Both the position numbers and the translations under genes were made by a program. Source: Octadecabacter sp. B2R22 (GTDB lineage Bacteria; Pseudomonadota; Alphaproteobacteria; Rhodobacterales; Rhodobacteraceae). Taken from it: a stretch of 64,000 nucleotides of DNA. Positions 1-64,000 of the stretch are shown piece by piece (within the stretch, counting starts at the first letter, position 1; each line of letters starts with the position of its first letter). Where the stretch lies: NCBI RefSeq assembly GCF_018861045.1, contig NZ_JAHKQJ010000010.1:558001-622000 (forward strand), in the 5' to 3' direction. The notes under the pieces are model-generated. The model ran no database searches and was not told where the DNA came from. It was given only the letters and a program-made list of their open reading frames with translations.

Positions 1-648
1 ATTCAGACGGGCGCGGCCGGGGCTTTGGCGGATGGCAATTTGACCCGTGCACGCAGCGTGACGGGGCAAATCACTGCGCTTTATCGCAATCGAGATGACA
101 CCAGCTGGGGCCGCGAGGAGTTTAACAGCAAGCAGGCGGACATATTGGACGCCGATGGATTACTGGGGTTGGCTGAGAGCACGATCCTTGCGCCGCTGGA
201 TGCCCGTGCGCGACTGGAAGTCGAAGCCGCAGCCCGCCAAGTTGCCACCGTGACGGCGATTGTGCCGCTGGCATTGGCCGATGTATTTACCGCGCTGACG
301 TCCAATATGCGCATGATACGCCGCATCGCTGAAATCTATGAAGGCCGCGCTGGGACGTTGGGCACATGGCGTTTGACCAAACAGGTGCTGACCCATTTGG
401 TAGCTACGGGTGCCGTCGCGGTAGGGGACGATCTGATCGGGTCAGTTGCGGGTGGGGGTGTGCTGTCCAAAGTGTCGCGCCGCTTTGGTGAGGGCGTGAT
501 CAATGGCGCGCTGACGGCCCGCGTCGGCGTTGCTGCGATGGAGGTGTGCCGCCCTCTACCCTTCAACACCGAGCGGAGACCTTCCGTGACCAGCCTTGTG
601 AAACGCAGCCTGACAGGGCTTTTCGGATTAGGGTCGAAAGACGGTTAA
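1..648 (+). CDS. DUF697 / YcjF-type membrane protein, 5' end cut by window
   Basis: The reading frame is open from the first base of the window, so the N-terminus lies upstream; about 215 C-terminal residues are visible and end in TAA. The sequence resembles the C-terminal half of the YcjF/TIGR01620 (DUF697) family: an amphipathic helix-rich region, then hydrophobic stretches (VTAIVPLALADVF, LVATGAVAVGDDLIG) and a glycine-rich turn. Members usually follow a YcjX-type GTPase-like gene, which would lie outside the window. Function in the family is poorly defined; it is thought to be an inner-membrane protein. Identification is by resemblance only. Confidence 0.7.
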   Translation: MQTGAAGALADGNLTRARSVTGQITALYRNRDDTSWGREEFNSKQADILDADGLLGLAESTILAPLDARARLEVEAAARQVATVTAIVPLALADVFTALTSNMRMIRRIAEIYEGRAGTLGTWRLTKQVLTHLVATGAVAVGDDLIGSVAGGGVLSKVSRRFGEGVINGALTARVGVAAMEVCRPLPFNTERRPSVTSLVKRSLTGLFGLGSKDG

Positions 649-728
649 TCCGCCATATTCAGCGGGTGAGACTCGCTCAAGGGCTCGATAAGACCGCCAA
701 AGGTTAACAAACCTCTGAAAATTCGGGC

Positions 729-768
729 TTATCCCCGTCAATTTCCGATTTGGACCGTCTTATCCCCA
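729..768 (+). promoter_or_regulatory. two DnaA-box-like nonamers
   Basis: TTATCCCCG (729-737) and TTATCCCCA (760-768) are in the same orientation, 31 bp apart, in the gap before the YbjN-like gene. Each is close to the DnaA box TTATCCACA. Two copies could be chance in a 257-bp gap. No origin-type AT-rich region or replication gene is nearby. Confidence 0.25.
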
Positions 769-905
769 AGAAATGTCTTTACAGGTGTAGCCCGCTCGTC
801 GCACGATATGTAGCAAGGGACGGACTATGTATTCGCCCCGATCGAGCGGGACACCAGATATAGCCCCTGCCAGGGCCGTCTGGATTGGACAGGAGGCGCA
901 GGCCT

Positions 906-1409
906 ATGGCACTCACCGAGCATTTCGACAACGTCGATGACATTCATCCGATCGACCTTTGCGAACACATCGCAGAGCATCATGAATGGGAATTTGACCG
1001 TATCCACGATGACCAGATTGCCTTTTCTATCGAAGGCCAGTGGCGCACCTATTCCATCACATTGGCATGGTCCGCCTATGACCAGACCCTGCGACTGATC
1101 TGCACCTTCGAGATGGAACCACCAGCCGAACGGATGCCCGCGCTTTATGAATGTCTGAACCGCACAAATGATATGTGCTGGGCAGGTGCGTTCACCTACT
1201 GGGCCGAACAGCAGTTGATGGTTTATCGCTATGGATTGGTGCTCGCGGGCGAACAAGTCGCCGGACCAGACCAAATCGACACAATGATCAACGCGGCAGT
1301 TTTGTCAGCCGAACGTTTTTACCCAGCGTTCCAGCTGGTGACATGGGCCGAACGCACACCACAAGAGGCGTTGCAGGTCGCAATCTCCGAGGCATACGGC
1401 CGCGCGTAA
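906..1409 (+). CDS. YbjN domain-containing protein
   Basis: The 167-residue product starts at ATG 906, chosen because a perfect AGGAGG lies at 891-896; an upstream in-frame TTG at 885 would precede that site. The protein is acidic and has the alternating strand/helix pattern of the YbjN family, which adopts a type III secretion chaperone-like fold (WEFDRIHDDQIAF, then WSAYDQTLRLICTFEM). YbjN homologues are linked to stress and motility phenotypes in enterobacteria, but no biochemical activity is established. It lies just before proC in the same direction and may share a transcript. Confidence 0.75.
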   Translation: MALTEHFDNVDDIHPIDLCEHIAEHHEWEFDRIHDDQIAFSIEGQWRTYSITLAWSAYDQTLRLICTFEMEPPAERMPALYECLNRTNDMCWAGAFTYWAEQQLMVYRYGLVLAGEQVAGPDQIDTMINAAVLSAERFYPAFQLVTWAERTPQEALQVAISEAYGRA

Positions 1410-1491
1410 GCGGCAGTTCATACAGGAACGACAACAGCTTGAACCCTCGTCTTGTGCGCCCTAACCTGCGCTGAACAAGGCGGGGGTTTTC

Positions 1492-2304
1492 ATGTCTTTA
1501 GAGCAAATCGAAACACGTGGCATGGTGCTGCTGGGCTGCGGCAAAATGGGGTCGGCCATGTTGGCAGGCTGGCTTTCTGGTGGATTGGCGCCAGATGCGG
1601 TTTGGGTGCTTGATCCGCACCCGTCTGACTGGCTTTTGGCGACGGGTGTGCATGTGAATGCGGGGTTACCTGATGATCCGGCGCTCGCGTTGATTGCCGT
1701 GAAGCCGCAGATGATGGGCGAGGCGCTGCCCTCGATGCAGGCGCTTGGTAATGGCAGCACAGTTTTCCTGTCCGTCGCGGCGGGCACATCTATCGCGAGT
1801 TTCGAGACCGCGCTGGGCGCTCAAAGCCCGATTATCCGCGCCATGCCAAATACGCCTGCTGCTGTAGGCCGAGGCATCACTGCGATTGTTGGCAATAACC
1901 ATGCAACGGGCGCGCAGTTGGATATGGCCGAGACGCTGCTAAACGCCGTGGGGCAGGTCGTGCGTCTTGATGATGAGAACCAGATGGACGCGGTTACGGG
2001 CGTCTCCGGGTCTGGGCCGGCCTATGTGTTCCATCTTATTGAAACCCTTGCGGCGGCAGGTGTTGCCGAAGGGCTGCCTGCCGACCTAGCGATGAGGCTG
2101 GCGAAGGCGACCGTTGGTGGGGCAGGGCAGCTGGCCGAAGACGCTGATGAAACCCCCAGCCAGTTGCGCGTTAACGTGACGTCACCAAATGGGACTACGC
2201 AGGCCGCGCTTGAGGTCTTGATGGATGAAGGGAATGGTTTTCCACCGCTTCTGCGTCGCGCCGTAAAAGCCGCCACGGATCGCAGTAAGGAGCTGTCCAA
2301 ATGA
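1492..2304 (+). CDS. proC: pyrroline-5-carboxylate reductase
   Basis: This enzyme reduces 1-pyrroline-5-carboxylate to proline with NAD(P)H, the last step of proline synthesis in the cytosol. The 270-residue protein opens with a Rossmann motif G15-C-G17-K-M-G20. The family signature region VTGVSGSGPAYVFHLIE lies near residue 170, and the C-terminal helices that build the dimeric active site are present (TSPNGTTQAALEVL). Its stop overlaps the start of csaA in an ATGA arrangement (2301-2304), so the two are probably translationally coupled. Length and motifs are normal. Confidence 0.95.
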   Translation: MSLEQIETRGMVLLGCGKMGSAMLAGWLSGGLAPDAVWVLDPHPSDWLLATGVHVNAGLPDDPALALIAVKPQMMGEALPSMQALGNGSTVFLSVAAGTSIASFETALGAQSPIIRAMPNTPAAVGRGITAIVGNNHATGAQLDMAETLLNAVGQVVRLDDENQMDAVTGVSGSGPAYVFHLIETLAAAGVAEGLPADLAMRLAKATVGGAGQLAEDADETPSQLRVNVTSPNGTTQAALEVLMDEGNGFPPLLRRAVKAATDRSKELSK

Positions 2305-2636
2305 GCGAGATATCCTTTGACGACTTTATGAAGGTCGATATCCGTGTTGGCCGCGTGATCCGTGCAGAACCCTATCCCGAAGCCCGCAAACCCGCGATCA
2401 AAATGTGGATCGATTTCGGACCCGAGATCGGCGAACGCAAAACCTCGGCGCAAATCACGGATCACTACACACCCGAGACCCTTATCGGGCGGCAGGTCAT
2501 GGGGGTGGTGAATTTCCCACCTCGCCAGATTGGCAAATTCATGTCCGAAGTGCTGGTGCTGGGGGCTTATGATGCTAGTGGTGTTGTCCTAATTGCGCCT
2601 GACAAAGACGTCCCCATCGGGGAACGCATGTGCTGA
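2301..2636 (+). CDS. csaA: CsaA-type tRNA-binding domain protein
   Basis: The 111-residue protein is a stand-alone OB-fold tRNA-binding domain of the CsaA/Arc1p/MetG C-terminal family. The start region FDDFMKVDIRVGRVIRAEPY and the tail VLVLGAYD...VVLIAPDKDVPIGERM are diagnostic. CsaA was described as a dimeric protein with chaperone-like and export-related activity in Bacillus, and the domain binds tRNA. The start overlaps the proC stop by 4 nt. No partner for protein export lies nearby, so the cellular role here is open. Confidence 0.9.
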   Translation: MSEISFDDFMKVDIRVGRVIRAEPYPEARKPAIKMWIDFGPEIGERKTSAQITDHYTPETLIGRQVMGVVNFPPRQIGKFMSEVLVLGAYDASGVVLIAPDKDVPIGERMC

Positions 2637-2655
2637 CCCGAAAGGAAATAACGAC

Positions 2656-3603
2656 ATGAAAACGCTGTTGATTACCCGCCCGATTGCCGAGCCTGTGATG
2701 GAAAAGGCCCGCGCTGCGTTTGACGTGACCGTTCATGAGGGCGGCGCATTGTCCGAGGCCGAATGCGCCGCGGCATTGGCGTCGTATGATTGCATCCTGC
2801 CAACTTTGGGCGATGCCTTTACGCAAGCCAGCTTTGCAGGGGATATCCGTTGCAAGATGCTGGGAAATTTTGGCGTCGGCTACAATCACATCGACGACGC
2901 TGCCGCGGCGGCGGCAGGGGTCATCGTGTCCAACACACCTGATGTGCTGACCGATGCGACAGCGGATATTGCGTTAACGCTGTTGTTGGCCACGGCGCGC
3001 CGCGCAGGTGAGGGCGAACGCATGGTGCGTTCTGGCGCTTGGGGTGGCTTTGATGTGAAGGGGCTGCTTGGCACGCACGTTACGGGCAAAACCTTGGGCG
3101 TAATTGGCATGGGGCGGATCGGGCAAGCGATTGCAGCGCGGTGCCATTACGGGTTTGGCATGGATGTTGTGTTCCACAATCGGTCCCCAAAAGTGACAGA
3201 AGTCCCCGCGCGCCAGTTGGAGAGCCTAGAGGCTGTCATGGAAACCGCTGACTTTGTGGTTGTCGCAACCCCTGGCGGGGCAGGCACGACCAAGCTTATC
3301 GATGCGGCGGCCCTTGCGGCGATGAAGCCCACGGGCATCTTCATCAATATTTCCCGTGGTGAGGTCGTTGACGAGGCGGCTTTGATTGATGTGCTTGAGA
3401 AAGGCGCGATCACTGGTGCGGGCTTGGACGTTTATGAAAACGAACCTCACGTGCCAGAACGCCTGATGGCCCTGGACAATTGCGTGCTGCTGCCGCACCT
3501 CGGTTCCGCTACACAAGAAACCCGTCAAGCGATGGGACAAATGGCGCTGGATAACATCATCGCATGGTCTCAGGGTAAAACCCCGCCCCAGCAGGTGAAT
3601 TAA
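2656..3603 (+). CDS. D-2-hydroxyacid dehydrogenase (glyoxylate/hydroxypyruvate reductase type)
   Basis: The 315-residue product starts at ATG 2656, preceded by AAAGGA; a longer frame from 2593 would run through the end of csaA. It has the NAD-binding motif GMGRIG at about residues 151-156. The catalytic set of the D-isomer 2-hydroxyacid dehydrogenase family is visible: Arg in NISRGEVVDE, Glu in LDVYENEP and His in LLPHLGSAT. The sequence resembles the glyoxylate reductase/D-glycerate dehydrogenase subgroup, which interconverts glyoxylate and glycolate or hydroxypyruvate and glycerate. The exact substrate cannot be read from sequence. It is convergent with tdk and separated from it by 18 bp. 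Confidence 0.88.
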   Translation: MKTLLITRPIAEPVMEKARAAFDVTVHEGGALSEAECAAALASYDCILPTLGDAFTQASFAGDIRCKMLGNFGVGYNHIDDAAAAAAGVIVSNTPDVLTDATADIALTLLLATARRAGEGERMVRSGAWGGFDVKGLLGTHVTGKTLGVIGMGRIGQAIAARCHYGFGMDVVFHNRSPKVTEVPARQLESLEAVMETADFVVVATPGGAGTTKLIDAAALAAMKPTGIFINISRGEVVDEAALIDVLEKGAITGAGLDVYENEPHVPERLMALDNCVLLPHLGSATQETRQAMGQMALDNIIAWSQGKTPPQQVN

Positions 3604-3621
3604 TTAATGGGTGCAGGCGGG

Positions 3622-4218
3622 TTACACCAAAGTGTCGCCGCCATCTTCTACCGCTTCGCGCCAATGGCGGCGACATAGGCTGACGTAGGATTCATTGCCG
3701 CCAATCTGCACTTGGTTGCCGCCTGTCACGACCTGACCTTGCGCGTCTTTGCGCACGACCATCGTCGCCTTCTTGCCGCAGTGGCAGATCGTGCGCACTT
3801 CCCGCATTTCATCCGCCAAAGCCAGCAAGGCCGCGGAGCCCGGAAACAGTTCCCCCAAGAAATCGACGCGCAATCCAAAGGCCATCACAGGCACTTTCAG
3901 ATCATCCACAACGCGGGCCAACTGCCAGACCTGCTCTTTGCTCAGGAATTGGGCTTCATCGATAAAGATGCAGGCGCAAGGGCCACGTGCCAATCGGGTT
4001 TCGACCTTACGAAACAGATCATCATTCATATTGAACGTGTCCGCCTCTTCACCAATACCGATCCGGCTGGCGATGCGCCCTTCGCCCGCTCGGTTGTCGA
4101 ACTGGGCGGTCAGCAGGTAGCACTGCATACCGCGTTCAGCATAGTTGTGAGCGGCCTGCAAAAGCACCGTCGACTTGCCGGCGTTCATCGTTGAGTAGTT
4201 GAAATATAGTTTTGCCAT
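3622..4218 (-). CDS. tdk: thymidine kinase
   Basis: This enzyme phosphorylates thymidine to dTMP with ATP in the salvage pathway. The 198-residue length fits type II (TK1-like) kinases. The P-loop GKS is at residues 14-16 (STMNAGKST) and the DEAQFL motif of the Walker B region is present. A zinc site is suggested by the CHCGK pair and a C-terminal CRRHW. The start ATG (4218-4216) lacks a Shine-Dalgarno sequence and is abutted by a GGCGG/CCGCC hairpin (4222-4239). It diverges from the CII-like gene across a strongly foldable region. Confidence 0.93.
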   Translation of the reverse strand: MAKLYFNYSTMNAGKSTVLLQAAHNYAERGMQCYLLTAQFDNRAGEGRIASRIGIGEEADTFNMNDDLFRKVETRLARGPCACIFIDEAQFLSKEQVWQLARVVDDLKVPVMAFGLRVDFLGELFPGSAALLALADEMREVRTICHCGKKATMVVRKDAQGQVVTGGNQVQIGGNESYVSLCRRHWREAVEDGGDTLV

Positions 4219-4221
4219 AGT

Positions 4222-4239
4222 GGCGGAAAATGAACCGCC
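4222..4239 (-). promoter_or_regulatory. hairpin abutting the tdk start codon
   Basis: GGCGG (4222-4226) and CCGCC (4235-4239) form a 5-bp stem with an 8-nt loop. On the tdk strand the stem ends 3 nt before the ATG. No Shine-Dalgarno sequence is seen in the 20 nt upstream, so this small hairpin occupies the place where one would be expected. Confidence 0.35.
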
Positions 4240-4258
4240 GCCGAGGCTGTTGCAAGGC

Positions 4259-4411
4259 CCCGGACGGCAGTCTTTTCAGTTTCGCCCGTGAGCGGGAGGG
4301 CGGCAAACACGCCCTTACGAAACAACGAGCCAAGGGTCCGGGATACAAATGGATAACCATTCGACCTTGGATGGGGTCCAGCCCCTTGGCTCTTCGGCGT
4401 TGGGGACGCCG
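4259..4411. other. dense nest of inverted repeats, candidate structured RNA
   Basis: The 319-bp gap between tdk and the CII-like gene holds several perfect stems. GTTTCG (4279-4284) pairs with CGAAAC (4318-4323) and encloses two adjacent hairpins: CCCG/CGGG (4285-4296) and AGGGCG/CGCCCT (4297-4315). GAGCCAAGGG (4327-4336) pairs with CCCTTGGCTC (4383-4392) and encloses AATGG/CCATT (4348-4361) and GACC/GGTC (4363-4378). CGGCGT/ACGCCG (4395-4411) follows and is trailed by ATCTCTTTG. A long-range CCCGGAC (4259-4265)/GTCCGGG (4336-4342) pairing is also possible. I cannot match it to a known RNA family; the transcribed strand is unknown. Confidence 0.45.
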
Positions 4412-4537
4412 ATCTCTTTGAAAGTTATTTATCTTTTCAACTTCCCTTTGACGTTATATCTGTCAGGAATGGATGCGGCGAGTTATGGGAAAAGTCTGAG
4501 GACATTCCCCTCCCGATCGGAACAGGGGATAAAAAAT

Positions 4538-4990
4538 ATGGCTGGAATGGGCAGCTACTTGAAGAAACATACAGAAGCGCTCGTGAAGGACGTGGGCATT
4601 GAGCCTGCATGCGAGCTAACTGGCAAGTCCAAAGCTACACTTGGACGCTACTACTCTGATTCCGAAGAACATTCTGATCGTTTCATTCCTGTAGATGCTG
4701 TTGCGCAGCTTGAAGCCGCAGCCAGCTATCCGCATGTAACATCTGCCTTGGCAGAACTGCATGGCGCGACCTTGAACAAAGACGCGTCGATCAAAAACTC
4801 TGAAGGTGGAATCAATTCTGATGTCATCGCGCTAAGCCAGCGTTTTGCGATGTTGATGACGGAATATCAGCAGTCCATCGAAGACGGCATTATCACAGTA
4901 AACGAAGCCAAGCGCCTGTTGCGGGAAACGCTAGAGCTTCAAAAGGTGCTGATCGACATGAAACTGCACCTCGAAGAAGAGAACAAGTAA
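4538..4990 (+). CDS. small DNA-binding protein resembling phage CII-like regulators
   Basis: The 150-residue product starts at ATG 4538 (MAGMGSYLKKH); a longer frame from 4349 would be read through the foldable upstream region and is unlikely. The N-terminal part has a helix-turn-helix look (ELTGKSKATLGRYYSD, then FIPVDAVAQLEAAASYPHVTSALAEL) like phage regulatory CII-type proteins found outside prophages. The C-terminal third is a likely coiled coil (AKRLLRETLELQKVLIDMKLHLEEENK). No other phage gene is present. It is probably a domesticated regulator; targets are unknown. Confidence 0.6.
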   Translation: MAGMGSYLKKHTEALVKDVGIEPACELTGKSKATLGRYYSDSEEHSDRFIPVDAVAQLEAAASYPHVTSALAELHGATLNKDASIKNSEGGINSDVIALSQRFAMLMTEYQQSIEDGIITVNEAKRLLRETLELQKVLIDMKLHLEEENK

Positions 4991-5011
4991 GTCCCGTTAG
5001 ATAAACGGGAC
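4991..5011 (-). terminator. hairpin at the end of the mini-lipoprotein gene
   Basis: GTCCCGTT (4991-4998) and AACGGGAC (5004-5011) form a perfect 8-bp stem with a 5-nt loop that contains the lipoprotein stop codon. It lies between convergent genes (CII-like and FabH/lipoprotein). No strong T-run follows on either strand, so termination is a guess. Confidence 0.4.
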
Positions 5012-5071
5012 GAACGGGACTCCGCAGGCGGTGAGTGTCGTTAGGGTTATTAGGGCAAGCATAATCTTCAT
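4997..5071 (-). CDS. 24-residue putative lipoprotein downstream of FabH-like gene
   Basis: An ATG at 5071-5069 opens a 24-codon frame ending in TAA at 4999-4997. The peptide begins MKIMLALITLTTLTAC, a textbook lipoprotein signal with lipobox LTAC (Cys16), followed by only eight residues, GVPFVPFI. It lies 9 nt after the stop of the FabH-like gene on the same strand, with GGAAC just before its start. Processing would leave a 9-residue lipidated peptide. This resembles entericidin-class mini-lipoproteins in size. Expression is inferred from the start, signal and spacing only. Confidence 0.6.
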   Translation of the reverse strand: MKIMLALITLTTLTACGVPFVPFI

Positions 5072-5080
5072 CGTGGTTCC

Positions 5081-6199
5081 TTACGCGCGTTCTACAAGGA
5101 CGGACCCGACCGAATAGCCAGCCCCGAACGAACAGATTAGCCCAACATCGCCGGATTTCAAATCCGCTGAGTGCTGCGAGAACGCAATGATCGATCCAGC
5201 AGAAGACGTGTTGGCGTAGTCTTGCAGGATATTGGGCTGTTCGTCCTCTTCAGGGACGCGCCCGAGAACTTTTTTGCCAATGTAGTCATTCATGGTTTTG
5301 TTGGCTTGGTGCAGCCACATCCGCTTCAGCTCGGTTGCCTTTACACCTTCGTCGTTCATGTGGTCGGCTATGTGTTTGCTGACCAATGGCAAGACTTCTT
5401 TGAATACCTTGCGACCGTTCTGCATGAACTGCATATCGCGGCGGTCTTCCATTTGATCGCGCGTGCGGCGCAAGAAGCCGTTGTTGTTTCGGATGTTGTT
5501 GGAAAACTGTGTCGCGAGACGCGTTGATTTCACTTTGAAATGTGGGCCTTGCAGGTCCTCGTCGCGTTCAACCAGCACGGCAGTTGCCACGTCGCCAAAA
5601 ATGAAATGACAGTCGCGGTCGCGCCATTCCAGATGGGCCGAGCAAATCTCGGGGCAGACGACCAGCGCGCTTTTGATGCTGCCGGATTTGATCATATCGC
5701 AGGCGGTTTGAATGCCAAACGTCGCAGAAGAGCAGGCGACGTTCATATCAAAGGCAAAACCGTTGATTTCCAACATGTCTTGGATTTCCACGGCAATCGC
5801 GGGGTAGGCCCGTTCGTGGTTAGAGGCCGCACAAATCACAGCATCAATATCGTCCGCCCCACGGCCCGCTTGCGCCATGGCTTGCAAAGATGCGTCAACG
5901 GCCATTTCAGCCATTAAACTGGGTTCGTCATCGTTGCGCGAAGGCAGGTTCGGGCACATGCGTGCAGGGTCCAGAACGCCCGCCTTATCAAGAACATAAC
6001 GCCGTTCAATGCCGGATGCTGCAAGGATGAATTCACTACTGGAATGGGGTTTCGCGGCAATCGTTCCGGCTGCAATAGCATCGGCATTTCCGGCGTTAAA
6101 CAGATCTGCGTGGGCGTTAAATGCGACCACCAATTCATCGTTTGTGATGGTGTGCTCAGGGGTGAAAACACCGGTGCCGGTAATCGCTGCGCTGAACAT
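5081..6199 (-). CDS. FabH-like 3-oxoacyl-ACP synthase III
   Basis: This thiolase-fold condensing enzyme has 372 residues, longer than housekeeping FabH (about 320). The catalytic triad is intact: Cys156 in NVACSSATFG, His297 in WLHQAN and Asn330 in YANTSSAGS. Insertions near residues 36-55 and 225-260 suggest the divergent KAS III family often named beta-ketoacyl-ACP synthase III, whose members may act on unusual acyl or secondary-metabolite substrates. No other fatty-acid gene is next to it. A 24-residue lipoprotein gene follows at once. Confidence 0.85.
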   Translation of the reverse strand: MFSAAITGTGVFTPEHTITNDELVVAFNAHADLFNAGNADAIAAGTIAAKPHSSSEFILAASGIERRYVLDKAGVLDPARMCPNLPSRNDDEPSLMAEMAVDASLQAMAQAGRGADDIDAVICAASNHERAYPAIAVEIQDMLEINGFAFDMNVACSSATFGIQTACDMIKSGSIKSALVVCPEICSAHLEWRDRDCHFIFGDVATAVLVERDEDLQGPHFKVKSTRLATQFSNNIRNNNGFLRRTRDQMEDRRDMQFMQNGRKVFKEVLPLVSKHIADHMNDEGVKATELKRMWLHQANKTMNDYIGKKVLGRVPEEDEQPNILQDYANTSSAGSIIAFSQHSADLKSGDVGLICSFGAGYSVGSVLVERA

Positions 6200-6411
6200 C
6201 TCTAATCCCTTATCTTAACTTCGGATATAGGGACCTATAGAGCGTCAAAATGCAAGCAAGACGCAACGTTGGTACAGCGCGGAATCAGGCTGGGTCGCGA
6301 AGTTGTATTTGACCAGACGAAACAACCCTGAAAACCGCGGCGACGAAACGCAACTCGCGCTGTCCTGTAGAAGGGTCGCGCGAGTCTGTCGTCAGAATTA
6401 GACCTTATGGG

Positions 6412-7071
6412 TTAGGCTGTTTTGCGCCGTTTTACATAACCGAACGCGCCCAAACCTGCCAACAGCAGCGGCAAGCCAGCGGGGAGTGGAACTGGCGAAG
6501 GCGTGGGCGTTACAGAGGTCGTGGTGAAATCAAACCCGGTAAAGTAACTCCGTGTTAAGGCGCCACCGTTCGAGGCGGTGAACGAGTAAATACTACCTGC
6601 TGTCAAAGACAGGCCCCCTCCAACGAAACTCTCGGCGACTGGTACGCCGGTCGACAGGAAAGCGTCCGTTGAAAACGTATTTCCGCTAGAAGATACGCCA
6701 TCGCCGACGACATCGAAGATTACGCCTGTATTGTACAGTTGGTTAAAACCTAGAAAGGCATTCAGCGTCACATCAGTATCGACCGACATCGTGAATGAGG
6801 TTGGGTTTCCTGCGCCGCCACCAAAGGAGAGTGCGGCATTTGCAGGGTCGATTGCTCCGCCCTGCCATACACCGATGTTGCGAAACTGACCTGTTGTCGC
6901 AAAGGTAAAGGTGACGCCGTCGGCTTCCTCTTGAAAGCCATTTATTGGGTTGTAGGCATTGTATGTGACGGACCCAGCAACAAAGGTCTCATCAGTCAGG
7001 TCAAACGTTGCAGATTGGGCTGCACTTGCAACCAAAATGCCCGCCGCGAGGGCGCTGAATATAGTTTTCAT
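6412..7071 (-). CDS. exported protein with VPLPA-CTERM sorting signal
   Basis: The 219-residue protein has an N-terminal signal peptide (MKTIFSALAAGILVASAAQS) and a beta-rich body. Its C-terminus has the sequence VPLPAGLPLLLAGLGAFG followed by a basic tail YVKRRKTA. That tripartite tail is the VPLPA-CTERM signal known from Rhodobacterales and recognised by an exosortase of the XrtD type, so the protein should be exported, cleaved and possibly surface-anchored. The body is rich in Gly, Ser, Thr and Phe, has no Cys, and is not recognised. No exosortase is in the window. Confidence 0.8.
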   Translation of the reverse strand: MKTIFSALAAGILVASAAQSATFDLTDETFVAGSVTYNAYNPINGFQEEADGVTFTFATTGQFRNIGVWQGGAIDPANAALSFGGGAGNPTSFTMSVDTDVTLNAFLGFNQLYNTGVIFDVVGDGVSSSGNTFSTDAFLSTGVPVAESFVGGGLSLTAGSIYSFTASNGGALTRSYFTGFDFTTTSVTPTPSPVPLPAGLPLLLAGLGAFGYVKRRKTA

Positions 7072-7130
7072 CTATTTATCCGTTCAAAAAAATATCGATC
7101 AATCCGAGTAAACGACAATTTTATTGTAGT

Positions 7131-7145
7131 GTTGTCAAGTACAAC
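7131..7145. promoter_or_regulatory. GTTGT-N5-ACAAC dyad upstream of VPLPA-CTERM gene
   Basis: GTTGT and ACAAC flank a 5-bp spacer about 60 bp upstream of the exported-protein start. On the minus strand the dyad overlaps TTGACA, a possible -35 element. It could be an operator; no regulator is recognised. Confidence 0.25.
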
Positions 7146-7193
7146 GCTTGAACGGTCGCGGTTTCGCTTGCCCTTTGAGCATCCGTCTTTGGT

Positions 7194-7230
7194 CCCAGAA
7201 ACCTGTTTTGAAAGTAAAACGATTTCTGGG
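7194..7230 (-). terminator. strong hairpin downstream of carB
   Basis: CCCAGAAA (7194-7201) pairs with TTTCTGGG (7223-7230), and inside it GTTTT (7205-7209) pairs with AAAAC (7216-7220). It lies 36 bp beyond the carB stop. There is no long T-run, so it may stabilise the 3' end rather than terminate. Confidence 0.4.
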
Positions 7231-7265
7231 TGGATCGTTGGTCGGCTTCGATTCCTACCGCAAGA

Positions 7266-10200
7266 TTAGCCTTGCAAGGCCCGCACGTTCACTTCGCCAT
7301 CGACCTTTGCTTTCATCGCCAGTGCCGCTGCGTGGCTACCCGACAGTGTCGTGTAGTACGGGATGCGGTCGTTTAGGGCGACGGCGCGGATGGAGCGGCT
7401 GTCCTCTACGGCGGCTGTGCCTTCTGTTGAGTTGAAGACCAAGGCGATTTCGCCGTCTTTCAGAAGGTCAGCGACTGTGCGACCGCCCTCGTAGACTTTG
7501 TTCACCACGTCGGCTTTGATCCCTTGCTCGGCGAGCCAAGCGGCGGTGCCGCGGGTGGCGCAGATGGTCATGCCAAGGTCGGTGACGATTTGTGCGGTTT
7601 CAACCAGTTGGTCGGTCTTGTCGCTGTCTTTGATCGAAAAGAACACCGTGCCAGTTGTCGGAAGATCAACGCCTGCGCCCATCTGTGCCTTTAGGAAGGC
7701 GCGGCCAAAGTTGCGGGCCCAGCCCATGACTTCGCCGGTTGAGCGCATCTCTGGCCCGAGGATCGTGTCGACGCCCGGGAAGCGGTTGAATGGAAGTACG
7801 GCTTCTTTGACGGAGAACCATGGTGTGTTCGGGTCCGCCAGTGTGAAGGCATCGCCCAGCGGCATCACGTCCATCGGGTCCTCGGCGGCTTCGTAAGGCG
7901 CGCGCATTGGGAAGTTGGACAGGGGTTCGCCCGCCATTAGGCGCGCCGCGATAGAGGCCACGGCGGAGTCCGTTGCTTTGGCCACGAAAGGCACTGTGCG
8001 GGACGCGCGGGGGTTGACCTCGATCAGGTAAACGTCTCCGTCTTTGACCGCGAACTGGATGTTCATCAGGCCAACGACCTTTAGCGCAAGCGCGAGTTCG
8101 CGGGTCTGGCGTTTGATCTCTGTGATGATTTCGGCAGACAGAGTGTGGGGGGGCAGGCAGCAGGCGCTGTCGCCAGAGTGAACGCCGGCTTCTTCGATGT
8201 GTTGCATGATGCCCGCAACATGGGTGTCTGTGCCATCGGACAGGCAGTCAACGTCGACTTCTACAGCGCCAGAGAGGTAGCTGTCGAGCAGCACAGGGCT
8301 GTCACCGGAAACAACCACGGCCGTAGAGATGTAGCGTTCAAGCTGGCCCATATCGCGCACGATTTCCATGGCGCGACCGCCCAGAACGTAGGACGGGCGG
8401 ATGACCAGTGGGAAGCCGATGCTTTCAGCGATTTCAAGGGCTTGCGCATCAGTCGATGCGATGCCGTTCTTTGGCTGAAGCAGGTTCAGATCATTGACCA
8501 ATGCTTGGAACCGTTCACGGTCTTCGGCCCAGTCAATGCTGTCGGGTGATGTGCCAAGGATCGGGATGCCTTCGTTTTCGAGGGCTTGTGCGATCTTCAA
8601 TGGTGTTTGGCCGCCGAACTGAACGATGACGCCGTGCAGCGTGCCGTTTTCCTGTTCAACGCGCAGGATTTCCATGACGGATTCGAACGTCAGCGGTTCA
8701 AAGTACAAGCGATCCGATGTGTCGTAGTCGGTGGACACGGTTTCAGGGTTGCAGTTGACCATGATGGTCTCGTAGCCTTGATCTGTCAGCGCATAACAGG
8801 CGTGACAGCAGCAGTAATCGAATTCGATCCCTTGGCCGATCCGGTTTGGACCGCCGCCCAAGATGACGACCTTTTTGCGATCAGACGGGCGGGCTTCGCA
8901 TTCTACTTCGCCCATCATCGGGGCTTCGTAGGTGGAATACATGTACGGGGTTTGGGCCTCAAATTCGGCGGCACATGTGTCGATGCGTTTGAAGGAGGCT
9001 TTGACGCCAAGGTTGTGGCGGGCACGGCGCACGTTGTCTTCGTCACGGCCACTGAGGATGGCAAGGCGGGCATCCGAGAAGCCGAGCATTTTGAGCGCGC
9101 GCAGATCGGCTTCGTTTTTCGGAAGGCCGTTCTTCTTAACGTCGTTCTCGGCGTCGATGATTTCGCGGAACCGGTCAAGGAACCAGGGGTCAAACGCGGT
9201 CACGGCGCGGATGTCTTCGTTGCTGAGACCATGGCGCATGGCCTGTGCAATCACGCGAACGCGGTCCGGTGTTTGCTTCGCAAGGGCCTTGGTGATGGCG
9301 GCTTTGTCTGGTGCGCCTTCGATTTCAATCTCGTCAAACCCTGTCAGATCGTTTTCCATCGACGCCAGTGCTTTTTGCATGGATTCGTGGAACGTCCGGC
9401 CAATTGCCATGACTTCGCCAACGGATTTCATCGCCGTTGTGAGGTAAGGTTCGGAGCCTGGGAATTTCTCGAATGCGAAACGCGGGATTTTGGTGACGAC
9501 ATAGTCGATGGAAGGTTCGAACGACGCTGGCGTGACGCCGGTGATGTCGTTGTCCAGTTCATCAAGCGTGAAACCCACGGCAAGTTTCGCTGCGATCTTT
9601 GCAATCGGGAAACCTGTGGCTTTGGATGCCAATGCGGAAGACCGCGACACGCGCGGGTTCATTTCAATTACAACCATGCGGCCGTCTGCGGGATTCACGG
9701 CCCACTGAACGTTGGAGCCACCTGTTTCAACGCCGATTTCACGCAGGACGTTGATCGAATGCGTCCGCATCAATTGGTATTCTTTGTCCGTCAACGTCAG
9801 GGCGGGGGCCACGGTGATAGAATCACCTGTGTGCACGCCCATTGGGTCTACGTTTTCGATGGAACAAACGATGATGGCGTTGTCAGCGGTGTCGCGCACG
9901 ACTTCCATCTCGTATTCTTTCCAACCCAACAAGGACTGATCGACAAGGATTTGCGCGACTGGGGAGGCTTCCATCCCTGTGCGGCAGAAGTGTTCGTATT
10001 CTTCGCGGTTGTACGCCACGCCGCCGCCTGTACCGCCCATTGTAAAGGCTGGGCGGATGATTGCCGGCAGGCCGATTTCTTCGAGGGCGTCTAGCGCGAT
10101 GGCGATGCCCGCTGGAATGTCGAACTTGTCGGTCACGCGTGGTGCGGTTTTGTCTTTGGTCGGGGCGGTAACAATCGTCGCCTTCGGGTTTTCGATCCCA

Positions 10201-10691
10201 AGGCGATCCATGGCTTCGCGAAAGAGCTGGCGATCTTCAGCCATTTCAATGGCTTCGCGCTTTGCGCCGATCATTTCAACGCCAGCAACTTCGAGGATGG
10301 ATTTGTCAGCAGCATCTGCCCCGAACTCTTCCAGAACCGCGTCGAGCTCTGCGCCCTCGAACAATTGGGAGATCGTCATCTCGTCAGCAGCAAGTGCTGT
10401 GTTCAAACCTGTTTGGCCACCCATAGTTGGCAGCAAGGCGTCGGGGCGTTCTTTCAGGATGATTTTTGCGACGACGGATGGTGTGATCGGCTCGATGTAG
10501 GTCGCGTCGGCCATGTTCGGGTCAGTCATGATCGTCGCTGGGTTCGAGTTAACCAGAACGACGCGGTAGCCTTCTTCGCGCAACGCTTTACAGGCTTGAG
10601 CACCAGAATAATCGAACTCGCAGGCTTGGCCGATAACAATAGGGCCCGCTCCAATAATCATGATCGATTGGATGTCGGTTCTTTTTGGCAT
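7266..10691 (-). CDS. carB: carbamoyl-phosphate synthase large subunit
   Basis: CarB makes carbamoyl phosphate from bicarbonate, ATP and ammonia delivered by CarA, feeding arginine and pyrimidine synthesis. The 1141-residue protein has both homologous ATP-grasp halves. The first opens with [21 protein letters not shown], the second with [19 protein letters not shown] near residue 618. Both contain the [17 protein letters not shown] / [17 protein letters not shown] type metal loops. The C-terminal MGS-like allosteric domain contains [14 protein letters not shown]. It is somewhat longer than E. coli CarB (1073). carA is not in the window; a product link to argF at 49.5 kb is expected. Confidence 0.97.
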
Positions 10692-10938
10692 GACGGCCCC
10701 CTATGTTCAAATCTTCGCGGGTTATAGGGCGAGTCCAGACAGGTGCAAGGGGGCAAGCGGCTGTTTTGCAGTTTAGTTAGGAAACCGCGGCGATCGGGCG
10801 GGGTTTGGAGCGAGGGAAGAGCCATGTCCGCGAATTGGCCCGTTGCTTTCTAAATTGCGCCATATTCTTCTGGGATAGTGTCGCAAAGTTCTCGAAGAAA
10901 ACGAGGCGAATGCAGTACAAGAAATCGAAGGCCGGCCC

Positions 10939-11919
10939 ATGAAGACCTATGCCATATTATCAGTTGTGTACTTTTGTGTCGCCGTTGCAGTGGTTTTACT
11001 GACGCGCGACAATGGCCTTCTGGCGCTATATTCCGCGTGGCAAAAGGCGTCCAACATCGTTGAAGCCTTCTGGGTCGCCGTTGGATTTTTGATTTGCGGC
11101 GGGATTGTCCTGCGGGTGGTGTCAAAAACGGATACCCATTGGACATTCGTAAAGACCGTTTTAGTGGCCTTTGGCGGGACGATATTCTTACAAGCGGGCT
11201 TTACGCTGATGAAAACGTCCTTGCCGTTTATCGCCCCGTTTTACGCAGATGTGGCACTGGCTGAATGGGACAAGGCGCTTCATGGCGGCGTTGACCCCTA
11301 TGTCATCGTGCACGCCCTAGCCGAGCAGCTGCCAATGGATCTATTGATTCCGTTCTATCTGCACGTTTGGGTTTGGCCTGCGATTTGTCTGCCGATCCTT
11401 ATCGCAGCGTTTGATCGCGACAAGGACCGCGTTGCGCGCACATTGATCCTTTACGGGGCGGCTTGGGTGTTGATTGGCAATGTGATGGCTTTGGCGGGGA
11501 TGTCTGCAGGGCCGGTGTTCTATGACCGGATCTATGAAACAGACCGCTTTGCCGAACTCACGGCGGCCATCGCGCAAACACCCCAGATCCGCGACTATTT
11601 TGGCCCTATTCAGGATTTCTTGTGGTCGGCCTACACGACGCAGGACCAATCCATCGGCTTTGGCATTTCGGCTTTTCCAAGCGTGCATTTGTCCATGGCG
11701 ATGGTCACGGCGGTTTACCTTTGGGATCGTTCGCGTCTGTTGGGGCTCATCGGTGTGGGCTTTGTGGCCGTGATCCTGTTTCTGTCGGTCTATTCGGGGT
11801 ATCACTACGCGTTGGACGGCTATGTCTCTATTGCGGTGATCGGCGGACTTTGGGTGTTTCTGCGTCGCCGCGCCGCTGCGCCTCGCCAAATAATGGACCA
11901 AGCTGCACAACTTGCGTGA
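10939..11919 (+). CDS. PAP2-family membrane phosphatase/phosphotransferase
   Basis: The 326-residue integral membrane protein has six to seven hydrophobic segments. The PAP2 signatures are in the C-terminal half: SAFPSVH (residues 244-250, catalytic His250) and SGYHYALDG (286-294, His289 and Asp293). The spaced SAFPSVHLS form resembles the subgroup related to inositol phosphorylceramide synthase/AUR1 and lipid phosphate phosphatases. Likely substrates are lipid phosphates in the cytoplasmic membrane. It stands alone between divergent carB and co-directional aspS. Confidence 0.8.
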   Translation: MKTYAILSVVYFCVAVAVVLLTRDNGLLALYSAWQKASNIVEAFWVAVGFLICGGIVLRVVSKTDTHWTFVKTVLVAFGGTIFLQAGFTLMKTSLPFIAPFYADVALAEWDKALHGGVDPYVIVHALAEQLPMDLLIPFYLHVWVWPAICLPILIAAFDRDKDRVARTLILYGAAWVLIGNVMALAGMSAGPVFYDRIYETDRFAELTAAIAQTPQIRDYFGPIQDFLWSAYTTQDQSIGFGISAFPSVHLSMAMVTAVYLWDRSRLLGLIGVGFVAVILFLSVYSGYHYALDGYVSIAVIGGLWVFLRRRAAAPRQIMDQAAQLA

Positions 11920-12007
11920 CAGATACGCTAAATGGGGGCTGTTGGACTTGACTTTGATCGCGTGGCGCGGTTGATCAGCCCGAACCGTATTTAGCAGGAA
12001 TTGACCC

Positions 12008-13861
12008 ATGCACGCCTATCGCAGCCACACTTGCGCCGATCTCACCAAAGCAAATGTAGGCGATACTGTTCGCCTGTCCGGTTGGGTGCATCGCGTTCGC
12101 GATCACGGCGGCGTTTTGTTTATTGACCTGCGCGACCATTATGGCGTGACGCAGGTCATCGCCGACACAGACAGCCCAGTATTCGCTGAACTGGAAAAAG
12201 TGCGTTCTGAATGGTGTATCCGCATTGATGGTAACGTTCTGGCCCGCGACGAAAGTCTGGTGAACCCGAACTTGCCGACAGGCGAGATCGAAGTGTTCGT
12301 ACGTGACATCGAAGTGCTGGGCGCGTCTGAGGAACTACCTTTGATGGTGTTTGGCGATCAGGAATACCCTGAAGAGACGCGCCTGAAGTATCGCTACCTC
12401 GATTTGCGTCGCGAAAAGATGCAAGACAACATGAAGCTGCGTTCAGACGTTGTGGCGTCCATGCGCAAACGCATGTGGGATGGTGGTTTCCGCGAATTCC
12501 AGACTCCAATCATCACGGCCTCCAGCCCTGAAGGCGCGCGTGACTTCCTTGTGCCGTCACGTTTGCACCCTGGTAAGTTCTACGCGCTTCCACAGGCGCC
12601 GCAGCAGTTCAAGCAGCTGATTATGGTGTCTGGTTACGACAAGTATTTCCAGATTGCGCCGTGCTTCCGCGACGAAGACCCGCGCGCTGACCGCTCACCA
12701 ACTGACTTCTACCAGCTCGACCTTGAGATGTCCTTTGTTGAGCAGCAGGACGTGTTCGACACGATCCAGCCAGTGATCACGGGCATCTTTGAAGAATTCG
12801 GCAAAGGCCGCAAAGTTGACCAGACGTGGGAACAGATCTCTTACCGCGACGCCGCTCTTTGGTACGGTTCTGACAAGCCCGACTTGCGCAACCCGATCAA
12901 GATGCAGGTTGTGTCTGAGCACTTCAAAGGCTCCGGTTTTGCGATCTTCGCCAAACTGCTTGAAAATGAAGGCACCGAAGTGCGCGCTATTCCAGCGCCG
13001 ACAGGCGGCAGCCGTAAGTTCTGTGACCGTATGAATGCCTTCGCACAAAAAGAAGGTTTGCCCGGCATGGGCTACATCTTCTGGCGCAAGGAAAGCGCCG
13101 ACAGCATCGCGCAGGCGCGCGGCATCACCGTCAAAGAAGTGAACGCACTGATCAAATCCGGTGAGATCACTCTGGGCGAAGAAGCCGCAGGTCCACTGGC
13201 AAAGAACATCGGACCAGAGCGCACAGAAGCGATCCGCCAACAGCTGGGCCTGAACGTCGGCGATGCTGCGTTCTTCCTTGGCGGCAAGCCGAAAGCGTTT
13301 GAAACCGTTGCTGGCAAGGCGCGTCAGGTTATCGGCGATGAGTTGGGCCTGACTGACACGAACCGTTTTGCGTTTGCTTGGATCGTTGATTTCCCAATCT
13401 ACGAACGCGACGAAGAAACCGGTAAGATCGACTTTGAACACAACCCGTTCTCTATGCCACAAGGCGGGATGGCGGCGCTTGAAGGCAATCCAGAGGACGT
13501 TCTGGGCTACCAATATGACCTGGCGTGTAACGGCTATGAGCTGGTGTCCGGCGCGATCCGGAACCACCGCCCAGAAATCATGTTCAAGGCATTCGAAATT
13601 GCGGGTTACGGCAAAGACGAAGTCGAAAAACGTTTTGGCGGTATGGTTAACGCGTTCCAATATGGTGCCCCGCCACACGGTGGTTGTGCCGCCGGTGTGG
13701 ACCGTATCGTGATGTTGCTGGCAGATGCCGACAACCTGCGCGATGTGATCATGTTCCCAATGAACCAACGTGCCGAAGATTTGATGATGGACGCGCCAAG
13801 CGATCCGACAAACGAACAATTGCGCGAATTGGGTCTTCGGGTTTTACCACCAGAAGCATAA
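12008..13861 (+). CDS. aspS: aspartyl-tRNA synthetase
   Basis: This class IIb synthetase charges tRNA with aspartate. The 617-residue protein has an N-terminal OB-fold anticodon-binding domain ([18 protein letters not shown]), motif 2 ([20 protein letters not shown]) and the bacterial GAD insertion. Motif 3 is near the C-terminus ([20 protein letters not shown]). Bacterial-type architecture and normal length are seen. Many alphaproteobacterial AspRS are non-discriminating and also charge tRNA-Asn, but I did not test this. It ends with a strong intrinsic terminator. Confidence 0.97.
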
Positions 13862-13882
13862 GATTTTACGAAATTATAAGAG

Positions 13883-13915
13883 ATGGGCGGGGCAATTCCC
13901 CGCCCATTTTCTTTT
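13883..13915 (+). terminator. intrinsic terminator of aspS
   Basis: ATGGGCGGGG (13883-13892) and CCCCGCCCAT (13898-13907) form a 10-bp GC-rich stem with a 5-nt loop, followed by TTTTCTTTT. It begins about 20 nt after the aspS stop. Confidence 0.9.
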
Positions 13916-13985
13916 GAAACGCCTGTTTTGGCTTGTTTGTCTCTCGATATGGCCCACATAAGGTCTATGAAACCGGAGCAATCAC

Positions 13986-15365
13986 GTGTCATTTGATCCA
14001 ACCCTTGCTGCAATCCGTTTCGGTGTAGGCTTGTCGCCAAACATCGCGCCGCCTTCGTCTGTTGACGCAATGATGGACCGATTGCGCGGGCCTGATCAGA
14101 TTGGGTCCCGGATCGAAATCCCGACCAGTTCAGCTGTTTACCCCTCTGCAAATGACCACCGTCTTGCTTCTATTGCTCTGAACGAGGTGCGCGGGACAGA
14201 CGGTGAGGCCGCCGCCGAAGAGCATCGTTTGACGATGCGCGCAGCAGGGCGCGAGGCCGTCGGGACATATTTGCGGGCTGAGCTGGCACGCGCGGCACAT
14301 ACCACTGACGGGTTTCGTGAACGGCTTGCTCGGTTTTGGGGCGATCATTTCACAGTTCGAGCGTCCAACGCGATCAGCCGTAATTTGATCTCGCCCTATG
14401 TCGAGACAGTGATCCGTCCCCATCTGGCGGGCAATTTTGCGAACATGCTTGTGGCTGCCGTGAGCAGCCCGATGATGATCCTGTATCTGGACCAACACCG
14501 ATCAATGGGCCCGAACAGCCGTGCGGCGCAATCGAACGGACTTGGGTTGAACGAAAACCTCGCGCGGGAAATTCTGGAGCTACATACCCTCGGTGTGGGC
14601 GGGCGCTATTCACAAAACGATGTGCGAGAGTTTGCCGAGCTTTTGACTGGATTGACCGCATCCGCCCGCCGAGGTGCCTACTATCGCTCACAAATGGCAG
14701 AGCCCGGCAGCGAAACGGTTTTGGGTATCACTTACGGTGGCCGCGAAGAATCCATGGCTCATGTCGTCGAAGCCCTGCGGGATTTGGCGGTGCATCCAGA
14801 CACCGCGCGTCACTTGGCCCGCAAGTTGGCGGTGCATTTCATTGCACCAGAACCAGACGTCACCATGATCGACGAGATGGCTGCCGCCTATCTGGCAGCG
14901 GACGGCGGGTTGACGGCTTTGTATGACGTGATGTTGCGTTCGGACGCGGCGTGGGGTCCACAGTTGGAAAAAGTCAAAAAACCGTTCGATTTTATCAGCT
15001 CTGCCGTTCGCGCATTGGGGGTCCCCTTGGAGGTGATTCAAGGCGCAACGTTGCAGCAAACCCGCCGATTGATCCAACGTCCTTTGTCGGTCATGGGGCA
15101 GGACTGGCAGAGCCCTGTCGGCCCTGACGGCTGGCCCGAAGAAGAAGACAACTGGATCACGCCGCAAGGGATGGCTGGGCGGATCACTTGGTCAATGCAA
15201 GCGCCCCGAGACATGTTGCAGGACTTACCTGACCCGCGCGCGTTCGTGTTTGATGCCTTGGGGCCAACGCCGCCTGACGAGGTGGTTTTCGCTGCCGGAG
15301 CTGCCGAAACCGTATCCGATGGCGTCGGCATCGTTCTCGCCTCTGCCGCGTTTCAAAGGAGATAG
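13986..15365 (+). CDS. DUF1800 domain protein
   Basis: The 459-residue product matches the DUF1800 family. An early AAIRFGVGLSP segment is followed by ERLARFWGDHFTV, then NENLAREILELHTLGVGGRYSQNDVREFAELLTG, and near the end PFDFISSAVRALG. The gene is followed 3 bp later by a DUF1501 gene, the near-universal partner, so the two probably form one translational unit. Family members are thought to be exported or membrane-associated, but no activity is known. No classical signal peptide is seen at this start. Confidence 0.88.
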   Translation: MSFDPTLAAIRFGVGLSPNIAPPSSVDAMMDRLRGPDQIGSRIEIPTSSAVYPSANDHRLASIALNEVRGTDGEAAAEEHRLTMRAAGREAVGTYLRAELARAAHTTDGFRERLARFWGDHFTVRASNAISRNLISPYVETVIRPHLAGNFANMLVAAVSSPMMILYLDQHRSMGPNSRAAQSNGLGLNENLAREILELHTLGVGGRYSQNDVREFAELLTGLTASARRGAYYRSQMAEPGSETVLGITYGGREESMAHVVEALRDLAVHPDTARHLARKLAVHFIAPEPDVTMIDEMAAAYLAADGGLTALYDVMLRSDAAWGPQLEKVKKPFDFISSAVRALGVPLEVIQGATLQQTRRLIQRPLSVMGQDWQSPVGPDGWPEEEDNWITPQGMAGRITWSMQAPRDMLQDLPDPRAFVFDALGPTPPDEVVFAAGAAETVSDGVGIVLASAAFQRR

Positions 15366-15368
15366 AGG

Positions 15369-16586
15369 ATGGATCGCAGAAATTTCCTGATTGGTGGAAC
15401 GGCGTTGGGCTGTTCGGCTGCGGCCTCTCCGTTTGTGACACCCGTTGCCATGGCGGCAGCGCCTTGGGATACCCGTTTGGTCGTGGTGATCTTGCGCGGG
15501 GCAATGGATGGTTTGGATGTCATCCAACCCTACGGTGATCCTGCGTTGGCCGGATTGCGGCCTAGCCTCCTCACCGGTGAAGCTGGAGATGCAATTGATT
15601 TAGATGGGTTTTACGCGCTTAATCCGCTTTTCTCGTCGTTGATGCCATTGTGGCGGGCTGGGCAGTTTGGCGCGGCACATGCAGTGTCTACACCATATCG
15701 CGACAAGCGCAGTCACTTTGATGGACAAGACATTTTAGAGGCCGGTATCCCTGATCTGGACAACGGTGGTCTGCGCGATGGTTGGTTAAATCGGATGCTG
15801 CAGGTGGTTCCGGGGCTCGAGGCCGAGGTCGCCTTTGCGATTGGCCGCGAACAGATGTTGGTATTGTCAGGTCAGGCGCCTGCGTCGCGTTGGTCGCCCG
15901 ATGCACGTTTGCAGATTTCTCCGAATGCCCGTGCATTGTTGAATGTGGTGCATCACGATGATCCGCTGTTCCGTGAGGCCTCAGAGGACGCAATTGAGAT
16001 CGCAGAGCAGATTTCACTGCAAGGCGAGCTTGCGGAAGAAACCGAAATGATGATGGCGAACAGCCCGATGATGGAGGCTGTGCAAGGGTCTGGCGAACAC
16101 ATAGAAATCGCTGAATTTGCGGCGTCACGCCTTCGCGGTGACACCCGTATTGCGTCGTTTTCGATCAATGGTTGGGACACCCATGCGCGGCAACGGAACA
16201 CCATGCGTCGCGGTGCGGCGGCTTTGACGGATACGATTCTGACATTACAGGCGGGCTTGGGGCCGGTCTGGGACAAGACTGCGGTGCTGTGTCTGACAGA
16301 ATTCGGGCGTACGGCACATGAGAACGGCAGTTCGGGCACGGACCATGGCACGGGCGGCGCAATGTTGTTTGCGGGCGGCGCGTTGCGTGGCGGACAGGTC
16401 TTGGGACAATGGCCGGGCTTGGGAGAGGGTGATTTATACGCAGGGCGCGATCTGTTGCCGACACGAGATGTGCGGGCCTACGCGGCTTGGGTCATGCATG
16501 ATTTGATGGGGTTGCAGCGTGATGTGCTGGAACAAGCGGTCTTCCCGGGGCTGGAGCTCGGATCGAACCCCGGTCTGGTGCTGTAA
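15369..16586 (+). CDS. DUF1501 domain protein with Tat signal
   Basis: The 405-residue protein starts MDRRNFLIGGTALG, a twin-arginine export signal with Arg3-Arg4 followed by a hydrophobic stretch, so it should be exported folded to the periplasm. The body has the alkaline-phosphatase-like DUF1501 landmarks LVVVILRGAMDGLD, SHFDGQDILEAG, SINGWDTH and LTEFGRTAHENGSSGTDHG. The conserved Asp/His residues suggest metal binding and hydrolase or sulfatase-like chemistry. It pairs with the DUF1800 gene upstream. Substrate is unknown. Confidence 0.9.
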   Translation: MDRRNFLIGGTALGCSAAASPFVTPVAMAAAPWDTRLVVVILRGAMDGLDVIQPYGDPALAGLRPSLLTGEAGDAIDLDGFYALNPLFSSLMPLWRAGQFGAAHAVSTPYRDKRSHFDGQDILEAGIPDLDNGGLRDGWLNRMLQVVPGLEAEVAFAIGREQMLVLSGQAPASRWSPDARLQISPNARALLNVVHHDDPLFREASEDAIEIAEQISLQGELAEETEMMMANSPMMEAVQGSGEHIEIAEFAASRLRGDTRIASFSINGWDTHARQRNTMRRGAAALTDTILTLQAGLGPVWDKTAVLCLTEFGRTAHENGSSGTDHGTGGAMLFAGGALRGGQVLGQWPGLGEGDLYAGRDLLPTRDVRAYAAWVMHDLMGLQRDVLEQAVFPGLELGSNPGLVL

Positions 16587-16624
16587 AGCGACGTGCTGGG
16601 CGTGTTTTTAAGACTGGGGTGAGG

Positions 16625-16747
16625 TTAGGAGCCAACGGTCGCAATGATCGCGGCGCCAAATAGAACCAGCCCAGCCGTTAGAACCATCCAATCAAGGGTG
16701 GCGTTGCCGTCTTCTTCGGTCCAGAATTTCTTAACGAAACGTTCCAT
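16625..16747 (-). CDS. 40-residue Flp-pilin-like membrane peptide
   Basis: ATG (16747-16745) opens 40 codons to TAA at 16625; the leader carries AAGAGGA as a ribosome-binding site. The peptide has a charged N-terminus (MERFVKKFWTEEDGNATLDW) followed by one hydrophobic helix (MVLTAGLVLFGAAIIATVG). This resembles Flp/TadA-type minor pilins, which carry a Gly-x-x-x-x-Glu/Asp-type motif before the helix, though here the acidic residue is Asp and the prepilin site is not certain. It stands alone between DUF1501 (convergent) and GNAT (divergent); no tad genes are nearby. Confidence 0.65.
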   Translation of the reverse strand: MERFVKKFWTEEDGNATLDWMVLTAGLVLFGAAIIATVGS

Positions 16748-16857
16748 GATGTTTTTCCTCTTGCCGCGGGGCTAACCCGTGCCAATGGTATGGCCAGCAA
16801 TTGGGGCAACTTTTTGCCGGACCTGTGTTCGGTTTGGGTGGATTTGGGGGAATGTTG

Positions 16858-17580
16858 ATGAATAACGAAGCGCGGCCCGTGGGTCCTGTGGTTGATTTTG
16901 TTGAGGCGAAACAGGTTGGCGATGTCGTGTTGCATGGGCGTAGTTTGCGATTGGAACCGATAGAACCTGCGCGGCATGGCCCTGCCATTTGGGCCCATAT
17001 GGTTGGCCATGACCACATTTGGGACTACCTCTATGAAGAGCCGCCCATAGACGAAGCGGGCCTTGTTTCAATCCTTGAGACCGCAAAGGCCAAACCTGAT
17101 TGGCAAGGCTACGCGATTTGCCTGCCGGATTTGGGCCCTGTCGGATATGCGTTTTACCTCAACATTGTCCCGGGGGTTGGGAGCATTGAGGTCGGCAACA
17201 TTAACTTCGCACCTGTTTTACAAAGGACGGTCGCTGCAACCGAGGCAATGTTCTTGATGATGCAGGCCGCCTTTGAGGCTGGCTATCGGCGTTATGAGTG
17301 GAAATGCAATGCGTTGAATATGCCGTCTCGGCGGGCTGCACAGCGGTTTGGGTTCTCATGGGAAGGCATTTTTCGCCAACATCTGATTGTGAAAGGCCGC
17401 AATCGCGACACCGCATGGCTTGCGATCACGGATAGGGATTGGCCGGACCTGCGGGCTGCGTTCGAAGCATGGCTTGCGCCGGAAAATTTTGATATCGCAG
17501 GCGCACAACGTCAGGCGTTGCGCGATCTTACGGACCCTTTATTGGTTAACCGCGACCCCGCTCAAGATCCGTCGGTGTAA
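16858..17580 (+). CDS. GNAT family N-acetyltransferase
   Basis: The 240-residue protein is of the RimJ/RimL-type GNAT group. It has the early substrate-binding part VLHGRSLRLEPIEPARH, a central strand IEVGNINFAPVLQRTVAATEAMFLMM, and KCNALNMPSRRAAQRFGFSWEGIFRQ typical of the acetyl-CoA side of the fold. ATG 16858 was chosen because GGGGGA lies 7 nt upstream; ATG 16852 is an alternative. It probably acetylates an amino group of a protein N-terminus or small molecule; the substrate is unknown. Confidence 0.85.
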   Translation: MNNEARPVGPVVDFVEAKQVGDVVLHGRSLRLEPIEPARHGPAIWAHMVGHDHIWDYLYEEPPIDEAGLVSILETAKAKPDWQGYAICLPDLGPVGYAFYLNIVPGVGSIEVGNINFAPVLQRTVAATEAMFLMMQAAFEAGYRRYEWKCNALNMPSRRAAQRFGFSWEGIFRQHLIVKGRNRDTAWLAITDRDWPDLRAAFEAWLAPENFDIAGAQRQALRDLTDPLLVNRDPAQDPSV

Positions 17581-17581
17581 A

Positions 17582-18298
17582 TTAGATCGACGCCGTGTTG
17601 GAAATACGTTCCTGAACCATTCCAGCTATGCGGGCCACTTGGCTGTGGACGGCGTCGCCTTTGGATTGGAGCGATGCGAGCACATGTGTTTCCCGCTCAA
17701 GGTGATCGTCATCGATACTACGTGCTAGCCCGCCCAAAAACTGGGTGAGATAGCGCAGGGTGCGTTGATCGCTTGTGTCCTCAAGGGCGATGGCTGCGGC
17801 TGACAGGTCGTCACGCAGCGCAACGACGTCTGGCACAATGATTTCATCCGTCACGGGTCGGATGCCTTTGGGCTGCCGATCGCTCGGCAGGTGTTTGAGG
17901 ATCGCGGCCTGAAATTCAGCCAGGCTGGCCAGAGGCTTGGCCAAGAACCCGTCTGCGCCCGCTTTGATGGCCTTCGTTTCACCGTCAGGGTCGCCCGACG
18001 TGCCTAGAACAACGTCAACGCGCGGGCGAACGCTGGTGAGGTCACGGATCAGGTCAACACCGGATCCATCCGGCAACCCGATGTCAACAATCACGGCTGA
18101 CGGACGATAAACCGCAAGGTGTTTTTTGGCATGAAACAGGCTGTCAGCCCGTCTAATGCGGGCACCGGAGCGCAGGCACAACAGGCGCATAGCCTCAGAC
18201 GCGAAACGGCTGTCTTCTACGACAAGCACTGTCAGGCCCAGCAAGGGCCGCGCCGAGGTTGGTGGGCGGGTTTGCATAAAGTCGTCTAGGCTATCCAT
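17582..18298 (-). CDS. response regulator with receiver domain and helical C-terminus
   Basis: The start ATG (18298) gives 238 residues; a longer frame upstream lacks a plausible start. The receiver domain spans about residues 20-140, with the acidic pocket VLVVEDSRF, the phospho-acceptor Asp in VIVDIGLPDGSG, the switch residue in VLGTSGD and the Lys in FLAKPL. The remaining 90 residues are helical and contain no DNA-binding motif or GGDEF/EAL domain, so it is an output-less or protein-binding regulator. No histidine kinase gene is adjacent. It overlaps nothing and ends 2 bp from GNAT, convergently. Confidence 0.85.
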   Translation of the reverse strand: MDSLDDFMQTRPPTSARPLLGLTVLVVEDSRFASEAMRLLCLRSGARIRRADSLFHAKKHLAVYRPSAVIVDIGLPDGSGVDLIRDLTSVRPRVDVVLGTSGDPDGETKAIKAGADGFLAKPLASLAEFQAAILKHLPSDRQPKGIRPVTDEIIVPDVVALRDDLSAAAIALEDTSDQRTLRYLTQFLGGLARSIDDDHLERETHVLASLQSKGDAVHSQVARIAGMVQERISNTASI

Positions 18299-18457
18299 CG
18301 TTGTCCCCTTCGTTAATGTGTTGCGACTCAGTAAACGGCTTCGTCGTGAATCTTTGGTTAACAAAAAAGGTTTCTTCGCCATGCCGCGACAAAGGGGGGC
18401 ATTGCACCGCCTGCAGGCCTGCTTGATAAGACGCACAACGAATTGGAAGGGTAGACA

Positions 18458-18862
18458 ATGATCGGTCGATTGAATCACGTAGCGATTGCGGTTCCGGATT
18501 TGGACGCAGCATGTGCGCAGTATCGCGGTGCTTTGGGCGCCAAGGTAGGGGAACCACAAGATGAACCGGACCACGGTGTCACGGTTGTCTTTATCGAGTT
18601 GCCAAACACCAAGATCGAGTTCCTGTATCCTTTGGGTGACAACAGCCCGATTAACGGGTTTCTCGAGAAGAACCCATCCGGCGGCATCCATCACATTTGC
18701 TATGAAGTCGATGACATCCTTGCCGCACGCGACAAACTACAAGCTGAAGGTGCACGGGTTCTTGGTACGGGAGATCCAAAAATCGGCGCACATGGCAAAC
18801 CTGTCCTGTTTCTGCACCCGAAAGATTTCAACGGCTGCTTGATCGAACTGGAAGAAGTCTGA
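18458..18862 (+). CDS. mce: methylmalonyl-CoA epimerase
   Basis: This enzyme interconverts (2S)- and (2R)-methylmalonyl-CoA in propionyl-CoA catabolism. The 134-residue protein is a glyoxalase/VOC fold with metal ligands visible in LNHVAIAVPDL (His7), in HHICYEVDD, and in the C-terminal Glu of NGCLIELEEV. It overlaps the DUF1467 gene by 1 nt (TGATG). The other pathway member in this window is meaB at 54.5 kb. Length and motifs are typical. Confidence 0.93.
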   Translation: MIGRLNHVAIAVPDLDAACAQYRGALGAKVGEPQDEPDHGVTVVFIELPNTKIEFLYPLGDNSPINGFLEKNPSGGIHHICYEVDDILAARDKLQAEGARVLGTGDPKIGAHGKPVLFLHPKDFNGCLIELEEV

Positions 18863-19152
18863 TGGGCATTACATCCGCTATCGTCTTGTTTGCGGTCGTC
18901 TGGTTCATGACGTTCTTCATCGTGCTGCCGCTTCGGATGACCACGCAAGAAGAAGCGGGTGAAGTCGTTCCGGGCACTCATAAATCCGCTCCTGCGGATG
19001 CTCAGGTTGGACGCAAAGCGCGGATCACGACTTATTTCGCAATTCCGATTTGGGCGGCAATCACGGTCATAATATTGTCAGGCTGGATTTCCGTGCGTGA
19101 TCTGGATTGGTTTGGCCGGATGGATCCAATCGAGGCTACCGCGTCCCAATAG
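18862..19152 (+). CDS. DUF1467 membrane protein
   Basis: The 96-residue protein has two predicted membrane helices (SAIVLFAVVWFMTFFIVLPL and TTYFAIPIWAAITVIILSGW) separated by a hydrophilic loop. This layout and the LPLRMTTQEEAGEVVPGTH segment match DUF1467, a small alphaproteobacterial family of unknown function that commonly follows mce. The ATG overlaps the mce stop by 1 nt, indicating coupled translation. Its 3' end overlaps the convergent EI24 gene by 17 nt. Confidence 0.85.
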   Translation: MGITSAIVLFAVVWFMTFFIVLPLRMTTQEEAGEVVPGTHKSAPADAQVGRKARITTYFAIPIWAAITVIILSGWISVRDLDWFGRMDPIEATASQ

Positions 19153-19846
19153 CCCCGTTTCGCGCAGAAATGCGATGATACAAGTGGGTGAACGTCGCGG
19201 CACCCAGGATCGGGACAAACAAGTTCAGGAGCGGGATCGTAAGCGGGACCGCCATCAACAGTCCGGCCATCCATATTTCAGCAGTATTCTTACGATACAT
19301 CGCACGCGCCCCTGCGCGACCTTCTCGGCGCATGGCCGCGATGGTAAAATATTCGCGACCCAGCAGATATCCGTTCAAAGCAAAGAAGATTGGGACTGCT
19401 AGAAACGGCACCATCGCGTAGGCGAAAAACGCCAAAAGGTTCGCCCCGACCAACACGCCAAAGAACATAATGGTGTCGCGAACGGCATCCACGAAGGGCA
19501 CTTTGGGCGCGGGCATCAAAAGTGGGTAGTGTTTTGCCTCAACCGCGTCGGCCACATCCTCGAGGAAAAACGAAGTGATTGCTGATGCGACGGGGATCAT
19601 TAGGAAGACTGACATCAAAAGGATCAATGCAAGTCCACCCCAGCCCGCTAGATTGCCGATCCAAGTGATTTCCCCAACAAAGGGAAGGACAAAGGGGCCA
19701 TCCGCGAACGTCTCAATAAGCCAGAGCCAGCCTGCGTAGATGCCGACCAGTAACGCGACCGTCAGACCAAGGCCGAGGAACAACACGCGCTTAAATGCGC
19801 TGTCGTTTATTTGCGCGAGCGCTTTGAAAAAGTCGTTAAGGATCAC
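19136..19846 (-). CDS. EI24/CysZ-like membrane protein
   Basis: The 236-residue protein has about four long membrane segments in the order typical of EI24-domain proteins. Segments such as VALLVGIYAGWLWLIETF and GLALILLMSVFLMIPVASAITSFFLEDVADAVE precede the hallmark FALNGYLLGREYFTIAAMRR. Bacterial relatives include CysZ, a sulfate permease, but this branch in alphaproteobacteria is uncharacterised. Its start overlaps the stop of the nitroreductase gene by 4 nt, so the two form an operon. Confidence 0.8.
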   Translation of the reverse strand: MILNDFFKALAQINDSAFKRVLFLGLGLTVALLVGIYAGWLWLIETFADGPFVLPFVGEITWIGNLAGWGGLALILLMSVFLMIPVASAITSFFLEDVADAVEAKHYPLLMPAPKVPFVDAVRDTIMFFGVLVGANLLAFFAYAMVPFLAVPIFFALNGYLLGREYFTIAAMRREGRAGARAMYRKNTAEIWMAGLLMAVPLTIPLLNLFVPILGAATFTHLYHRISARNGAIGTR

Positions 19847-20421
19847 GCGCTAATCCAAGTGGTTTTGGCCGTAAGATCGGGGCGGGGGCGCTCTGGTGGA
19901 GCGTTGGTTTCGGTGCCGATATGAATCAAGCCTGCGACACGTTCATGAGGAGCGAGCCCCAAGCCTTCGCGGCAAAAGGTTGCATCATGTGAGGCCCATC
20001 CCGATAGCCAGTTTGCCCCCCAGCCAGACGCCAACGCTGCGTTAAGCAAAGACAGGCAGACGGCACCGGCTGAATAGGTTTGTTCGATCTCAGGTACTTT
20101 GTCAGAGATCACGGGGCATTCGACCACACCAATCGCGAGGTCCGCATTTGCGTATTGCGCGACGGCTTTGACCAGCTTGTCATCGGGGATGTCTAGGGCG
20201 GCGGCACGGTCTGGGATCATTGCCGCGAGCCGGGCAAGCGCAGGTTTTTCCAATACGATAAACCGCCAAGGTTCCAATTTTCCGTGGTCGGGCGTGCGGG
20301 CTGCGGCGGTCAGGATGTCACCCAGTTCATCCCGGCTCGGAACCGGCGTCGTCAATGTCTTGGCGGGGCGGGACCGACGGGTCAGCAGAAAGTCTAGGGC
20401 GGCTTGATTGCGGGTAGTCAT
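19843..20421 (-). CDS. nitroreductase family protein (YdjA-like)
   Basis: The 192-residue FMN-dependent oxidoreductase starts at ATG 20421 (MTTRNQAALDFLLTRRSRP). The short single-domain length, the FMN-binding RRS start, AARTPDHGKLEPWRFIV and the C-terminal GLIHIGTETNAPPERPRPDL match the YdjA subgroup of nitroreductases. These enzymes reduce nitro compounds or quinones using NAD(P)H, with physiological substrates mostly unknown. It is the first gene of a two-gene unit with the EI24 protein. Confidence 0.9.
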   Translation of the reverse strand: MTTRNQAALDFLLTRRSRPAKTLTTPVPSRDELGDILTAAARTPDHGKLEPWRFIVLEKPALARLAAMIPDRAAALDIPDDKLVKAVAQYANADLAIGVVECPVISDKVPEIEQTYSAGAVCLSLLNAALASGWGANWLSGWASHDATFCREGLGLAPHERVAGLIHIGTETNAPPERPRPDLTAKTTWISA

Positions 20422-20658
20422 AACGGTGTCCTTTTGTTGTGAAAGACATAAGGGTTCGCGGGGGCGGGTTCCAGTAGAGACCACGCAATGGTTGTTGGGT
20501 GAAGCGATGCGTCGGGGTGGCATGGGGCAGTGTTACTTGCAAAGCGCACCACAATCCTAGGGTGTTTGATCGGTGCTGTGGCGCCTTGAACGTTGGATTG
20601 CTTTGACCCATTTTGCCGAAGAATTTGAATGTTTTTCTATTCAGGAACAATAAATTAG

Positions 20659-21486
20659 ATGGACCAAGCGCCGATATTCTTGGGGGATGTGATAACTTCA
20701 CCCAACGCCACCTCCCAACGGCCCCGATTGGCCAGAGAACCGCGTGGTACTGCGCCGCTTTCTTATCGATTGGCGAATGTCATTGTTTTGACTGCGCTGA
20801 CCGCTGGGCCGATTGTTTGGCTGACACATGATCCGGCGCGGTTCGCCGGCGTCGGGTTAATGTTTGTGTTTCTCTTGTTGATCTGGATGGTTGGTGCGTT
20901 GCTATGGTCATGGCGAATTGCTGTGCCCGACGTAGGGCCAAAACCACATAAAATCACGCCGCACTTCTTGCTGAAGAATGACAAACAAGGTTTCATGGAG
21001 AGGTTGCGGCTGGACACCAAGACGGCAGTGTTTGATGGCAGCAATATCTTTCACTTTGGTCTCGATAATGACGTATCGGTTTTACCATTGCGTATGGTTG
21101 CAAGACAATTGCGATTTGAAGGCTACAGAATTGTATGCTTTTTTGACAATAACATCTTTTATAGATTAGAAGAGAACGGGCTGTTTGCGCAGGGACACGT
21201 GCATTCCTTGCATGTGATCATGGACCTGTTTGGACTGGACCGCGATGAAATCTATATTGTCCCCAGTGGCGTACAAGCAGACGGGTATGTACTGAGTTGT
21301 CTAAAGCATTTGCCGACCTCGTTTGCTGTGACCAATGATCTGTTTCGCGATTACGCAAGACGCTATCCGAGTGTCATGAAAGGTGATTTGTGGCGCAAGG
21401 GCGTTTATATTCAGGGCAACGAGGTGAAGTTGCGCCAGTTCAAGTTTGAAAAGCCAGTGCAGCTGACAGGTGTCGCGGTGCCCTAA
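20659..21486 (+). CDS. membrane-anchored NYN/Zc3h12a-like ribonuclease domain protein
   Basis: The 275-residue protein has two membrane helices near residues 38-56 and 63-86, then a cytosolic PIN-like domain. Four acidic residues typical of the NYN/Zc3h12a nuclease centre are visible: Asp126 in VFDGSNIFHFG, Asp163 in CFFDNNIFY, Asp208 in SGVQADGYVL and Asp227 in AVTNDLFRDYA. The domain should be a metal-dependent endoribonuclease, tethered to the inner membrane. The target RNA is unknown. The gene stands alone; its 3' end overlaps the convergent HDAC-like gene by 4 nt. Confidence 0.75.
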   Translation: MDQAPIFLGDVITSPNATSQRPRLAREPRGTAPLSYRLANVIVLTALTAGPIVWLTHDPARFAGVGLMFVFLLLIWMVGALLWSWRIAVPDVGPKPHKITPHFLLKNDKQGFMERLRLDTKTAVFDGSNIFHFGLDNDVSVLPLRMVARQLRFEGYRIVCFFDNNIFYRLEENGLFAQGHVHSLHVIMDLFGLDRDEIYIVPSGVQADGYVLSCLKHLPTSFAVTNDLFRDYARRYPSVMKGDLWRKGVYIQGNEVKLRQFKFEKPVQLTGVAVP

Positions 21487-22583
21487 AGCGCCGCGACTAT
21501 GTCATCCAGCACCCCATCGACGAACCGATCAAAGGCAGCGTTGGGTTGGCGCAGCGGGAAGACTTCGGCGAATGGATCGGGCGCGGTGATTGAGCTGCCA
21601 GACATTTCTTGGATAACATGGTGACCGCAGAAGGGGACGTAGACCTCCGAATACCCGCCTTCGTGTGCCATCATCAGGCGGCCTTCGCATAACTCCCGTG
21701 CGAGCGCCTTCACCTGCTGCGTCATCATTCGGAACGTTTCGGCGGTGGCCAGCATGCGGCCCAAAGGGTCGTTCGCGGCGGCATCATACCCACAGGCAAT
21801 GACGATCACGTCTGGCCTAAAAGCTTGGATCTGCGGGATCACGATGCGCTCCATCGTGGCAAGGTAGCCGGTGTGCCCAACGCCCGGTGGCAGCGGGATG
21901 TTGAGGTTAAACCCAGTGCCCTTACCTGTGCCACGGTCGCTAAGATCGCCTGTGTCCATTGGGTAATTTCGTTCTTGGTGGATCGAAATCGTGAGCACAT
22001 CAGGGTCGTCATAGAAAATCGCTTCTGTGCCGTTGCCGTGGTGAACGTCCCAGTCCAGCACAACGACCCGTTCCGCCAGCCCTTTTGCGCGGGCGGTCTG
22101 AATCGCGATCGCAAGATTAGCTAACAGGCAAAAACCGTTGGGAAAGTCGGGCAAGCAGTGATGACCGGGTGGGCGAGACAGGGCGTATGCGTTCGTAAGG
22201 TCTCCTTTCAACACCGCCTCGAGCGCGGCGATGCTGAGGCCTGCCGACAGAGCCGCCAATTCATAGCCACCGGGTCCAAACGGGGTGCGCCGCCCCAGTT
22301 CCCCGCCGCCCGCGTCGGATGTTTCTTTGAACGCGTTTAGATAAGACTGCGGGTGCACGCGCAACAGGTCCTCGGTACTGGCCTCATCGGCGCTGCGCAG
22401 GTCCAACTCGGACGACAACCCCGTAATGTCCATCAGGTTCTTAAGGCGGCGTTTGCTTTCGGGGCTTTCTGGCAGGCCGCCGCTTGCCATAGGTTGCACT
22501 AATCCACCCACGGGCAGAGTGCCTGCATAATTGCCACCGCCATGCCAGAAGGTGCGTTCATCCCAAAAGAAACCAGTTCTCAT
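21483..22583 (-). CDS. histone deacetylase-family amidohydrolase
   Basis: The 366-residue protein is a class II HDAC/acetylpolyamine amidohydrolase type enzyme. Visible elements are SRPPGHHCLPDFPNGFCLLANLA, the zinc-binding region VLDWDVHHGNGTEAIFY, ISIHQERNYP and IVIACGYDAAANDPLGRM. Bacterial members remove acetyl groups from polyamines, amides or proteins. The start overlaps the stop of the preceding 81-residue gene by 4 nt. There is no signal peptide, so it acts in the cytosol. The real substrate is unknown. Confidence 0.9.
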   Translation of the reverse strand: MRTGFFWDERTFWHGGGNYAGTLPVGGLVQPMASGGLPESPESKRRLKNLMDITGLSSELDLRSADEASTEDLLRVHPQSYLNAFKETSDAGGGELGRRTPFGPGGYELAALSAGLSIAALEAVLKGDLTNAYALSRPPGHHCLPDFPNGFCLLANLAIAIQTARAKGLAERVVVLDWDVHHGNGTEAIFYDDPDVLTISIHQERNYPMDTGDLSDRGTGKGTGFNLNIPLPPGVGHTGYLATMERIVIPQIQAFRPDVIVIACGYDAAANDPLGRMLATAETFRMMTQQVKALARELCEGRLMMAHEGGYSEVYVPFCGHHVIQEMSGSSITAPDPFAEVFPLRQPNAAFDRFVDGVLDDIVAAL

Positions 22584-22825
22584 GTCGGATCCTTTTCCGG
22601 CCGTAGCCGATAGGATCCCTCGGGCAGGTCCAAGGCCATGGACAGGTCGCGCAGCTGGGACATCGACAATTGAACCGTGACCGGCATGTCCGTGCGGGGA
22701 TCTATCTGGGTGACGGTCACGCAGTCCTCAAACCCCGAGATTACCACGTCCTCGCCCAGAGGGGCGCGGCCTTCGTCGATCAGTGTCACCACCGTTGCGT
22801 CGAATTCATGTTCGATTGTAAACAT
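22580..22825 (-). CDS. 81-residue acidic protein coupled to HDAC-like gene
   Basis: ATG 22825 gives MFTIEHEFDATVVTLIDEG..., an 81-residue beta-rich protein. It has no membrane segment and ends with a basic-acidic tail (RLRPEKDPT). Its last codons overlap the start of the HDAC-like gene (ATGA), so the two are probably coupled. A longer frame to 22906 exists but lacks support. I do not recognise the family; similar small proteins accompany this HDAC group in related bacteria, which is my recollection and not checked. Confidence 0.65.
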   Translation of the reverse strand: MFTIEHEFDATVVTLIDEGRAPLGEDVVISGFEDCVTVTQIDPRTDMPVTVQLSMSQLRDLSMALDLPEGSYRLRPEKDPT

Positions 22826-22987
22826 TTGACCCCCTTGGTTGAGTTTATCCTGCCTGCCGCGCCTCGGGGTCGTCAAGGGAGTGCTGAATAGCGAAATAGC
22901 GCCCACAATCGCGTGAGCGGGCTGGCCCGTGGGCCGTTCCCTGATAGATTGGGCGAAAGATCACGCTGGTGATGCAAGGAATACTCG

Positions 22988-23737
22988 ATGCAAGATTTCA
23001 AATTTCGCGTTCTGACGGGGCTGACCTTAGTTGTGTTGGGGCTTGCGGGGTGTGACGCACCGACTTTGCTGCCGAGTGACAAAGTCGCGACGCCATCGCA
23101 AGCTTCAGCCCCTGTGGCAGGCCCGACAGTGCAGTTATCAAGGGAACAAAGGGCAATGGCGCGGTCCTTCGTACAGGTCGTTAACCAGCTCGAACCTGTC
23201 GCTGAACGGGAATGCCGTCGTCAGACATTCAACTTGAACTGCGATTTCCTAATTGTAGTCGATGATCGCCCGAACCAGCCGGCTAATGCGTTTCAAACCG
23301 TCGACGACAATGGCCGCCCGATCATTGCCTTCACACTCGCATTGATCGCCGAGGCGCAAAACGAAGATGAAATTGCCTTTGTCATGGCCCATGAGGCCGC
23401 GCATCACATCGAAAACCACCTTGCACAACAGCAGCGCAATGCATCGCTGGTCGCCGTTGTTTTCGGGGAATGGGCCGGAGAAGCGGGCGGTGGTGTTGAG
23501 ACCGTGCAGACAGCGCAAGAGATTGGCGCAGCCATTGGTGCGCGCAGCTATTCCAAGAACTTCGAGCTGGAGGCAGATCGCCTTGGCACGATTATCGCCG
23601 CGCAAGCGGGCTATGACCCCGTGCGCGGCGCGGAGTTCTTCTTCCGGATCCCCGATCCCGGCGATGTGTTCCTAGGGACCCATCCGCCCAATGCAGAGCG
23701 TGTTCAAATGGTGCTTCAGACCGCCGCGAGCCTTTAG
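22988..23737 (+). CDS. M48-family metalloprotease lipoprotein
   Basis: The 249-residue protein has a lipoprotein signal ending LGLAGC (Cys22). The zinc motif HEAAH spans residues 135-139, followed by another His, and the third ligand region is NFELEADRLG. It should be a periplasmic membrane-anchored peptidase of the LoiP/YggG-like M48 group, probably in envelope quality control. The C-terminal FLGTHPPNAERVQMVL is typical of the family. It is divergent from the HDAC unit. Confidence 0.9.
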   Translation: MQDFKFRVLTGLTLVVLGLAGCDAPTLLPSDKVATPSQASAPVAGPTVQLSREQRAMARSFVQVVNQLEPVAERECRRQTFNLNCDFLIVVDDRPNQPANAFQTVDDNGRPIIAFTLALIAEAQNEDEIAFVMAHEAAHHIENHLAQQQRNASLVAVVFGEWAGEAGGGVETVQTAQEIGAAIGARSYSKNFELEADRLGTIIAAQAGYDPVRGAEFFFRIPDPGDVFLGTHPPNAERVQMVLQTAASL

Positions 23738-24024
23738 GCCAACTGGCCGTCTAACCCTTTGGCGAACCGATGCCGTCTGATGATCGCTGTGATCGACATG
23801 ACGATCCAGAAGGCTTGTATTAGGGCGGAGGCCAAGTTGAAGGAATAGGTGAGCCCGATGAGAACGAAGGTGGCTGCGAACATGTTGATGACAAAGTAAA
23901 TTTTTGAACTTGATGTCACACGGTGAAACGTCAAAAGCGCATAGTTCATGACGTAAAGGGCGAAGCCGAGAACGCCGACAATATCGAACATTACGGGCGG
24001 GATTGAGAGATTAACTGGGGGCAT
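23734..24024 (-). CDS. CBU_0592-like small membrane protein
   Basis: The 96-residue protein has three membrane helices with the pattern FDIVGVLGFALYVMNYALLTF, KIYFVINMFAATFVLIGL and ASALIQAFWIVMSITAI, matching the CBU_0592 family of unknown function. AGGATC precedes the ATG. The 3' end overlaps the convergent M48 gene by 4 nt. Confidence 0.75.
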   Translation of the reverse strand: MPPVNLSIPPVMFDIVGVLGFALYVMNYALLTFHRVTSSSKIYFVINMFAATFVLIGLTYSFNLASALIQAFWIVMSITAIIRRHRFAKGLDGQLA

Positions 24025-24046
24025 TAAAGTGATCCTGAAATGAAGT

Positions 24047-24088
24047 GACGGCCGGTTTGATTAGGCGGAAATTGCCTATCGGGCCGTC
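24047..24088. other. imperfect hairpin between CBU_0592-like and hemolysin III genes
   Basis: GACGGCC (24047-24053) pairs with GGCCGTC (24082-24088) and inside it TAGGC (24062-24066) pairs with GCCTA (24074-24078). On the minus strand it lies about 115 nt beyond the hemolysin III stop and before the next gene. It may be a transcript-end structure; no T-run is seen. Confidence 0.35.
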
Positions 24089-24204
24089 GGTTCTGAAAAT
24101 AGTCGAGTGGTATGATCGTTTGAATATGATCACCCTAAGCGACTGCGATTAAACCGTCAGGTCAGAGTTTCCATACTTAGGGGCGTGCGGGCCATTTAGG
24201 CGGA

Positions 24205-24855
24205 TCAGGCGCTGGTGACGCCCAAGGCAATAGCCGCAAAGAAACAGATCGACGCCGCCAGCACGAACCCGTGCCACACCGCATTCTGGAATCGCCATTC
24301 TTCAAAGCTGAACAGTACGGCACCAATAGAATAAACCAGTCCGCCAACCACGATCAGCACGAGGGTTATTGTTGGAACAACGGCAATCAGCGAGGTCAGG
24401 AGGGCGATGCTCATCCAACCGAGCCCAAGGTAAAGCCCTGCGCCAAACCGTCCGGGGCGCGACCAAAAGAACAGTTTAGCAACCGCGCCCAGCGTCGCTA
24501 AGCCCCAGACGATCGCTAGCACACCGTAAGCAAAAGCTGACCCGATCATCACGACCAAAGGCGTGTAAGTGCCCGCAATCTTGAAGTAAATCGCGGCGTG
24601 ATCGATACGCCGCAAGGCATGTCGCGGGGCTTCCCATGGGGTAAAGTGATAGCACGCAGATGCAATGAACGACGCGATAAGCGCCGCACCGTAGATCGAC
24701 AAACTGGCGATGGTGCCGCCATTCGTTTGGCCTGCGGCCCAAATGACCAACGCAACCGTACCAGCAATCGCGAGACAAACGCCTGCAATGTGCATCACGG
24801 CATCTGCAATCCGCTCGCCTTTGGTGAAGGTGGGGTAGGGGTCCTCGTTGCTCAT
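24205..24855 (-). CDS. hemolysin III family (TrhA-like) membrane protein
   Basis: The 216-residue protein has seven predicted membrane helices and the hemolysin III/PAQR signatures: an early ADAVMHIAGVCLAIAG, the CYHFTPWEAPRHALRRIDHAAIYFKIAGTYTP block with conserved Ser/His/Asp, and a late NAVWHGFVLAASICFFAAI with the second His. Family members are thought to be metal-dependent membrane hydrolases or membrane-fluidity factors; the haemolysin name is historical. It is divergent from yigZ. Confidence 0.88.
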   Translation of the reverse strand: MSNEDPYPTFTKGERIADAVMHIAGVCLAIAGTVALVIWAAGQTNGGTIASLSIYGAALIASFIASACYHFTPWEAPRHALRRIDHAAIYFKIAGTYTPLVVMIGSAFAYGVLAIVWGLATLGAVAKLFFWSRPGRFGAGLYLGLGWMSIALLTSLIAVVPTITLVLIVVGGLVYSIGAVLFSFEEWRFQNAVWHGFVLAASICFFAAIALGVTSA

Positions 24856-24934
24856 GAAACGAGGATAGAACAGAAACGTTTCAGAAAAATGATGCCGTTA
24901 CGTCAGTATCACCAACGGGGCGGGGCCCAAGGGC

Positions 24935-25330
24935 GTGGATGCAATTGTCTTTACCCTCGCTCTGCGCCACGGTGCCCCCATGCAAGTGCTTGAGGGGATT
25001 TTCACCGACCGCGGGTCGAAGTATGCGGTGTCGGGTGGACCCTGTGCGTCACCCGCAGAGGCTAAGGCGTTCATCAAGGCGCTGTGTCGCCGCAAGAAAT
25101 TCGCCAAGGCCACGCACAATACGTGGGCGGTGGTGTTGCCTGATGGTACCCCGTTGAAAAACGACGACGGAGAGGCGGGGGCCGGCATGGTGATCCTGCG
25201 GATGCTCGAACGCGAGGGCCGTGTGGGAGAGATCATCGTGGTCACGCGGTGGTTTGGCGGCGTGCATTTGGGCGGAGACCGGTTTCGCCGTGTGCAAGAT
25301 GCGGTACGGTTTTATTTAGAGGAGAGTTGA
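24935..25330 (+). CDS. IMPACT/YigZ family protein, GTG start
   Basis: The 131-residue protein carries the UPF0029/IMPACT N-terminal domain: KATHNTWAVVLPDGTPLKNDDGEAGAGMVIL and VVTRWFGGVHLGGDRFRRVQDAV. The frame is closed at 24890, and the only ordinary start in it is GTG 24935; no good ribosome-binding site is seen, so a start a few codons earlier at a rarer codon is possible. YigZ proteins have no firmly known activity. The dgkA ATG directly follows its stop. Confidence 0.85.
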   Translation: MDAIVFTLALRHGAPMQVLEGIFTDRGSKYAVSGGPCASPAEAKAFIKALCRRKKFAKATHNTWAVVLPDGTPLKNDDGEAGAGMVILRMLEREGRVGEIIVVTRWFGGVHLGGDRFRRVQDAVRFYLEES

Positions 25331-25687
25331 ATGGGTTTTTTCGAGCGTTTGAAATTGCGTTGCATTTGGTCATGGGCTGGCGTGCGCGACACGTGGGTGT
25401 CAGAGCGTTCTTTTCGGCAATGGGTCTGGGCGAACATGGTGTCGGGCGGTTTGGCTTTGTGGCTGGTGGAGGGCGCAGAACTCGCGTTGATCTTGGTATT
25501 GGGCGTGCTCGTGCTGGCCGCCGAACTGATGAACACCGCGATTGAAAGAACCGTGGATTTGGTGAGCTTGGAAAAGAGCGAGCTGGCACGTTTGGCCAAG
25601 GACGCGAGCAGCGGCGGCGTTGCGGTAACGGCGGGGGCCGTGGGCGTAGCTTGGGTCGTGGCATTGGCGGGATTGATCAGCGGGTGA
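25331..25687 (+). CDS. dgkA: diacylglycerol kinase
   Basis: The small membrane enzyme phosphorylates diacylglycerol to phosphatidic acid, recycling lipid by-products of envelope glucan and sugar-phosphate transfer. The 118-residue protein has three membrane helices and the catalytic motif AELMNTAIERTVDLV, followed by AKDASSGGVAV. The ATG follows the yigZ TGA directly. Length is typical. Confidence 0.93.
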   Translation: MGFFERLKLRCIWSWAGVRDTWVSERSFRQWVWANMVSGGLALWLVEGAELALILVLGVLVLAAELMNTAIERTVDLVSLEKSELARLAKDASSGGVAVTAGAVGVAWVVALAGLISG

Positions 25688-25768
25688 TTGGGTAGGCGGG
25701 CCTTACCTTTTGGATACGCTGACGTAGGGTCGGGCTGGCTGTGACGCGTCTTTGGGTGTTTTCCCCTG

Positions 25769-25978
25769 ATGAGAATACCGAAAACCTGTGATGTAACCCT
25801 TGTGAAACATGTACCCCACATAGATGGCACTGCGCCAAAAACTGACGCAGACCGCGTCAGCACGGATGATGTGCCAACGCAGGTGTCCAGCGACAGCGTG
25901 ACAGGCAAGCTCGCTAAATACCTCGACCTTTTGGATACCGAAATGGCCGAGCACTGGGCGCAGAACTCTGCGGTTTAA
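25769..25978 (+). CDS. possible 69-residue protein
   Basis: An ATG-started 69-codon frame encodes an acidic, hydrophilic product with no Cys (VPHIDGTAPKTDADRVSTDD near the middle and a helical end LAKYLDLLDTEMAEHWA). Codon composition looks protein-like. No ribosome-binding site or family is recognised, and it sits in a poorly coding 562-bp gap before the structured repeats. It could be a small gene or a remnant. Confidence 0.3.
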   Translation: MRIPKTCDVTLVKHVPHIDGTAPKTDADRVSTDDVPTQVSSDSVTGKLAKYLDLLDTEMAEHWAQNSAV

Positions 25979-26029
25979 GCGGATTTGGGTTCGTCGCAAT
26001 TACTTTGATTTGAAGCGGAGCATTTGGAC

Positions 26030-26246
26030 CACGGGGGTGTAGGCCGTCTTGCAAACGTTCCAGTGGACCGATTGAGGCCGGAACGCGCGCAAGCGCAGGG
26101 GGTGCGACGCGCTCTCCCGTCAAACCAAAGGTTTGCCTTCAGCATAGTGGGGAGGGTTTGCGGCGTCTTGGAATTGATCCAGTGGATCAATTCAGGTGAA
26201 AACGGGCGAAGCCCCGAACGGGCGCTGCCCAATCAGAGATTGGGCA
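26030..26246 (-). repeat. two divergent copies of a structured repeat (family A)
   Basis: Read on the minus strand, copy A2 (about 26246-26155) contains the stem GCCCAAT/ATTGGGC (26227-26245), then GGGC-TTC-GCCC, then TTGATCC-ACT-GGATCAA, followed by CCAAGACG. Copy A1 (about 26110-26030) has GCGC-TTGC-GCGC and a weaker GGTCCACTGGAAC core followed by CAAGACGG. The same module occurs at 61936-62020 on the plus strand. The first stem ends 5 bp from the stop of the neighbouring orphan gene. Boundaries are approximate. Confidence 0.7.
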
Positions 26247-26249
26247 GGG

Positions 26250-26870
26250 TTATAGATTAGCAGTTAGAGCGTCTAAGACAAAGTCCGAAAGCTCTCGTCT
26301 GCTCGTAACTACTTTATCATTTATCTTTGATGGGTAGCCTTGGTTTTTCCAACCTACGGACCCACCATCTTTCTCAAACATCATTTGACTATGGAAATTG
26401 GAATCCTTGTAATCATTGCAGCCCGCGGGTTCATGTTTCGCGAGTGGAATTCTAAAACTGCTTAGTTCTTGCTTCACTCGTAAGACATTGCATCGAGGAC
26501 ACTTCTTTGACTTGGGTTGACAGAATTGCGTTCCTGTCGTCCCTTCTAAGCAAGTGGATTTTTCAACTGTTGTGCGAAAGAGCTCATAAGTTGAGAATAG
26601 CCATTGCTTGGAAAGACTAATCTGCAGCCAGAGCGCTCCGCCTTTGCGAATATCTCCTTGATCACTGATAAAACCGGACTGTTCGTCTTCGATACACCGA
26701 AGAATGACATCCAAATGAGCATCAAGGCGAAAACTGCTGGGCCGTTCCCGATCTCGTCGAAGTTCAGTTAACTGAGTGTCTAGTTCCATCCATCGTTCGA
26801 AAACTTGCTGTTGTTGAACACGCGCTACGGATGTAAGGCTTTCTAGCGCATCTGTGAAGTAGTAGCTCAT
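26250..26870 (-). CDS. orphan protein with CxxC pair, AT-richer than neighbours
   Basis: The 206-residue product starts MSYYFTDALESL. It is mostly helical in its first 120 residues and then has a CPRC pair (CPRCNVLRVKQELSSFRIP) plus other Cys residues, which could bind zinc. The last part is polar. Base composition is visibly richer in A and T than rimO or dgkA, and codons are less GC-biased, which suggests horizontal acquisition. I do not recognise the family. It is flanked by repeat copies on one side and by a 12-bp inverted repeat on both. Confidence 0.7.
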   Translation of the reverse strand: MSYYFTDALESLTSVARVQQQQVFERWMELDTQLTELRRDRERPSSFRLDAHLDVILRCIEDEQSGFISDQGDIRKGGALWLQISLSKQWLFSTYELFRTTVEKSTCLEGTTGTQFCQPKSKKCPRCNVLRVKQELSSFRIPLAKHEPAGCNDYKDSNFHSQMMFEKDGGSVGWKNQGYPSKINDKVVTSRRELSDFVLDALTANL

Positions 26871-26942
26871 TTAGAAATCGAACTCCGTTCAAAGTGGTGC
26901 AGCGTTACCTTCGCTGAGTTGCCCAATAGGTTAGACGCTCTA
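26265..26942. repeat. 12-bp inverted repeats spanning the orphan gene
   Basis: TAGAGCGTCTAA (26265-26276) and its exact reverse complement TTAGACGCTCTA (26931-26942) lie near the two ends of the orphan gene. The left copy is inside the gene's last codons, the right copy overlaps the rimO stop. They may be insertion footprints, a chance match, or transcript-end signals. Confidence 0.4.
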
Positions 26943-28319
26943 TTTCGCAACCGTCCCCCACAGATCATACTCTCCAGCCTCATCAACCTCGACACGCACG
27001 ATCTCGCCGACGGTCAACCCGTCCGTTCCTTCATCAATAAACAAATTTCCGTCGATTTCCGGCGCATCCGCCTTCGTGCGGCAGGTCGCAATTCCGTCCT
27101 CATCAATGTCGTCGATGATGACGTCCATCACCTGACCGACCTTCGCAGCGAGTTTGGCTTCGGAAATTGCCTGTGCCTTTTCCATGAAGCGGTCCCAGCG
27201 GTCTTGTTTGACCTCGGCTGGCACATGGTCGGGCAAAGCGTTTGAGCGCGCGCCGTCGACGTTTTCGTATTGAAAGCAGCCGACGCGGTCGAGTTGGGCT
27301 TCGTCCATCCAGTCGAGCAGGGTTTGGAACTCGTCCTCGGTCTCACCCGGGTAGCCGACGATAAAGGTTGATCGCAGGGTGATGTCAGGGCAACCCGCCC
27401 GCCATTCGTTGATGCGGTCCAGCGTGCGTTCGGCATGCGCTGGGCGGGCCATGCGGCGCAGAGTTTCGGGGTGGGCGTGTTGGAACGGGATATCCAGATA
27501 GGGCAGGATCAGACTGTCTGCCATCAGCGGGATTAGTTCGCGCACGTTGGGGTAGGGGTAGACGTAGTGCAGGCGCACCCATGCGCCAAGGCTGCCCAGA
27601 TCGCGGGCCAATGTGGTGATCGGCTGTTCGGTCAACCCGCGCCGCTGGTCTGACGGCCAATCGGTGCCATAGGCAGAGGTGTCCTGTGAGATCACCAGCA
27701 GTTCTTTTACGCCGTTTTCCACCAGCTTTTCGGCTTCGCGCAGCACGGCTTTGGCGGGGCGTGACGTCAGGCGGCCGCGCATGTCGGGGATGATGCAGAA
27801 CTTGCATTTGTGGTTACAGCCCTCGGAAATCTTCAGGTAGCTGTAGTGGCGCGGCGTAAGCGACACACCGCTGGCAGGCAGCAGGTCGATAAACGGATCA
27901 GGGCTGGGCGGCACATTGGCGTGCACGGCATCCAGCACCTGTTCGTATTGGTGCGGCCCCGTCACGGCGAGGATTTTCGGGTGATGTTCGCGGATATAGT
28001 CAGGCTCGGCCCCCAAACAGCCAGTGACAATAACCTTGCCGTTTTCTTGCAACGCCTCACCGATTGCATCAAGGCTTTCGGCCTTGGCTGAATCGAGGAA
28101 CCCACACGTGTTCACGATCACTGCTTCCGCACCCGTGTAATCGGGGCTGATCGCATAGCCCTCGGCGCGCAGGCGGGTCAGAATGCGTTCGCTGTCCACC
28201 AAGGCCTTTGGACACCCAAGCGAGACCATGCCGATGGTCGGCTGGCCGCTGCGTTTGGGTTCTTGGATTTTGACCTTAGGGGCCAAGTCGGGGCGGAGAT
28301 TAGGTGGGTTCTGAGACAT
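26940..28319 (-). CDS. rimO: ribosomal protein S12 methylthiotransferase
   Basis: RimO is a radical-SAM enzyme that adds a methylthio group to an Asp of ribosomal protein S12. ATG 28319 gives 459 residues. The N-terminal UPF0004 domain ([18 protein letters not shown]) carries cluster cysteines. The radical-SAM motif is in [17 protein letters not shown], and the C-terminal TRAM domain is [16 protein letters not shown]...ADAPEIDG. The PEIDG tail distinguishes RimO from MiaB. It precedes the divergent glycan cluster. Confidence 0.95.
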
Positions 28320-28490
28320 GAGGGGCGTGTAACGGGATTCTGCGGCGGCGGGAAGTGGGGCCGCGCGCTGAACCACAATGAGGTTTAACGTGGAATTGGC
28401 TTTCGGGATTGGCTAGACGCAGGCTATAATCGCTTAAGCGGTGAAAATAATTAACAACACGGACGCGCTGGCGTTAAGAGGTGGGCATAA

Positions 28491-29192
28491 GTGATCATTG
28501 GGCATATCGGGGCACGTAAGGGCAGCAAGGGCGTGCCGAACAAGAATTTTCGCGACATGTGCGGCAAGCCGTTGATTGACTGGTCGCTGGATCAGCTTCT
28601 TGAGAGCAGCCGGATTGATGCGGTGGTCGTGAGCACTGACAGCCAAGATATTTACGATCATGCGGTCGCCAAGGGTGCGCTTGCGATTGGGCTGCGGCCT
28701 GCGCATTTGGCCACGGATGACGCGCCCAAGTGGGGTGTGTGGCAGCATGCGTTAGAGGCCGCCGAGGCTTTGGCGGGTAAGGCCACAGCTTTTGTTGATT
28801 TGGATTGCACATCGCCGCTGCGTTTGATGGAAGATATCGACGGCGCGGTTGATTTGTTTCAAGCGGAAACTCCGGACATGGTGATGTCGTGCTGTCATGC
28901 CAACAAGAATCCGTATTTCAACATGGTCGAGCTGAACGATGAGGGTTCTTTGCGGGTATCCAAGCCGCTGCCTGGTGGGGTCTGGGCACGCCAGAACGCG
29001 CCTGTCGTCTATGAACACGCGGCGTCCACTTATGTGCTGGCGCCGGAGTATCTGCGCAAAGCGTCGACCATCTATGAGGGTCATGTGATCCCGTTTGTGA
29101 TGCCTGCTGATCGCTGCATGGATGTGGATGACCCGTTGGATTGGAAGATTGTAGAATTTTTGATGAAGGATCGCTTGAATGAAACAGCTTGA
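28491..29192 (+). CDS. CMP-nonulosonate cytidylyltransferase (NeuA/LegF/PtmB-like)
   Basis: The 233-residue enzyme should activate a nonulosonic acid (sialic, legionaminic or related) with CTP. It has the nucleotide loop GARKGSKGVPNKN, the acceptor motif LIDWSLDQL, VVVSTDSQDI, and the metal region VDLDCTSPLR. The start is GTG 28491, preceded by GAGGTGG about 9 nt upstream. A -10-like TATAAT sits at 28425-28430. It is followed by an SDR gene with a 14-nt overlap. The sequence looks nearer to legionaminic-acid-type enzymes (PtmB) than to NeuA, but the exact sugar cannot be read. Confidence 0.85.
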   Translation: MIIGHIGARKGSKGVPNKNFRDMCGKPLIDWSLDQLLESSRIDAVVVSTDSQDIYDHAVAKGALAIGLRPAHLATDDAPKWGVWQHALEAAEALAGKATAFVDLDCTSPLRLMEDIDGAVDLFQAETPDMVMSCCHANKNPYFNMVELNDEGSLRVSKPLPGGVWARQNAPVVYEHAASTYVLAPEYLRKASTIYEGHVIPFVMPADRCMDVDDPLDWKIVEFLMKDRLNETA

Positions 29193-29967
29193 AGGACGGA
29201 CCGTTTTTATCACTGGATCGGGCGGCGTGTTGGGCAGCACCTATGTGCGGCGCATGTTGGATCAAGGCGCTAAGGTGGTCGCGACCGATTTACCGGGACA
29301 TCGTTTTGACGGGTTGAAAGACGCGCATGGTGATAATCCTGACTTTGCGATCTATCCGCTGAACGTGTCCGAGGAAGACGAGATCGTTGAGATTTTCAAG
29401 ACCGTGCACGCGGATGGTTGGGAACCCGATGTGGTGCTCAACAACGCCGCCATCACAGGTGAGATGTTGATGGGCGCGGGCGGAACGTTTCCCGATTTCG
29501 CAGACACGACCCTTGAAGACTGGGAAAAGACCATGAAGACCAACCTGACGGGCGCCTTTTTGGTGGCACGTCAAATGGATCGTGACATCGTTGGGAAACG
29601 CAAGGCGACGTTGATTAATGTGGCGTCTATGTATGCTTTGAACGGGGCGCACCATCCGATTTATGATGGCATGCCGTTCAAGAATTTCAGCGCCTATGGT
29701 GTGACCAAAGCGGGTATTCACGGGCTGACAGTTTGGCTTGCGGGGTATTGGGCAAAGCGGGATGCGACGGTGAATACCATTGCACCGGGGGCTGTGTTTA
29801 ACGGCCATTCTGATGAGTTTCAGAAGCGTGTGGGAGAGCTGATCATGGCGGGCCGCATGTGTGAGCCAGATGAAATTGCGGATGCGATGTTGTTCCTTGC
29901 GTCTAAGCAATCAGGTTACATGACGGGCCAGATGATCAACGTCGACGGGGGCTTTAGCGCGTGGTGA
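29179..29967 (+). CDS. short-chain dehydrogenase (PtmA-like)
   Basis: The 262-residue SDR has the cofactor motif TGSGGVLGSTYVRRML near the N-terminus, the NNAAIT element, and the catalytic Tyr-x-x-x-Lys in SAYGVTKAG. Position, overlap with the cytidylyltransferase gene and overall look recall PtmA, an SDR encoded with CMP-legionaminate genes in Campylobacter flagellin-glycosylation loci. It likely oxidises or reduces a sugar or CMP-sugar intermediate. The specific step is inferred from context. Confidence 0.82.
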   Translation: MKQLEGRTVFITGSGGVLGSTYVRRMLDQGAKVVATDLPGHRFDGLKDAHGDNPDFAIYPLNVSEEDEIVEIFKTVHADGWEPDVVLNNAAITGEMLMGAGGTFPDFADTTLEDWEKTMKTNLTGAFLVARQMDRDIVGKRKATLINVASMYALNGAHHPIYDGMPFKNFSAYGVTKAGIHGLTVWLAGYWAKRDATVNTIAPGAVFNGHSDEFQKRVGELIMAGRMCEPDEIADAMLFLASKQSGYMTGQMINVDGGFSAW

Positions 29968-30893
29968 TCCTTGTCATCGGGGCGGGGTCTATCGGGCGCC
30001 GCCATGTGGCGAATTTACAAGCGCTGGGCGAGGACGCAGAGCTGATCGCGTGGCGCGAGTACGACCGCGCAACCTTGGAAAAGCGCAACGACGTTAAAGG
30101 TTTGGTCATCGCGACGGCGACGCAGGTGCGGTTAGAACTGGTGCAATTGTGTGCAGCAAAGAACTGGCCGTTCTACGTTGAAAAACCGCTACATTGGACT
30201 ACCGAAGGGGTCGCTGAAATTTACGACGCCGCTGGGGATTTGGCGCGACGATCTATGTTGGGGTTCATGGCACGCTATCATCCGGTGGTGCAGGCGTTGG
30301 CCGAGCAAGACCTTTCGGATGTCTACGGGTTTTCGTTTGAGATTGGTCATGATGTGCGCCAGTGGCGGCAAAACTGGTCCTTCCCCGAAAGTTACGCCGC
30401 CAAGGCGGATGGCGGAGGAGTCTTGCTGGACCTGTGTCATGAACTTGACCTTGCTAAGGCGTTGTTCCCTGATCTTGCAGTGCAATCGGTGGCAAGCGTT
30501 GGGCATGCGGATTTTGCGGGCGTCGATTTTGCCAGCCGTATCGCGTTGACGGACAGGGCTGGGCGCATGGGGACCGTGGCGATGGATTATTTGTCCCCCG
30601 TCAGTTTGCGCCGCTCTGATCTGGCGGGAACACGCGCCGCACGTAGCCTTGATATGTTGGCGGCGGTCATCACGACGGACAGTGGTGATGGGCCGAAGGC
30701 GCAGACCTTTGCATATGATCGAAACGACATGTTCCAAGCGATTACGCGCGATTGGCTGGCGCTGATCGAGGACGAAAACGCGGCATTGTCCCCGCTTGCA
30801 CCGCGCCTCAGCGATATACGTGGATCGAGCGATCTGATTGCACAGGCTTGGGGTGAACGGGTGTTCACGGGCTCCGCTGAGATGACGTTTTAG
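29961..30893 (+). CDS. Gfo/Idh/MocA family oxidoreductase
   Basis: The 310-residue protein starts at GTG 29961, overlapping the SDR stop by 7 nt. It has the Rossmann motif VIGAGSIGRRH, the EKP-type motif YVEKPLHW (catalytic Lys region), and GGGVLLDLCHELDLA typical of the second domain. Such enzymes reduce or oxidise activated sugars, here presumably in the nonulosonate or linked glycan pathway. Its 3' end overlaps the convergent Kdo-transferase-like gene by 4 nt. Confidence 0.85.
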   Translation: MVILVIGAGSIGRRHVANLQALGEDAELIAWREYDRATLEKRNDVKGLVIATATQVRLELVQLCAAKNWPFYVEKPLHWTTEGVAEIYDAAGDLARRSMLGFMARYHPVVQALAEQDLSDVYGFSFEIGHDVRQWRQNWSFPESYAAKADGGGVLLDLCHELDLAKALFPDLAVQSVASVGHADFAGVDFASRIALTDRAGRMGTVAMDYLSPVSLRRSDLAGTRAARSLDMLAAVITTDSGDGPKAQTFAYDRNDMFQAITRDWLALIEDENAALSPLAPRLSDIRGSSDLIAQAWGERVFTGSAEMTF

Positions 30894-32158
30894 ACGGTTA
30901 GCAAGCCCAACAAGGTCGTGGTGATGTGAGACAGCCCTTGGGTCGCCTCTTTGCGGACCTGACTGGCACGGTCTGCTTGATCGGCCAGATCACTACGTTG
31001 CAGAGCTATGGCAAGGTCAGACGCGGACTTAATATACGTGCTGCCCTCAGCGAGGATTAGACGTTCATAGTCCGCCGCAAAGTTAGCGACTTTTGTGCCA
31101 TGCAAGACCGCGCAGTCCAGCGCAACGGCCTCCCAAGGGTTGTGGCCTTGGGTGGCATCGAAAGACCCGCCGATCAACGCGGCAAAACTCGCGCGGAACC
31201 AGATGCCCAATTCACCAAAGCTATCGGCGATGAATACGTCTGTGCCAAGGTCGGGCATGTGTTGTGAGCTGCGCGAGACATGCGTCAGCCCGAGGGCGTC
31301 ACATTCCGTTGCAATCGCGTCCGTATCCGCCAAGTTGCGCGGGGCGATAATCAACAAGGGAGGCTTGGCGTTTTCTTTACGCAAAGCTTTCTGTGCTGCC
31401 AAAGCCACCGTCACGTCTGCTGGGTGGGCGGATGCAGCCACCCAAGTTGGTCGATCGGGCAGGGCGGCCCGCACCGCTGGATCGTCAGCCAAAGCAGCAG
31501 CTGCCACCTTGAGGGAGCCTGTCACCTCAACAAGTGTGTCATCGCCCATGAGTGCCGTTATATGCGCGGCCGTTCCAGCGTCCTGTGCGTGGCGGGCATC
31601 GAGCAGGCGGAACAGGTCGCCGTAGGCTCCGCCAAACCGCGTCTTCGCTTTGGCGCTGGCCCTGGTGATGCGGGCGGCGACATAGGCTTGGGGAATACCG
31701 CGGCGTGCACAGGTGACAGCCATGCGGGGCCAGATTTCCTGATCCGACCATATAGCGAGATCGGGTTTCCAATGATCCAAGAAGGCGTTCACGGGGGTCG
31801 GCAGGTCGAGCGGTAAATACTGATGACATGTGTTCGCGGGCAGGTTTTTGGCAAAGACTTCGCCAGAAGACCGCGCTGACGACGTGACAAGGAAATGCAG
31901 ATCAGGCCAGGCTGCGGTCAGTTTGTCGATCAACCCACGTAGGGCCATGACCTCACCAACGCCGACACCGTGCATCCAGACCAGCGGCCCGTCTGGGCGC
32001 GGCAACGTCGCCTCTCCGAGCTTTTCGCCCCAGCGTTTTGGATCTTCTTTGCCTTTTGCCAACCGCCGTTTCAACAGCGGGCGCGCCAAGGGCGCGAGGC
32101 CCCAACCCATCGCGAGAACCAGCCGAAGCATCGGCCCGATGCGCGGCTTAGTGGTCAT
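30890..32158 (-). CDS. Kdo-transferase-like glycosyltransferase (WaaA paralogue)
   Basis: ATG 32158 gives 422 residues. The N-terminal domain WMHGVGVGEVMALRGLIDKL...FLVTSSARSS with the PLDLPTPVNAFL segment, and the C-terminal PRNLADTDAIATE and ALIGGSFDATQGHNPWEAVAL blocks, mark it as a member of the WaaA/KdtA family. A second, more canonical waaA lies at 43.2-44.4 kb. This copy sits inside a nonulosonate cluster and overlaps the epimerase gene by 11 nt. I infer that it may transfer a CMP-nonulosonate, or add Kdo to a linker, instead of acting on lipid A. Confidence 0.8.
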   Translation of the reverse strand: MTTKPRIGPMLRLVLAMGWGLAPLARPLLKRRLAKGKEDPKRWGEKLGEATLPRPDGPLVWMHGVGVGEVMALRGLIDKLTAAWPDLHFLVTSSARSSGEVFAKNLPANTCHQYLPLDLPTPVNAFLDHWKPDLAIWSDQEIWPRMAVTCARRGIPQAYVAARITRASAKAKTRFGGAYGDLFRLLDARHAQDAGTAAHITALMGDDTLVEVTGSLKVAAAALADDPAVRAALPDRPTWVAASAHPADVTVALAAQKALRKENAKPPLLIIAPRNLADTDAIATECDALGLTHVSRSSQHMPDLGTDVFIADSFGELGIWFRASFAALIGGSFDATQGHNPWEAVALDCAVLHGTKVANFAADYERLILAEGSTYIKSASDLAIALQRSDLADQADRASQVRKEATQGLSHITTTLLGLLTV

Positions 32159-33266
32159 GGAACCGTTTCTGCAAATTGCCCTGCCAGAGCGCGTCATCAC
32201 TGACGATATCGGCAAAGCGCTTTGCTGCGTCGCCCTGCCCAAATGCATTATGACGTTCGTAGCGTTTGCCCCATTCTTCAGTCAGGAACGCCGAAATTGC
32301 AGCCCCATCAGAGGCCGCAACAGAGCGCAAGGACGGTGCTTGTGCGCGGTTGGTTTGGCGCGTGCCGACGTCAAGCGACGGTGTGCCAAGGAACGGAGCC
32401 TCGCGAACACCCGCGCTGGAATTGCCGATCATGCAGGCTGCGTTTTTCATCAGTTCGGAAAAGTGCGCGAACCGCATGGACGGCAGGATACGGAATTGGT
32501 CTTTGGGCAACCGGTCGAGAACCGTGAAGATGTCAGCCGAGCCGGGATCATTGTTGGGTGCGATCACGACGAACGGCTTGCCTGATGTTTCAAGTTCTGC
32601 AAACAAATCCTGTGCTTGCTGACCCATTGTGTCGGCCTCGGATGTCACTGGGTGGAACACGACGATCCCATAATCACCTTGTGGTAGATCATAATGCGCG
32701 CGGACGTCAGCAATGGTCACGCCAGATGGGCCGGAATGGAAATCCAGCTCAGGTGAGCCGATCACAAAGATTTCGTCGGCGGGCTCGCCCATGGCCATGA
32801 CCCGTTTTTTGGCGTCAACGGAGCTGACAAAATGGTGGCTGGCGAGTTTGGAGTTACAGTGGCGGAAAATCTCATCGATGGTGCCGCTGACTTCGCCGCC
32901 CTCAATGTGGGCGCTGCGAATGTAGTTCGTTGCGGCCACGAGGGCACAAGCCAATGCTTCGATGCGGTCGCCATGAACCACCACAAGGTCGGGCTTCATT
33001 TCGGCGACAAATTCCGAGAACCCCATGACCGTTTTGGCCAATATGCGATCCTGTGGATCGCCTTCTTCTTGATTGACGAATTCATGCACGCCGACGCCCT
33101 CGGTTCGCGCGACCTCAACCTTGGTGAGGCCATAGCGTTCCATCATATGCATGCCGGTGACCCAGAAATGCACGTTGTGTCCTGCGTCACGGGCGGCAAT
33201 TGCCAGCGGTTCCATTTTGCCGAAATCTGCACGGGTGCCGGTTACGAAAAGGAGGGTTCTGGTCAT
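32148..33266 (-). CDS. NeuC/LegG-type hydrolysing NDP-GlcNAc 2-epimerase
   Basis: The 372-residue enzyme makes a ManNAc-type sugar by hydrolysing and epimerising a nucleotide sugar, the entry to nonulosonate synthesis. It has TGTRADFGKMEPL, VVVHGDRIEALA, SAHIEGGEVSGTIDE and NSSAGVREAPFLGTPSLDVGTRQTNR, all typical of the hydrolysing group. ATG 33266 (MTRTLL) was chosen over upstream ATG 33287 because only it fits a GCAGG spacing and family length. It precedes the Kdo-transferase-like gene on the same strand. Confidence 0.9.
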   Translation of the reverse strand: MTRTLLFVTGTRADFGKMEPLAIAARDAGHNVHFWVTGMHMMERYGLTKVEVARTEGVGVHEFVNQEEGDPQDRILAKTVMGFSEFVAEMKPDLVVVHGDRIEALACALVAATNYIRSAHIEGGEVSGTIDEIFRHCNSKLASHHFVSSVDAKKRVMAMGEPADEIFVIGSPELDFHSGPSGVTIADVRAHYDLPQGDYGIVVFHPVTSEADTMGQQAQDLFAELETSGKPFVVIAPNNDPGSADIFTVLDRLPKDQFRILPSMRFAHFSELMKNAACMIGNSSAGVREAPFLGTPSLDVGTRQTNRAQAPSLRSVAASDGAAISAFLTEEWGKRYERHNAFGQGDAAKRFADIVSDDALWQGNLQKRFHDH

Positions 33267-33393
33267 CAAAGTGCCTGCATTTTTCATGAGTCTAACTGCA
33301 ACCCGTCTACGCCACAATGAATACCTTGGCGGTTTATAGCGTTGCAATTTATGCGCGTATTGCTTAGCACGCCGCAAGCAAAGCGTAACTAGG

Positions 33394-33813
33394 ATGGTAC
33401 AAAAAATGACCGGCAGTAACAGGATTGTAGTCACGTTTGGGACATTCGACGTCTTTCACATCGGGCACCTCAACATCCTGAAACGCGCGCGACTTCACGG
33501 CGATACTTTGATTGTCGGGGTTTCATCAGATCGTTTGAACATCGAGAAAAAAGACCGCGCGCCCGTTTACCCAGAGACAGAACGGATGGAAATTGTCCGA
33601 CAGATCAAGGCCGTCAGTGATGTATTCCTTGAGGACTCGCTGGAACTTAAAGGCGAGTATCTGCGGCAGTTCAATGCGGATGCTTTGGTGATGGGGGATG
33701 ATTGGGAAGGCAAATTCGATCATTTCAAAGAAATTTGCGATGTGATCTATCTTCCGCGGACCGAAGGCATCTCAACCACGCAAACGATTACCAAAATCAA
33801 GAAGTATGACTAG
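33394..33813 (+). CDS. TagD-like glycerol-3-phosphate cytidylyltransferase
   Basis: The 139-residue nucleotidyltransferase has GTFDVFHIGHLNILKRAR with the HxGH motif and RTEGISTTQTI, the signature pair of CDP-glycerol-forming enzymes; the alternative is CDP-ethanolamine or another CDP-alcohol. It should make CDP-glycerol for the next gene, with which it overlaps by 8 nt. ATG 33394 or 33406 may be the start. It is divergent from the epimerase operon across 127 bp. Confidence 0.85.
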   Translation: MVQKMTGSNRIVVTFGTFDVFHIGHLNILKRARLHGDTLIVGVSSDRLNIEKKDRAPVYPETERMEIVRQIKAVSDVFLEDSLELKGEYLRQFNADALVMGDDWEGKFDHFKEICDVIYLPRTEGISTTQTITKIKKYD

Positions 33814-34798
33814 TACGCCAAACGTTGCTTTCTATGTCCGCAACCGATTTCAGGTTAGCCACCTACGGCCCCTATTTCGAGTGACATCAGGGGCGACTTG
33901 GTTGCTGAAAAAAGCCAAAGATGCTGACGCCTTCGGGGTTGATGGCAGTGAACGCATTTCATCTGCGCCCGTGTTTATGCGGCGTAAGATGGAACAGTAC
34001 GACATCATCGTATCACATGCGAAACCACCCGGTAAAACGCCCCTGCGACACGCTAAGTTTGTGATGGTTCAGTACGGCTACGCGAAAGAACCTTACAACT
34101 TTGGCGACTGGCGAAAACAAGCACAGGCAATCTTGGCTTACGGCGATTATGCGGTTGATAGGTTCAAGGCCCACGCTCCTTCATTCGCGATCGGGAACCC
34201 TCGTCTAGACGACTGGAATAGCGACGGCTTTGTTGATGCGGCTCGTGTTGAGGTCGGGCCGTTGCCGACGGACAAACCCGTGTTGCTTTATGCACCTACA
34301 TGGGGTGATCTCAGCAGCCTTCCGCAGTGGTCTGAACAGGTTGCGGAGCTGTCTCAGTCGTTCACGGTTCTACTTAAGGCGCACCACAATTCGGTCCGTG
34401 ACGGCCAGCTTCAGCGTCTCAGTGTCTCACATGGTGTGATTGACGTAAGTCATATTGATTTGATGCGTGTCTTAGCGGTTTCGGACGTCGTGATGTCGGA
34501 CTATTCTGGCGCAATATTTGACGGAATAATGTGCGATAGACCGGTGGTTTTGTTGGACGTCACCGGGATCGACGCCAAATTCGGAAACAAGCTTGATGGA
34601 TCCAGCCTTGAGATGGCAAGGCGTGATGAGTTGGGAACACGCGTGTGCACTCCAGACGAGTTAAGGCCCGCAATCGCAAAGGCGCTGCGCGATGGATCAA
34701 GCATTACTCCCGAGCTAAAGGCCTCTTTGTTTTCCTCTAACTCGGGTAGTGTTGGCCAGGCATATCTGGACGCGCTTGAGAAGATCGCCGCGCTTTAG
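33806..34798 (+). CDS. CDP-glycerol glycerophosphotransferase family protein
   Basis: The 330-residue protein resembles TagB/TagF enzymes, which transfer glycerol phosphate from CDP-glycerol to a glycan or lipid acceptor. Visible blocks are LLYAPTWGDLSSLPQW, LLKAHHNS (His) and SDVVMSDYSGAIFDGIMCDRPVVLLD. These peripheral membrane enzymes are typical of teichoic acids but also of Gram-negative capsules. Its TagD-like partner is directly upstream. Its 3' end overlaps the convergent neuB-like gene by 4 nt. Confidence 0.85.
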   Translation: MTSTPNVAFYVRNRFQVSHLRPLFRVTSGATWLLKKAKDADAFGVDGSERISSAPVFMRRKMEQYDIIVSHAKPPGKTPLRHAKFVMVQYGYAKEPYNFGDWRKQAQAILAYGDYAVDRFKAHAPSFAIGNPRLDDWNSDGFVDAARVEVGPLPTDKPVLLYAPTWGDLSSLPQWSEQVAELSQSFTVLLKAHHNSVRDGQLQRLSVSHGVIDVSHIDLMRVLAVSDVVMSDYSGAIFDGIMCDRPVVLLDVTGIDAKFGNKLDGSSLEMARRDELGTRVCTPDELRPAIAKALRDGSSITPELKASLFSSNSGSVGQAYLDALEKIAAL

Positions 34799-35826
34799 CT
34801 GGAAAAATCATCCCACGTCAGTTGCTGGTTTTTCGTGACCGCAACCTTCAACGTCTTGCCGACAACCTTATCGAAATCATAGCCTGCAATTGCACCTGAC
34901 CCCGGGCGGCGGGCCCAAATGTCGGCTTCGGTGATGGTGTGGCCTGCTGGCAGGTCGGCGTCCGCAACAACGGAGGCACGCGCGAACCGGTAGACGTCTT
35001 CTTCGGCAGCGGTGCGTTGTTTGGGGTTGTGCAATGCTGTGTGAATTTCGGCAGAGCGGTCGATCAGGTGGCGCAATTCGGAGGGGTCCATGGAGCAAAT
35101 GATATCCGGCCCTTTGCGGTAGCGCGTGTCGGTGTAATGACGTTCCAGAATGCACGCGCCAAGCGCCACAGAGGCCAGCGCCATTTCCGGCCCGATGCTG
35201 TGGTCTGAAAAGCCGACAACGGCGTTCGGGAAGGCGTCTTTCAGGTCGGTTACGCCTTGCAACGATACGATTTCAGGCGGCGACGGATAGAGGTTGGTGC
35301 ATTCCAACAACGCATACTCCACGCCCGCGTCTTCAAGGATTTGCACTGACGCGCGAACCGTTTCGATCGTCTGCATGCCCGTGGACATGATCACCGGTTT
35401 GCCCTTGGCTGCGATGTGGCGGATCAGAGGCAGGTTGTCTGCCTCACCGGACCCGATTTTGTAGGCGGGCACGTCCAACGTTTCGAGGAAGTCACAGGCC
35501 GCACGGCTGAATGGTGTCGAGATGAAAATCATCCCCAGCTCTTCGACATAGGTCTTCAGTTGCGCTTCGTCTTCTAGGCTCAGGGCGCATTGTGCCATCA
35601 CATCCCAAATTGACACATCCGCGTTTGGCGGGAAGATTTGCTTGGCCTCGTCGGTCATTTCATCTTCGACGATATGCGTCTGATGTTTAACCATTTCACA
35701 ACCGGAAAGCGCGGCCAGCCGTGCCATTTCTTTGGCGACATTCAAATCCCCGCCATGGTTGATGCCAATTTCGGCAATCACAAGCGGCGGATGTTCAGGG
35801 CCGATTTCACGGTTGGCGATTTTCAT
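34795..35826 (-). CDS. NeuB/LegI-type nonulosonic acid synthase
   Basis: The 343-residue enzyme condenses PEP with a ManNAc-type aldose to form a nonulosonic acid. It has the TIM-barrel start PLVIAEIGINHGGDLNVAKEM, the KIGSGEADNLPLI segment, and GFSDHSIGPEMALASVALGA. A C-terminal SAF/antifreeze-like domain begins near RFARASVVADADLPAGHTI. ATG 35826 has GGAGG at proper spacing. Sialic and legionaminic synthases look alike at this level, so the product is left as a nonulosonate. Confidence 0.92.
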   Translation of the reverse strand: MKIANREIGPEHPPLVIAEIGINHGGDLNVAKEMARLAALSGCEMVKHQTHIVEDEMTDEAKQIFPPNADVSIWDVMAQCALSLEDEAQLKTYVEELGMIFISTPFSRAACDFLETLDVPAYKIGSGEADNLPLIRHIAAKGKPVIMSTGMQTIETVRASVQILEDAGVEYALLECTNLYPSPPEIVSLQGVTDLKDAFPNAVVGFSDHSIGPEMALASVALGACILERHYTDTRYRKGPDIICSMDPSELRHLIDRSAEIHTALHNPKQRTAAEEDVYRFARASVVADADLPAGHTITEADIWARRPGSGAIAGYDFDKVVGKTLKVAVTKNQQLTWDDFSS

Positions 35827-36095
35827 AGGAAGCCTCCAGTTAGTTGCCGTCCTTTTGCCACGCACCGAATGGAAACGCTAGATGTCGGTTCTGCGGACAT
35901 CGCCTAACTTCTCCGTATGTGCTCGCGTGGCGGAACGAGGATGACGTGCGCGGACTGGGCTCACAGGGATCGCGGGGCGCAGAAGCAAACACTTCGGGCT
36001 GTAGCTGATTGTCAAAACCGGACCGAAAATTCTATGGTCATGCATCTATCAGTCGCCGATCTGATTCCGCTACCTCTGCCGAGAAGGACCTATAA

Positions 36096-37007
36096 TTGAG
36101 AAAGTACGCGTTGCCAGCGCTGTCGCAGCTGCACACCTTTGAAGCCGTGTCTCGGCGGATGAGTTTCACGGCGGCAGCCGATGAACTGTGCCTGACCCAA
36201 AGCGCGGTCAGTCGGCAGGTCAAGTCATTGGAACGTGATCTGGGGAGGCCGCTTTTCGTGCGCAAACACCGCGCAATCGAACATACCCCTGATGGGCTGC
36301 GCCTGTTCGAAGCTGTCACGCGGGGATTGGACGAGATTGCACATTGCGTGAGGGATCTGCGCGCCACGACCCAGATGCCCCAGATCACCGTGGCCGCATC
36401 GGTTGCGTTTTCATACTATTGGTTGATGCCGCGGCTCGAACACTTTGCAGAACGCCACCCTGAAATAGACTTGCGCGTTTTGGCATCGGATCAAAAAGTT
36501 GATCTAAGCAAACAGGATGCAGATGTTGCCGTGCTTTATGGACGAGGCGGCTGGGACGGCGTCGATGCCCGCCGCTTGTTTGGCGAAAAGGTCTATCCTG
36601 TGTGTAGTCCCGCGTATTTGCAGGCGCATCAAGAGCTACAACGCCCAAGTGATTTGCTTGATCAGACACTGCTACATCTTGAGGGGGGCGGCACGATTTG
36701 GGGCGCCGTCGATTGGCAGGCGTGGCTTGTGCAGCAAGGTGTCACGGGACAACCCGTCCGGCGTGGCATCCGCCTGAACAGCTATCCGATGGTGTTGCAA
36801 GGGGCCGAAGCGGGGCGCGGTGTTGCCCTCGGTTGGAGCTATATTACAGATGAAATGTTGGCCAGCGGGCAACTGGTTTGCCCTTTTGACAGCCCGATTG
36901 AAACGCAAAACAGCTATTACATCGGAGCATTGAGCGAGAAGGCACTCACCCCAAGCGTTTCCGAGTTCATCCAATGGATTATAGAAGAATGTGAGGCTTT
37001 GGGTTGA
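36096..37007 (+). CDS. LysR-type regulator, GcvA-like
   Basis: The 303-residue regulator has an N-terminal winged HTH (LHTFEAVSRRMSFTAAADELCLTQSAVSRQVKSLE) and a LysR effector domain. The start is TTG 36096, supported by GAGAAGGA 10 nt upstream. The HTH and lengths resemble the GcvA subgroup, which in roseobacters often controls one-carbon and methylated-amine genes. It precedes the MttB-like operon by 102 bp in the same direction, so that operon is its probable target. Confidence 0.9.
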   Translation: MRKYALPALSQLHTFEAVSRRMSFTAAADELCLTQSAVSRQVKSLERDLGRPLFVRKHRAIEHTPDGLRLFEAVTRGLDEIAHCVRDLRATTQMPQITVAASVAFSYYWLMPRLEHFAERHPEIDLRVLASDQKVDLSKQDADVAVLYGRGGWDGVDARRLFGEKVYPVCSPAYLQAHQELQRPSDLLDQTLLHLEGGGTIWGAVDWQAWLVQQGVTGQPVRRGIRLNSYPMVLQGAEAGRGVALGWSYITDEMLASGQLVCPFDSPIETQNSYYIGALSEKALTPSVSEFIQWIIEECEALG

Positions 37008-37025
37008 TCTTCGCATGACTTGAGG

Positions 37026-37097
37026 GAATGCAAGGCATTCGAAAAGATCGTTTGATGTAGGGGGCGTTTGCGGAATTACTGATATGTAGAAAACGCC
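37026..37097. promoter_or_regulatory. two dyads in the lysR-mttB gap
   Basis: GAATGC-AAG-GCATTC (37026-37040) and GGCGTTT-N21-AAACGCC (37063-37097) lie between the LysR gene and the MttB-like operon. The first has 6-bp arms and could be an operator or an end-of-transcript hairpin. The second brackets a promoter-sized spacer. Neither has a proven role. Confidence 0.35.
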
Positions 37098-37109
37098 GCG
37101 AGGTCCTTT

Positions 37110-38660
37110 ATGTCAGCTCCGTCCCGCACGCCAAACCGCCGTGGCCGCAACAAGCAGATCGCCACGCCAATCCTGCCGCCGATTGGCCCGGGCATGACGG
37201 GTGGCCATTACCAGCCACTAACCCCCGTGGAAATCGAACGCATTCACGAGCTGGTGCTGCAATTGCTGGCAGATCTCGGGTTGTCGCAAGTCACGCCCAG
37301 CCTGCAAGCCCGTGCGGTTGACGCGGGATGCGAGGTTGACGGCGATGGCCGCCTGCGGTTCCCACGCGCCTTGGTTGAAGACGTAATCGCGAAAACGCGG
37401 CGTAAATTCACCCTGCACGGCATCGACCCTGCTCATGACATCGAAATTGGTGGGCAGCGCGTTCACACCGGCACTGGTGGGGCGGCCCCCACTATTCTGG
37501 ACTTCCACAGCGGCAAATACCGCGAGAGTACGGTCGCTGATCTTTTCGATATCGCCCGCTTGGTGGACAAAATGGACAATATCCATTGGTATCACCGCTC
37601 GGTTGTGGCGCGGGATACGAAGACGATCCTCGATCTGGATATCAACACCACCTATGCCTGCCTGTCCGGCACAACGAAATCCATCGCCGTCAGCTATACT
37701 GACAGCGCCAGCGTCAAGGCGGTTATGCCGATGCTGGATGCGGTCGCGGGCGGCGAAGGAAAGTTCCGCGAGCGCCCGTTTTGTACCGCCGTTTGCTGCC
37801 ATGTCGTCCCGCCAATGCGGTTTGCCACTGAAAGCTGTGAAGCCCTAGAAGCGGCGGTGGAAGCCGGAATGCCGATCCTGCTGGTGGCCGCGGGCCAAGC
37901 TGGGGCCACTGCCCCAGCGGCGTTGGCTGGAGCTGTGGCGCAGGCCTGTGCCGAGGTGCTGGCGGGGCTTATCCTGTGTAACATCATAGACCCCAACTGC
38001 CGGGGCATCTTTGCCACCTGGCCTTTTGTCAGCGATCTGCGCACTGGGGCAATGTCGGGGGGATCAGGCGAACAGGCACTGCTTTCGGCAGCCTGCGCCC
38101 AGATGGCCGCGTTTTATGATCTGCCCAATTCCGTGCCCGCCGGCATGACAGACAGCAAACTGCCCGATATGCAGGCGGGGGGCGAAAAGGGATATACCGT
38201 GTCACTTGCGGCCCATGCGGGCGCGTCGATGATCCATGAAAGCGCGGGCATGCATGGCAGCCTGATGGGCACCAGCTTTGAAAGCTATGTGCTGGACAAT
38301 GATCTGTTGGGGGCCATCCTGCGCACGGTCAAAGGGGTCGATGTAAGCGAAGACTCGGTGAATTTCGATGTGATCCGCGATGTAGTGATGGGAGAAGGCC
38401 ATTATCTGGGCCACCCGCAAACATTTGCCCGCATGAAGACCGATTACCTTTATCCAAACATCGCCGACCGCCGCAGCGTCAGCGAATGGGAAGATGCAGG
38501 TGGGCGCGATGCCCGTGACGTGGCCCGTGATCAAGTGAGTCAAATCCTGACAGAGCACTACCCGAGCCATATTCCCGAAGCGGTCGACTTGCAGCTGCGC
38601 GATAATTTCAACATCATTTTGCCCAGAGCCCGGATGTTTGCCGGAAACGGCGACTGGTAA
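37110..38660 (+). CDS. MttB-family corrinoid methyltransferase, non-pyrrolysine
   Basis: The 516-residue product matches the trimethylamine methyltransferase superfamily (HTGTGGAAPTILDFHSGKYRES; GTTKSIAVSYTDSAS; CRGIFATWPFVSDLRTGAMSGGSGEQALL; GMHGSLMGTSFESYVLDND). No in-frame amber codon interrupts it, so it lacks pyrrolysine and belongs with MtgB-like demethylases of quaternary amines such as glycine betaine or a relative. Such enzymes need a corrinoid protein, which is not in the window. It is followed 23 bp later by a GcvT-type flavoprotein. Confidence 0.88.
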   Translation: MSAPSRTPNRRGRNKQIATPILPPIGPGMTGGHYQPLTPVEIERIHELVLQLLADLGLSQVTPSLQARAVDAGCEVDGDGRLRFPRALVEDVIAKTRRKFTLHGIDPAHDIEIGGQRVHTGTGGAAPTILDFHSGKYRESTVADLFDIARLVDKMDNIHWYHRSVVARDTKTILDLDINTTYACLSGTTKSIAVSYTDSASVKAVMPMLDAVAGGEGKFRERPFCTAVCCHVVPPMRFATESCEALEAAVEAGMPILLVAAGQAGATAPAALAGAVAQACAEVLAGLILCNIIDPNCRGIFATWPFVSDLRTGAMSGGSGEQALLSAACAQMAAFYDLPNSVPAGMTDSKLPDMQAGGEKGYTVSLAAHAGASMIHESAGMHGSLMGTSFESYVLDNDLLGAILRTVKGVDVSEDSVNFDVIRDVVMGEGHYLGHPQTFARMKTDYLYPNIADRRSVSEWEDAGGRDARDVARDQVSQILTEHYPSHIPEAVDLQLRDNFNIILPRARMFAGNGDW

Positions 38661-38683
38661 ACGTAGAGAAAAGGAAACCCATT

Positions 38684-41095
38684 ATGCAATCTCATGCAAA
38701 AGTCGTGATCGTCGGTGGCGGTATGATGGGGGTGGGCCTTGCCTATCACTTGGCCGAAGAGGGCTGGAAAGACGTCGTGTTGATCGAAAAGGGCGAGCTG
38801 ACCAGTGGTTCGACGTGGCACGCGGCAGGCCAATGCCCGAGTTTCATCAGCAACTACAACATGGCCAAGATTCACCACTACTCCAACATGCTGTATCCGA
38901 AACTAGAAGAAATCACTGGCCAGCCCGCAGGATGGCACGGCTGTGGCGGAATACGGTTGGCAACGACGCAGGAAGAGGTCGATTGGTTCAACCATGTCGC
39001 TGGTTTCTCGGCCAATGTCGGCTTTCACATGGAAGTCATCGGGCCCGATCGTATCAAAGAGCTGAACCCTTGGATTGAAACGGACGGCATTCTGGCAGGC
39101 GCCTACACCAATATGGACGGCCACGTGGACCCCTCAAGCGCCTGTAATGCCATGGCCGCTGGCGCGCGCCAGTTCGGGGCCACAATCATTCGCAAAACCC
39201 GCGTGACGGATATCAATGTGCTGGCCTCTGGCGAGTTCGAAGTCGTGACCGATGCGGGTACCATCACCTGCGAACATGTGGTCAACGCTGCTGGCTGCTA
39301 TGCGCGTGAGGTCGGCAAATGGGTGGGTGTCGAAACCCCCATCACCAATATGGAACACCAATATCTTGTGACCGAACCTTTGGAAGAATTCAAAGGTCTG
39401 GATGCAGAATTGCCCGTGATGCGTGATCCGGCCACGGCGGGGTATTACCGCCAAGAACAAAACGCAGGGCTTGTCGGCATTTATGAGCATTACGGCAGCC
39501 GCGAGGCGTGGGCCGGACGCGGTGGTTTCCCCGAATGGGACAGCGAGAATGAGCTGTTTGATGGAGATATTGATCGCATCGCTCCGTGGCTGGAAAAGGC
39601 ACTGGAACGCATGCCGATCTTTGCGAACGCGGGCATCAAGCGCATCATCAACGGCGCGATACCTCATACGCCCGACGGCAATCCGCTGGTTGGCCCCGCG
39701 CCCGGGTTGCGCAATTTTTGGCAATGTTGCGGGGCCGCCATTGGCATCGCGCAGGGCGCGGGCACAGGTAAATACCTGGCGCAATGGATGATCCACGGGG
39801 ATGCCGAAATAAACATGCACAGCGTCGATCCGCGTCGTTTCGGGGCCTATGCGGACCCAGACTATACCCGCGCCAAAAGCTTTGATGATTATGAAAACAT
39901 GTTCGAAACGCCGTTGCCAGGGCGTGAAATCCACGCTGGTCGCCCCAACCGCGTGACGCCGCTCTATGAGCCGCTGAAAGCCAAAGGCGCGATCTATACC
40001 GAAGTGTATGGCTGGGAGCGGCCCAAATATTTCGCCCCCGACGAATTCGAAGAAAAGCTCCAATACCGCCGCAACAACGTGTTCGAAATCGTGGCCGAAG
40101 AGTGCCGCGCCGTGCGCGAGCGCGTTGGCATCATGGACCTGTCGAGCTTTGCCAAGTTTGACGTGTCTGGCCCAGGGGCCGAGGCGCTGCTGGACCGCCT
40201 GACCGCCAACAAGCTGCCCAAGAAGACAGGCGGCATCAACCTGACACATGTTTTGTCAGACGGTGGGCGGATCGAGGGCGAGTGGACCATCACCCGTTTG
40301 GGCGATGATCGGTTCTACGTTTTGTCCGGTGCAGGCACTGAACGGATGGCGCAGGATCAGTTGTGCATGGCGGCTGGTGATGGTGTGGCGATTGCCAATG
40401 TCACCGACGATTACGGCATGTTGGTCGTTGCAGGCCCGAAAGCCCGGGACGTACTGGCCCCGCTGACCGATGCCGATCTGACCAACGCAGGGTTTCGCTG
40501 GCTTTCGGGTCAAGAAATCACCATCGCGGGTGTCCCCGTGCGCGCTTTGCGGGTGAACTACGTGGGTGAACTTGGCTGGGAATTGCACGCGCCGATGGGC
40601 GACCTCGCGCCCCTCTACGATGCGATCTGGGCGTCTGGGCAAAACCACGGCATCGCTGATTTTGGTGTTCAGGCCGTGAACAGCTTGCGGATGGAAAAGG
40701 CCTATCGTGGCTACGCTGCCGAACTAACCAACGAAATTACCTTGATCGAAGCCGATTGCGAGCGTTTCTATGCCCCTGATAAAGGTGACTTTAACGGCCG
40801 CGCCGCAACCGAAAACGTGCGTCAGCAAGGCATCGTCACCAAGCTGGTTTACGGCGAAGTCGCCGCAACCGACTGTGACATCTACGGCGGCGAAGCTGTC
40901 ATGCAAGGGGACAAGGTCGTCGGCGTCTGCACTTCAGGTGGGTACGGCCATGCGACGGGCAAAAGCCTCGCCTTTGCCTATGTGGACCCGGGCGCCAGTG
41001 ACGGGCTGGAGGTGGTCATCTTGGGGGAACGCCGCGCGCTGACGTTACTGGATGCTCCGGCTTGGGATTCCGGCAACGCACGGCAAAAGGCATAG
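38684..41095 (+). CDS. GcvT-domain FAD oxidoreductase (dimethylglycine/sarcosine dehydrogenase-like)
   Basis: The 803-residue protein has a DAO-type FAD domain starting VVIVGGGMMGVGLAYHLAEE and the GSTWHAAGQ segment, whose His is the usual covalent flavin attachment site. The C-terminal half is a GcvT/aminomethyltransferase domain (RVGIMDLSSFAKFDVSGPGAE ... VNYVGELGWELHAPMGDLAPLYDAIW). Such enzymes oxidatively demethylate dimethylglycine or sarcosine and pass the one-carbon unit to tetrahydrofolate. With the MttB-like gene this forms a likely methylated-amine catabolic operon. Confidence 0.93.
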   Translation: MQSHAKVVIVGGGMMGVGLAYHLAEEGWKDVVLIEKGELTSGSTWHAAGQCPSFISNYNMAKIHHYSNMLYPKLEEITGQPAGWHGCGGIRLATTQEEVDWFNHVAGFSANVGFHMEVIGPDRIKELNPWIETDGILAGAYTNMDGHVDPSSACNAMAAGARQFGATIIRKTRVTDINVLASGEFEVVTDAGTITCEHVVNAAGCYAREVGKWVGVETPITNMEHQYLVTEPLEEFKGLDAELPVMRDPATAGYYRQEQNAGLVGIYEHYGSREAWAGRGGFPEWDSENELFDGDIDRIAPWLEKALERMPIFANAGIKRIINGAIPHTPDGNPLVGPAPGLRNFWQCCGAAIGIAQGAGTGKYLAQWMIHGDAEINMHSVDPRRFGAYADPDYTRAKSFDDYENMFETPLPGREIHAGRPNRVTPLYEPLKAKGAIYTEVYGWERPKYFAPDEFEEKLQYRRNNVFEIVAEECRAVRERVGIMDLSSFAKFDVSGPGAEALLDRLTANKLPKKTGGINLTHVLSDGGRIEGEWTITRLGDDRFYVLSGAGTERMAQDQLCMAAGDGVAIANVTDDYGMLVVAGPKARDVLAPLTDADLTNAGFRWLSGQEITIAGVPVRALRVNYVGELGWELHAPMGDLAPLYDAIWASGQNHGIADFGVQAVNSLRMEKAYRGYAAELTNEITLIEADCERFYAPDKGDFNGRAATENVRQQGIVTKLVYGEVAATDCDIYGGEAVMQGDKVVGVCTSGGYGHATGKSLAFAYVDPGASDGLEVVILGERRALTLLDAPAWDSGNARQKA

Positions 41096-41244
41096 CAGAG
41101 GGGAGCACTTTGGTTGGGGGACGTGGGCGTTCATCCGGGCTGACGATTTCATCATCCAAAATCGATGTTTCTGCGACCCTTTATCGAGAGATCGAAGTAC
41201 TGCCAAACCTGTCAGAAAACTGGCTGCTTCCAATCGCGCAGAGC

Positions 41245-42114
41245 CTAACCCCAGCGGCGATGTATCCAAAACCATTGTTCAGGGTTGGCCTTGATGCGAG
41301 CTTCAAGGCGGGCTGTAATTTCGGCCATCATTTGGGCAGGATCCGTCAGAGCAATAGGCGCTTGGACGGTAACCTCAAAGGACAGCCCGTCGGGTTGTCT
41401 GATGCCGAAATAGGGGATGACCAGCGCATTTATTTTTAGCGCAATGTCAGCGACCGATGTGGCTGTGTGGGCCGGTTGGCCCATGAATGGAATTTGCGGA
41501 TGGCGCGTTGCGCGGACGTCAAACAGAAGTGTGCCCATGCCGCCCTGTTTGAGCATTTTTACAAAGCCGATCGTGCCCTTACGCCCCTGCGGGAACACCG
41601 CGCCAGACATCTCAAGCATGTTTTTTTCGTAGTGGGCGTTGAAATAGGGGTTGGCGATTGGGCGATACAGACCGCCGATCGTGTATCCGCGTTGCACCAA
41701 AGCCTGACGGGGCGCTTCGTGGTTTCCGAAATGCCCTGTGACGAACAAAACGGGGCGGCCTTCTTCTTTGGCCTGCGCCAAGGCCGCAAGCCCTTCACCG
41801 CTGACTTTGGCGGTTTCAATCTGCTTGGCAAAACCCGCGCCGGAATAGTTTTCGATCATCGTGCGGCCGAAGTTGTTGCACACGGCTTTGGCCATGGTGC
41901 GGCGTTCGGCTTCTGGCATGTCAGGCCAGATGAACGCCAGCTGGTCTTCGGCCCGTTTGCGATAGCCCGCTAGCGGTGCCACGACTTTTTCGATGACGGC
42001 ACCGAACCAGCGCACGCGGGTGGCGTAGGGCAGGGCAAGGGCGGACCTGATGATGCCACGCAAGGCGCGATCAACGATCCAATCAGTTTTTGTGGCGGTT
42101 TCAAACGTGCGCAT
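41245..42114 (-). CDS. LpxL/HtrB-family lipid A acyltransferase
   Basis: The 289-residue enzyme has the catalytic HX4E motif in VTGHFGNHEAPRQAL, followed by GGLYRPIANPYFN and FPQGRKGTIGFVKMLKQGG. The C-terminal ending (ANPEQWFWIHRRWG) is the family hallmark WxHRR. It should add a secondary acyl chain to lipid A in the inner membrane. The canonical waaA, whose product normally precedes this step, is only 1 kb away. A 149-bp gap to the GcvT gene holds no recognisable element. Confidence 0.9.
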   Translation of the reverse strand: MRTFETATKTDWIVDRALRGIIRSALALPYATRVRWFGAVIEKVVAPLAGYRKRAEDQLAFIWPDMPEAERRTMAKAVCNNFGRTMIENYSGAGFAKQIETAKVSGEGLAALAQAKEEGRPVLFVTGHFGNHEAPRQALVQRGYTIGGLYRPIANPYFNAHYEKNMLEMSGAVFPQGRKGTIGFVKMLKQGGMGTLLFDVRATRHPQIPFMGQPAHTATSVADIALKINALVIPYFGIRQPDGLSFEVTVQAPIALTDPAQMMAEITARLEARIKANPEQWFWIHRRWG

Positions 42115-42246
42115 AGGGGCGGTTTAGGCGGGCAAGAGCGCCCCTGCAAGTGCTGTGCGTTTCTGCACATAAAGGGTGATGTGGCGAAGATTGCCTGCAT
42201 GCCTGCATCGCCCTAGGATGAAGGCACCTATTCACAGGAGCCCGCT

Positions 42247-43158
42247 ATGTCGATCCGACCTGTTCTAGAAACCCGCAGCGCGCAAGCCACTATGGAAGGC
42301 GCGGGCGTGCACTTGCATCGCGCATTCGGGTTCCAAGACCCGACCGAACTTGATCCGTTTTTGTTATTCGACGACTTTCGCAACGATGATCCTGCGCATT
42401 TCGAAAAGGGGTTTCCATGGCATCCGCATCGCGGCATCGAAACCATTACTTATGTGCTGAACGGGACCGTTGAACATGGCGATAGCCTTGGCAATCGTGG
42501 CACGCTTGGTGCTGGGGATGTGCAATGGATGACCGCCGGATCAGGCATCATGCACCAAGAGATGCCCGCCGGAAACGCACAAGGACAGATGCACGGGTTC
42601 CAACTGTGGGGGAATTTGCCCGCCGCTCAAAAGATGACGGACCCGCGCTATCAAGACGTCGAAGCCAAGGAGATTCCCGAAATCACGGATGACGACGGTA
42701 CAGTTGTGCGCGTCATCACGGGCGAATTCTGGGGCAAACGTGGCCCGGTGGATGGGATCGCCGCCGATCCGCAGTACCTTGATGTATCGATGCCTGCTGG
42801 CGTGAAAAAGACCTTCAAGATCGACACCTATCGCCGTGCCTTTGCCTATGTGTTTGACGGTCAGGCCGCCTTTGCCGATGCCAGCGCCCCGACAGGTGTG
42901 TTGCTTGAAAAGGAGGTCATGGGCGAAGAGGTCAACATTCGCGACATGTCAGGCGATCGCACCTTGATCCGCTTTGGCACAGGTGACGAGGTCACGGTGC
43001 AGGCAGGTGAGCTGGGCGTGCGGTTCTTGCTGATCTCAGGTGCCCCGATTGAGGAACCTGTCGCGTGGCACGGCCCCATCGTGATGAACACGAAAGAAGA
43101 ACTGCAAACCGCGATCCGCGATCTTCGCAATGGTACGTTTATCAAACCGGCCCACTAA
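42247..43158 (+). CDS. pirin family protein
   Basis: The 303-residue bicupin has an N-terminal metal site (FPWHPHRGIETITYVLNGTVEHGDSLGN, with His-x-His, later His) and Glu in GIMHQEMP. These match bacterial pirins, some of which act as quercetinases or redox sensors. AGGAG precedes the ATG. The C-terminal cupin is more divergent. Its 3' end overlaps the convergent waaA by 4 nt. Confidence 0.93.
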   Translation: MSIRPVLETRSAQATMEGAGVHLHRAFGFQDPTELDPFLLFDDFRNDDPAHFEKGFPWHPHRGIETITYVLNGTVEHGDSLGNRGTLGAGDVQWMTAGSGIMHQEMPAGNAQGQMHGFQLWGNLPAAQKMTDPRYQDVEAKEIPEITDDDGTVVRVITGEFWGKRGPVDGIAADPQYLDVSMPAGVKKTFKIDTYRRAFAYVFDGQAAFADASAPTGVLLEKEVMGEEVNIRDMSGDRTLIRFGTGDEVTVQAGELGVRFLLISGAPIEEPVAWHGPIVMNTKEELQTAIRDLRNGTFIKPAH

Positions 43159-44450
43159 GGGCGTTCGATCTCCGCCTTAATCGCAGCACAGGTGCGCGCA
43201 CTTGCGCCGGAATGTGCCGCAATGAACGCATCAATGTCTGTCACGGTCGTCCACGTCGGGCCGGACAGGAGTTCGACCATCTGAGCGCCAGTTTCAACCG
43301 ATTTCGCGACGCCAGCAGCCTCGGCCTCAACGAAGGGGTATTCGATTGTATAGGTGGTCGGGCCTGTGACCACGGGCTTTGCCAAGGCCAAGGGTTCAAT
43401 AATGTTATGTGCGCCGTGGCTGTTAAAGCCGCCACCGACGATCACACGATCCGCGAGGGCGAGGTAGAAATACATCTCGCCCAAACTGTCCCCAAGAAGC
43501 ACCTGCACGCCGTCGATCCAGTCGTGACCCGGGATCGCCATGTCGAGTGTTTCGCTAAACATCTCAGAGCGACGCGCAGGGGGCAGGTCTGCCGAGATGA
43601 GCATCTTTGCCACATCATCAAACCGTTCCGGTGCGCGAGGTACATAGATGAACAGGGTGCGCGGATCATGGGCCAGCACGTCTTTGATCGCTTGGATGTA
43701 AATATCGTCCTCGCCCTCGACCGCGCTGGCGATGGTCACAACAGGACGGCCTTTTAACAGGGGCTTCGTTGCTGCGGCAGCCGCCAGAAGGGCGGGGGCG
43801 ATAGGTTGGTCAAAGCGTAGCTCACCAGTGATATGGATGTTTGGCACGCCAATACTGGCAAACCGATCCGCCTGTAATTGCGATTTCACGAAGGCGCCTG
43901 CAAACCCTGTCATGATCTTTTGGCGCAATCGCAGCCCGCCTGAATCGCGGGTCAGCGATTTGCTGGGGTATTGCGCGTTGCACATATAAAACGGCACGCC
44001 ATATTTCTTGGCGGCAAACACCATGGCGGGCCAGATTTCGATCTCCATGCTTAGCCCGATCTTGGGGCGGCACGCGCGAAAGAACCGGCTGAACGTCCAG
44101 AACATATCCAAAGGCACCCAAACGCTTGCGACGCGGCCGTCTGCGATTTCAGTGCCGAAGGCGCGATGTGCTTCTTTGCGTCCTGCGGGGGTGAAATGGG
44201 TGAAGACAATCGTCTCGCCTGCGGCCAACAGATCGCGCGCCATTGGCACGGCGGATCGTGTTTCTCCAAGGCTAACGGCGTGGATCCAGATCGGGTTTTG
44301 GGGCAGGGGGGCGTAGCTGCCAAAGCGTTCGTGAAGATGCGCTTTGTAGACAGGGTCGCGGCGGCCACGGTGCCAAAGGTAAACCAGCACCAATGGCGTC
44401 AGCAGAACCCAGGCCAAACGATAAAGGGCTAGAAACGCGTTTAAGATCAT
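43155..44450 (-). CDS. waaA: Kdo transferase (canonical)
   Basis: WaaA transfers Kdo from CMP-Kdo to lipid IVA at the inner membrane. The 431-residue protein has an N-terminal membrane anchor (AFLALYRLAWVLLTPLVLVYLW), the early IHAVSLGETRSAVPMARDLL with the catalytic Glu, WVPLDMFWTFSRFF, MEIEIWPAMV, FVKSQLQADRF, and the C-terminal GGGFNSHGAHNIIEPLALAKPVVTGP. These match the canonical family better than the paralogue at 30.9-32.2 kb, which lacks a clear anchor. Confidence 0.93.
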   Translation of the reverse strand: MILNAFLALYRLAWVLLTPLVLVYLWHRGRRDPVYKAHLHERFGSYAPLPQNPIWIHAVSLGETRSAVPMARDLLAAGETIVFTHFTPAGRKEAHRAFGTEIADGRVASVWVPLDMFWTFSRFFRACRPKIGLSMEIEIWPAMVFAAKKYGVPFYMCNAQYPSKSLTRDSGGLRLRQKIMTGFAGAFVKSQLQADRFASIGVPNIHITGELRFDQPIAPALLAAAAATKPLLKGRPVVTIASAVEGEDDIYIQAIKDVLAHDPRTLFIYVPRAPERFDDVAKMLISADLPPARRSEMFSETLDMAIPGHDWIDGVQVLLGDSLGEMYFYLALADRVIVGGGFNSHGAHNIIEPLALAKPVVTGPTTYTIEYPFVEAEAAGVAKSVETGAQMVELLSGPTWTTVTDIDAFIAAHSGASARTCAAIKAEIERP

Positions 44451-44487
44451 GCGTTTCCAGCCCTTTTTCTAAGTCGTTAAAGCCGGA

Positions 44488-45090
44488 TTACCGGCGGCGA
44501 TCGCGGCGCGATGACATTGGCTGGAACGCCACGCCAACGTGTGCTTCGCAATATGGTTTACCTGGTTTGACTTCCAAACCACAGAACCAGAACTGGTCTG
44601 TCGCAGGGTCGCCGACAGGCCACTTGCAGGTTTTTTCAGTCAGCTCCATCAAGCTGATTTTCTTGGCGGTTTTCTCAACTTCGTTGACCTTGGCCAAAGC
44701 CTCTGGGCTGATCTCATTGGCCGATGGCTGCGGTGGCAACGGTTGGCCAGCCGGAATGATCTGGCGGCGTGCGTGCGGTACCTTTGGCTGTGGTGGAGGG
44801 GATGCAGATTCAGTGCGCGGTTCTTGCACTTCCTCTTCGACCTTTTTGGCCACGGCCTTTTTGGGCGGCGCCTTGGGCTTTGCGGGTGCCTTAGGCTTCG
44901 CGTTTGCCTTTGGTGCAGCAGCTTTGCTACCGCCACCAGAGCCCGCACGATTGCTGAGCCCCAAGCGGTGCACTTTGCCGATAACGGCGTTGCGGGTGAC
45001 GCCGCCAAGCTCTTTGGCGATCTGGCTGGCGGATTGACCTTCGCCCCACATCTTCTTCAACACTTCGACGCGTTCGTCGGTCCAAGACAT
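44488..45090 (-). CDS. gcrA: GcrA cell cycle regulator
   Basis: The 200-residue protein starts at ATG 45090 (MSWTDERVEVLKKMW). Its N-terminus is the GcrA DNA-binding helix set (EGQSASQIAKELGGVTRNAVIGKVHRLGLSNR). The middle is an Ala/Lys/Pro-rich linker near residues 50-80. The C-terminus contains the conserved C-x-W segment (LTEKTCKWPVGDPATDQFWFCG...CEAH), which binds sigma70 in Caulobacter. GcrA activates genes at GANTC sites methylated by CcrM. Confidence 0.94.
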   Translation of the reverse strand: MSWTDERVEVLKKMWGEGQSASQIAKELGGVTRNAVIGKVHRLGLSNRAGSGGGSKAAAPKANAKPKAPAKPKAPPKKAVAKKVEEEVQEPRTESASPPPQPKVPHARRQIIPAGQPLPPQPSANEISPEALAKVNEVEKTAKKISLMELTEKTCKWPVGDPATDQFWFCGLEVKPGKPYCEAHVGVAFQPMSSRRDRRR

Positions 45091-45220
45091 ATTTGTTCCA
45101 CTTATCTGGCTAAGGGTCAGACCCCATTTGAGGTATGGGGTTGAGAATTCATTCAATCCCCTATTCTAAGCACCCACGCGGCGGATACAACCACTGCACC
45201 GATAAAAAGGAATCACTGCG

Positions 45221-46027
45221 ATGCACGGCAACAAGACAGATATGGGCGTTCGCCGTTTTGGCGCGGTGAATTGGCTGGGAACGTATACGCTGATCCGCCG
45301 CGAAATCCTGCGGTTTATGAATGTCTGGAGCCAGACCATCATGGGGCCGTTGGTGAACGCTGGCCTGTTTTTGTTGATCTTCACGATTGCGATTGGCCCG
45401 AACCGTGGTGATGTGATGGGGGTGCCGTTCATGCAGTTCCTTGCGCCGGGTATTCTGACGATGACCGTGATCCAGAACGCTTTTGCCAATACATCAAGTT
45501 CTTTGGCGTCTGCCAAGGTCGGTGGCAATATTGTCGATACGCTGATGCCGCCACTTTCTGCGCTTGAGTTATTGATCGGGTATATTGGCGGGGCTGTTGC
45601 GCGTGGGATGATTGTTGCGGTGGTTATTGCCATCGGGGCCGTCTGGTTGATCGGTATGCCCATTCACCATCCCGTTTGGGCGGTGACGTTCGTGTTGCTT
45701 GGGTCTGTCTTTATGGGAGGTCTGGGGATGATCGCGGGTGTGTTCGCCAATAAGTTCGACCAACTTTCGGCGATGACGAACTTTATCATCACACCGCTCG
45801 CGTTCTTGTCGGGCACGTTTTATTCGATCGAAGCCCTGCCGCCCGTCTTGCAAACCCTGTCCCACTGGAACCCGTTCTTTTACATCATCGACGGCGTGCG
45901 CTTTGGCACACTCGGCGTCAGTGACAGCAGCCCTTGGTTGGGCTTGGGTGTCGTTTCCCTCTGTGCGGCAGGTGTGCTTGGCTTGGTCTGGTACTGGCTG
46001 CGCATCGGCTATCGCCTTAAGGCGTAA
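45221..46027 (+). CDS. ABC-2 type transport permease
   Basis: The 268-residue integral membrane protein has six predicted helices and the ABC-2 signature FIITPLAFLSGTFYSIEALPPVLQTLSHWNPFFYIIDGVR. Relatives include YadH- and NodJ/KpsM-type exporters. The start is ATG 45221; ATG 45242 is an alternative. No ATP-binding partner lies next to it, so the nucleotide-binding subunit is encoded elsewhere. Substrate is unknown; the neighbouring envelope genes give only weak context. Confidence 0.88.
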   Translation: MHGNKTDMGVRRFGAVNWLGTYTLIRREILRFMNVWSQTIMGPLVNAGLFLLIFTIAIGPNRGDVMGVPFMQFLAPGILTMTVIQNAFANTSSSLASAKVGGNIVDTLMPPLSALELLIGYIGGAVARGMIVAVVIAIGAVWLIGMPIHHPVWAVTFVLLGSVFMGGLGMIAGVFANKFDQLSAMTNFIITPLAFLSGTFYSIEALPPVLQTLSHWNPFFYIIDGVRFGTLGVSDSSPWLGLGVVSLCAAGVLGLVWYWLRIGYRLKA

Positions 46028-46029
46028 TG

Positions 46030-46461
46030 TCAGGAAAAGAGGGCGCTTCTGACGTCTATACCGAGGGACCTAAACTCTTTTCGCAGAGTATGAGCGGCGG
46101 GCAAATTGGGTCCGCGTGCCTTAACCGTTTCGCCGTTTTTAAGGTGCGCCTTTAAAGTAATCCCGCCGCCCCCTATGCCGGCCACCTTGACGTATTTGAT
46201 GTCCTCAAGTGCAAATTCTTTGATTTCACCTTCAACGCCAATGGTTACCACGTCATCGCTGATCGCCATCCCGTAAATGGGGTTTCGGATCAATGGCCAC
46301 AGGTGCTGCGCGATAAAACCAACCAGCACGACAAGGATCAACCAATGAAAGTTGGATTGGGTGTCGAAAACAATCCAGCCCGCTAAACGTAACGTGAAGA
46401 TCAGTCCGCTCACATTGCGCTTCGATCGTCCCTTAGTTTGATATTCAAACTTCTTACTCAT
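46030..46461 (-). CDS. small membrane protein with PH-like domain
   Basis: The 143-residue product starts at ATG 46461. Two hydrophobic segments (GLIFTLRLAGWIVFDT and FHWLILVVLVGFIAQHLWP) precede a beta-rich C-terminal half (MAISDDVVTIGVEGEIKEFALEDIKYVKVAG) that looks like a bacterial PH domain. No function can be given. Its start overlaps the stop of the DMT transporter gene by 4 nt, so it belongs to that operon. Confidence 0.65.
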   Translation of the reverse strand: MSKKFEYQTKGRSKRNVSGLIFTLRLAGWIVFDTQSNFHWLILVVLVGFIAQHLWPLIRNPIYGMAISDDVVTIGVEGEIKEFALEDIKYVKVAGIGGGGITLKAHLKNGETVKARGPNLPAAHTLRKEFRSLGIDVRSALFS

Positions 46462-47372
46462 ACCCGCCCTCCAGTACTCACCGGCACTCTTCGCAATCGG
46501 CTTCGGTTCACCGCTTCGCGCCACGCCAGCAGCGCCGCGCCCGACACGATGATAGCGGCCCCCAATACGCTAATCCAGTCGGGAACGGCGCTAAATATTG
46601 CCCAGTCATAGAGGGCGGCAAATATCAGTGTCAGATAGCTGAATGGTGTCACAAAGGATGCGTCCGCCCGTGCCATCGCGTTTACAAAACAAGTTTGTGC
46701 GGCCGCCATCATCAAACCCAAGGCCGCCAGTGCGCCCCATTGTGCCAGTGTGGGCTGGGCCCAGGCCGCGACCGTTGCTATGGAAATAAGGATACAGCCG
46801 ATCAGGTTGTTGATCAGCAGGATTTGCATCGGCGGTTCCCGATTGGCGAGCTTTTTGATGAGAATAAGTTCTAATCCCAGCATCACGGCAGCGCCAAGCG
46901 CGAGCAGCGCCGTGATTTGAAATGTCTCGGGACTTGGTCTTAATAAGATCACCGCGCCGACGAACGCGAGCCCAGCGGCCAACCATCGCCACGGCCCGAC
47001 CTTTTCGCCCAAAAACGGGATCGCAAAGATCATCCCAAAGACGGGGTTCAAGAAGCTGATCGCCGTTGCGTCTGCCAAGGGAATGAAAGCCACCGCAGAA
47101 AACATCAACGTCACGCCGATTGCACCACAAAATGTACGCGCACCGTGCAGTTTGAAATTCGGGTTTGATATTTTTGGTCGCATGAAGGCCGAGACAACAA
47201 GCAGCCCTAGAAAGGCAAAGATGAACCGCCCTTGCGTGACCTGAAGCGGATGTAGCTTTGGTCCCAGCGTGTCCGTGCCCAAAGCCTTGGCAGCCAAAGT
47301 CGTGCCAGCAATGAACAAAGTCGCGGTGACCATCAGAAAAACGGCGGTTAGGGGGGCTTCTCTGTGGGACAT
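46458..47372 (-). CDS. EamA/DMT-superfamily transporter
   Basis: The 304-residue protein has ten predicted helices in two EamA repeats. The first ends near FIPLADATAISFLNPVFGMIFAIPFLGEKVG, the second near ARADASFVTPFSYLTLIFAALYDWAIF. The DMT family exports metabolites or amino acids, sometimes toxins. It diverges from a ClbS-like gene across 80 bp, so the two may share control. Start ATG 47372. Confidence 0.9.
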   Translation of the reverse strand: MSHREAPLTAVFLMVTATLFIAGTTLAAKALGTDTLGPKLHPLQVTQGRFIFAFLGLLVVSAFMRPKISNPNFKLHGARTFCGAIGVTLMFSAVAFIPLADATAISFLNPVFGMIFAIPFLGEKVGPWRWLAAGLAFVGAVILLRPSPETFQITALLALGAAVMLGLELILIKKLANREPPMQILLINNLIGCILISIATVAAWAQPTLAQWGALAALGLMMAAAQTCFVNAMARADASFVTPFSYLTLIFAALYDWAIFSAVPDWISVLGAAIIVSGAALLAWREAVNRSRLRRVPVSTGGRV

Positions 47373-47452
47373 ACCTCGCAATGCCACGGCTCTTGTCTTG
47401 GATCAAGGCGCGAGACTTGTGGGCGTGATAACGGAAGCCGAAGGAGTTCCAA

Positions 47453-47959
47453 ATGCCCGCAGCAACAAACAAAGCCGAGCTCATCGATGTGACCGAAAAG
47501 GACTATGCCAAGCTGTGCGTCGTCATGGGCAAGGTTACGCCCGATCAGGCGATGCGAAAACGCGAGGATGACACCTCTATTAAGGACGTCATCGGCCATC
47601 GCGCCCATTGGATTGCGTTGTTTCTGAGGTGGTATCAGGAGGGGCAAGCGGGCGTCGACGTTCATATTCCGGCCAAAGGATATAAGTGGAACCAAATCAA
47701 AGCCTACAATGCGGCACTGCGTGACGTCCAAAGCGGCATCACTTGGACACAAGCTTGCGATCAACTTGGGGCAAACCACCTCAAACTTGTTTACTTCATA
47801 AATTCCCTTCCCAGTGGCGAACTTTATGGAGCCCCAATGAAGGGCGGAAACAATGCTTGGACAACAGGTCGCTGGGCCGAGGCCGCAGGGCCGTCACACT
47901 ATCGTTCCGCAGCCAAATGGATTCGCGCATGCTTACGCGCTGATGGCTTAACCAATTAG
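47453..47959 (+). CDS. ClbS/DfsB family protein
   Basis: The 168-residue protein has the four-helix DinB-like fold of ClbS/DfsB proteins (TNKAELIDVTEKDYAKL, SIKDVIGHRAHWIALFLRWYQEG, KWNQIKAYNAALRDV, YRSAAKWIRACLR). ClbS is a self-resistance protein that opens the cyclopropane of the genotoxin colibactin. No biosynthetic gene cluster is in the window, so here it might protect against related electrophiles or have another function. It diverges from a DMT transporter gene. Confidence 0.85.
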   Translation: MPAATNKAELIDVTEKDYAKLCVVMGKVTPDQAMRKREDDTSIKDVIGHRAHWIALFLRWYQEGQAGVDVHIPAKGYKWNQIKAYNAALRDVQSGITWTQACDQLGANHLKLVYFINSLPSGELYGAPMKGGNNAWTTGRWAEAAGPSHYRSAAKWIRACLRADGLTN

Positions 47960-48009
47960 GCCGGCATCTGCTCTTGCCAAGCCTGCACCTTTTCTCCTAG
48001 AACGCTCCC

Positions 48010-48054
48010 ATGAAAATGAATTTGACACAGATAGAAAACCGACGCCGACGCTGA
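48010..48054 (+). CDS. putative arginine leader peptide upstream of argD
   Basis: ATG 48010 opens a 14-codon frame, MKMNLTQIENRRRR, ending in TGA. Its last four codons, CGA CGC CGA CGC, all encode arginine. It lies 117 nt before argD, which is followed by argF. The pattern of tandem codons for the pathway end-product in a short peptide is that of attenuation leader peptides. No Shine-Dalgarno sequence is evident before either ATG, which weakens the case. The CGACGC repeat could be chance. Confidence 0.45.
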   Translation: MKMNLTQIENRRRR

Positions 48055-48121
48055 TCTATTGATCCGCTTCGCGACCTCTGTTGTCTAAATTCCTTCTATA
48101 TTCCTCACATCGTTGACTTTT

Positions 48122-48157
48122 GGCCCGCGCTCACGCACCTAAGGGCCTTCATTTTTA
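48122..48157 (+). terminator. candidate attenuator hairpin before argD
   Basis: GGCCC (48122-48126) pairs with GGGCC (48143-48147), followed by TTCATTTTT. It lies between the Arg-codon peptide and the argD ribosome-binding site (AAAAGGG). The stem is short. Alternatively, TTGACT at 48115-48120 may be the -35 element of an ordinary promoter. Confidence 0.4.
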
Positions 48158-48170
48158 AAAGGGTGATCCC

Positions 48171-49352
48171 ATGATCAATTCTGTCCTTGCGACCTATAAC
48201 CGCGCCCCTCTGACCTTTGTCAGTGGTGAAGGCTCTTGGCTGGTCGAGGCAGATGGCCGACGCTTCTTGGATTTTGGCGCGGGTATCGCTGTGAATTCGC
48301 TGGGCCATGCGAACCCTGAACTGGTCGCGGCTTTGACGGAACAGGCGGGTAAGCTTTGGCATACATCCAACTTGTATCACATCGAACCCCAGCAAAAGCT
48401 GGCGGATATGCTGGTTGAACATACGTTTGCGGATACGGTTTTCTTTACCAACTCTGGGACGGAAGCCTGCGAATTGGCCGTGAAAATGGCGCGGAAATTT
48501 CACTTTGACAAAGGCGCGCCAGAACGCACCGACATCATCACCTTTGACGGCTCGTTTCATGGCCGCTCGGCGGCGGGGATTGCGGCCGCTGGGTCCGAAA
48601 AGATGACCAAAGGGTTTGGACCCCTATTGCCGGGTTTCATTCACCTGCCGTTCGGCGATCACGACGCCCTGACTGAGGCTGCAAAATCGCCCACTGTTGG
48701 TGCGATTTTGGTTGAACCGATCTTGGGCGAGGGTGGCATCATCCCGTTGCCGGATGCTTGCCTCAAGGGGTTGCGCGATCTGTGCGATGAACACGGGATC
48801 CTGATGATCTTGGACGAGGTCCAGTGTGGCGTTGGTCGCACTGGTAAACTCTTCGCCCATGAATGGGCAGGAGTGACGCCAGATATCATGATGGTTGCCA
48901 AGGGTATTGGCGGCGGCTTTCCTCTTGGTGCGGTTCTTGCGACTGAGGACGCAAGCTCAGGCATGACTGCTGGCACGCATGGGTCCACCTATGGTGGTAA
49001 CCCGTTGGCCTGTGCCGTTGGATGTAAAGTGGTGGAGATCGTGTCCGACCCCGCCTTCCTTGCTGAGGTAAACCGCAAGGCCGGTTTGCTGCGCCAAAAA
49101 CTTGAAGGGCTGGTTGCAGGTCATCCGACAGTGTTTGAACAGGTGCGTGGCGCGGGCCTTATGCTTGGGATTAAGTGCAATGCGACTAACATGGACGTGG
49201 TTACCGCTGCTTATGGCCAAGAATTGCTTACTGTGCCTGCCGCAGACAATGCGATCCGCCTTTTGCCCCCGCTCAACCTAACAGACGCTGAAATCGACAC
49301 CGCCATCGAGCGGCTCGAAAAGGCCGCCACAGAGGTTGCATCGATACTCTGA
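48171..49352 (+). CDS. argD: acetylornithine aminotransferase
   Basis: ArgD transfers the amino group of glutamate to N-acetylglutamate semialdehyde in arginine synthesis, using PLP. The 393-residue protein has FFTNSGTEACELAVKMAR, TFDGSFHGRSAA, LMILDEVQCGVGRTGKLFA and the PLP-lysine context MMVAKGIGGGFPLGA. The neighbour argF confirms arginine synthesis over other ornithine transaminases. AAAAGGG precedes the ATG. It follows the Arg-codon leader. Confidence 0.93.
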   Translation: MINSVLATYNRAPLTFVSGEGSWLVEADGRRFLDFGAGIAVNSLGHANPELVAALTEQAGKLWHTSNLYHIEPQQKLADMLVEHTFADTVFFTNSGTEACELAVKMARKFHFDKGAPERTDIITFDGSFHGRSAAGIAAAGSEKMTKGFGPLLPGFIHLPFGDHDALTEAAKSPTVGAILVEPILGEGGIIPLPDACLKGLRDLCDEHGILMILDEVQCGVGRTGKLFAHEWAGVTPDIMMVAKGIGGGFPLGAVLATEDASSGMTAGTHGSTYGGNPLACAVGCKVVEIVSDPAFLAEVNRKAGLLRQKLEGLVAGHPTVFEQVRGAGLMLGIKCNATNMDVVTAAYGQELLTVPAADNAIRLLPPLNLTDAEIDTAIERLEKAATEVASIL

Positions 49353-49381
49353 CAGCGATTTTTTAACCCTATTTTGCCCCT

Positions 49382-49433
49382 GCCTTTGTTTCACAAATAC
49401 CTCGGGGGAGTCCGCAGGACGGGGGCAGCGCCC
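49382..49433 (+). repeat. structured repeat (family B), copy 1
   Basis: This ~52-bp element begins 30 bp after the argD stop. It contains GTCC-GCA-GGAC and then GGGGGC-AGC-GCCCCC, two adjacent GC-rich hairpins. A second copy, in the opposite strand orientation, lies at 51911-51962 after the hrpB stop and differs at only a few positions. The argF ATG is 28 bp further on. Confidence 0.75.
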
Positions 49434-49460
49434 CCTCCGCACCTATCAAAAGCGAAACTT

Positions 49461-50366
49461 ATGACCCACTTTCTCGATATTCACAAAACAGACGCCGACG
49501 ACTTGCGCGGCATCATCGACAACGCCGCCGCGATGAAATCCGCCCGGGAAGGCCTGCCCAAAGGCACGCCAGACGCTGACCAGCCGCTCGCGGGCCATAT
49601 GGTTGCGCTGATCTTTGAAAAGCCGTCCACGCGGACGCGTATTTCTTTTGACGTCGGTGTGCGCCAAATGGGTGGCGAAACCATGGTTCTGTCCGGTTCT
49701 GACATGCAGTTGGGCCACGGTGAGACCATTGCCGACACGGCACGTGTCTTGTCGCGCTACGTTGACCTCATCATGATCCGCACATTCGAAGAGCAAACCC
49801 TGCTGGAAATGGCGGAATATGCGTCTGTGCCTGTGATTAATGGTCTGACAGACCGCACGCACCCCTGCCAGATCATGGCTGACATCATGACGTTCGAAGA
49901 ACACAACGGACCGATCAAAGGTAAGAAAGTCGTCTGGTCTGGTGATGGCAACAACGTCTTCGCCAGCTTTGCCCACGCGGCCAAACAGTTCGATTTTGAT
50001 CTCGTGTTCACGGGCCCTGAAACGCTGCAGCCGGAAGCCGCGCTGGACGGTCTCTACACAACCGTGCGTGACCCGAACGAAGCGGTGCATGGTGCCGACC
50101 TTGTGGTCACAGACACTTGGGTTTCCATGCATGATCCGCAATCAGCCCGCGAACGCCGCCACAACCAGCTGCGCGGCTATCAGGTGAATGCAGACTTGAT
50201 GAGCCATGCCAAATCGGATGCACTGTTCATGCATTGCTTGCCTGCCCACCGCGACGACGAAGCTACGTCCGAAGTGATGGATGGCCCCAACTCTGTGATC
50301 TGGGACGAGGCTGAGAACCGTCTGCACGCGCAAAAGGCAGTCATGCGTTTCTGTCTTAATAAATAG
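49461..50366 (+). CDS. argF: ornithine carbamoyltransferase
   Basis: ArgF joins carbamoyl phosphate and ornithine to citrulline in arginine synthesis. ATG 49461 gives 301 residues; a longer frame from 49374 would include the repeat element and is rejected. The carbamoyl-phosphate site [13 protein letters not shown] and the ornithine site [12 protein letters not shown] are intact, and the [12 protein letters not shown] loop is present. It is the second gene of an argD-argF unit split by a structured repeat. CarB at 7-10.7 kb supplies the co-substrate. Confidence 0.95.
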
Positions 50367-50436
50367 TCTTCGAGGTTATATGGCGGCCTTGACCCGTTCG
50401 TTCTAGCAAGTAGTCATCCCCGGGGAAGGATCCGTC

Positions 50437-51846
50437 ATGTCAGACACCGCAACGCTTGGCCTTTTTGGCCTTGGGACAATGGGCAGCGCGCTGTCGCTGA
50501 ACATCCTTGAGAAGGGCTTTACGCTGCACGTCTCAAATCGAGAGATCGAGATGACGCAGGACTTTGAGGCCGAGGCTGCCGCCGAAAACCTAAGCGGGAC
50601 CTTGATCGCGAGTGATACCCTTGTTGAGATGGTCGCGGCGATGCCTGCACCCCGCGCCATTATCATGATGATCCCAGCGGGTGCGCCCGTGGATGATACA
50701 ATCACAACCCTGACGCCGCTTTTGGCGCAGGGGGATACGATCATAGATGCCGGCAATTCCGATTACCGCGAAACCCGACGCCGTACTCTGGCGGCCGAAA
50801 AGGCGGGCCTGACCTATATCGGCATGGGCGTTTCTGGCGGCGAGAACGGTGCGCGCCATGGGCCATCCATGATGGTTGGCGGAACGCCCGCCGCATGGGG
50901 TGCTATCCGGCCAGTGATTGAGGCGATTGCCGCCAAGTTTCAAGGCGAGCCTTGCGCCGATCACCTTGGGCCAGACGGGGCGGGGCATTTCGTCAAGACA
51001 GTGCACAACGGGATCGAATACGCAGATATGCAGCTCATCGCTGAGGTCTATGGTCTGATGCGGTATGGGTGCGGTCAGTCACCCAATGAGATTGGTCAGG
51101 TCTTTGATCGTTGGAATGAGGGCCGCCTGAAAAGCTATCTGGTCGAGATTTCGGGCAAAGTGCTGCAAGCGAAGGATGCTGAAACGGGTGAGCCCGCTGT
51201 GGATGTCATTCTCGATTCCGCCGGCCAAAAAGGAACAGGCCGCTGGACGGCGATTGAAGCGATCCAATTGGGCCGGTCTGCTAATGTTATCGAAGCCGCG
51301 GTCGCAGCGCGCGCTTGGTCAACACAGGTGCAAAAACGCAGTGTGGGGGCGGGGCTTTTTGAAGCTCAGAATGACGGGTTTGGAGTTGCCGAAGAAGATT
51401 TGGAAGCTGCGCTCTTGTGTGGCCGGATCATGTCTTACGCGCAGGGGTTTTCTATTCTGGATGCGGCCAGTCAGGAGTTCGAGTGGTCTGTCGATCACGC
51501 GAGGGTTGCTGAAGTTTGGCGGGCAGGATGTATCATTCGCTCTGCCTTGCTCGACGACATCGCAGCCGCGTTCCGTAGTGATCTGCCCGAAGGTGAATTG
51601 ATCTTTGCGCCCGCGTTTGTGGAGATACTGAAGGACGCCGTGCCAAGCCTGCGGCGGATCGTGGCGGCTGCGCTTATGGCGGGCCACGCAGTGCCTGCGC
51701 TAACGTCTGCACTGACGTTCTTTGACACAATGCGCACCAAGCGCGGGACAACGGATTTGGTTCAGGCGCAACGTGATTTCTTTGGGCGCCACGGGTTTGA
51801 ACGCCTGGATGGGCGTGTCGGCCAACATGGGCCTTGGTGGGATTGA
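50437..51846 (+). CDS. gnd: 6-phosphogluconate dehydrogenase, decarboxylating
   Basis: Gnd oxidises 6-phosphogluconate to ribulose-5-phosphate and CO2 in the pentose phosphate pathway. The 469-residue length is the long dimeric type. It has GLFGLGTMGSALS, the substrate region IGMGVSGGENGARHGPSMMVGG, HFVKTVHNGIEYADMQ and VDVILDSAGQKGTGRWT. The C-terminus ends GRHGFERLDGRVGQHGPWWD. It follows argF by 70 bp with no evident terminator. Confidence 0.95.
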   Translation: MSDTATLGLFGLGTMGSALSLNILEKGFTLHVSNREIEMTQDFEAEAAAENLSGTLIASDTLVEMVAAMPAPRAIIMMIPAGAPVDDTITTLTPLLAQGDTIIDAGNSDYRETRRRTLAAEKAGLTYIGMGVSGGENGARHGPSMMVGGTPAAWGAIRPVIEAIAAKFQGEPCADHLGPDGAGHFVKTVHNGIEYADMQLIAEVYGLMRYGCGQSPNEIGQVFDRWNEGRLKSYLVEISGKVLQAKDAETGEPAVDVILDSAGQKGTGRWTAIEAIQLGRSANVIEAAVAARAWSTQVQKRSVGAGLFEAQNDGFGVAEEDLEAALLCGRIMSYAQGFSILDAASQEFEWSVDHARVAEVWRAGCIIRSALLDDIAAAFRSDLPEGELIFAPAFVEILKDAVPSLRRIVAAALMAGHAVPALTSALTFFDTMRTKRGTTDLVQAQRDFFGRHGFERLDGRVGQHGPWWD

Positions 51847-51910
51847 AGTAGGTCGGATGATCTGACGATCAGCGCTTGCAGCGGGCGGCGGGCGCCCCTG
51901 AGGGGCGCAA

Positions 51911-51962
51911 AGGGGCGCTGCCCCGTCCTTCGGACTCCCCGAGGTATTTTTGAAACAAAGGC
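51911..51962 (-). repeat. structured repeat (family B), copy 2
   Basis: On the minus strand this copy begins about 10 nt after the hrpB stop, in the same relative orientation as copy 1 after argD. It has GTCC-GAA-GGAC and GGGGC-AGC-GCCCC; the shorter second stem is still perfectly paired. Further complementary GC blocks extend to about 51880. Confidence 0.75.
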
Positions 51963-51972
51963 AAAGACTGCG

Positions 51973-54387
51973 CTATTTGCGTGGTTTCGATCGCGGCTTT
52001 GCGCGCAGTGTCGGGTCTTCTTGAGTGGGGTCTTCTGGCCACGGGTGGCGCGGGTAGCGACCACGCATGTCTTTGCGAACGTCTGAGTAACTTGAGGCCC
52101 AGAAACCTGGTACGTCCATCGTAGTTTGAATAGGTTTTTGCCCCGGGGACAGGAAGGTCACGCGCAATGGGCGGCCTGCGACCACGGGATGACGTGTGGT
52201 GCCAAACATTTCTTGCAAACGCAGTGTGATTTCGGGGGCTTCACCGCTGTAATCAATCGGAGTCTGACGTCCTAAAGGGGTGGTGAATTGTGCCGGGGCT
52301 TGGGCGTCAACGGATTGTATCTGGTCCCACGTCAGGATCGCGCGCAGAGCAGGCAGGGCGTCAAAGGCTTTCCATTGCGCAGTTGTTTGTACTTTGGTCA
52401 GGTGCGGGAGAAGCCAGTCTTCGAGAGTGTCCAGTAGGGCTTTGTCGTTTAGGTTAGGCAGGTCCGGTTGCACGGCGCGTACGAGTGCGACGCGCGCGCG
52501 GAATCTCTCGGTCGCGGCGTTGAATTTCAGGCCGACTTCGCGGATGCCGGTTAGCATCGCCGTGGCTATGGCCTCATCAGGGGCCTCGGTCCAGCGCTCG
52601 TCGGACAGGATAACCGAGCCGATGCGGTCTTGGGTTCGGGCTAGAATACGGCCATCGCGTTTGGACCAATGGCAGGTGTTTACGGCTTCAATCCGGTCGG
52701 CTGCCACGCGGCGCACGTCGCTTTCCGAGATCGGAAGGGCCGCGCGAATTTTGGCCTCGCGTGGGTTTCCGTCTGTGTCTGTTACCACCAGATAGGGCTG
52801 CCCTGCCAAGGGATCAGCGGCGTCCATTACGGCCCCTTTGCCGCCGGATAGAACGAACCTTGGGGCTTCGCCCTTGCGGCGCTGGGCGATGCGGTCAGGG
52901 TAGGCAAGGGCAGCGTAAACCTCGGGTGGTTCAGAGGGCAGTTGTGGCACTGATTTGGCAAGGCGCTTTGCCTCTTGGCGAACCCGCGCGAGAGCGCCTG
53001 GATGTAGCGTGTAGGGGGTGCGTTCGCCGTTTAGCGTTTTAATCCGCCATGTTAAATCAGCGGGAGCGCCTTTCAGGATGTCCCGTTCTGACAGCAATGC
53101 GGCGAGGGGGGCGGCGGATTTGCCACCCGTCACCACCATATGGCCCAAGCGCGGATGCACGGGTAGTTTTGCCAAGGCGCGGCCGTGTTTTGTGATGCGC
53201 TCGTCTTTGAGCGCGCCTAATTCGTTCAGCAACTGTTGTGCCTCTCGAAGTGTGCCTTCGGGCGGGGGCGTCAGGAAGGGGAGGCTTTCACTGCCCCACA
53301 CGGCCAGTTCAAGCGCGAGCCCCGTGAGGTCGGCCGCCTCGATTTCAGCAGGCGCAAACCCCATCAGCGCGCCATCTTCGCCTTTGGACCAAAGTTTATA
53401 GGCGACGCCTTCGGCGACACGACCTGCGCGGCCTGCGCGTTGGGTCGCTTCGGCGCGGGTGACGCGTTCTGTTACCAATCTGGACATACCCGAACCTGCA
53501 TCAAACCTTGCCCGCCGTGCGCGGCCCCCGTCGACAACGACACGGATGTCTTCGATCGTTAGCGACGTCTCCGCGATCGAAGTGGACAAGACCACTTTGC
53601 GGCTAGACGACACAGGCGCAATTGCCGCGCGCTGATCTTTGAACGGCAGTGCCCCGAACAGGGGGCGTACGGTGCAATCCGCTGGCAGCCGGCCATCTAG
53701 CAAACCCTGTACACGGCGAATTTCGCCTTCTCCGGGGAGGAAGACCAACACACCGCCGCTCGTTTCGCCGACTGCCTCAGTGACCAAATCCGCCACGGCG
53801 GTTTCATACCGCACGTCTTTGCGCAGCGGTCTGTCCAACCATTTTACGTCTACGGGAAACGCCCGACCTTGAGACGTGACGACGTCGGCGTTGATCAGTT
53901 CCGCTACCGGGCCAGCATCTAGTGTGGCAGACATGACAATCAACGCCAGATCAGGGCGTAGGGCCTCGCGGATTTCAAGGGTGAGGGCCAAGCCAAGATC
54001 GGCGTTCAGTGATCTTTCGTGAAATTCGTCAAAGATCACCGCCCCGATGCCCGTCAGCTCGGGGTCGCTTTGGATCATGCGGGTTAGGATGCCTTCGGTG
54101 ACAACCTCAATCTTGGTGCCTGCGACGCTATCGCCGCGCATCCGGTAACCGACGGTCTGACCTATCGGTTCGCCCAATTGTTGGGCCAGCCTCTCGGCGG
54201 CGGCACGGGCTGCCAGTCGGCGCGGTTCCAACATGACGATCTTGCCTTTGATGTCCCCCTGGATAGCCAAAGGAACGCGGCTGGTCTTACCGGCACCGGG
54301 TGGCGCTTGCAGGACGACACAGCCACGCCCCCGCAGGGCCGCGAGCAGGTCATCAATGACGTCATCAATGGGCAAAGCATCACTCAT
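51973..54387 (-). CDS. hrpB: ATP-dependent helicase HrpB
   Basis: HrpB is a DEAH-box-type helicase. ATG 54387 gives 804 residues with motif I QAPPGAGKTSRVP (residues 28-40), Ia EPRRLAARAAAERLA, motif II as IFDEFHERSLN, motif III VMSATLDA, motif V STSIAETSLTIEDIRVV, and VI EATQRAGRAGRVAEG. The HrpB C-terminal domain follows with TTPLGRQTPIDYSGEAPEI and SYSDVRKDMRGRYPRHPWPEDP. The true function in the cell is not well defined. It diverges from meaB. Confidence 0.95.
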   Translation of the reverse strand: MSDALPIDDVIDDLLAALRGRGCVVLQAPPGAGKTSRVPLAIQGDIKGKIVMLEPRRLAARAAAERLAQQLGEPIGQTVGYRMRGDSVAGTKIEVVTEGILTRMIQSDPELTGIGAVIFDEFHERSLNADLGLALTLEIREALRPDLALIVMSATLDAGPVAELINADVVTSQGRAFPVDVKWLDRPLRKDVRYETAVADLVTEAVGETSGGVLVFLPGEGEIRRVQGLLDGRLPADCTVRPLFGALPFKDQRAAIAPVSSSRKVVLSTSIAETSLTIEDIRVVVDGGRARRARFDAGSGMSRLVTERVTRAEATQRAGRAGRVAEGVAYKLWSKGEDGALMGFAPAEIEAADLTGLALELAVWGSESLPFLTPPPEGTLREAQQLLNELGALKDERITKHGRALAKLPVHPRLGHMVVTGGKSAAPLAALLSERDILKGAPADLTWRIKTLNGERTPYTLHPGALARVRQEAKRLAKSVPQLPSEPPEVYAALAYPDRIAQRRKGEAPRFVLSGGKGAVMDAADPLAGQPYLVVTDTDGNPREAKIRAALPISESDVRRVAADRIEAVNTCHWSKRDGRILARTQDRIGSVILSDERWTEAPDEAIATAMLTGIREVGLKFNAATERFRARVALVRAVQPDLPNLNDKALLDTLEDWLLPHLTKVQTTAQWKAFDALPALRAILTWDQIQSVDAQAPAQFTTPLGRQTPIDYSGEAPEITLRLQEMFGTTRHPVVAGRPLRVTFLSPGQKPIQTTMDVPGFWASSYSDVRKDMRGRYPRHPWPEDPTQEDPTLRAKPRSKPRK

Positions 54388-54467
54388 CCGCCCTTCATCT
54401 GGCCAAATAAACCCAAACACAACCGCCCTATCTGGACGAGAGCCAACAGTCTGCGCATAAAGCGGTC

Positions 54468-55463
54468 ATGAATATTGCCGAAACAGCCCAGAAAATCCGC
54501 GCCGGAGATCGCCGTGCGCTGGCCCGTGCCATCACTTTGGTCGAGAGCACCCGTGCGCAAGATCGCGCTGCCGCCGCTGAATTGCTTGCGGAATTGGGAA
54601 GCGAAACCCAAGCCCTGCGCATCGGGCTATCCGGCACGCCGGGCGTTGGTAAATCCACATTTATCGAATCCTTTGGCAGAATGCTGACAGGGCAGGGGTT
54701 ACGGGTGGCGGTTCTGGCCGTTGACCCAAGTTCAACCCGATCAGGGGGGTCGATTTTGGGGGACAAGACTCGCATGGATTTGCTGTCGCGCGACCCGAAT
54801 GCGTTTATCCGACCCTCACCCAGCCAATCGCAATTGGGCGGCGTGGCGCGGCGCACCCGTGAAGCGATTGCGCTCTGCGAAGCGGCGAAATTTGATGTGG
54901 TCCTGATTGAAACCGTTGGCGTCGGGCAGTCTGAAACGGCTGTGGCGGAAATGTCTGATGTTTTCTTGCTTTTGCTTGCGCCCGCGGGTGGGGACGAACT
55001 GCAAGGTGTCAAACGCGGGATCATGGAAACATGCGATATGATCCTTGTGAATAAGGCCGACGGCGATTTGAAATCACAAGCGACGCGCACCTGTGCAGAT
55101 TACGCCGGTGCCTTGCGCCTGATGCGCAAACGCCCGCAAGACCCCGATGATTTCCCCAAAGCGGTGGCGGTTTCCGCGCTCGAAGAGAACGGAATCACGG
55201 CCGCTTGGGAAGAAATGCAAACGCTCGCCAAATGGCGCAAAGACAATGGCATCTGGGACGCGCGCCGCACGCAGCAAGCGCGGTTTTGGTTCCAAGAAGA
55301 AGTCCGCGCTGGGCTGCTATCCCGCCTGACATCCGATGCCAGCGTGAAACAGCAACTTTCGTCATTGGAAGAAGATGTCTCCAATGGTAAAATTGGTCCT
55401 GCGCAGGCTGCCGACACCCTGATTGCCCAGCTATTTGCGCAAACCACCCCCAAGTCACGCTGA
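54468..55463 (+). CDS. meaB: methylmalonyl-CoA mutase-associated GTPase
   Basis: MeaB is a G3E GTPase that protects and reloads the B12-dependent methylmalonyl-CoA mutase. The 331-residue protein has P-loop GTPGVGKST (residues 56-64), DPSSTRSGGSILGDKTRM, ETVGVGQSE and the NKAD base-recognition motif ILVNKADG. The mutase is not in the window, but the epimerase gene at 18.5 kb belongs to the same pathway. Length is typical. It diverges from hrpB across 80 bp. Confidence 0.95.
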   Translation: MNIAETAQKIRAGDRRALARAITLVESTRAQDRAAAAELLAELGSETQALRIGLSGTPGVGKSTFIESFGRMLTGQGLRVAVLAVDPSSTRSGGSILGDKTRMDLLSRDPNAFIRPSPSQSQLGGVARRTREAIALCEAAKFDVVLIETVGVGQSETAVAEMSDVFLLLLAPAGGDELQGVKRGIMETCDMILVNKADGDLKSQATRTCADYAGALRLMRKRPQDPDDFPKAVAVSALEENGITAAWEEMQTLAKWRKDNGIWDARRTQQARFWFQEEVRAGLLSRLTSDASVKQQLSSLEEDVSNGKIGPAQAADTLIAQLFAQTTPKSR

Positions 55464-55501
55464 AAACGCCACGGCATAGGTATCATTTTGGGGGAAACGG
55501 G

Positions 55502-55530
55502 TTGACGGGGGCAAGGAATCCTCCTAATTC
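55502..55530 (+). promoter_or_regulatory. possible rpmB promoter
   Basis: TTGACG (55502-55507) and TAATTC (55525-55530) are 17 bp apart, a plausible sigma70-type promoter 100 bp before rpmB. The -10 match is weak. Confidence 0.35.
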
Positions 55531-55631
55531 CCGCCAAATGAATTCAGGCCTTGCTGTGTGCGAGGCCCAACAGGTTTGATAGAACGGGTCGCGCACGATG
55601 TAGCTGGCCCTTGATAAACAAGGAAAACGCC

Positions 55632-55919
55632 ATGTCTCGCCGTTGCGAACTGACCGGAAAAGGCCCAATGACGGGCAACAACGTGAGCCACGCTAAAAAC
55701 CGTACACGCCGTCGGTTTTTGCCAAACCTTCAGGACGTCTCTTTGGCGTCTGAAACTTTGGGCCGTAGCTTCAAATTCCGCATCTCTAACGCTGCTTTGC
55801 GCACCGTTGATCACCGTGGTGGTCTGGATGCGTTCTTCGCAAAATCCAAAGACGCTGAGCTGTCCCCAGCCGCGTTGAAGGTCAAGAAAGACATCGCCAA
55901 GGCAACAGCCGAAGCATAA
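55632..55919 (+). CDS. rpmB: 50S ribosomal protein L28
   Basis: The 95-residue L28 starts at ATG 55632, after AAGGAAAA; upstream in-frame codons from 55551 are rejected. The sequence [20 protein letters not shown] and [11 protein letters not shown] is typical of alphaproteobacterial L28. The C-terminal extension of about 20 residues is also usual. A strong terminator follows. Confidence 0.97.
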
Positions 55920-55947
55920 GTCGTTCTACCTGACTGATTTAGAAAAG

Positions 55948-55980
55948 CCCGAGCCTTTGCGCTCGGGTTTTTTGTTTTTT
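55948..55980 (+). terminator. intrinsic terminator of rpmB
   Basis: CCCGAGC (55948-55954) and GCTCGGG (55961-55967) form a perfect 7-bp stem with a 6-nt loop, followed by TTTTTTGTTTTTTT. It lies 29 nt after the rpmB stop. Confidence 0.93.
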
Positions 55981-56038
55981 TATGGTTGGGCTGTGGTCTA
56001 AGCTGGCGATGTGTTTCGATTTAACGAAGGTTTGGTCT

Positions 56039-56359
56039 GTGAAATTTCTTTTTGCAACGTTTCTGGGGCTGATCAGCCAATCTGCTTGGGCAGGCTGCGC
56101 GGATTTCACGCGAAGTTTTTCAGGCGAACTGTCCCCTCCCGTTTATCGGATTTGTTATGACGGTGTCTGCGATGTCACGACGCAAGACTACGTGTGTTCC
56201 AACGTATCCAGCTATCAAGACGGATACGCAATTGGATGGACACGTGATTGCCAAATCCTAAGCGAAACCGAAACACAGTGTCAGATCAGATGGCAAGGAC
56301 GCCCGATCGACCCCGCCAAGCATTACCGCCTGACCTTTGAAGAGGTTTCAACCGAGTAA
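56039..56359 (+). CDS. secreted Cys-containing protein of unknown function
   Basis: GTG 56039 gives 106 residues starting with a signal peptide (MKFLFATFLGLISQSAWA) cleaved before GC. The mature part of about 88 residues has six cysteines, suited to disulfides in the periplasm (CADFTRS, RICYDGVCDVTTQDYVC, DCQ, CQIRW). GAAGG precedes the GTG. A longer frame from 55982 is possible but would mask the signal peptide. I do not recognise the family. Confidence 0.6.
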   Translation: MKFLFATFLGLISQSAWAGCADFTRSFSGELSPPVYRICYDGVCDVTTQDYVCSNVSSYQDGYAIGWTRDCQILSETETQCQIRWQGRPIDPAKHYRLTFEEVSTE

Positions 56360-56414
56360 GGCTGCGACCATTCTGCTCTTTTTGCCCCGCGCGGGTACTG
56401 GTATCCTTCCCGTG

Positions 56415-56765
56415 ATGACAGGAATGACTCGCCTTTTGACCCTAACGCTTGCGATGCTGATTGCGATGACCTCGCTTCAGATGGCGCAGGCGCGTGGCAT
56501 CATGGCGTCGGCGGTGGGGCAATACGTTTTGTGCTCCGGCCAAGACAGCGAAACCATCACGTTGGACATCAACGGCAACCCAATAGAAGTTGCACATACC
56601 TGTGTTGACTGTGCCCTCACGTTCGCTGAGACATCTACGCGTGCCACGTTTGTTGATCCGCAGCTTATCCACATGCAGACTCTCGTGCAGGCCCCTGTAA
56701 CGGCTGCATTTACGCTCACTCTCCCCAAAGGACATCCTGCGCGCGCACCTCCATTAACAGCCTGA
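56415..56765 (+). CDS. exported small protein upstream of copper chaperone
   Basis: The 116-residue product has a signal peptide (MTRLLTLTLAMLIAMTSLQMAQA, also startable at 56424) and a CxxC in AHTCVDCALTF plus another Cys. It resembles DUF2946-type proteins that occur in copper-handling loci, and the next gene, 51 bp downstream, is a PCu(A)C chaperone. A copper role is inferred from that context. Start choice between 56415 and 56424 is open. Confidence 0.6.
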   Translation: MTGMTRLLTLTLAMLIAMTSLQMAQARGIMASAVGQYVLCSGQDSETITLDINGNPIEVAHTCVDCALTFAETSTRATFVDPQLIHMQTLVQAPVTAAFTLTLPKGHPARAPPLTA

Positions 56766-56816
56766 ATACCAACTTTCACTTATCCAACATTCAGACTTTT
56801 ATTCGGGAGAGACATC

Positions 56817-57320
56817 ATGTCCTTCAAATCCATCCTTCTTGGTGCCGCGCTGGCACTGCCCCTCGCAACAACAGCTTTCGCTGAGGTTGAAGTCCACGAT
56901 CAATACGCGCGTTCATCCAATGCCATGGCGGGTGCCGCGTTTATGATGATCCAGAACAGTGGCGATACGGACGACCGCCTGATCGCTGTCACCTCTGACG
57001 TGGCTGCACGCACCGAACTGCACACGCACATCGAGAACGCGGACGGCGTGATGCAGATGATACATGTGGAAGAGGGGTTCGAGCTTCCTGCGGGCGGTGA
57101 CATCTCTATGGAGCGCGGCGGCAAGCACGTGATGTTCATGGGGCTCAACGCACCCTTTACGGACGATCAGACCGTCACCATCACCTTGACCTTCGAACAC
57201 GCTGGCGACGTTGTCGTTGAAATCCCTGTCGATCAAGAGCGCATGGATCACGGCGCGATGGGGCATGGCGACATGAACCAGAACATGGACCAAAACATGG
57301 ACCACGGTTCAGGTAACTAA
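56817..57320 (+). CDS. PCu(A)C-type periplasmic copper chaperone
   Basis: The 167-residue protein has a signal peptide (residues 1-22, ending AFA) and a cupredoxin-like PCu(A)C domain. The Cu(I) site is the pattern His/Met...Met...His-x-Met seen in ELHTHIENADGVMQMIHV and MERGGKHVMFMGL. The tail is rich in His, Met, Asp, Gly and Asn (MDHGAMGHGDMNQNMDQNMD) and may bind extra copper. Such proteins deliver copper to the CuA centre of cytochrome oxidase. A GC-rich hairpin follows. Confidence 0.93.
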   Translation: MSFKSILLGAALALPLATTAFAEVEVHDQYARSSNAMAGAAFMMIQNSGDTDDRLIAVTSDVAARTELHTHIENADGVMQMIHVEEGFELPAGGDISMERGGKHVMFMGLNAPFTDDQTVTITLTFEHAGDVVVEIPVDQERMDHGAMGHGDMNQNMDQNMDHGSGN

Positions 57321-57328
57321 GACACAGG

Positions 57329-57360
57329 TTTGGCGGGCGCATACGGCTGTGCCCGCCAAA
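57329..57360. terminator. hairpin terminator after copper chaperone gene
   Basis: TTTGGCGGGC (57329-57338) and GCCCGCCAAA (57351-57360) form a perfect 10-bp stem with a 12-nt loop, 8 nt after the chaperone stop. A short TT run follows; the A/T ends of the stem make it usable on either strand. Confidence 0.65.
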
Positions 57361-57401
57361 TTCACCGTGGGGTTTCTGGTGAGCCCCGCTATACTCCCCC
57401 C

Positions 57402-57839
57402 ATGCATCGTATTCTTTTCGTCTGTCTCGGTAATATCTGCCGATCCCCCACTGCCGAGGCCGTGACCCGCGCCAAGGCCCCGCATCTTCATTTGGATAGC
57501 GCTGGAACCGCTGGTTACCACGTGGGCGATCCGCCCTATGGCCCGATGCAGCAGGCTGCGAGGGGGCGTGGATACGATCTTTCGCCGCTGCGCGCGCGCC
57601 AGTTCACGGCGGATGATTTCGACACTTTTGACGTGATTATCGCCATGGATGGTGAAAATTTCGACAACATCGAAGCCCTGCGCCCCACGCATTCATCTAC
57701 GCCAGTTGTGCTTTTCACTGATCACATCGGTCAAGACTGCACAGCTGTTCCGGACCCGTATTACACGCGAGATTTCAATGGGTGCTTGGATCTGATCGAA
57801 GCTTGCGCAGACGGGCTTATCGCGGGGTTAACGCGTTAG
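57402..57839 (+). CDS. low-molecular-weight protein tyrosine phosphatase
   Basis: The 145-residue enzyme starts at ATG 57402. The phosphate loop C8-LGNIC-R14-S (VCLGNICRSPTAE) and the general-acid loop VPDPYYTRDF are both intact. It dephosphorylates Tyr residues or small phosphoesters in the cytosol; in some bacteria such enzymes control exopolysaccharide kinases. No kinase gene is adjacent. Its 3' end overlaps a convergent lipoprotein gene by 4 nt. Confidence 0.94.
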   Translation: MHRILFVCLGNICRSPTAEAVTRAKAPHLHLDSAGTAGYHVGDPPYGPMQQAARGRGYDLSPLRARQFTADDFDTFDVIIAMDGENFDNIEALRPTHSSTPVVLFTDHIGQDCTAVPDPYYTRDFNGCLDLIEACADGLIAGLTR

Positions 57840-58162
57840 CCGCACTGGCTGCGCGCTTTGCTCACGTAGGACTGATAGCGGCGCCAAAACGCATCATTCG
57901 CCGTGGTGTCCGAAATGCGGATCGAATGGGCGAATTCAGGATCCCCAAAGAAACGCGCAACACGACTGCGATCGCTGGAGCTTAGCTCTGCATTGGCGAC
58001 ACGCTGCACGCAAGAACACAAAGATGTCGTCGCGGCTGAACGGTCAGCGGCAAGGCAGGCACGGCTGATGTCACCCGTCGCCCCACGGGTCGACCCCGTA
58101 TTGCGGGTCCCACCACAGGCTGTCAGAGCCAAAATACACGTCATCGCAAGAATTACCCGCAT
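57836..58162 (-). CDS. conserved rhodobacterial lipoprotein
   Basis: ATG 58162, with GAGGTGG upstream, gives 108 residues. The signal MRVILAMTCILALTAC has the lipobox LTAC (Cys16). The mature part has further cysteines (RACLAADRS, LCSCVQRVAN, C-terminal SQCG), likely disulfide-bonded. It resembles a small family in rhodobacteria sometimes carrying the doubtful label arginine transporter; nothing in the sequence supports transport. Envelope location is the only safe statement. Confidence 0.8.
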   Translation of the reverse strand: MRVILAMTCILALTACGGTRNTGSTRGATGDISRACLAADRSAATTSLCSCVQRVANAELSSSDRSRVARFFGDPEFAHSIRISDTTANDAFWRRYQSYVSKARSQCG

Positions 58163-58339
58163 CACTACCACCTCATATCGCCCGCCGATTTTGGCTTGGG
58201 CTGTTTATCTGCTGGTGTAATTATGACGGAAAGGGAGGGGCTGGGGAAGGGGGAAGCTGATCACGTTTTAGGCTGTTTGCTGATTGGCAATGAATGACGG
58301 CTTGGAGCCCAGAGTTACCCTCTTCGGGTGCTATTTTGA

Positions 58340-58747
58340 ATGGCTGGACAAAAACCTAGGGTAGCGCCAAGCTCTTTAAACATGAGCGTCAACCTAGACT
58401 TTCTTGAAGAGTGCGAGATAGTTCGGCCGAGCTGGTCGCCCGAATATGGAGTGGCGTCTTCTTTTTCTGAATTTTTTGTCACGCTCAATGAACCGCTTGG
58501 CTTAGTGTGGTTGGCAGTATTGGCCCTGTTTTTATGGAAAAGAAATGTGTTGTTTAGCGTTCTTCTTTCACTGCTGTCGGTGTCGCTTTTGGCTTATTGG
58601 AATTGGGAGAAATACGCATACGATGGACTATATTTCGGCCAACTAGGCGGCTGCGTAGGGTCTCTTTTCGTCACGAATATTGTGCTCTGGGCGGCTTTCC
58701 TGTTTGGCATAGCTGGGGTATTCTGGCGACGGTTCAAGCGAACATGA
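58340..58747 (+). CDS. hypothetical membrane protein
   Basis: The frame gives 135 residues from ATG 58340, or 121 from ATG 58382 (MSVNLDFLEE). Three predicted helices are seen (GLVWLAVLALFLW, LFSVLLSLLSVSLLAYW, LFVTNIVLWAAFLFGIAGVFW). The gene is richer in A/T than its neighbours, has no clear ribosome-binding site, and its family is not recognised. It may be an acquired gene. Confidence 0.55.
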   Translation: MAGQKPRVAPSSLNMSVNLDFLEECEIVRPSWSPEYGVASSFSEFFVTLNEPLGLVWLAVLALFLWKRNVLFSVLLSLLSVSLLAYWNWEKYAYDGLYFGQLGGCVGSLFVTNIVLWAAFLFGIAGVFWRRFKRT

Positions 58748-58905
58748 AATGTCGGCCTTGTCCCGCGATGCGGACAATCGCTCCGAGTTAAATAACCAGT
58801 AACAGGGCTTGAAGTGCCGCGCTGCCGAGCCGCTGTAGCGGTTGCCTTTCCATCACGTTCAAGACAGCTTGCAAAACCCTGCAAAACCTGCGCATTTCCA
58901 GAACC

Positions 58906-60702
58906 ATGACCGACCTGAACAAAATCCGCAATTTCTCCATCGTCGCGCACATTGACCATGGCAAATCCACTCTGGCTGACCGCTTGATCCAGTCCACCAA
59001 CACGGTGGCCGAACGGGACATGAAGGCGCAGATGCTGGACTCCATGGATATCGAGCGCGAGCGCGGGATTACCATCAAGGCCAACACGGTGCGCATCGAT
59101 TACACCGCCAAAGACGGTGAGACCTATGTTCTCAACCTGATCGACACCCCCGGGCACGTCGATTTCGCTTATGAGGTCTCCCGCTCCATGCGTGCGGTTG
59201 AAGGGTCTTTGTTGGTCGTGGACAGTACCCAAGGGGTTGAGGCGCAAACGCTCGCCAACGTCTATCACGCCATTGAGGCGGATCACGATTTGGTCCCTGT
59301 TTTCAATAAGATCGACCTTCCGGCCTCTGACATTGACCGCGTTGCCGAACAGGTCGAGGACGTTATCGGTATCGATGCCTCTGGTGCCATCGCGGTGTCT
59401 GCCAAAACGGGGCAGGGCATTGAAGAAACGCTCGAAGCTATCGTCACCCAACTCCCCGCACCAAAAGGGGATATCAACGCGCCGCTTAAGGCGATGTTGG
59501 TGGATTCTTGGTATGACAGCTACCTTGGCGTGATCGTTCTGGTCCGCATCATCGACGGCAAGCTGAAGAAGGGTGAAAAGGTCAAATTCATCTCCAACGG
59601 CACGATCCACCACGTGGACCGGATTGGCGTCTTCCGCCCAGAAATGACCCCCGTGGATGAGCTTGGCCCTGGTGAGATCGGCTTCCTCACGGCCTCCATC
59701 AAACAGGTGCGTGACACGCGGGTGGGCGACACGATCACCCATCAACGTAGCGAAGTCACACCGCTGCCGGGCTTCAAACCCGCACAACCCGTGGTCTTCT
59801 GTGGCTTGTTCCCCGTCGACTCTGCCCTGTTTGAAGACCTGCGCGAAGCCATCGACAAACTCGCCCTCAACGACGCCTCCTTCTCCTTTGAAATGGAAAG
59901 CTCCGCCGCACTTGGCTTTGGCTTCCGCTGCGGCTTCCTTGGCTTGCTCCACCTCGAAGTGATCCGCGACCGGATCGAGCGTGAGTATGACATCGACCTC
60001 ATCACCACCGCGCCGTCCGTGATCTACGACATCCACATGAAGGACGGCACCGTCGTGCAATTGCACAACCCCGCCGACATGCCTGACGTCACCACCGTCG
60101 ATCACATCGCCGAGCCGCGCATCAAAGCGACGATCCTTGTGCCGGATGAATACTTGGGCGAAGTCCTCAAACTCTGTCAGGACCGCCGCGGCATCCAAGA
60201 AGACCTGACCTACGCAGGGTCCCGCGCCATGGCCGTTTACGACCTGCCGCTCAACGAAGTGGTGTTCGATTTTTACGACCGCCTGAAATCCGTCACCAAG
60301 GGCTATGCGTCGTTTGACTACCAACTGATGGGCTACCGCGAGGACAATCTGGTCAAGATGTCCGTGCTGGTGAACGAAGAACCGGTCGACGCGCTGTCCA
60401 TGATGGTGCACCGCGACCGCGCCGAGGCCCGTGGCCGCGCTATGGTTGAGAAATTGAAAGAGCTGATCCCGCGACACATGTTCAAAATCCCGATCCAAGC
60501 GGCGATTGGCGGCAAGGTGATTGCCCGTGAGACATTGTCTGCCATGCGTAAGGATGTGACGGCGAAGTGTTACGGCGGCGACGCATCGCGGAAACGCAAA
60601 CTGTTGGATAAGCAGAAGGCGGGTAAGAAGAAGATGCGCCAGTTTGGGAAAGTGGATATTCCTCAGGAAGCATTTATTTCCGCACTTAAAATGGACGATT
60701 AA
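58906..60702 (+). CDS. lepA: elongation factor 4 (back-translocating GTPase)
   Basis: LepA/EF4 is a ribosome-associated GTPase. The 598-residue protein has G1 AHIDHGKST (residues 14-22), G3 DTPGHVDF, G4 NKIDLP and the LepA-specific C-terminal part ([25 protein letters not shown]). Length is normal. The last codons form the left arm of a 40-bp perfect palindrome centred on the stop codon. Confidence 0.97.
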
Positions 60703-60720
60703 TCGTCCATTTTAAGTGCG
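60681..60720. repeat. perfect 40-bp palindrome centred at the lepA stop
   Basis: Twenty bases ending at 60700 (CGCACTTAAAATGGACGATT) are followed directly by their exact reverse complement (60701-60720). The centre falls inside the TAA stop (60700-60702). In RNA this gives a stem of about 18 bp with a 4-nt loop. There is no T-run after it. It may serve as a transcript end or be a scar of inverted duplication. Confidence 0.9.
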
Positions 60721-60804
60721 CGTGCGTGGCAGCGAACTTGCGAAGCATTTCGCGTACGCACTCAGTTGCTACGGCGCGAAGGTTTTTGCGAACTAATTGA
60801 GAGC

Positions 60805-60829
60805 ATCTTACGAGATTCAAACGTAAGAT
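60805..60829 (-). terminator. hairpin downstream of the YaaC-like gene
   Basis: ATCTTACG (60805-60812) and CGTAAGAT (60822-60829) form a perfect 8-bp stem with a 9-nt loop, 10 bp beyond the YaaC-like stop on its strand. No T-run is seen. Confidence 0.5.
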
Positions 60830-60838
60830 CTTAAGGCA

Positions 60839-61819
60839 TTATCGCACTTTAGGTGGCCAGAACTGACGACCAGTAATTTCTGTCGCGATCTGATCGACAA
60901 ACTGGTCAGTTACGTTCTCGATGAATTCCGTAAGTAACCAGTTCCCTTGACCAGAAAGGTGGCGGTCAAAACCTGCAGGGTCGTACCTCGCCAATTCACT
61001 AAGCCGATGCATGGCCGCGAACATTAAGATCAGAGTGTGTCGATGACCGACTGAGTTTTTAGGAATTGTGCGCTTGAGGTACCAGAGGTCCCGATTGCCT
61101 GAGATGCTTACAACAGCTCTGCGGGTGGTCTTATGGTAGCTTTGCAGTCGCACGACCGCTTGCTCTTTTTGCTTCGCGTTAGTTCTACCATTGTACCAAC
61201 TAAAGCACTTCTTCCTTCGAACAAATTTCTTGCCTTCATAATCAATGGACTCAAAGGAACTAGGAATATTTGCGAGGCTCCTGTTGTCGGCGAAACGAGG
61301 AAGAATTTCAGCCTCAAAATATGCCTCTGAACTACCATTTTTCTTAACGTACCGCGCTGCTTCAAGAGGAATGAACAAGTCAGTGGAAGAGGTGAAGGTT
61401 AACCTAAATGCACGATGGATGAATGGGATATTCCACAGAATATCTTTCAAGCTATAATTTGCATTTTCTTCATACTCTCCAAAATGGCGGCAAAGCGCCG
61501 GAAGTACGCCGCCCGAATAGAAGTTAACCTGTTCGTTCGCTAATACGCTTTTTGCATTTTCGGGTCGAACACCTGCGACGCCGTGCGCGTCAGCTGCAGC
61601 AAGGCTTTTTGTGCTTAAAAGGGTTTTTGTCGCATTGAGAAATGAATAATATAAAGTAAGAGGCGCAGCTTCGGGGGCAAGATTATGGGATGCATCGGAG
61701 AACCTCTTTGCCTGCCTCCAGTAAGACAAAGCCTCTTCCTTGCCGCTACGTTTCAACCATAGTTCGACGTATTGCCAAGGGTTGTTTGACAAGACGTGTT
61801 CACTGTCGAAATCTGGCAT
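60839..61819 (-). CDS. YaaC-like orphan protein
   Basis: ATG 61819, preceded by AAAGGTG, gives 326 residues; in-frame ATGs at 61837 and 61879 lack ribosome-binding sites. The order NPWQYVELWLKR, YWRQAKRFSDAS, APLTLYYSFLNATKTLL and DAHGVAG matches the YaaC-like family, whose function is unknown. The protein is helical, soluble and basic. Base composition is AT-richer than lepA or the DksA-like gene, suggesting transfer. A copy of structured repeat A lies upstream of it. The family call is moderate. Confidence 0.7.
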   Translation of the reverse strand: MPDFDSEHVLSNNPWQYVELWLKRSGKEEALSYWRQAKRFSDASHNLAPEAAPLTLYYSFLNATKTLLSTKSLAAADAHGVAGVRPENAKSVLANEQVNFYSGGVLPALCRHFGEYEENANYSLKDILWNIPFIHRAFRLTFTSSTDLFIPLEAARYVKKNGSSEAYFEAEILPRFADNRSLANIPSSFESIDYEGKKFVRRKKCFSWYNGRTNAKQKEQAVVRLQSYHKTTRRAVVSISGNRDLWYLKRTIPKNSVGHRHTLILMFAAMHRLSELARYDPAGFDRHLSGQGNWLLTEFIENVTDQFVDQIATEITGRQFWPPKVR

Positions 61820-61935
61820 TAGCACACCTTTATGCATCCAAACGCGACGGTTCTTGATTTTTAATTGTTTGTTTCTCATTAGTTGGTAAGAGCAGCTTTT
61901 TGAAATCACCTCAAGGTTGTATTTTGGGCTTGCTA

Positions 61936-62030
61936 GCCAAATCCCCGATTTGGCAGCGCCCGTGTCCGGCGCTTCGCGCGTTCGAACCTGAATTGATCCA
62001 CTGGATCACTTCCAAGACGGGTCTCACCCT
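61936..62030 (+). repeat. structured repeat (family A), copy 3
   Basis: It contains GCCAAAT-CCCCG-ATTTGGC, GCGC-TTC-GCGC and TTGATCC-ACT-GGATCA, in the same order and spacing as copy A2 at 26.2 kb. The first two stems carry paired changes relative to A2, so the pairing is kept. It lies in the 353-bp gap between the YaaC-like start and the DksA-like gene. A short GC-rich inverted pair (CCCTCCCC/GGGGAGGG) follows at about 62029-62045. Confidence 0.75.
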
Positions 62031-62105
62031 CCCCCAAGGGGAGGGCACTTCGAACCATCCCCTCGGCTCGGGCGCAACCTAGCCTGAAACGCCGCATAAA
62101 GTTCC

Positions 62106-62119
62106 TTGACCCAAATCAA
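62106..62119 (+). promoter_or_regulatory. FnrL-like site upstream of DksA-like gene
   Basis: TTGACCCAAATCAA matches the FNR/FnrL consensus TTGAT-N4-ATCAA at 9 of 10 positions. It ends 53 bp before the gene's ATG. The identical 14-mer occurs again at 62500-62513. Confidence 0.65.
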
Positions 62120-62172
62120 GGCACTCCTCCCGCCCTTGTTCCATCCTCCCTAAAAACCAAGGGAGACCGCCC

Positions 62173-62487
62173 ATGAACATCGACACACAAAAACAAACTC
62201 TGCTGGCGCGCCGCACGGAGATCACGCAGCATCTGGTTGAGGTTGAAGATCAGCTTGATGACACGCCGCCCGCCGATTGGGAGGACCGTGCGTCCGAGCG
62301 GCAGGGGGATGAGGTTCTGGAGGCTTTGGGCAATACCGAGGCCGCCGAGATCAAACAGATCGATGCGGCGCTGGCGCGGATTGAGGCGGGGACATATGGC
62401 ATTTGCGCCAAGTGTGGGGACCCGATCTCGGATGAACGGCTTACGCTGCTGCCCGCTGCTCCGCTGTGTAAGAACTGTATGGCCTGA
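62173..62487 (+). CDS. TraR/DksA family zinc-finger protein
   Basis: The 104-residue protein has a coiled-coil start (TLLARRTEITQHLVEVEDQL) and a C-terminal C4 zinc finger CAKCGDPISDERLTLLPAAPLCKNC. It is shorter than DksA (about 150), like the TraR-type short members that bind RNA polymerase's secondary channel. The tip acidic residues are in DTPPADWEDRASERQGDE. An FnrL-like box 53 bp upstream suggests induction at low oxygen. Confidence 0.9.
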   Translation: MNIDTQKQTLLARRTEITQHLVEVEDQLDDTPPADWEDRASERQGDEVLEALGNTEAAEIKQIDAALARIEAGTYGICAKCGDPISDERLTLLPAAPLCKNCMA

Positions 62488-62499
62488 ACGCGCTTTGGT

Positions 62500-62513
62500 T
62501 TGACCCAAATCAA
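62500..62513 (+). promoter_or_regulatory. FnrL-like site upstream of small membrane-protein pair
   Basis: TTGACCCAAATCAA, identical to the site at 62106-62119, ends 57 bp before the ATG of the first small membrane-protein gene. The similar distance to the two start codons supports a shared control. Confidence 0.65.
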
Positions 62514-62570
62514 CGCGACGGCGTTCGACTCATGCCAGTTTGCGCGCATTAACACTTTCCGGAGGCCCCA

Positions 62571-62756
62571 ATGGCACGACTCGCAGGCATTCTTTTCTTC
62601 GTTATCGGCACTACACTTGCCGGCACATTCATGATCGCAGCGCTGGTCATGGGCTACGACACCGCGCAGCCTATCGTTATCGCAGTGACCCTTGGGTTCC
62701 TCGTGTCCATTCCGGCGTCGTGGTTCATCGCCAAGGCCATCGTGGAACAAGGGTGA
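62571..62756 (+). CDS. small two-helix membrane protein, first of a paralogous pair
   Basis: The 61-residue protein starts MARLAGILFFVIGTTLAG after a GGAGG. Two membrane helices (LFFVIGTTLAGTFMIAALVM and IVIAVTLGFLVSIPASWFIA) are joined by a short loop GYDTAQP. Orthologues in roseobacters sometimes carry the wrong label CTP synthetase. It overlaps the next gene in a GTGA arrangement. Function is unknown; control by FnrL is inferred from the box upstream. Confidence 0.8.
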   Translation: MARLAGILFFVIGTTLAGTFMIAALVMGYDTAQPIVIAVTLGFLVSIPASWFIAKAIVEQG

Positions 62757-62932
62757 ACCCCGTTGCTTTGGCGCTGTTCGGCGTCATTGCGTCTACGCTT
62801 GCTGGCACCTTCGTGGTCGTCGCCCTTGTGAGCGGCGTTTCTGGCCTTTGGCCGCTTTTGGGGGTTGCGGCGCTCGGGGCGGTGTTGGCGCTGCCCGCCG
62901 TCTGGTTCATCAGCCGCGCGATGGGGCGTTAG
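62753..62932 (+). CDS. small two-helix membrane protein, second of the pair
   Basis: GTG 62753 overlaps the TGA of the previous gene by 4 nt and gives 59 residues. The segment GVIASTLAGTFVVVALVSG and the end ALPAVWFISRAM align with the partner's VIGTTLAGTFMIAALVMG and SIPASWFIAKAI, so the two are paralogues. Coupled translation suggests equal amounts and possibly a heteromer. Function is unknown. Confidence 0.75.
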   Translation: MNPVALALFGVIASTLAGTFVVVALVSGVSGLWPLLGVAALGAVLALPAVWFISRAMGR

Positions 62933-63013
62933 GCTAAATGATTTCTTGTGAGAGCGACGGAACGTCCATGCTCGCACGTATCACCCTTAGAAACCCATTC
63001 TAAGGACTGTGAC

Positions 63014-63094
63014 ATGGCCTACCTTCCACATATCTTCTTGTTCTGCGTCGGTGGCGCGAGCTTGTTGGTATTTCTCACGTCTTCAATGAACTAG
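63014..63094 (+). CDS. possible 26-residue membrane peptide
   Basis: ATG 63014, with AAGGA about 7 nt upstream, opens 26 codons to TAG at 63092-63094. The peptide is almost wholly hydrophobic (MAYLPHIFLFCVGGASLLVF). Its last 4 nt overlap the end of the convergent hydrolase gene. It follows the two small membrane-protein genes and may belong with them. Confidence 0.35.
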   Translation: MAYLPHIFLFCVGGASLLVFLTSSMN

Positions 63095-63819
63095 ACGCAG
63101 AATGCCCGAACAGCGGCCTCGAACTCGCGCGGTTTTTGGGCGTGCAGCCAGTGCCCTGCGTCGCGCAGTTTGGCGAAATGGGCGTTCGGGAACAGGTTTT
63201 TGATGGCGGGGCGGTGTTCAGGCTGGACGTAGTCGCTGTCAGCCCCGGACAGGAAGAGGGCCGGACCGTCATAGGTGCCGCTTACGTCTGGAATACTCAG
63301 GATCTTGGGCATCTCGGCCTCAAGAGTGTCCAAGTTCAACAGCCAGCGTTTTTCTTTGACATCAAGGGATTGCAACAGGAAATCCCGCACCTCTGGGTCT
63401 AGGTTTTTGCCAGCGTCAGAGCGGCGTTCAATCGCGTTCAGGTCCACGCCGCGCATCGCGTTGATGTGTTGGGTTTGGGTGTGTGTGTAGGTCACGGGCG
63501 CGATATCGGCTACGATCAGGCGTTTCACCAGTTCTGGGTGGCGCAGTGCCAAGACCATCGCCGCCTTGCCGCCCATGGAATGGCCTACGACATAGGTTGG
63601 TCCGTCCAACAGTTCAGCCAGATCATCTGCCATATCGAAATAGCTGTGGGTGTCGAACCGTGGGCTGGACCCGTGGTTGCGCATGTCCGGGCAGACCACA
63701 AAGTATTGATCCGACAGTCTTTTGGCGATCACGTTCCAGTTGCGGCCAGAGCCAAAAAGCCCATGAGCAATGAGAAGTTTCGGCGCCGCAGGGTCACCAT
63801 GAGTGAGGATATTCAGCAT
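63091..63819 (-). CDS. alpha/beta-fold hydrolase (YbfF-like)
   Basis: The 242-residue esterase has HGLFGSGRNW (oxyanion hole), PDMRNHGSSPR, and the nucleophile elbow VVGHSMGGKAAM with Ser in GHSMGG. The C-terminal acid/base part is FLSGADSDYVQPEH and DAGHWLHAQKP with the catalytic His. The order and length fit the YbfF/PF00561 group of cytosolic esterases. The natural substrate is unknown. Confidence 0.92.
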   Translation of the reverse strand: MLNILTHGDPAAPKLLIAHGLFGSGRNWNVIAKRLSDQYFVVCPDMRNHGSSPRFDTHSYFDMADDLAELLDGPTYVVGHSMGGKAAMVLALRHPELVKRLIVADIAPVTYTHTQTQHINAMRGVDLNAIERRSDAGKNLDPEVRDFLLQSLDVKEKRWLLNLDTLEAEMPKILSIPDVSGTYDGPALFLSGADSDYVQPEHRPAIKNLFPNAHFAKLRDAGHWLHAQKPREFEAAVRAFCV

Positions 63820-63871
63820 CGTTTTTGACTAGACCACCTAAAGGAGAATTGAAAGGCAGATCGGCTCGCGC

Positions 63872-63885
63872 TACTACATGTAGTA
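63872..63885. promoter_or_regulatory. 14-bp palindrome at the start of the last gene
   Basis: TACTACATGTAGTA is a perfect palindrome whose last base is the A of the next gene's ATG. It could be an operator or a hairpin covering the start. Confidence 0.4.
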
Positions 63886-64000
63886 TGACGAGTGCCCTGA
63901 TACATAGACAAAGCGATGAGATTCGAAATCTGATCGAGGAACGCCTGAAGGTTAAGGGGCGCACGCTGGAAAAGGCATTGGCTAAGGCAGGGCGGTTGTT
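63885..64000 (+). CDS. hypothetical protein, 3' end cut by window
   Basis: ATG 63885 opens a frame that runs to the window edge, giving the first 38 residues, MTSALIHRQSDEIRNLIEER followed by LKVKGRTLEKALAKAG. It is helical and charged with no signal peptide. The sequence is too short to assign. It diverges from the hydrolase gene across 65 bp. Confidence 0.55.
   Translation, partial: MTSALIHRQSDEIRNLIEERLKVKGRTLEKALAKAGRL

Follow-up and report, generated by a model that had tools for sequence, protein, structure and literature searches.

A probable arginine leader-peptide attenuator upstream of argD-argF in Octadecabacter and other Rhodobacterales

The argD and argF genes of Octadecabacter sp. 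B2R22 are probably preceded by a ribosome-mediated attenuator, in which translation of an arginine-rich leader peptide would sense arginyl-tRNA. The window studied is a whole stretch of 64,000 nucleotides; coordinates are those of this window, and all the features described lie on its forward strand. The preliminary description had suggested an attenuation layout, and this reading is supported, by inference, by a conserved arginine-rich upstream ORF (uORF), two covarying RNA helices (P1 and H2), a T-tract and the prediction of a leaderless start. Attenuation is held only as the likely mode of control, its antitermination step being putative.

The genes concerned are argD (48171..49352), of the acetylornithine transaminase family (TIGR00707 over its cut-off), and argF (49461..50366), for ornithine carbamoyltransferase (TIGR00658 over its cut-off), whose start ATG was chosen within the listed ORF. 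The Shine-Dalgarno-like AGGG of argD occupies 48160..48163, and a gene for a DUF1706 protein (47453..47959; PF08020) lies upstream of the leader. The C-terminal domain of ArgR (PF02863) gave no match in the genome itself, which is 99.28% complete, while a control search matched 8 of 14 named genomes; the operon thus does not appear to be one repressed by ArgR. To our knowledge, the control of arginine synthesis in bacteria without ArgR is largely an open question.

The leader ORF, its promoter and its conservation

The uORF lies at 48010..48054 (ATG at 48010, TGA at 48052-48054) and encodes MKMNLTQIENRRRR. It ends with the four tandem arginine codons CGA CGC CGA CGC (48040..48051), which are the proposed sensor. 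This 14-codon frame, with its terminal arginine run and stop, was found just as described previously, and its position 5′ of argD stands; the gap given as 117 nt is in fact 116 nt from the stop to the argD ATG at 48171. Two features taken as criteria of an attenuator were thus observed here, namely tandem codons for the pathway end product in a short ORF and, as detailed below, conservation 5′ of a gene from the same pathway.

Conservation was analyzed in 81 regions upstream of argD, made up of the window and 80 others, the best among 588 argD relatives in genome contigs; by record title, these 80 belong to Rhodobacterales genera, or to Rhodobacteraceae, Rhodobacterales or Alphaproteobacteria without a genus. 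An arginine-rich uORF could be assigned in 80 of the 81 loci, 77 times by script and three by hand (L039, L047 and L048). The arginine cluster is interrupted or short in some of them (e.g., L017, L022-L024, L039, L045, L047, L048, L053, L060, L070 and L079). Only L081 has no uORF; this locus keeps TTGAC (see below) and H2, and by eye it sits close behind the end of an ABC-permease-like gene. A mechanical screen, requiring an ATG start, 8-25 codons and RRR within the last eight, was positive in 68/81 loci on the forward strand and 1/81 on the reverse one, and 20 rounds of dinucleotide shuffling averaged 0.25/81 (maximum 2). The preliminary description had named orthologous regions devoid of the arginine run or of the hairpin as evidence that would count against it; with the upstream regions aligned, the arginine-rich uORF is kept and the stems covary, so the orthologues do not refute the proposal.

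Concerning the wider distribution of the leader, the pattern CGACGCCGACGC-N44-74-TTGAC occurred in 118/292 genomes of the order (54/112 genera), some of the matches being inside genes, versus 51 matches in 46 genomes (hand count) for the reversed pattern. Twenty leader-like matches all displayed the uORF, TTGAC and an argD-like start, in a set picked by eye and therefore biased towards success. Outside the family of the window, 29 loci were taken from the best argD matches in 115 genomes of the class, and 27 of them were readable by script: any arginine-rich short ORF was present in just three (L241, L244 and L251), and an RRRR end only in L241, so that the leader looks specific to the family of the window as far as sampled. 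Within the genome itself, CGN-CGN-CGN-CGN-TRR is not enriched (42 matches versus 47 for the reversed pattern), and among 30 matches inspected an ATG-started short ORF was found only at the leader (L105) and at L091. The argJ gene of this genome lies behind another ORF, with no short ORF containing three consecutive arginines in the stretch examined; argG has one, about 980 nt upstream, which is too distant for a leader of the argD kind.

The choice of codons is as marked as the conservation of the run. The 362 arginine codons of the leaders are CGC (173), CGA (171), CGT (15) and CGG (3), with no AGA or AGG, so that CGA or CGC accounts for 344 of them; the share of CGA, 171/362, compares with 100/1211 in 80 argD genes. 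Exactly CGA CGC CGA CGC is found in 48 of the 68 leader runs of three or more arginines, while the peptide outside the run varies widely among leaders. A single tRNA-Arg (ICG) decodes CGU, CGC and CGA, and hence the signal would be the charging of that tRNA. Separately, CATATC, in frame as His-Ile, occurs 9 nt 5′ of the arginine codons in the uORFs of L016, L022, L043, L059 and L065, and was also seen by eye in a number of further leaders, where it may act as an element of the peptide or of the RNA.

Upstream of the uORF, a -35-like TTGCCA (47974..47979) and a -10-like TAGAAC (47998..48003) form a putative promoter with a transcription start predicted at about 48010. When 77 loci were aligned without gaps on the uORF ATG (counts that predate the correction by hand of the script-chosen starts of L017, L018, L029 and L084), a T-rich, -35-like peak appeared at the same offset as in the window, with T at -35 in 69 loci, together with a -10-like peak, with T or A at -12 in 75 and A at -11 in 49; position -1 was C in 63/77. 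Over 80 loci, the -10 element matched TATAAT at a mean of 3.19/6 positions versus 2.07 after shuffling. The constant distance between promoter and ATG, together with the absence of a Shine-Dalgarno sequence 5′ of the uORF, which was noted before and was the same on re-inspection, leads to the prediction that the uORF is leaderless; a leaderless start would in turn account for that absence. Both leaderless mRNAs (PMC4117421) and a leaderless trpL (PMC10117765) have been described in alphaproteobacteria.

RNA structure between the leader ORF and argD

The hairpin H2 (48122..48147) is composed of the outer stem GGCCC (48122-48126)/GGGCC (48143-48147) and an inner GCG/CGC stem, and is followed by the T-rich tail TTCATTTTTA (48148..48157), the outer stem and the tail being as previously reported. 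Its fold, at -11.4 kcal/mol, is not unusual by itself (z -1.36, with 14/200 shuffles as good), and it was missing from a simple terminator scan because its stem is bulged and its loop is too long for the scan rule. The evidence for it comes from the relatives. Tested against permutation of partners, H2 covaried with z 2.9, 2.1 and 2.0 (59, 23 and 12 loci), and by duplex energy it gave z -4.6, -2.4 and -3.1 (59, 23 and 9 loci). A rule was set that asks for a hairpin of -6 kcal/mol or lower, at any position from TTGAC to argD, with no fewer than 5 T in 9 behind it. The window and 45 other loci passed, 46/101 in all, versus 7-11/101 after shuffling, and 55/101 failed the rule. By eye, the hairpin is kept while its sequence differs by lineage, as in TCCTGA/TCAGGA (L193), CATCC/GGATG (L197) and CCAATCC/GGATTGG (L198). 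So, it can be said that the hairpin is kept in the orthologues, and its sequence signature points to an intrinsic terminator between the uORF and argD.

The second helix, P1, would pair a 5′ strand within the uORF (48018..48031) with a 3′ strand past its stop (48077..48092). It was first spotted by eye, before a scan of 604 segment pairs put at the top that between the uORF start and the post-stop segment; the second-ranked pair of that scan was an artefact, as the windows compared overlap. Direct tests against permutation of partners gave z 6.9, 3.6 and 2.6 in sets of 59, 23 and 12 loci, each less closely related than the one before, values which are not independent of the scan since the tests were picked after it on the same sequences. 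Duplex energies gave z -3.8, -3.1 and -3.1 (59, 23 and 9 loci), the negative sign meaning stronger pairing. Examples of the paired strands are GATCACCG/CGGTGATC (L017), GATCAGTT/GACTGATC (L024), GATCAAAA/TTTTGATC (L055) and ATGAACAC/GTGTTCAT (L059). An alignment of 25 sequences of the ATGATC type had P1 paired in 91.5% of cells; of its eight pairs, four are invariant; in two a single partner varies, and in the last two both partners do. In an initial test of P1, confined to 14 nt at the 5′ end of the uORF, the window gave a score of 7.5, under the shuffled mean of about 11; its P1 sits further in.

Other pairings of the leader are as follows. A hairpin named H1 lies between P1 and TTGAC; it gave z 5.0 for 59 loci and 1.1 and 1.2 for 23 and 12, and is supported only within lineages; the joint covariation score of P1 and H1 in the ATGATC-type alignment was 0.115 versus 0.065 shuffled. 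The leader as a whole (48010-48157) folds with z -2.65, only 2/200 shuffles being as good. The ribosome-free fold of the window makes the entire uORF one hairpin enclosing the arginine codons, with an inner hairpin (48043..48073, pairing 48043-48056 with 48061-48073) that is predicted for this window only. A classical 1:2 pairing of the arginine codons with the downstream region was tried and discarded (mean 11.66 versus 11.93 shuffled; z -0.9, 59 loci). The 5′ end of the uORF (48011-48020) can also pair with the T-rich tail (48148-48157), by 10 pairs in the predicted fold, and an equivalent was seen by eye in the near relative L182.

Rfam 15 gave no match at the gathering score in the leader region, and none up to an E-value of 5 within 47900-48300. 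Elsewhere in the window, PYLIS_3, the pyrrolysine insertion sequence of mttB, matched 38145-38247 (+) with a score of 38.1 versus a gathering score of 38, inside a 516-aa ORF (37110-38660) that is open in the standard code. Perhaps, and this is a guess, the match reflects coding similarity to an MttB-type methyltransferase without pyrrolysine.

Proposed mechanism and alternative readings

In the mechanism that we favour, transcription would start at the uORF AUG, or within 1-2 bases of it, as inferred from the promoter placement, and a ribosome would load on the 5′ end. With ample arginyl-tRNA, this ribosome would clear CGA-CGC-CGA-CGC and leave at the stop, after which the 5′ part of the uORF would fold onto the post-stop segment as P1, a step supported by the covariation. 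P1 would also shut the start against further ribosomes, and the RNA polymerase, with P1 formed, would meet H2 and its T-rich tail and often stop. When arginine is scarce, the ribosome would halt on the arginine codons, P1 would be blocked and the post-stop segment would be free to disturb the nascent H2, giving readthrough into argD and argF. The disturbing pairing is the least certain of these steps, and a contrary consideration is that a ribosome at the uORF stop may sterically hinder P1.

Concerning the disturbing pairing, the earlier remark that no clear antiterminator is seen stands: none common to the loci was found, and the window shows only a weak, transient prediction. The post-stop segment with either arm of H2 displayed no covariation (z -1.5 to 1.0 in four variants and three sets), and its duplex energies with the H2 arms gave z -0.3 to +2.1; a supported pairing would have given distinctly negative values. 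Such an antiterminator had looked good by eye in L010, L041, L060, L080 and L083, and it failed the permutation of partners. When a ribosome was masked on the arginine codons, compared to one at the stop, upstream pairing of the H2 5′ arm rose by more than 0.2 in 16/80 loci and fell in 4/80; in 59 non-redundant loci it went up in 11 and down in 2, a weak tendency. The corresponding values in the window were 0.61 on the arginine codons and 0.06 at the stop, the stalled-state pairs being CGCG 48070-48073 with 48126-48129, CC 48075-48076 with 48122-48123 and GUC 48083-48085 with the GAC of TTGAC. This pairing is weaker with a stall at the second to fourth arginine codon and gives way to H2 as soon as the 3′ arm has been transcribed, so that H2 wins in both ribosome states. 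When the whole leader was folded, the probability of H2 on stalling was lower in 13 and higher in 4 of 80 loci and the same (0.89 vs 0.89) in the window. Two further signals are nominal and were not built on: the H1 3′ arm with the H2 3′ arm (z 2.0, p 0.03 in 59 loci; z 0.3 and -0.9 in 23 and 12) and the uORF with TTGAC-20..+8 by duplex energy (p 0.046, 0.024 and 0.027 in 59, 23 and 9 loci). The antitermination step possibly differs between lineages.

Arginine could also be sensed by the uORF with an output that does not pass through H2: Rho could act on the linker, or the change could be in the translation of argD or in the decay of the mRNA, the speF leader of Salmonella being a precedent. 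We consider this unlikely. The 20 nt 5′ of TTGAC (48093..48112) form a G-poor linker (C 0.37, A 0.30, T 0.23 and G 0.10 over 81 loci), which would suit such a reading, as would the 55 loci failing the hairpin rule and the example of the orf34 leader of speF, which carries arginine codons and uses Rho and RNase G (PMC6386406); the covariation of H2, and a hairpin plus T-tract far more frequent than in shuffled sequences, argue to the contrary. As for argD translation, pairing of the uORF start with positions -20 to -7 relative to argD reached z 3.4 in the 604-pair scan, a nominal value on which nothing was built, whereas no covariation was found between the uORF start and the last 16 nt before argD (z 0.2, 0.2 and 0.1 in 59, 23 and 12 loci) or between these 16 nt and the H2 3′ arm (z -1.1, -1.5 and -1.9). 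Possible, albeit rather improbable, is a widespread switch standing in for ArgR without a classical antiterminator, in which the 5′ part of the leaderless uORF would be shut by the RNA behind its own stop, about one ribosome would read arginine per transcript, and the invariant UUGAC ahead of the terminator would be a further RNA element, either bound by a protein or acting as the seed of a leader RNA that works in trans. Pairing of the TTGAC region as a seed with argG mRNA was tried in the 15 loci readable of 30 taken and dropped, as GTCAA was present in 4/15 and TCAACG in 3/15, with no conservation.

The pentamer TTGAC (48113..48117) is invariant, in 81/81 loci within the span searched, even in that without a uORF, and no invariant pairing partner for it was seen in the leader. 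The TTGACT previously proposed as a -35 candidate is indeed present at 48113-48118, and the promoter reading of it fell, since no -10 partner was found. As far as the sequence can tell, the second refuting result named earlier, a transcription start downstream of 48054, is therefore not indicated either. It could be imagined that argD has a promoter of its own with TTGACT as the -35 and that the uORF is a separate upstream unit, perhaps giving a trans-acting sRNA or peptide like rnTrpL/peTrpL, with no attenuation at all. The invariance of TTGAC and a GCAC-like motif often present about 17 nt 3′ of it fit this idea, which is nevertheless very unlikely: the best TATAAT match downstream is 2.09/6 versus 1.95 shuffled, the 30 nt past TTGAC contain a hairpin of lineage-specific sequence (as in L193, L197 and L198), and the genome shows no enrichment of TTGAC-N16-18-GCACY (40 matches versus 71 for the reversed pattern). 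TTGAC was therefore rejected as a promoter of the usual kind; it may be a non-canonical one. A sigma-54 promoter in this region was considered by eye and dropped: the spacing from GG to GC varies among the loci and is not found in the window. Finally, the wide variation of the peptide beyond the arginine run would be expected of a decayed or non-regulatory remnant, or of a chance ORF, an explanation made extremely improbable by the conservation, codon choice, promoter placement and covariation described above.

Comparison with known systems

Classical trp/his attenuators combine tandem end-product codons, a terminator-like hairpin, a biosynthetic operon and a defined antiterminator. The argD leader resembles them in its tandem codons and terminator-like hairpin and differs in that no antiterminator common to the loci was found. 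Attenuation by the argD leader, the preferred reading, would be a new arginine case of leader-peptide control, widespread in its family; this novelty is provisional, as the literature covered was mostly open-access. In that literature, no report was found of an arginine leader 5′ of arginine biosynthesis genes in Rhodobacterales; word searches of main texts found no argD in PMC8632094 and neither arginine nor argC in PMC2965389. If the reading is right, a conserved arginine-codon attenuator would answer the question of how argD-argF is controlled in the sampled Rhodobacterales and would bring arginine biosynthesis into the group of pathways governed by leader peptides. With its predicted leaderless start and its P1 helix, the model is simple and open to testing.

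The uORFC-8-2 motif, found 5′ of cysS in Rhodobacterales, has two prominent stems, the first of which contains the codons, and a U run that fits a terminator (PMC8632094). The argD leader is found in the same order and shares with it a short uORF in which codons for the end product stand in tandem, as well as the layout of two stems, the first holding these codons, with an end resembling a terminator. It does not belong to that motif, having arginine instead of cysteine codons and biosynthetic genes, argD first, instead of a tRNA synthetase gene; its predicted leaderless start and invariant TTGAC are further differences. In the part of that source consulted, no antiterminator is named for uORFC-8-2 either, and a rare third stem is without covariation (PMC8632094).

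With two known arginine-sensing leaders, the likeness lies in the arginine codons of the uORF. The orf34 of Salmonella speF senses arginine by ribosome pausing at consecutive arginine codons (PMC6386406). These are two rare codons (AGG and CGG), ahead of a polyamine gene in a gammaproteobacterium, and their effect depends on Rho and RNase G and on the ribosome-binding site being masked (PMC6386406); the HIRRTxHIMM core of orf34 (DUF2618) is, by eye, absent from the argD leader peptides, and the gene downstream is argD, not that for ornithine decarboxylase. The rbfL leader peptide of Staphylococcus aureus also senses arginine through the arginine codons of its uORF, which unlike those of the argD leader are AGA/AGG, and it acts by blocking the start of translation of a biofilm regulator gene (PMC13009471). 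The trpL/rnTrpL leader of Sinorhizobium meliloti is, like the argD leader, alphaproteobacterial, leaderless (by prediction in our case) and placed before a biosynthetic gene, with a leader peptide of 14 residues; it differs in responding to tryptophan and in that both its attenuated RNA and its peptide have described functions in trans (PMC10117765).
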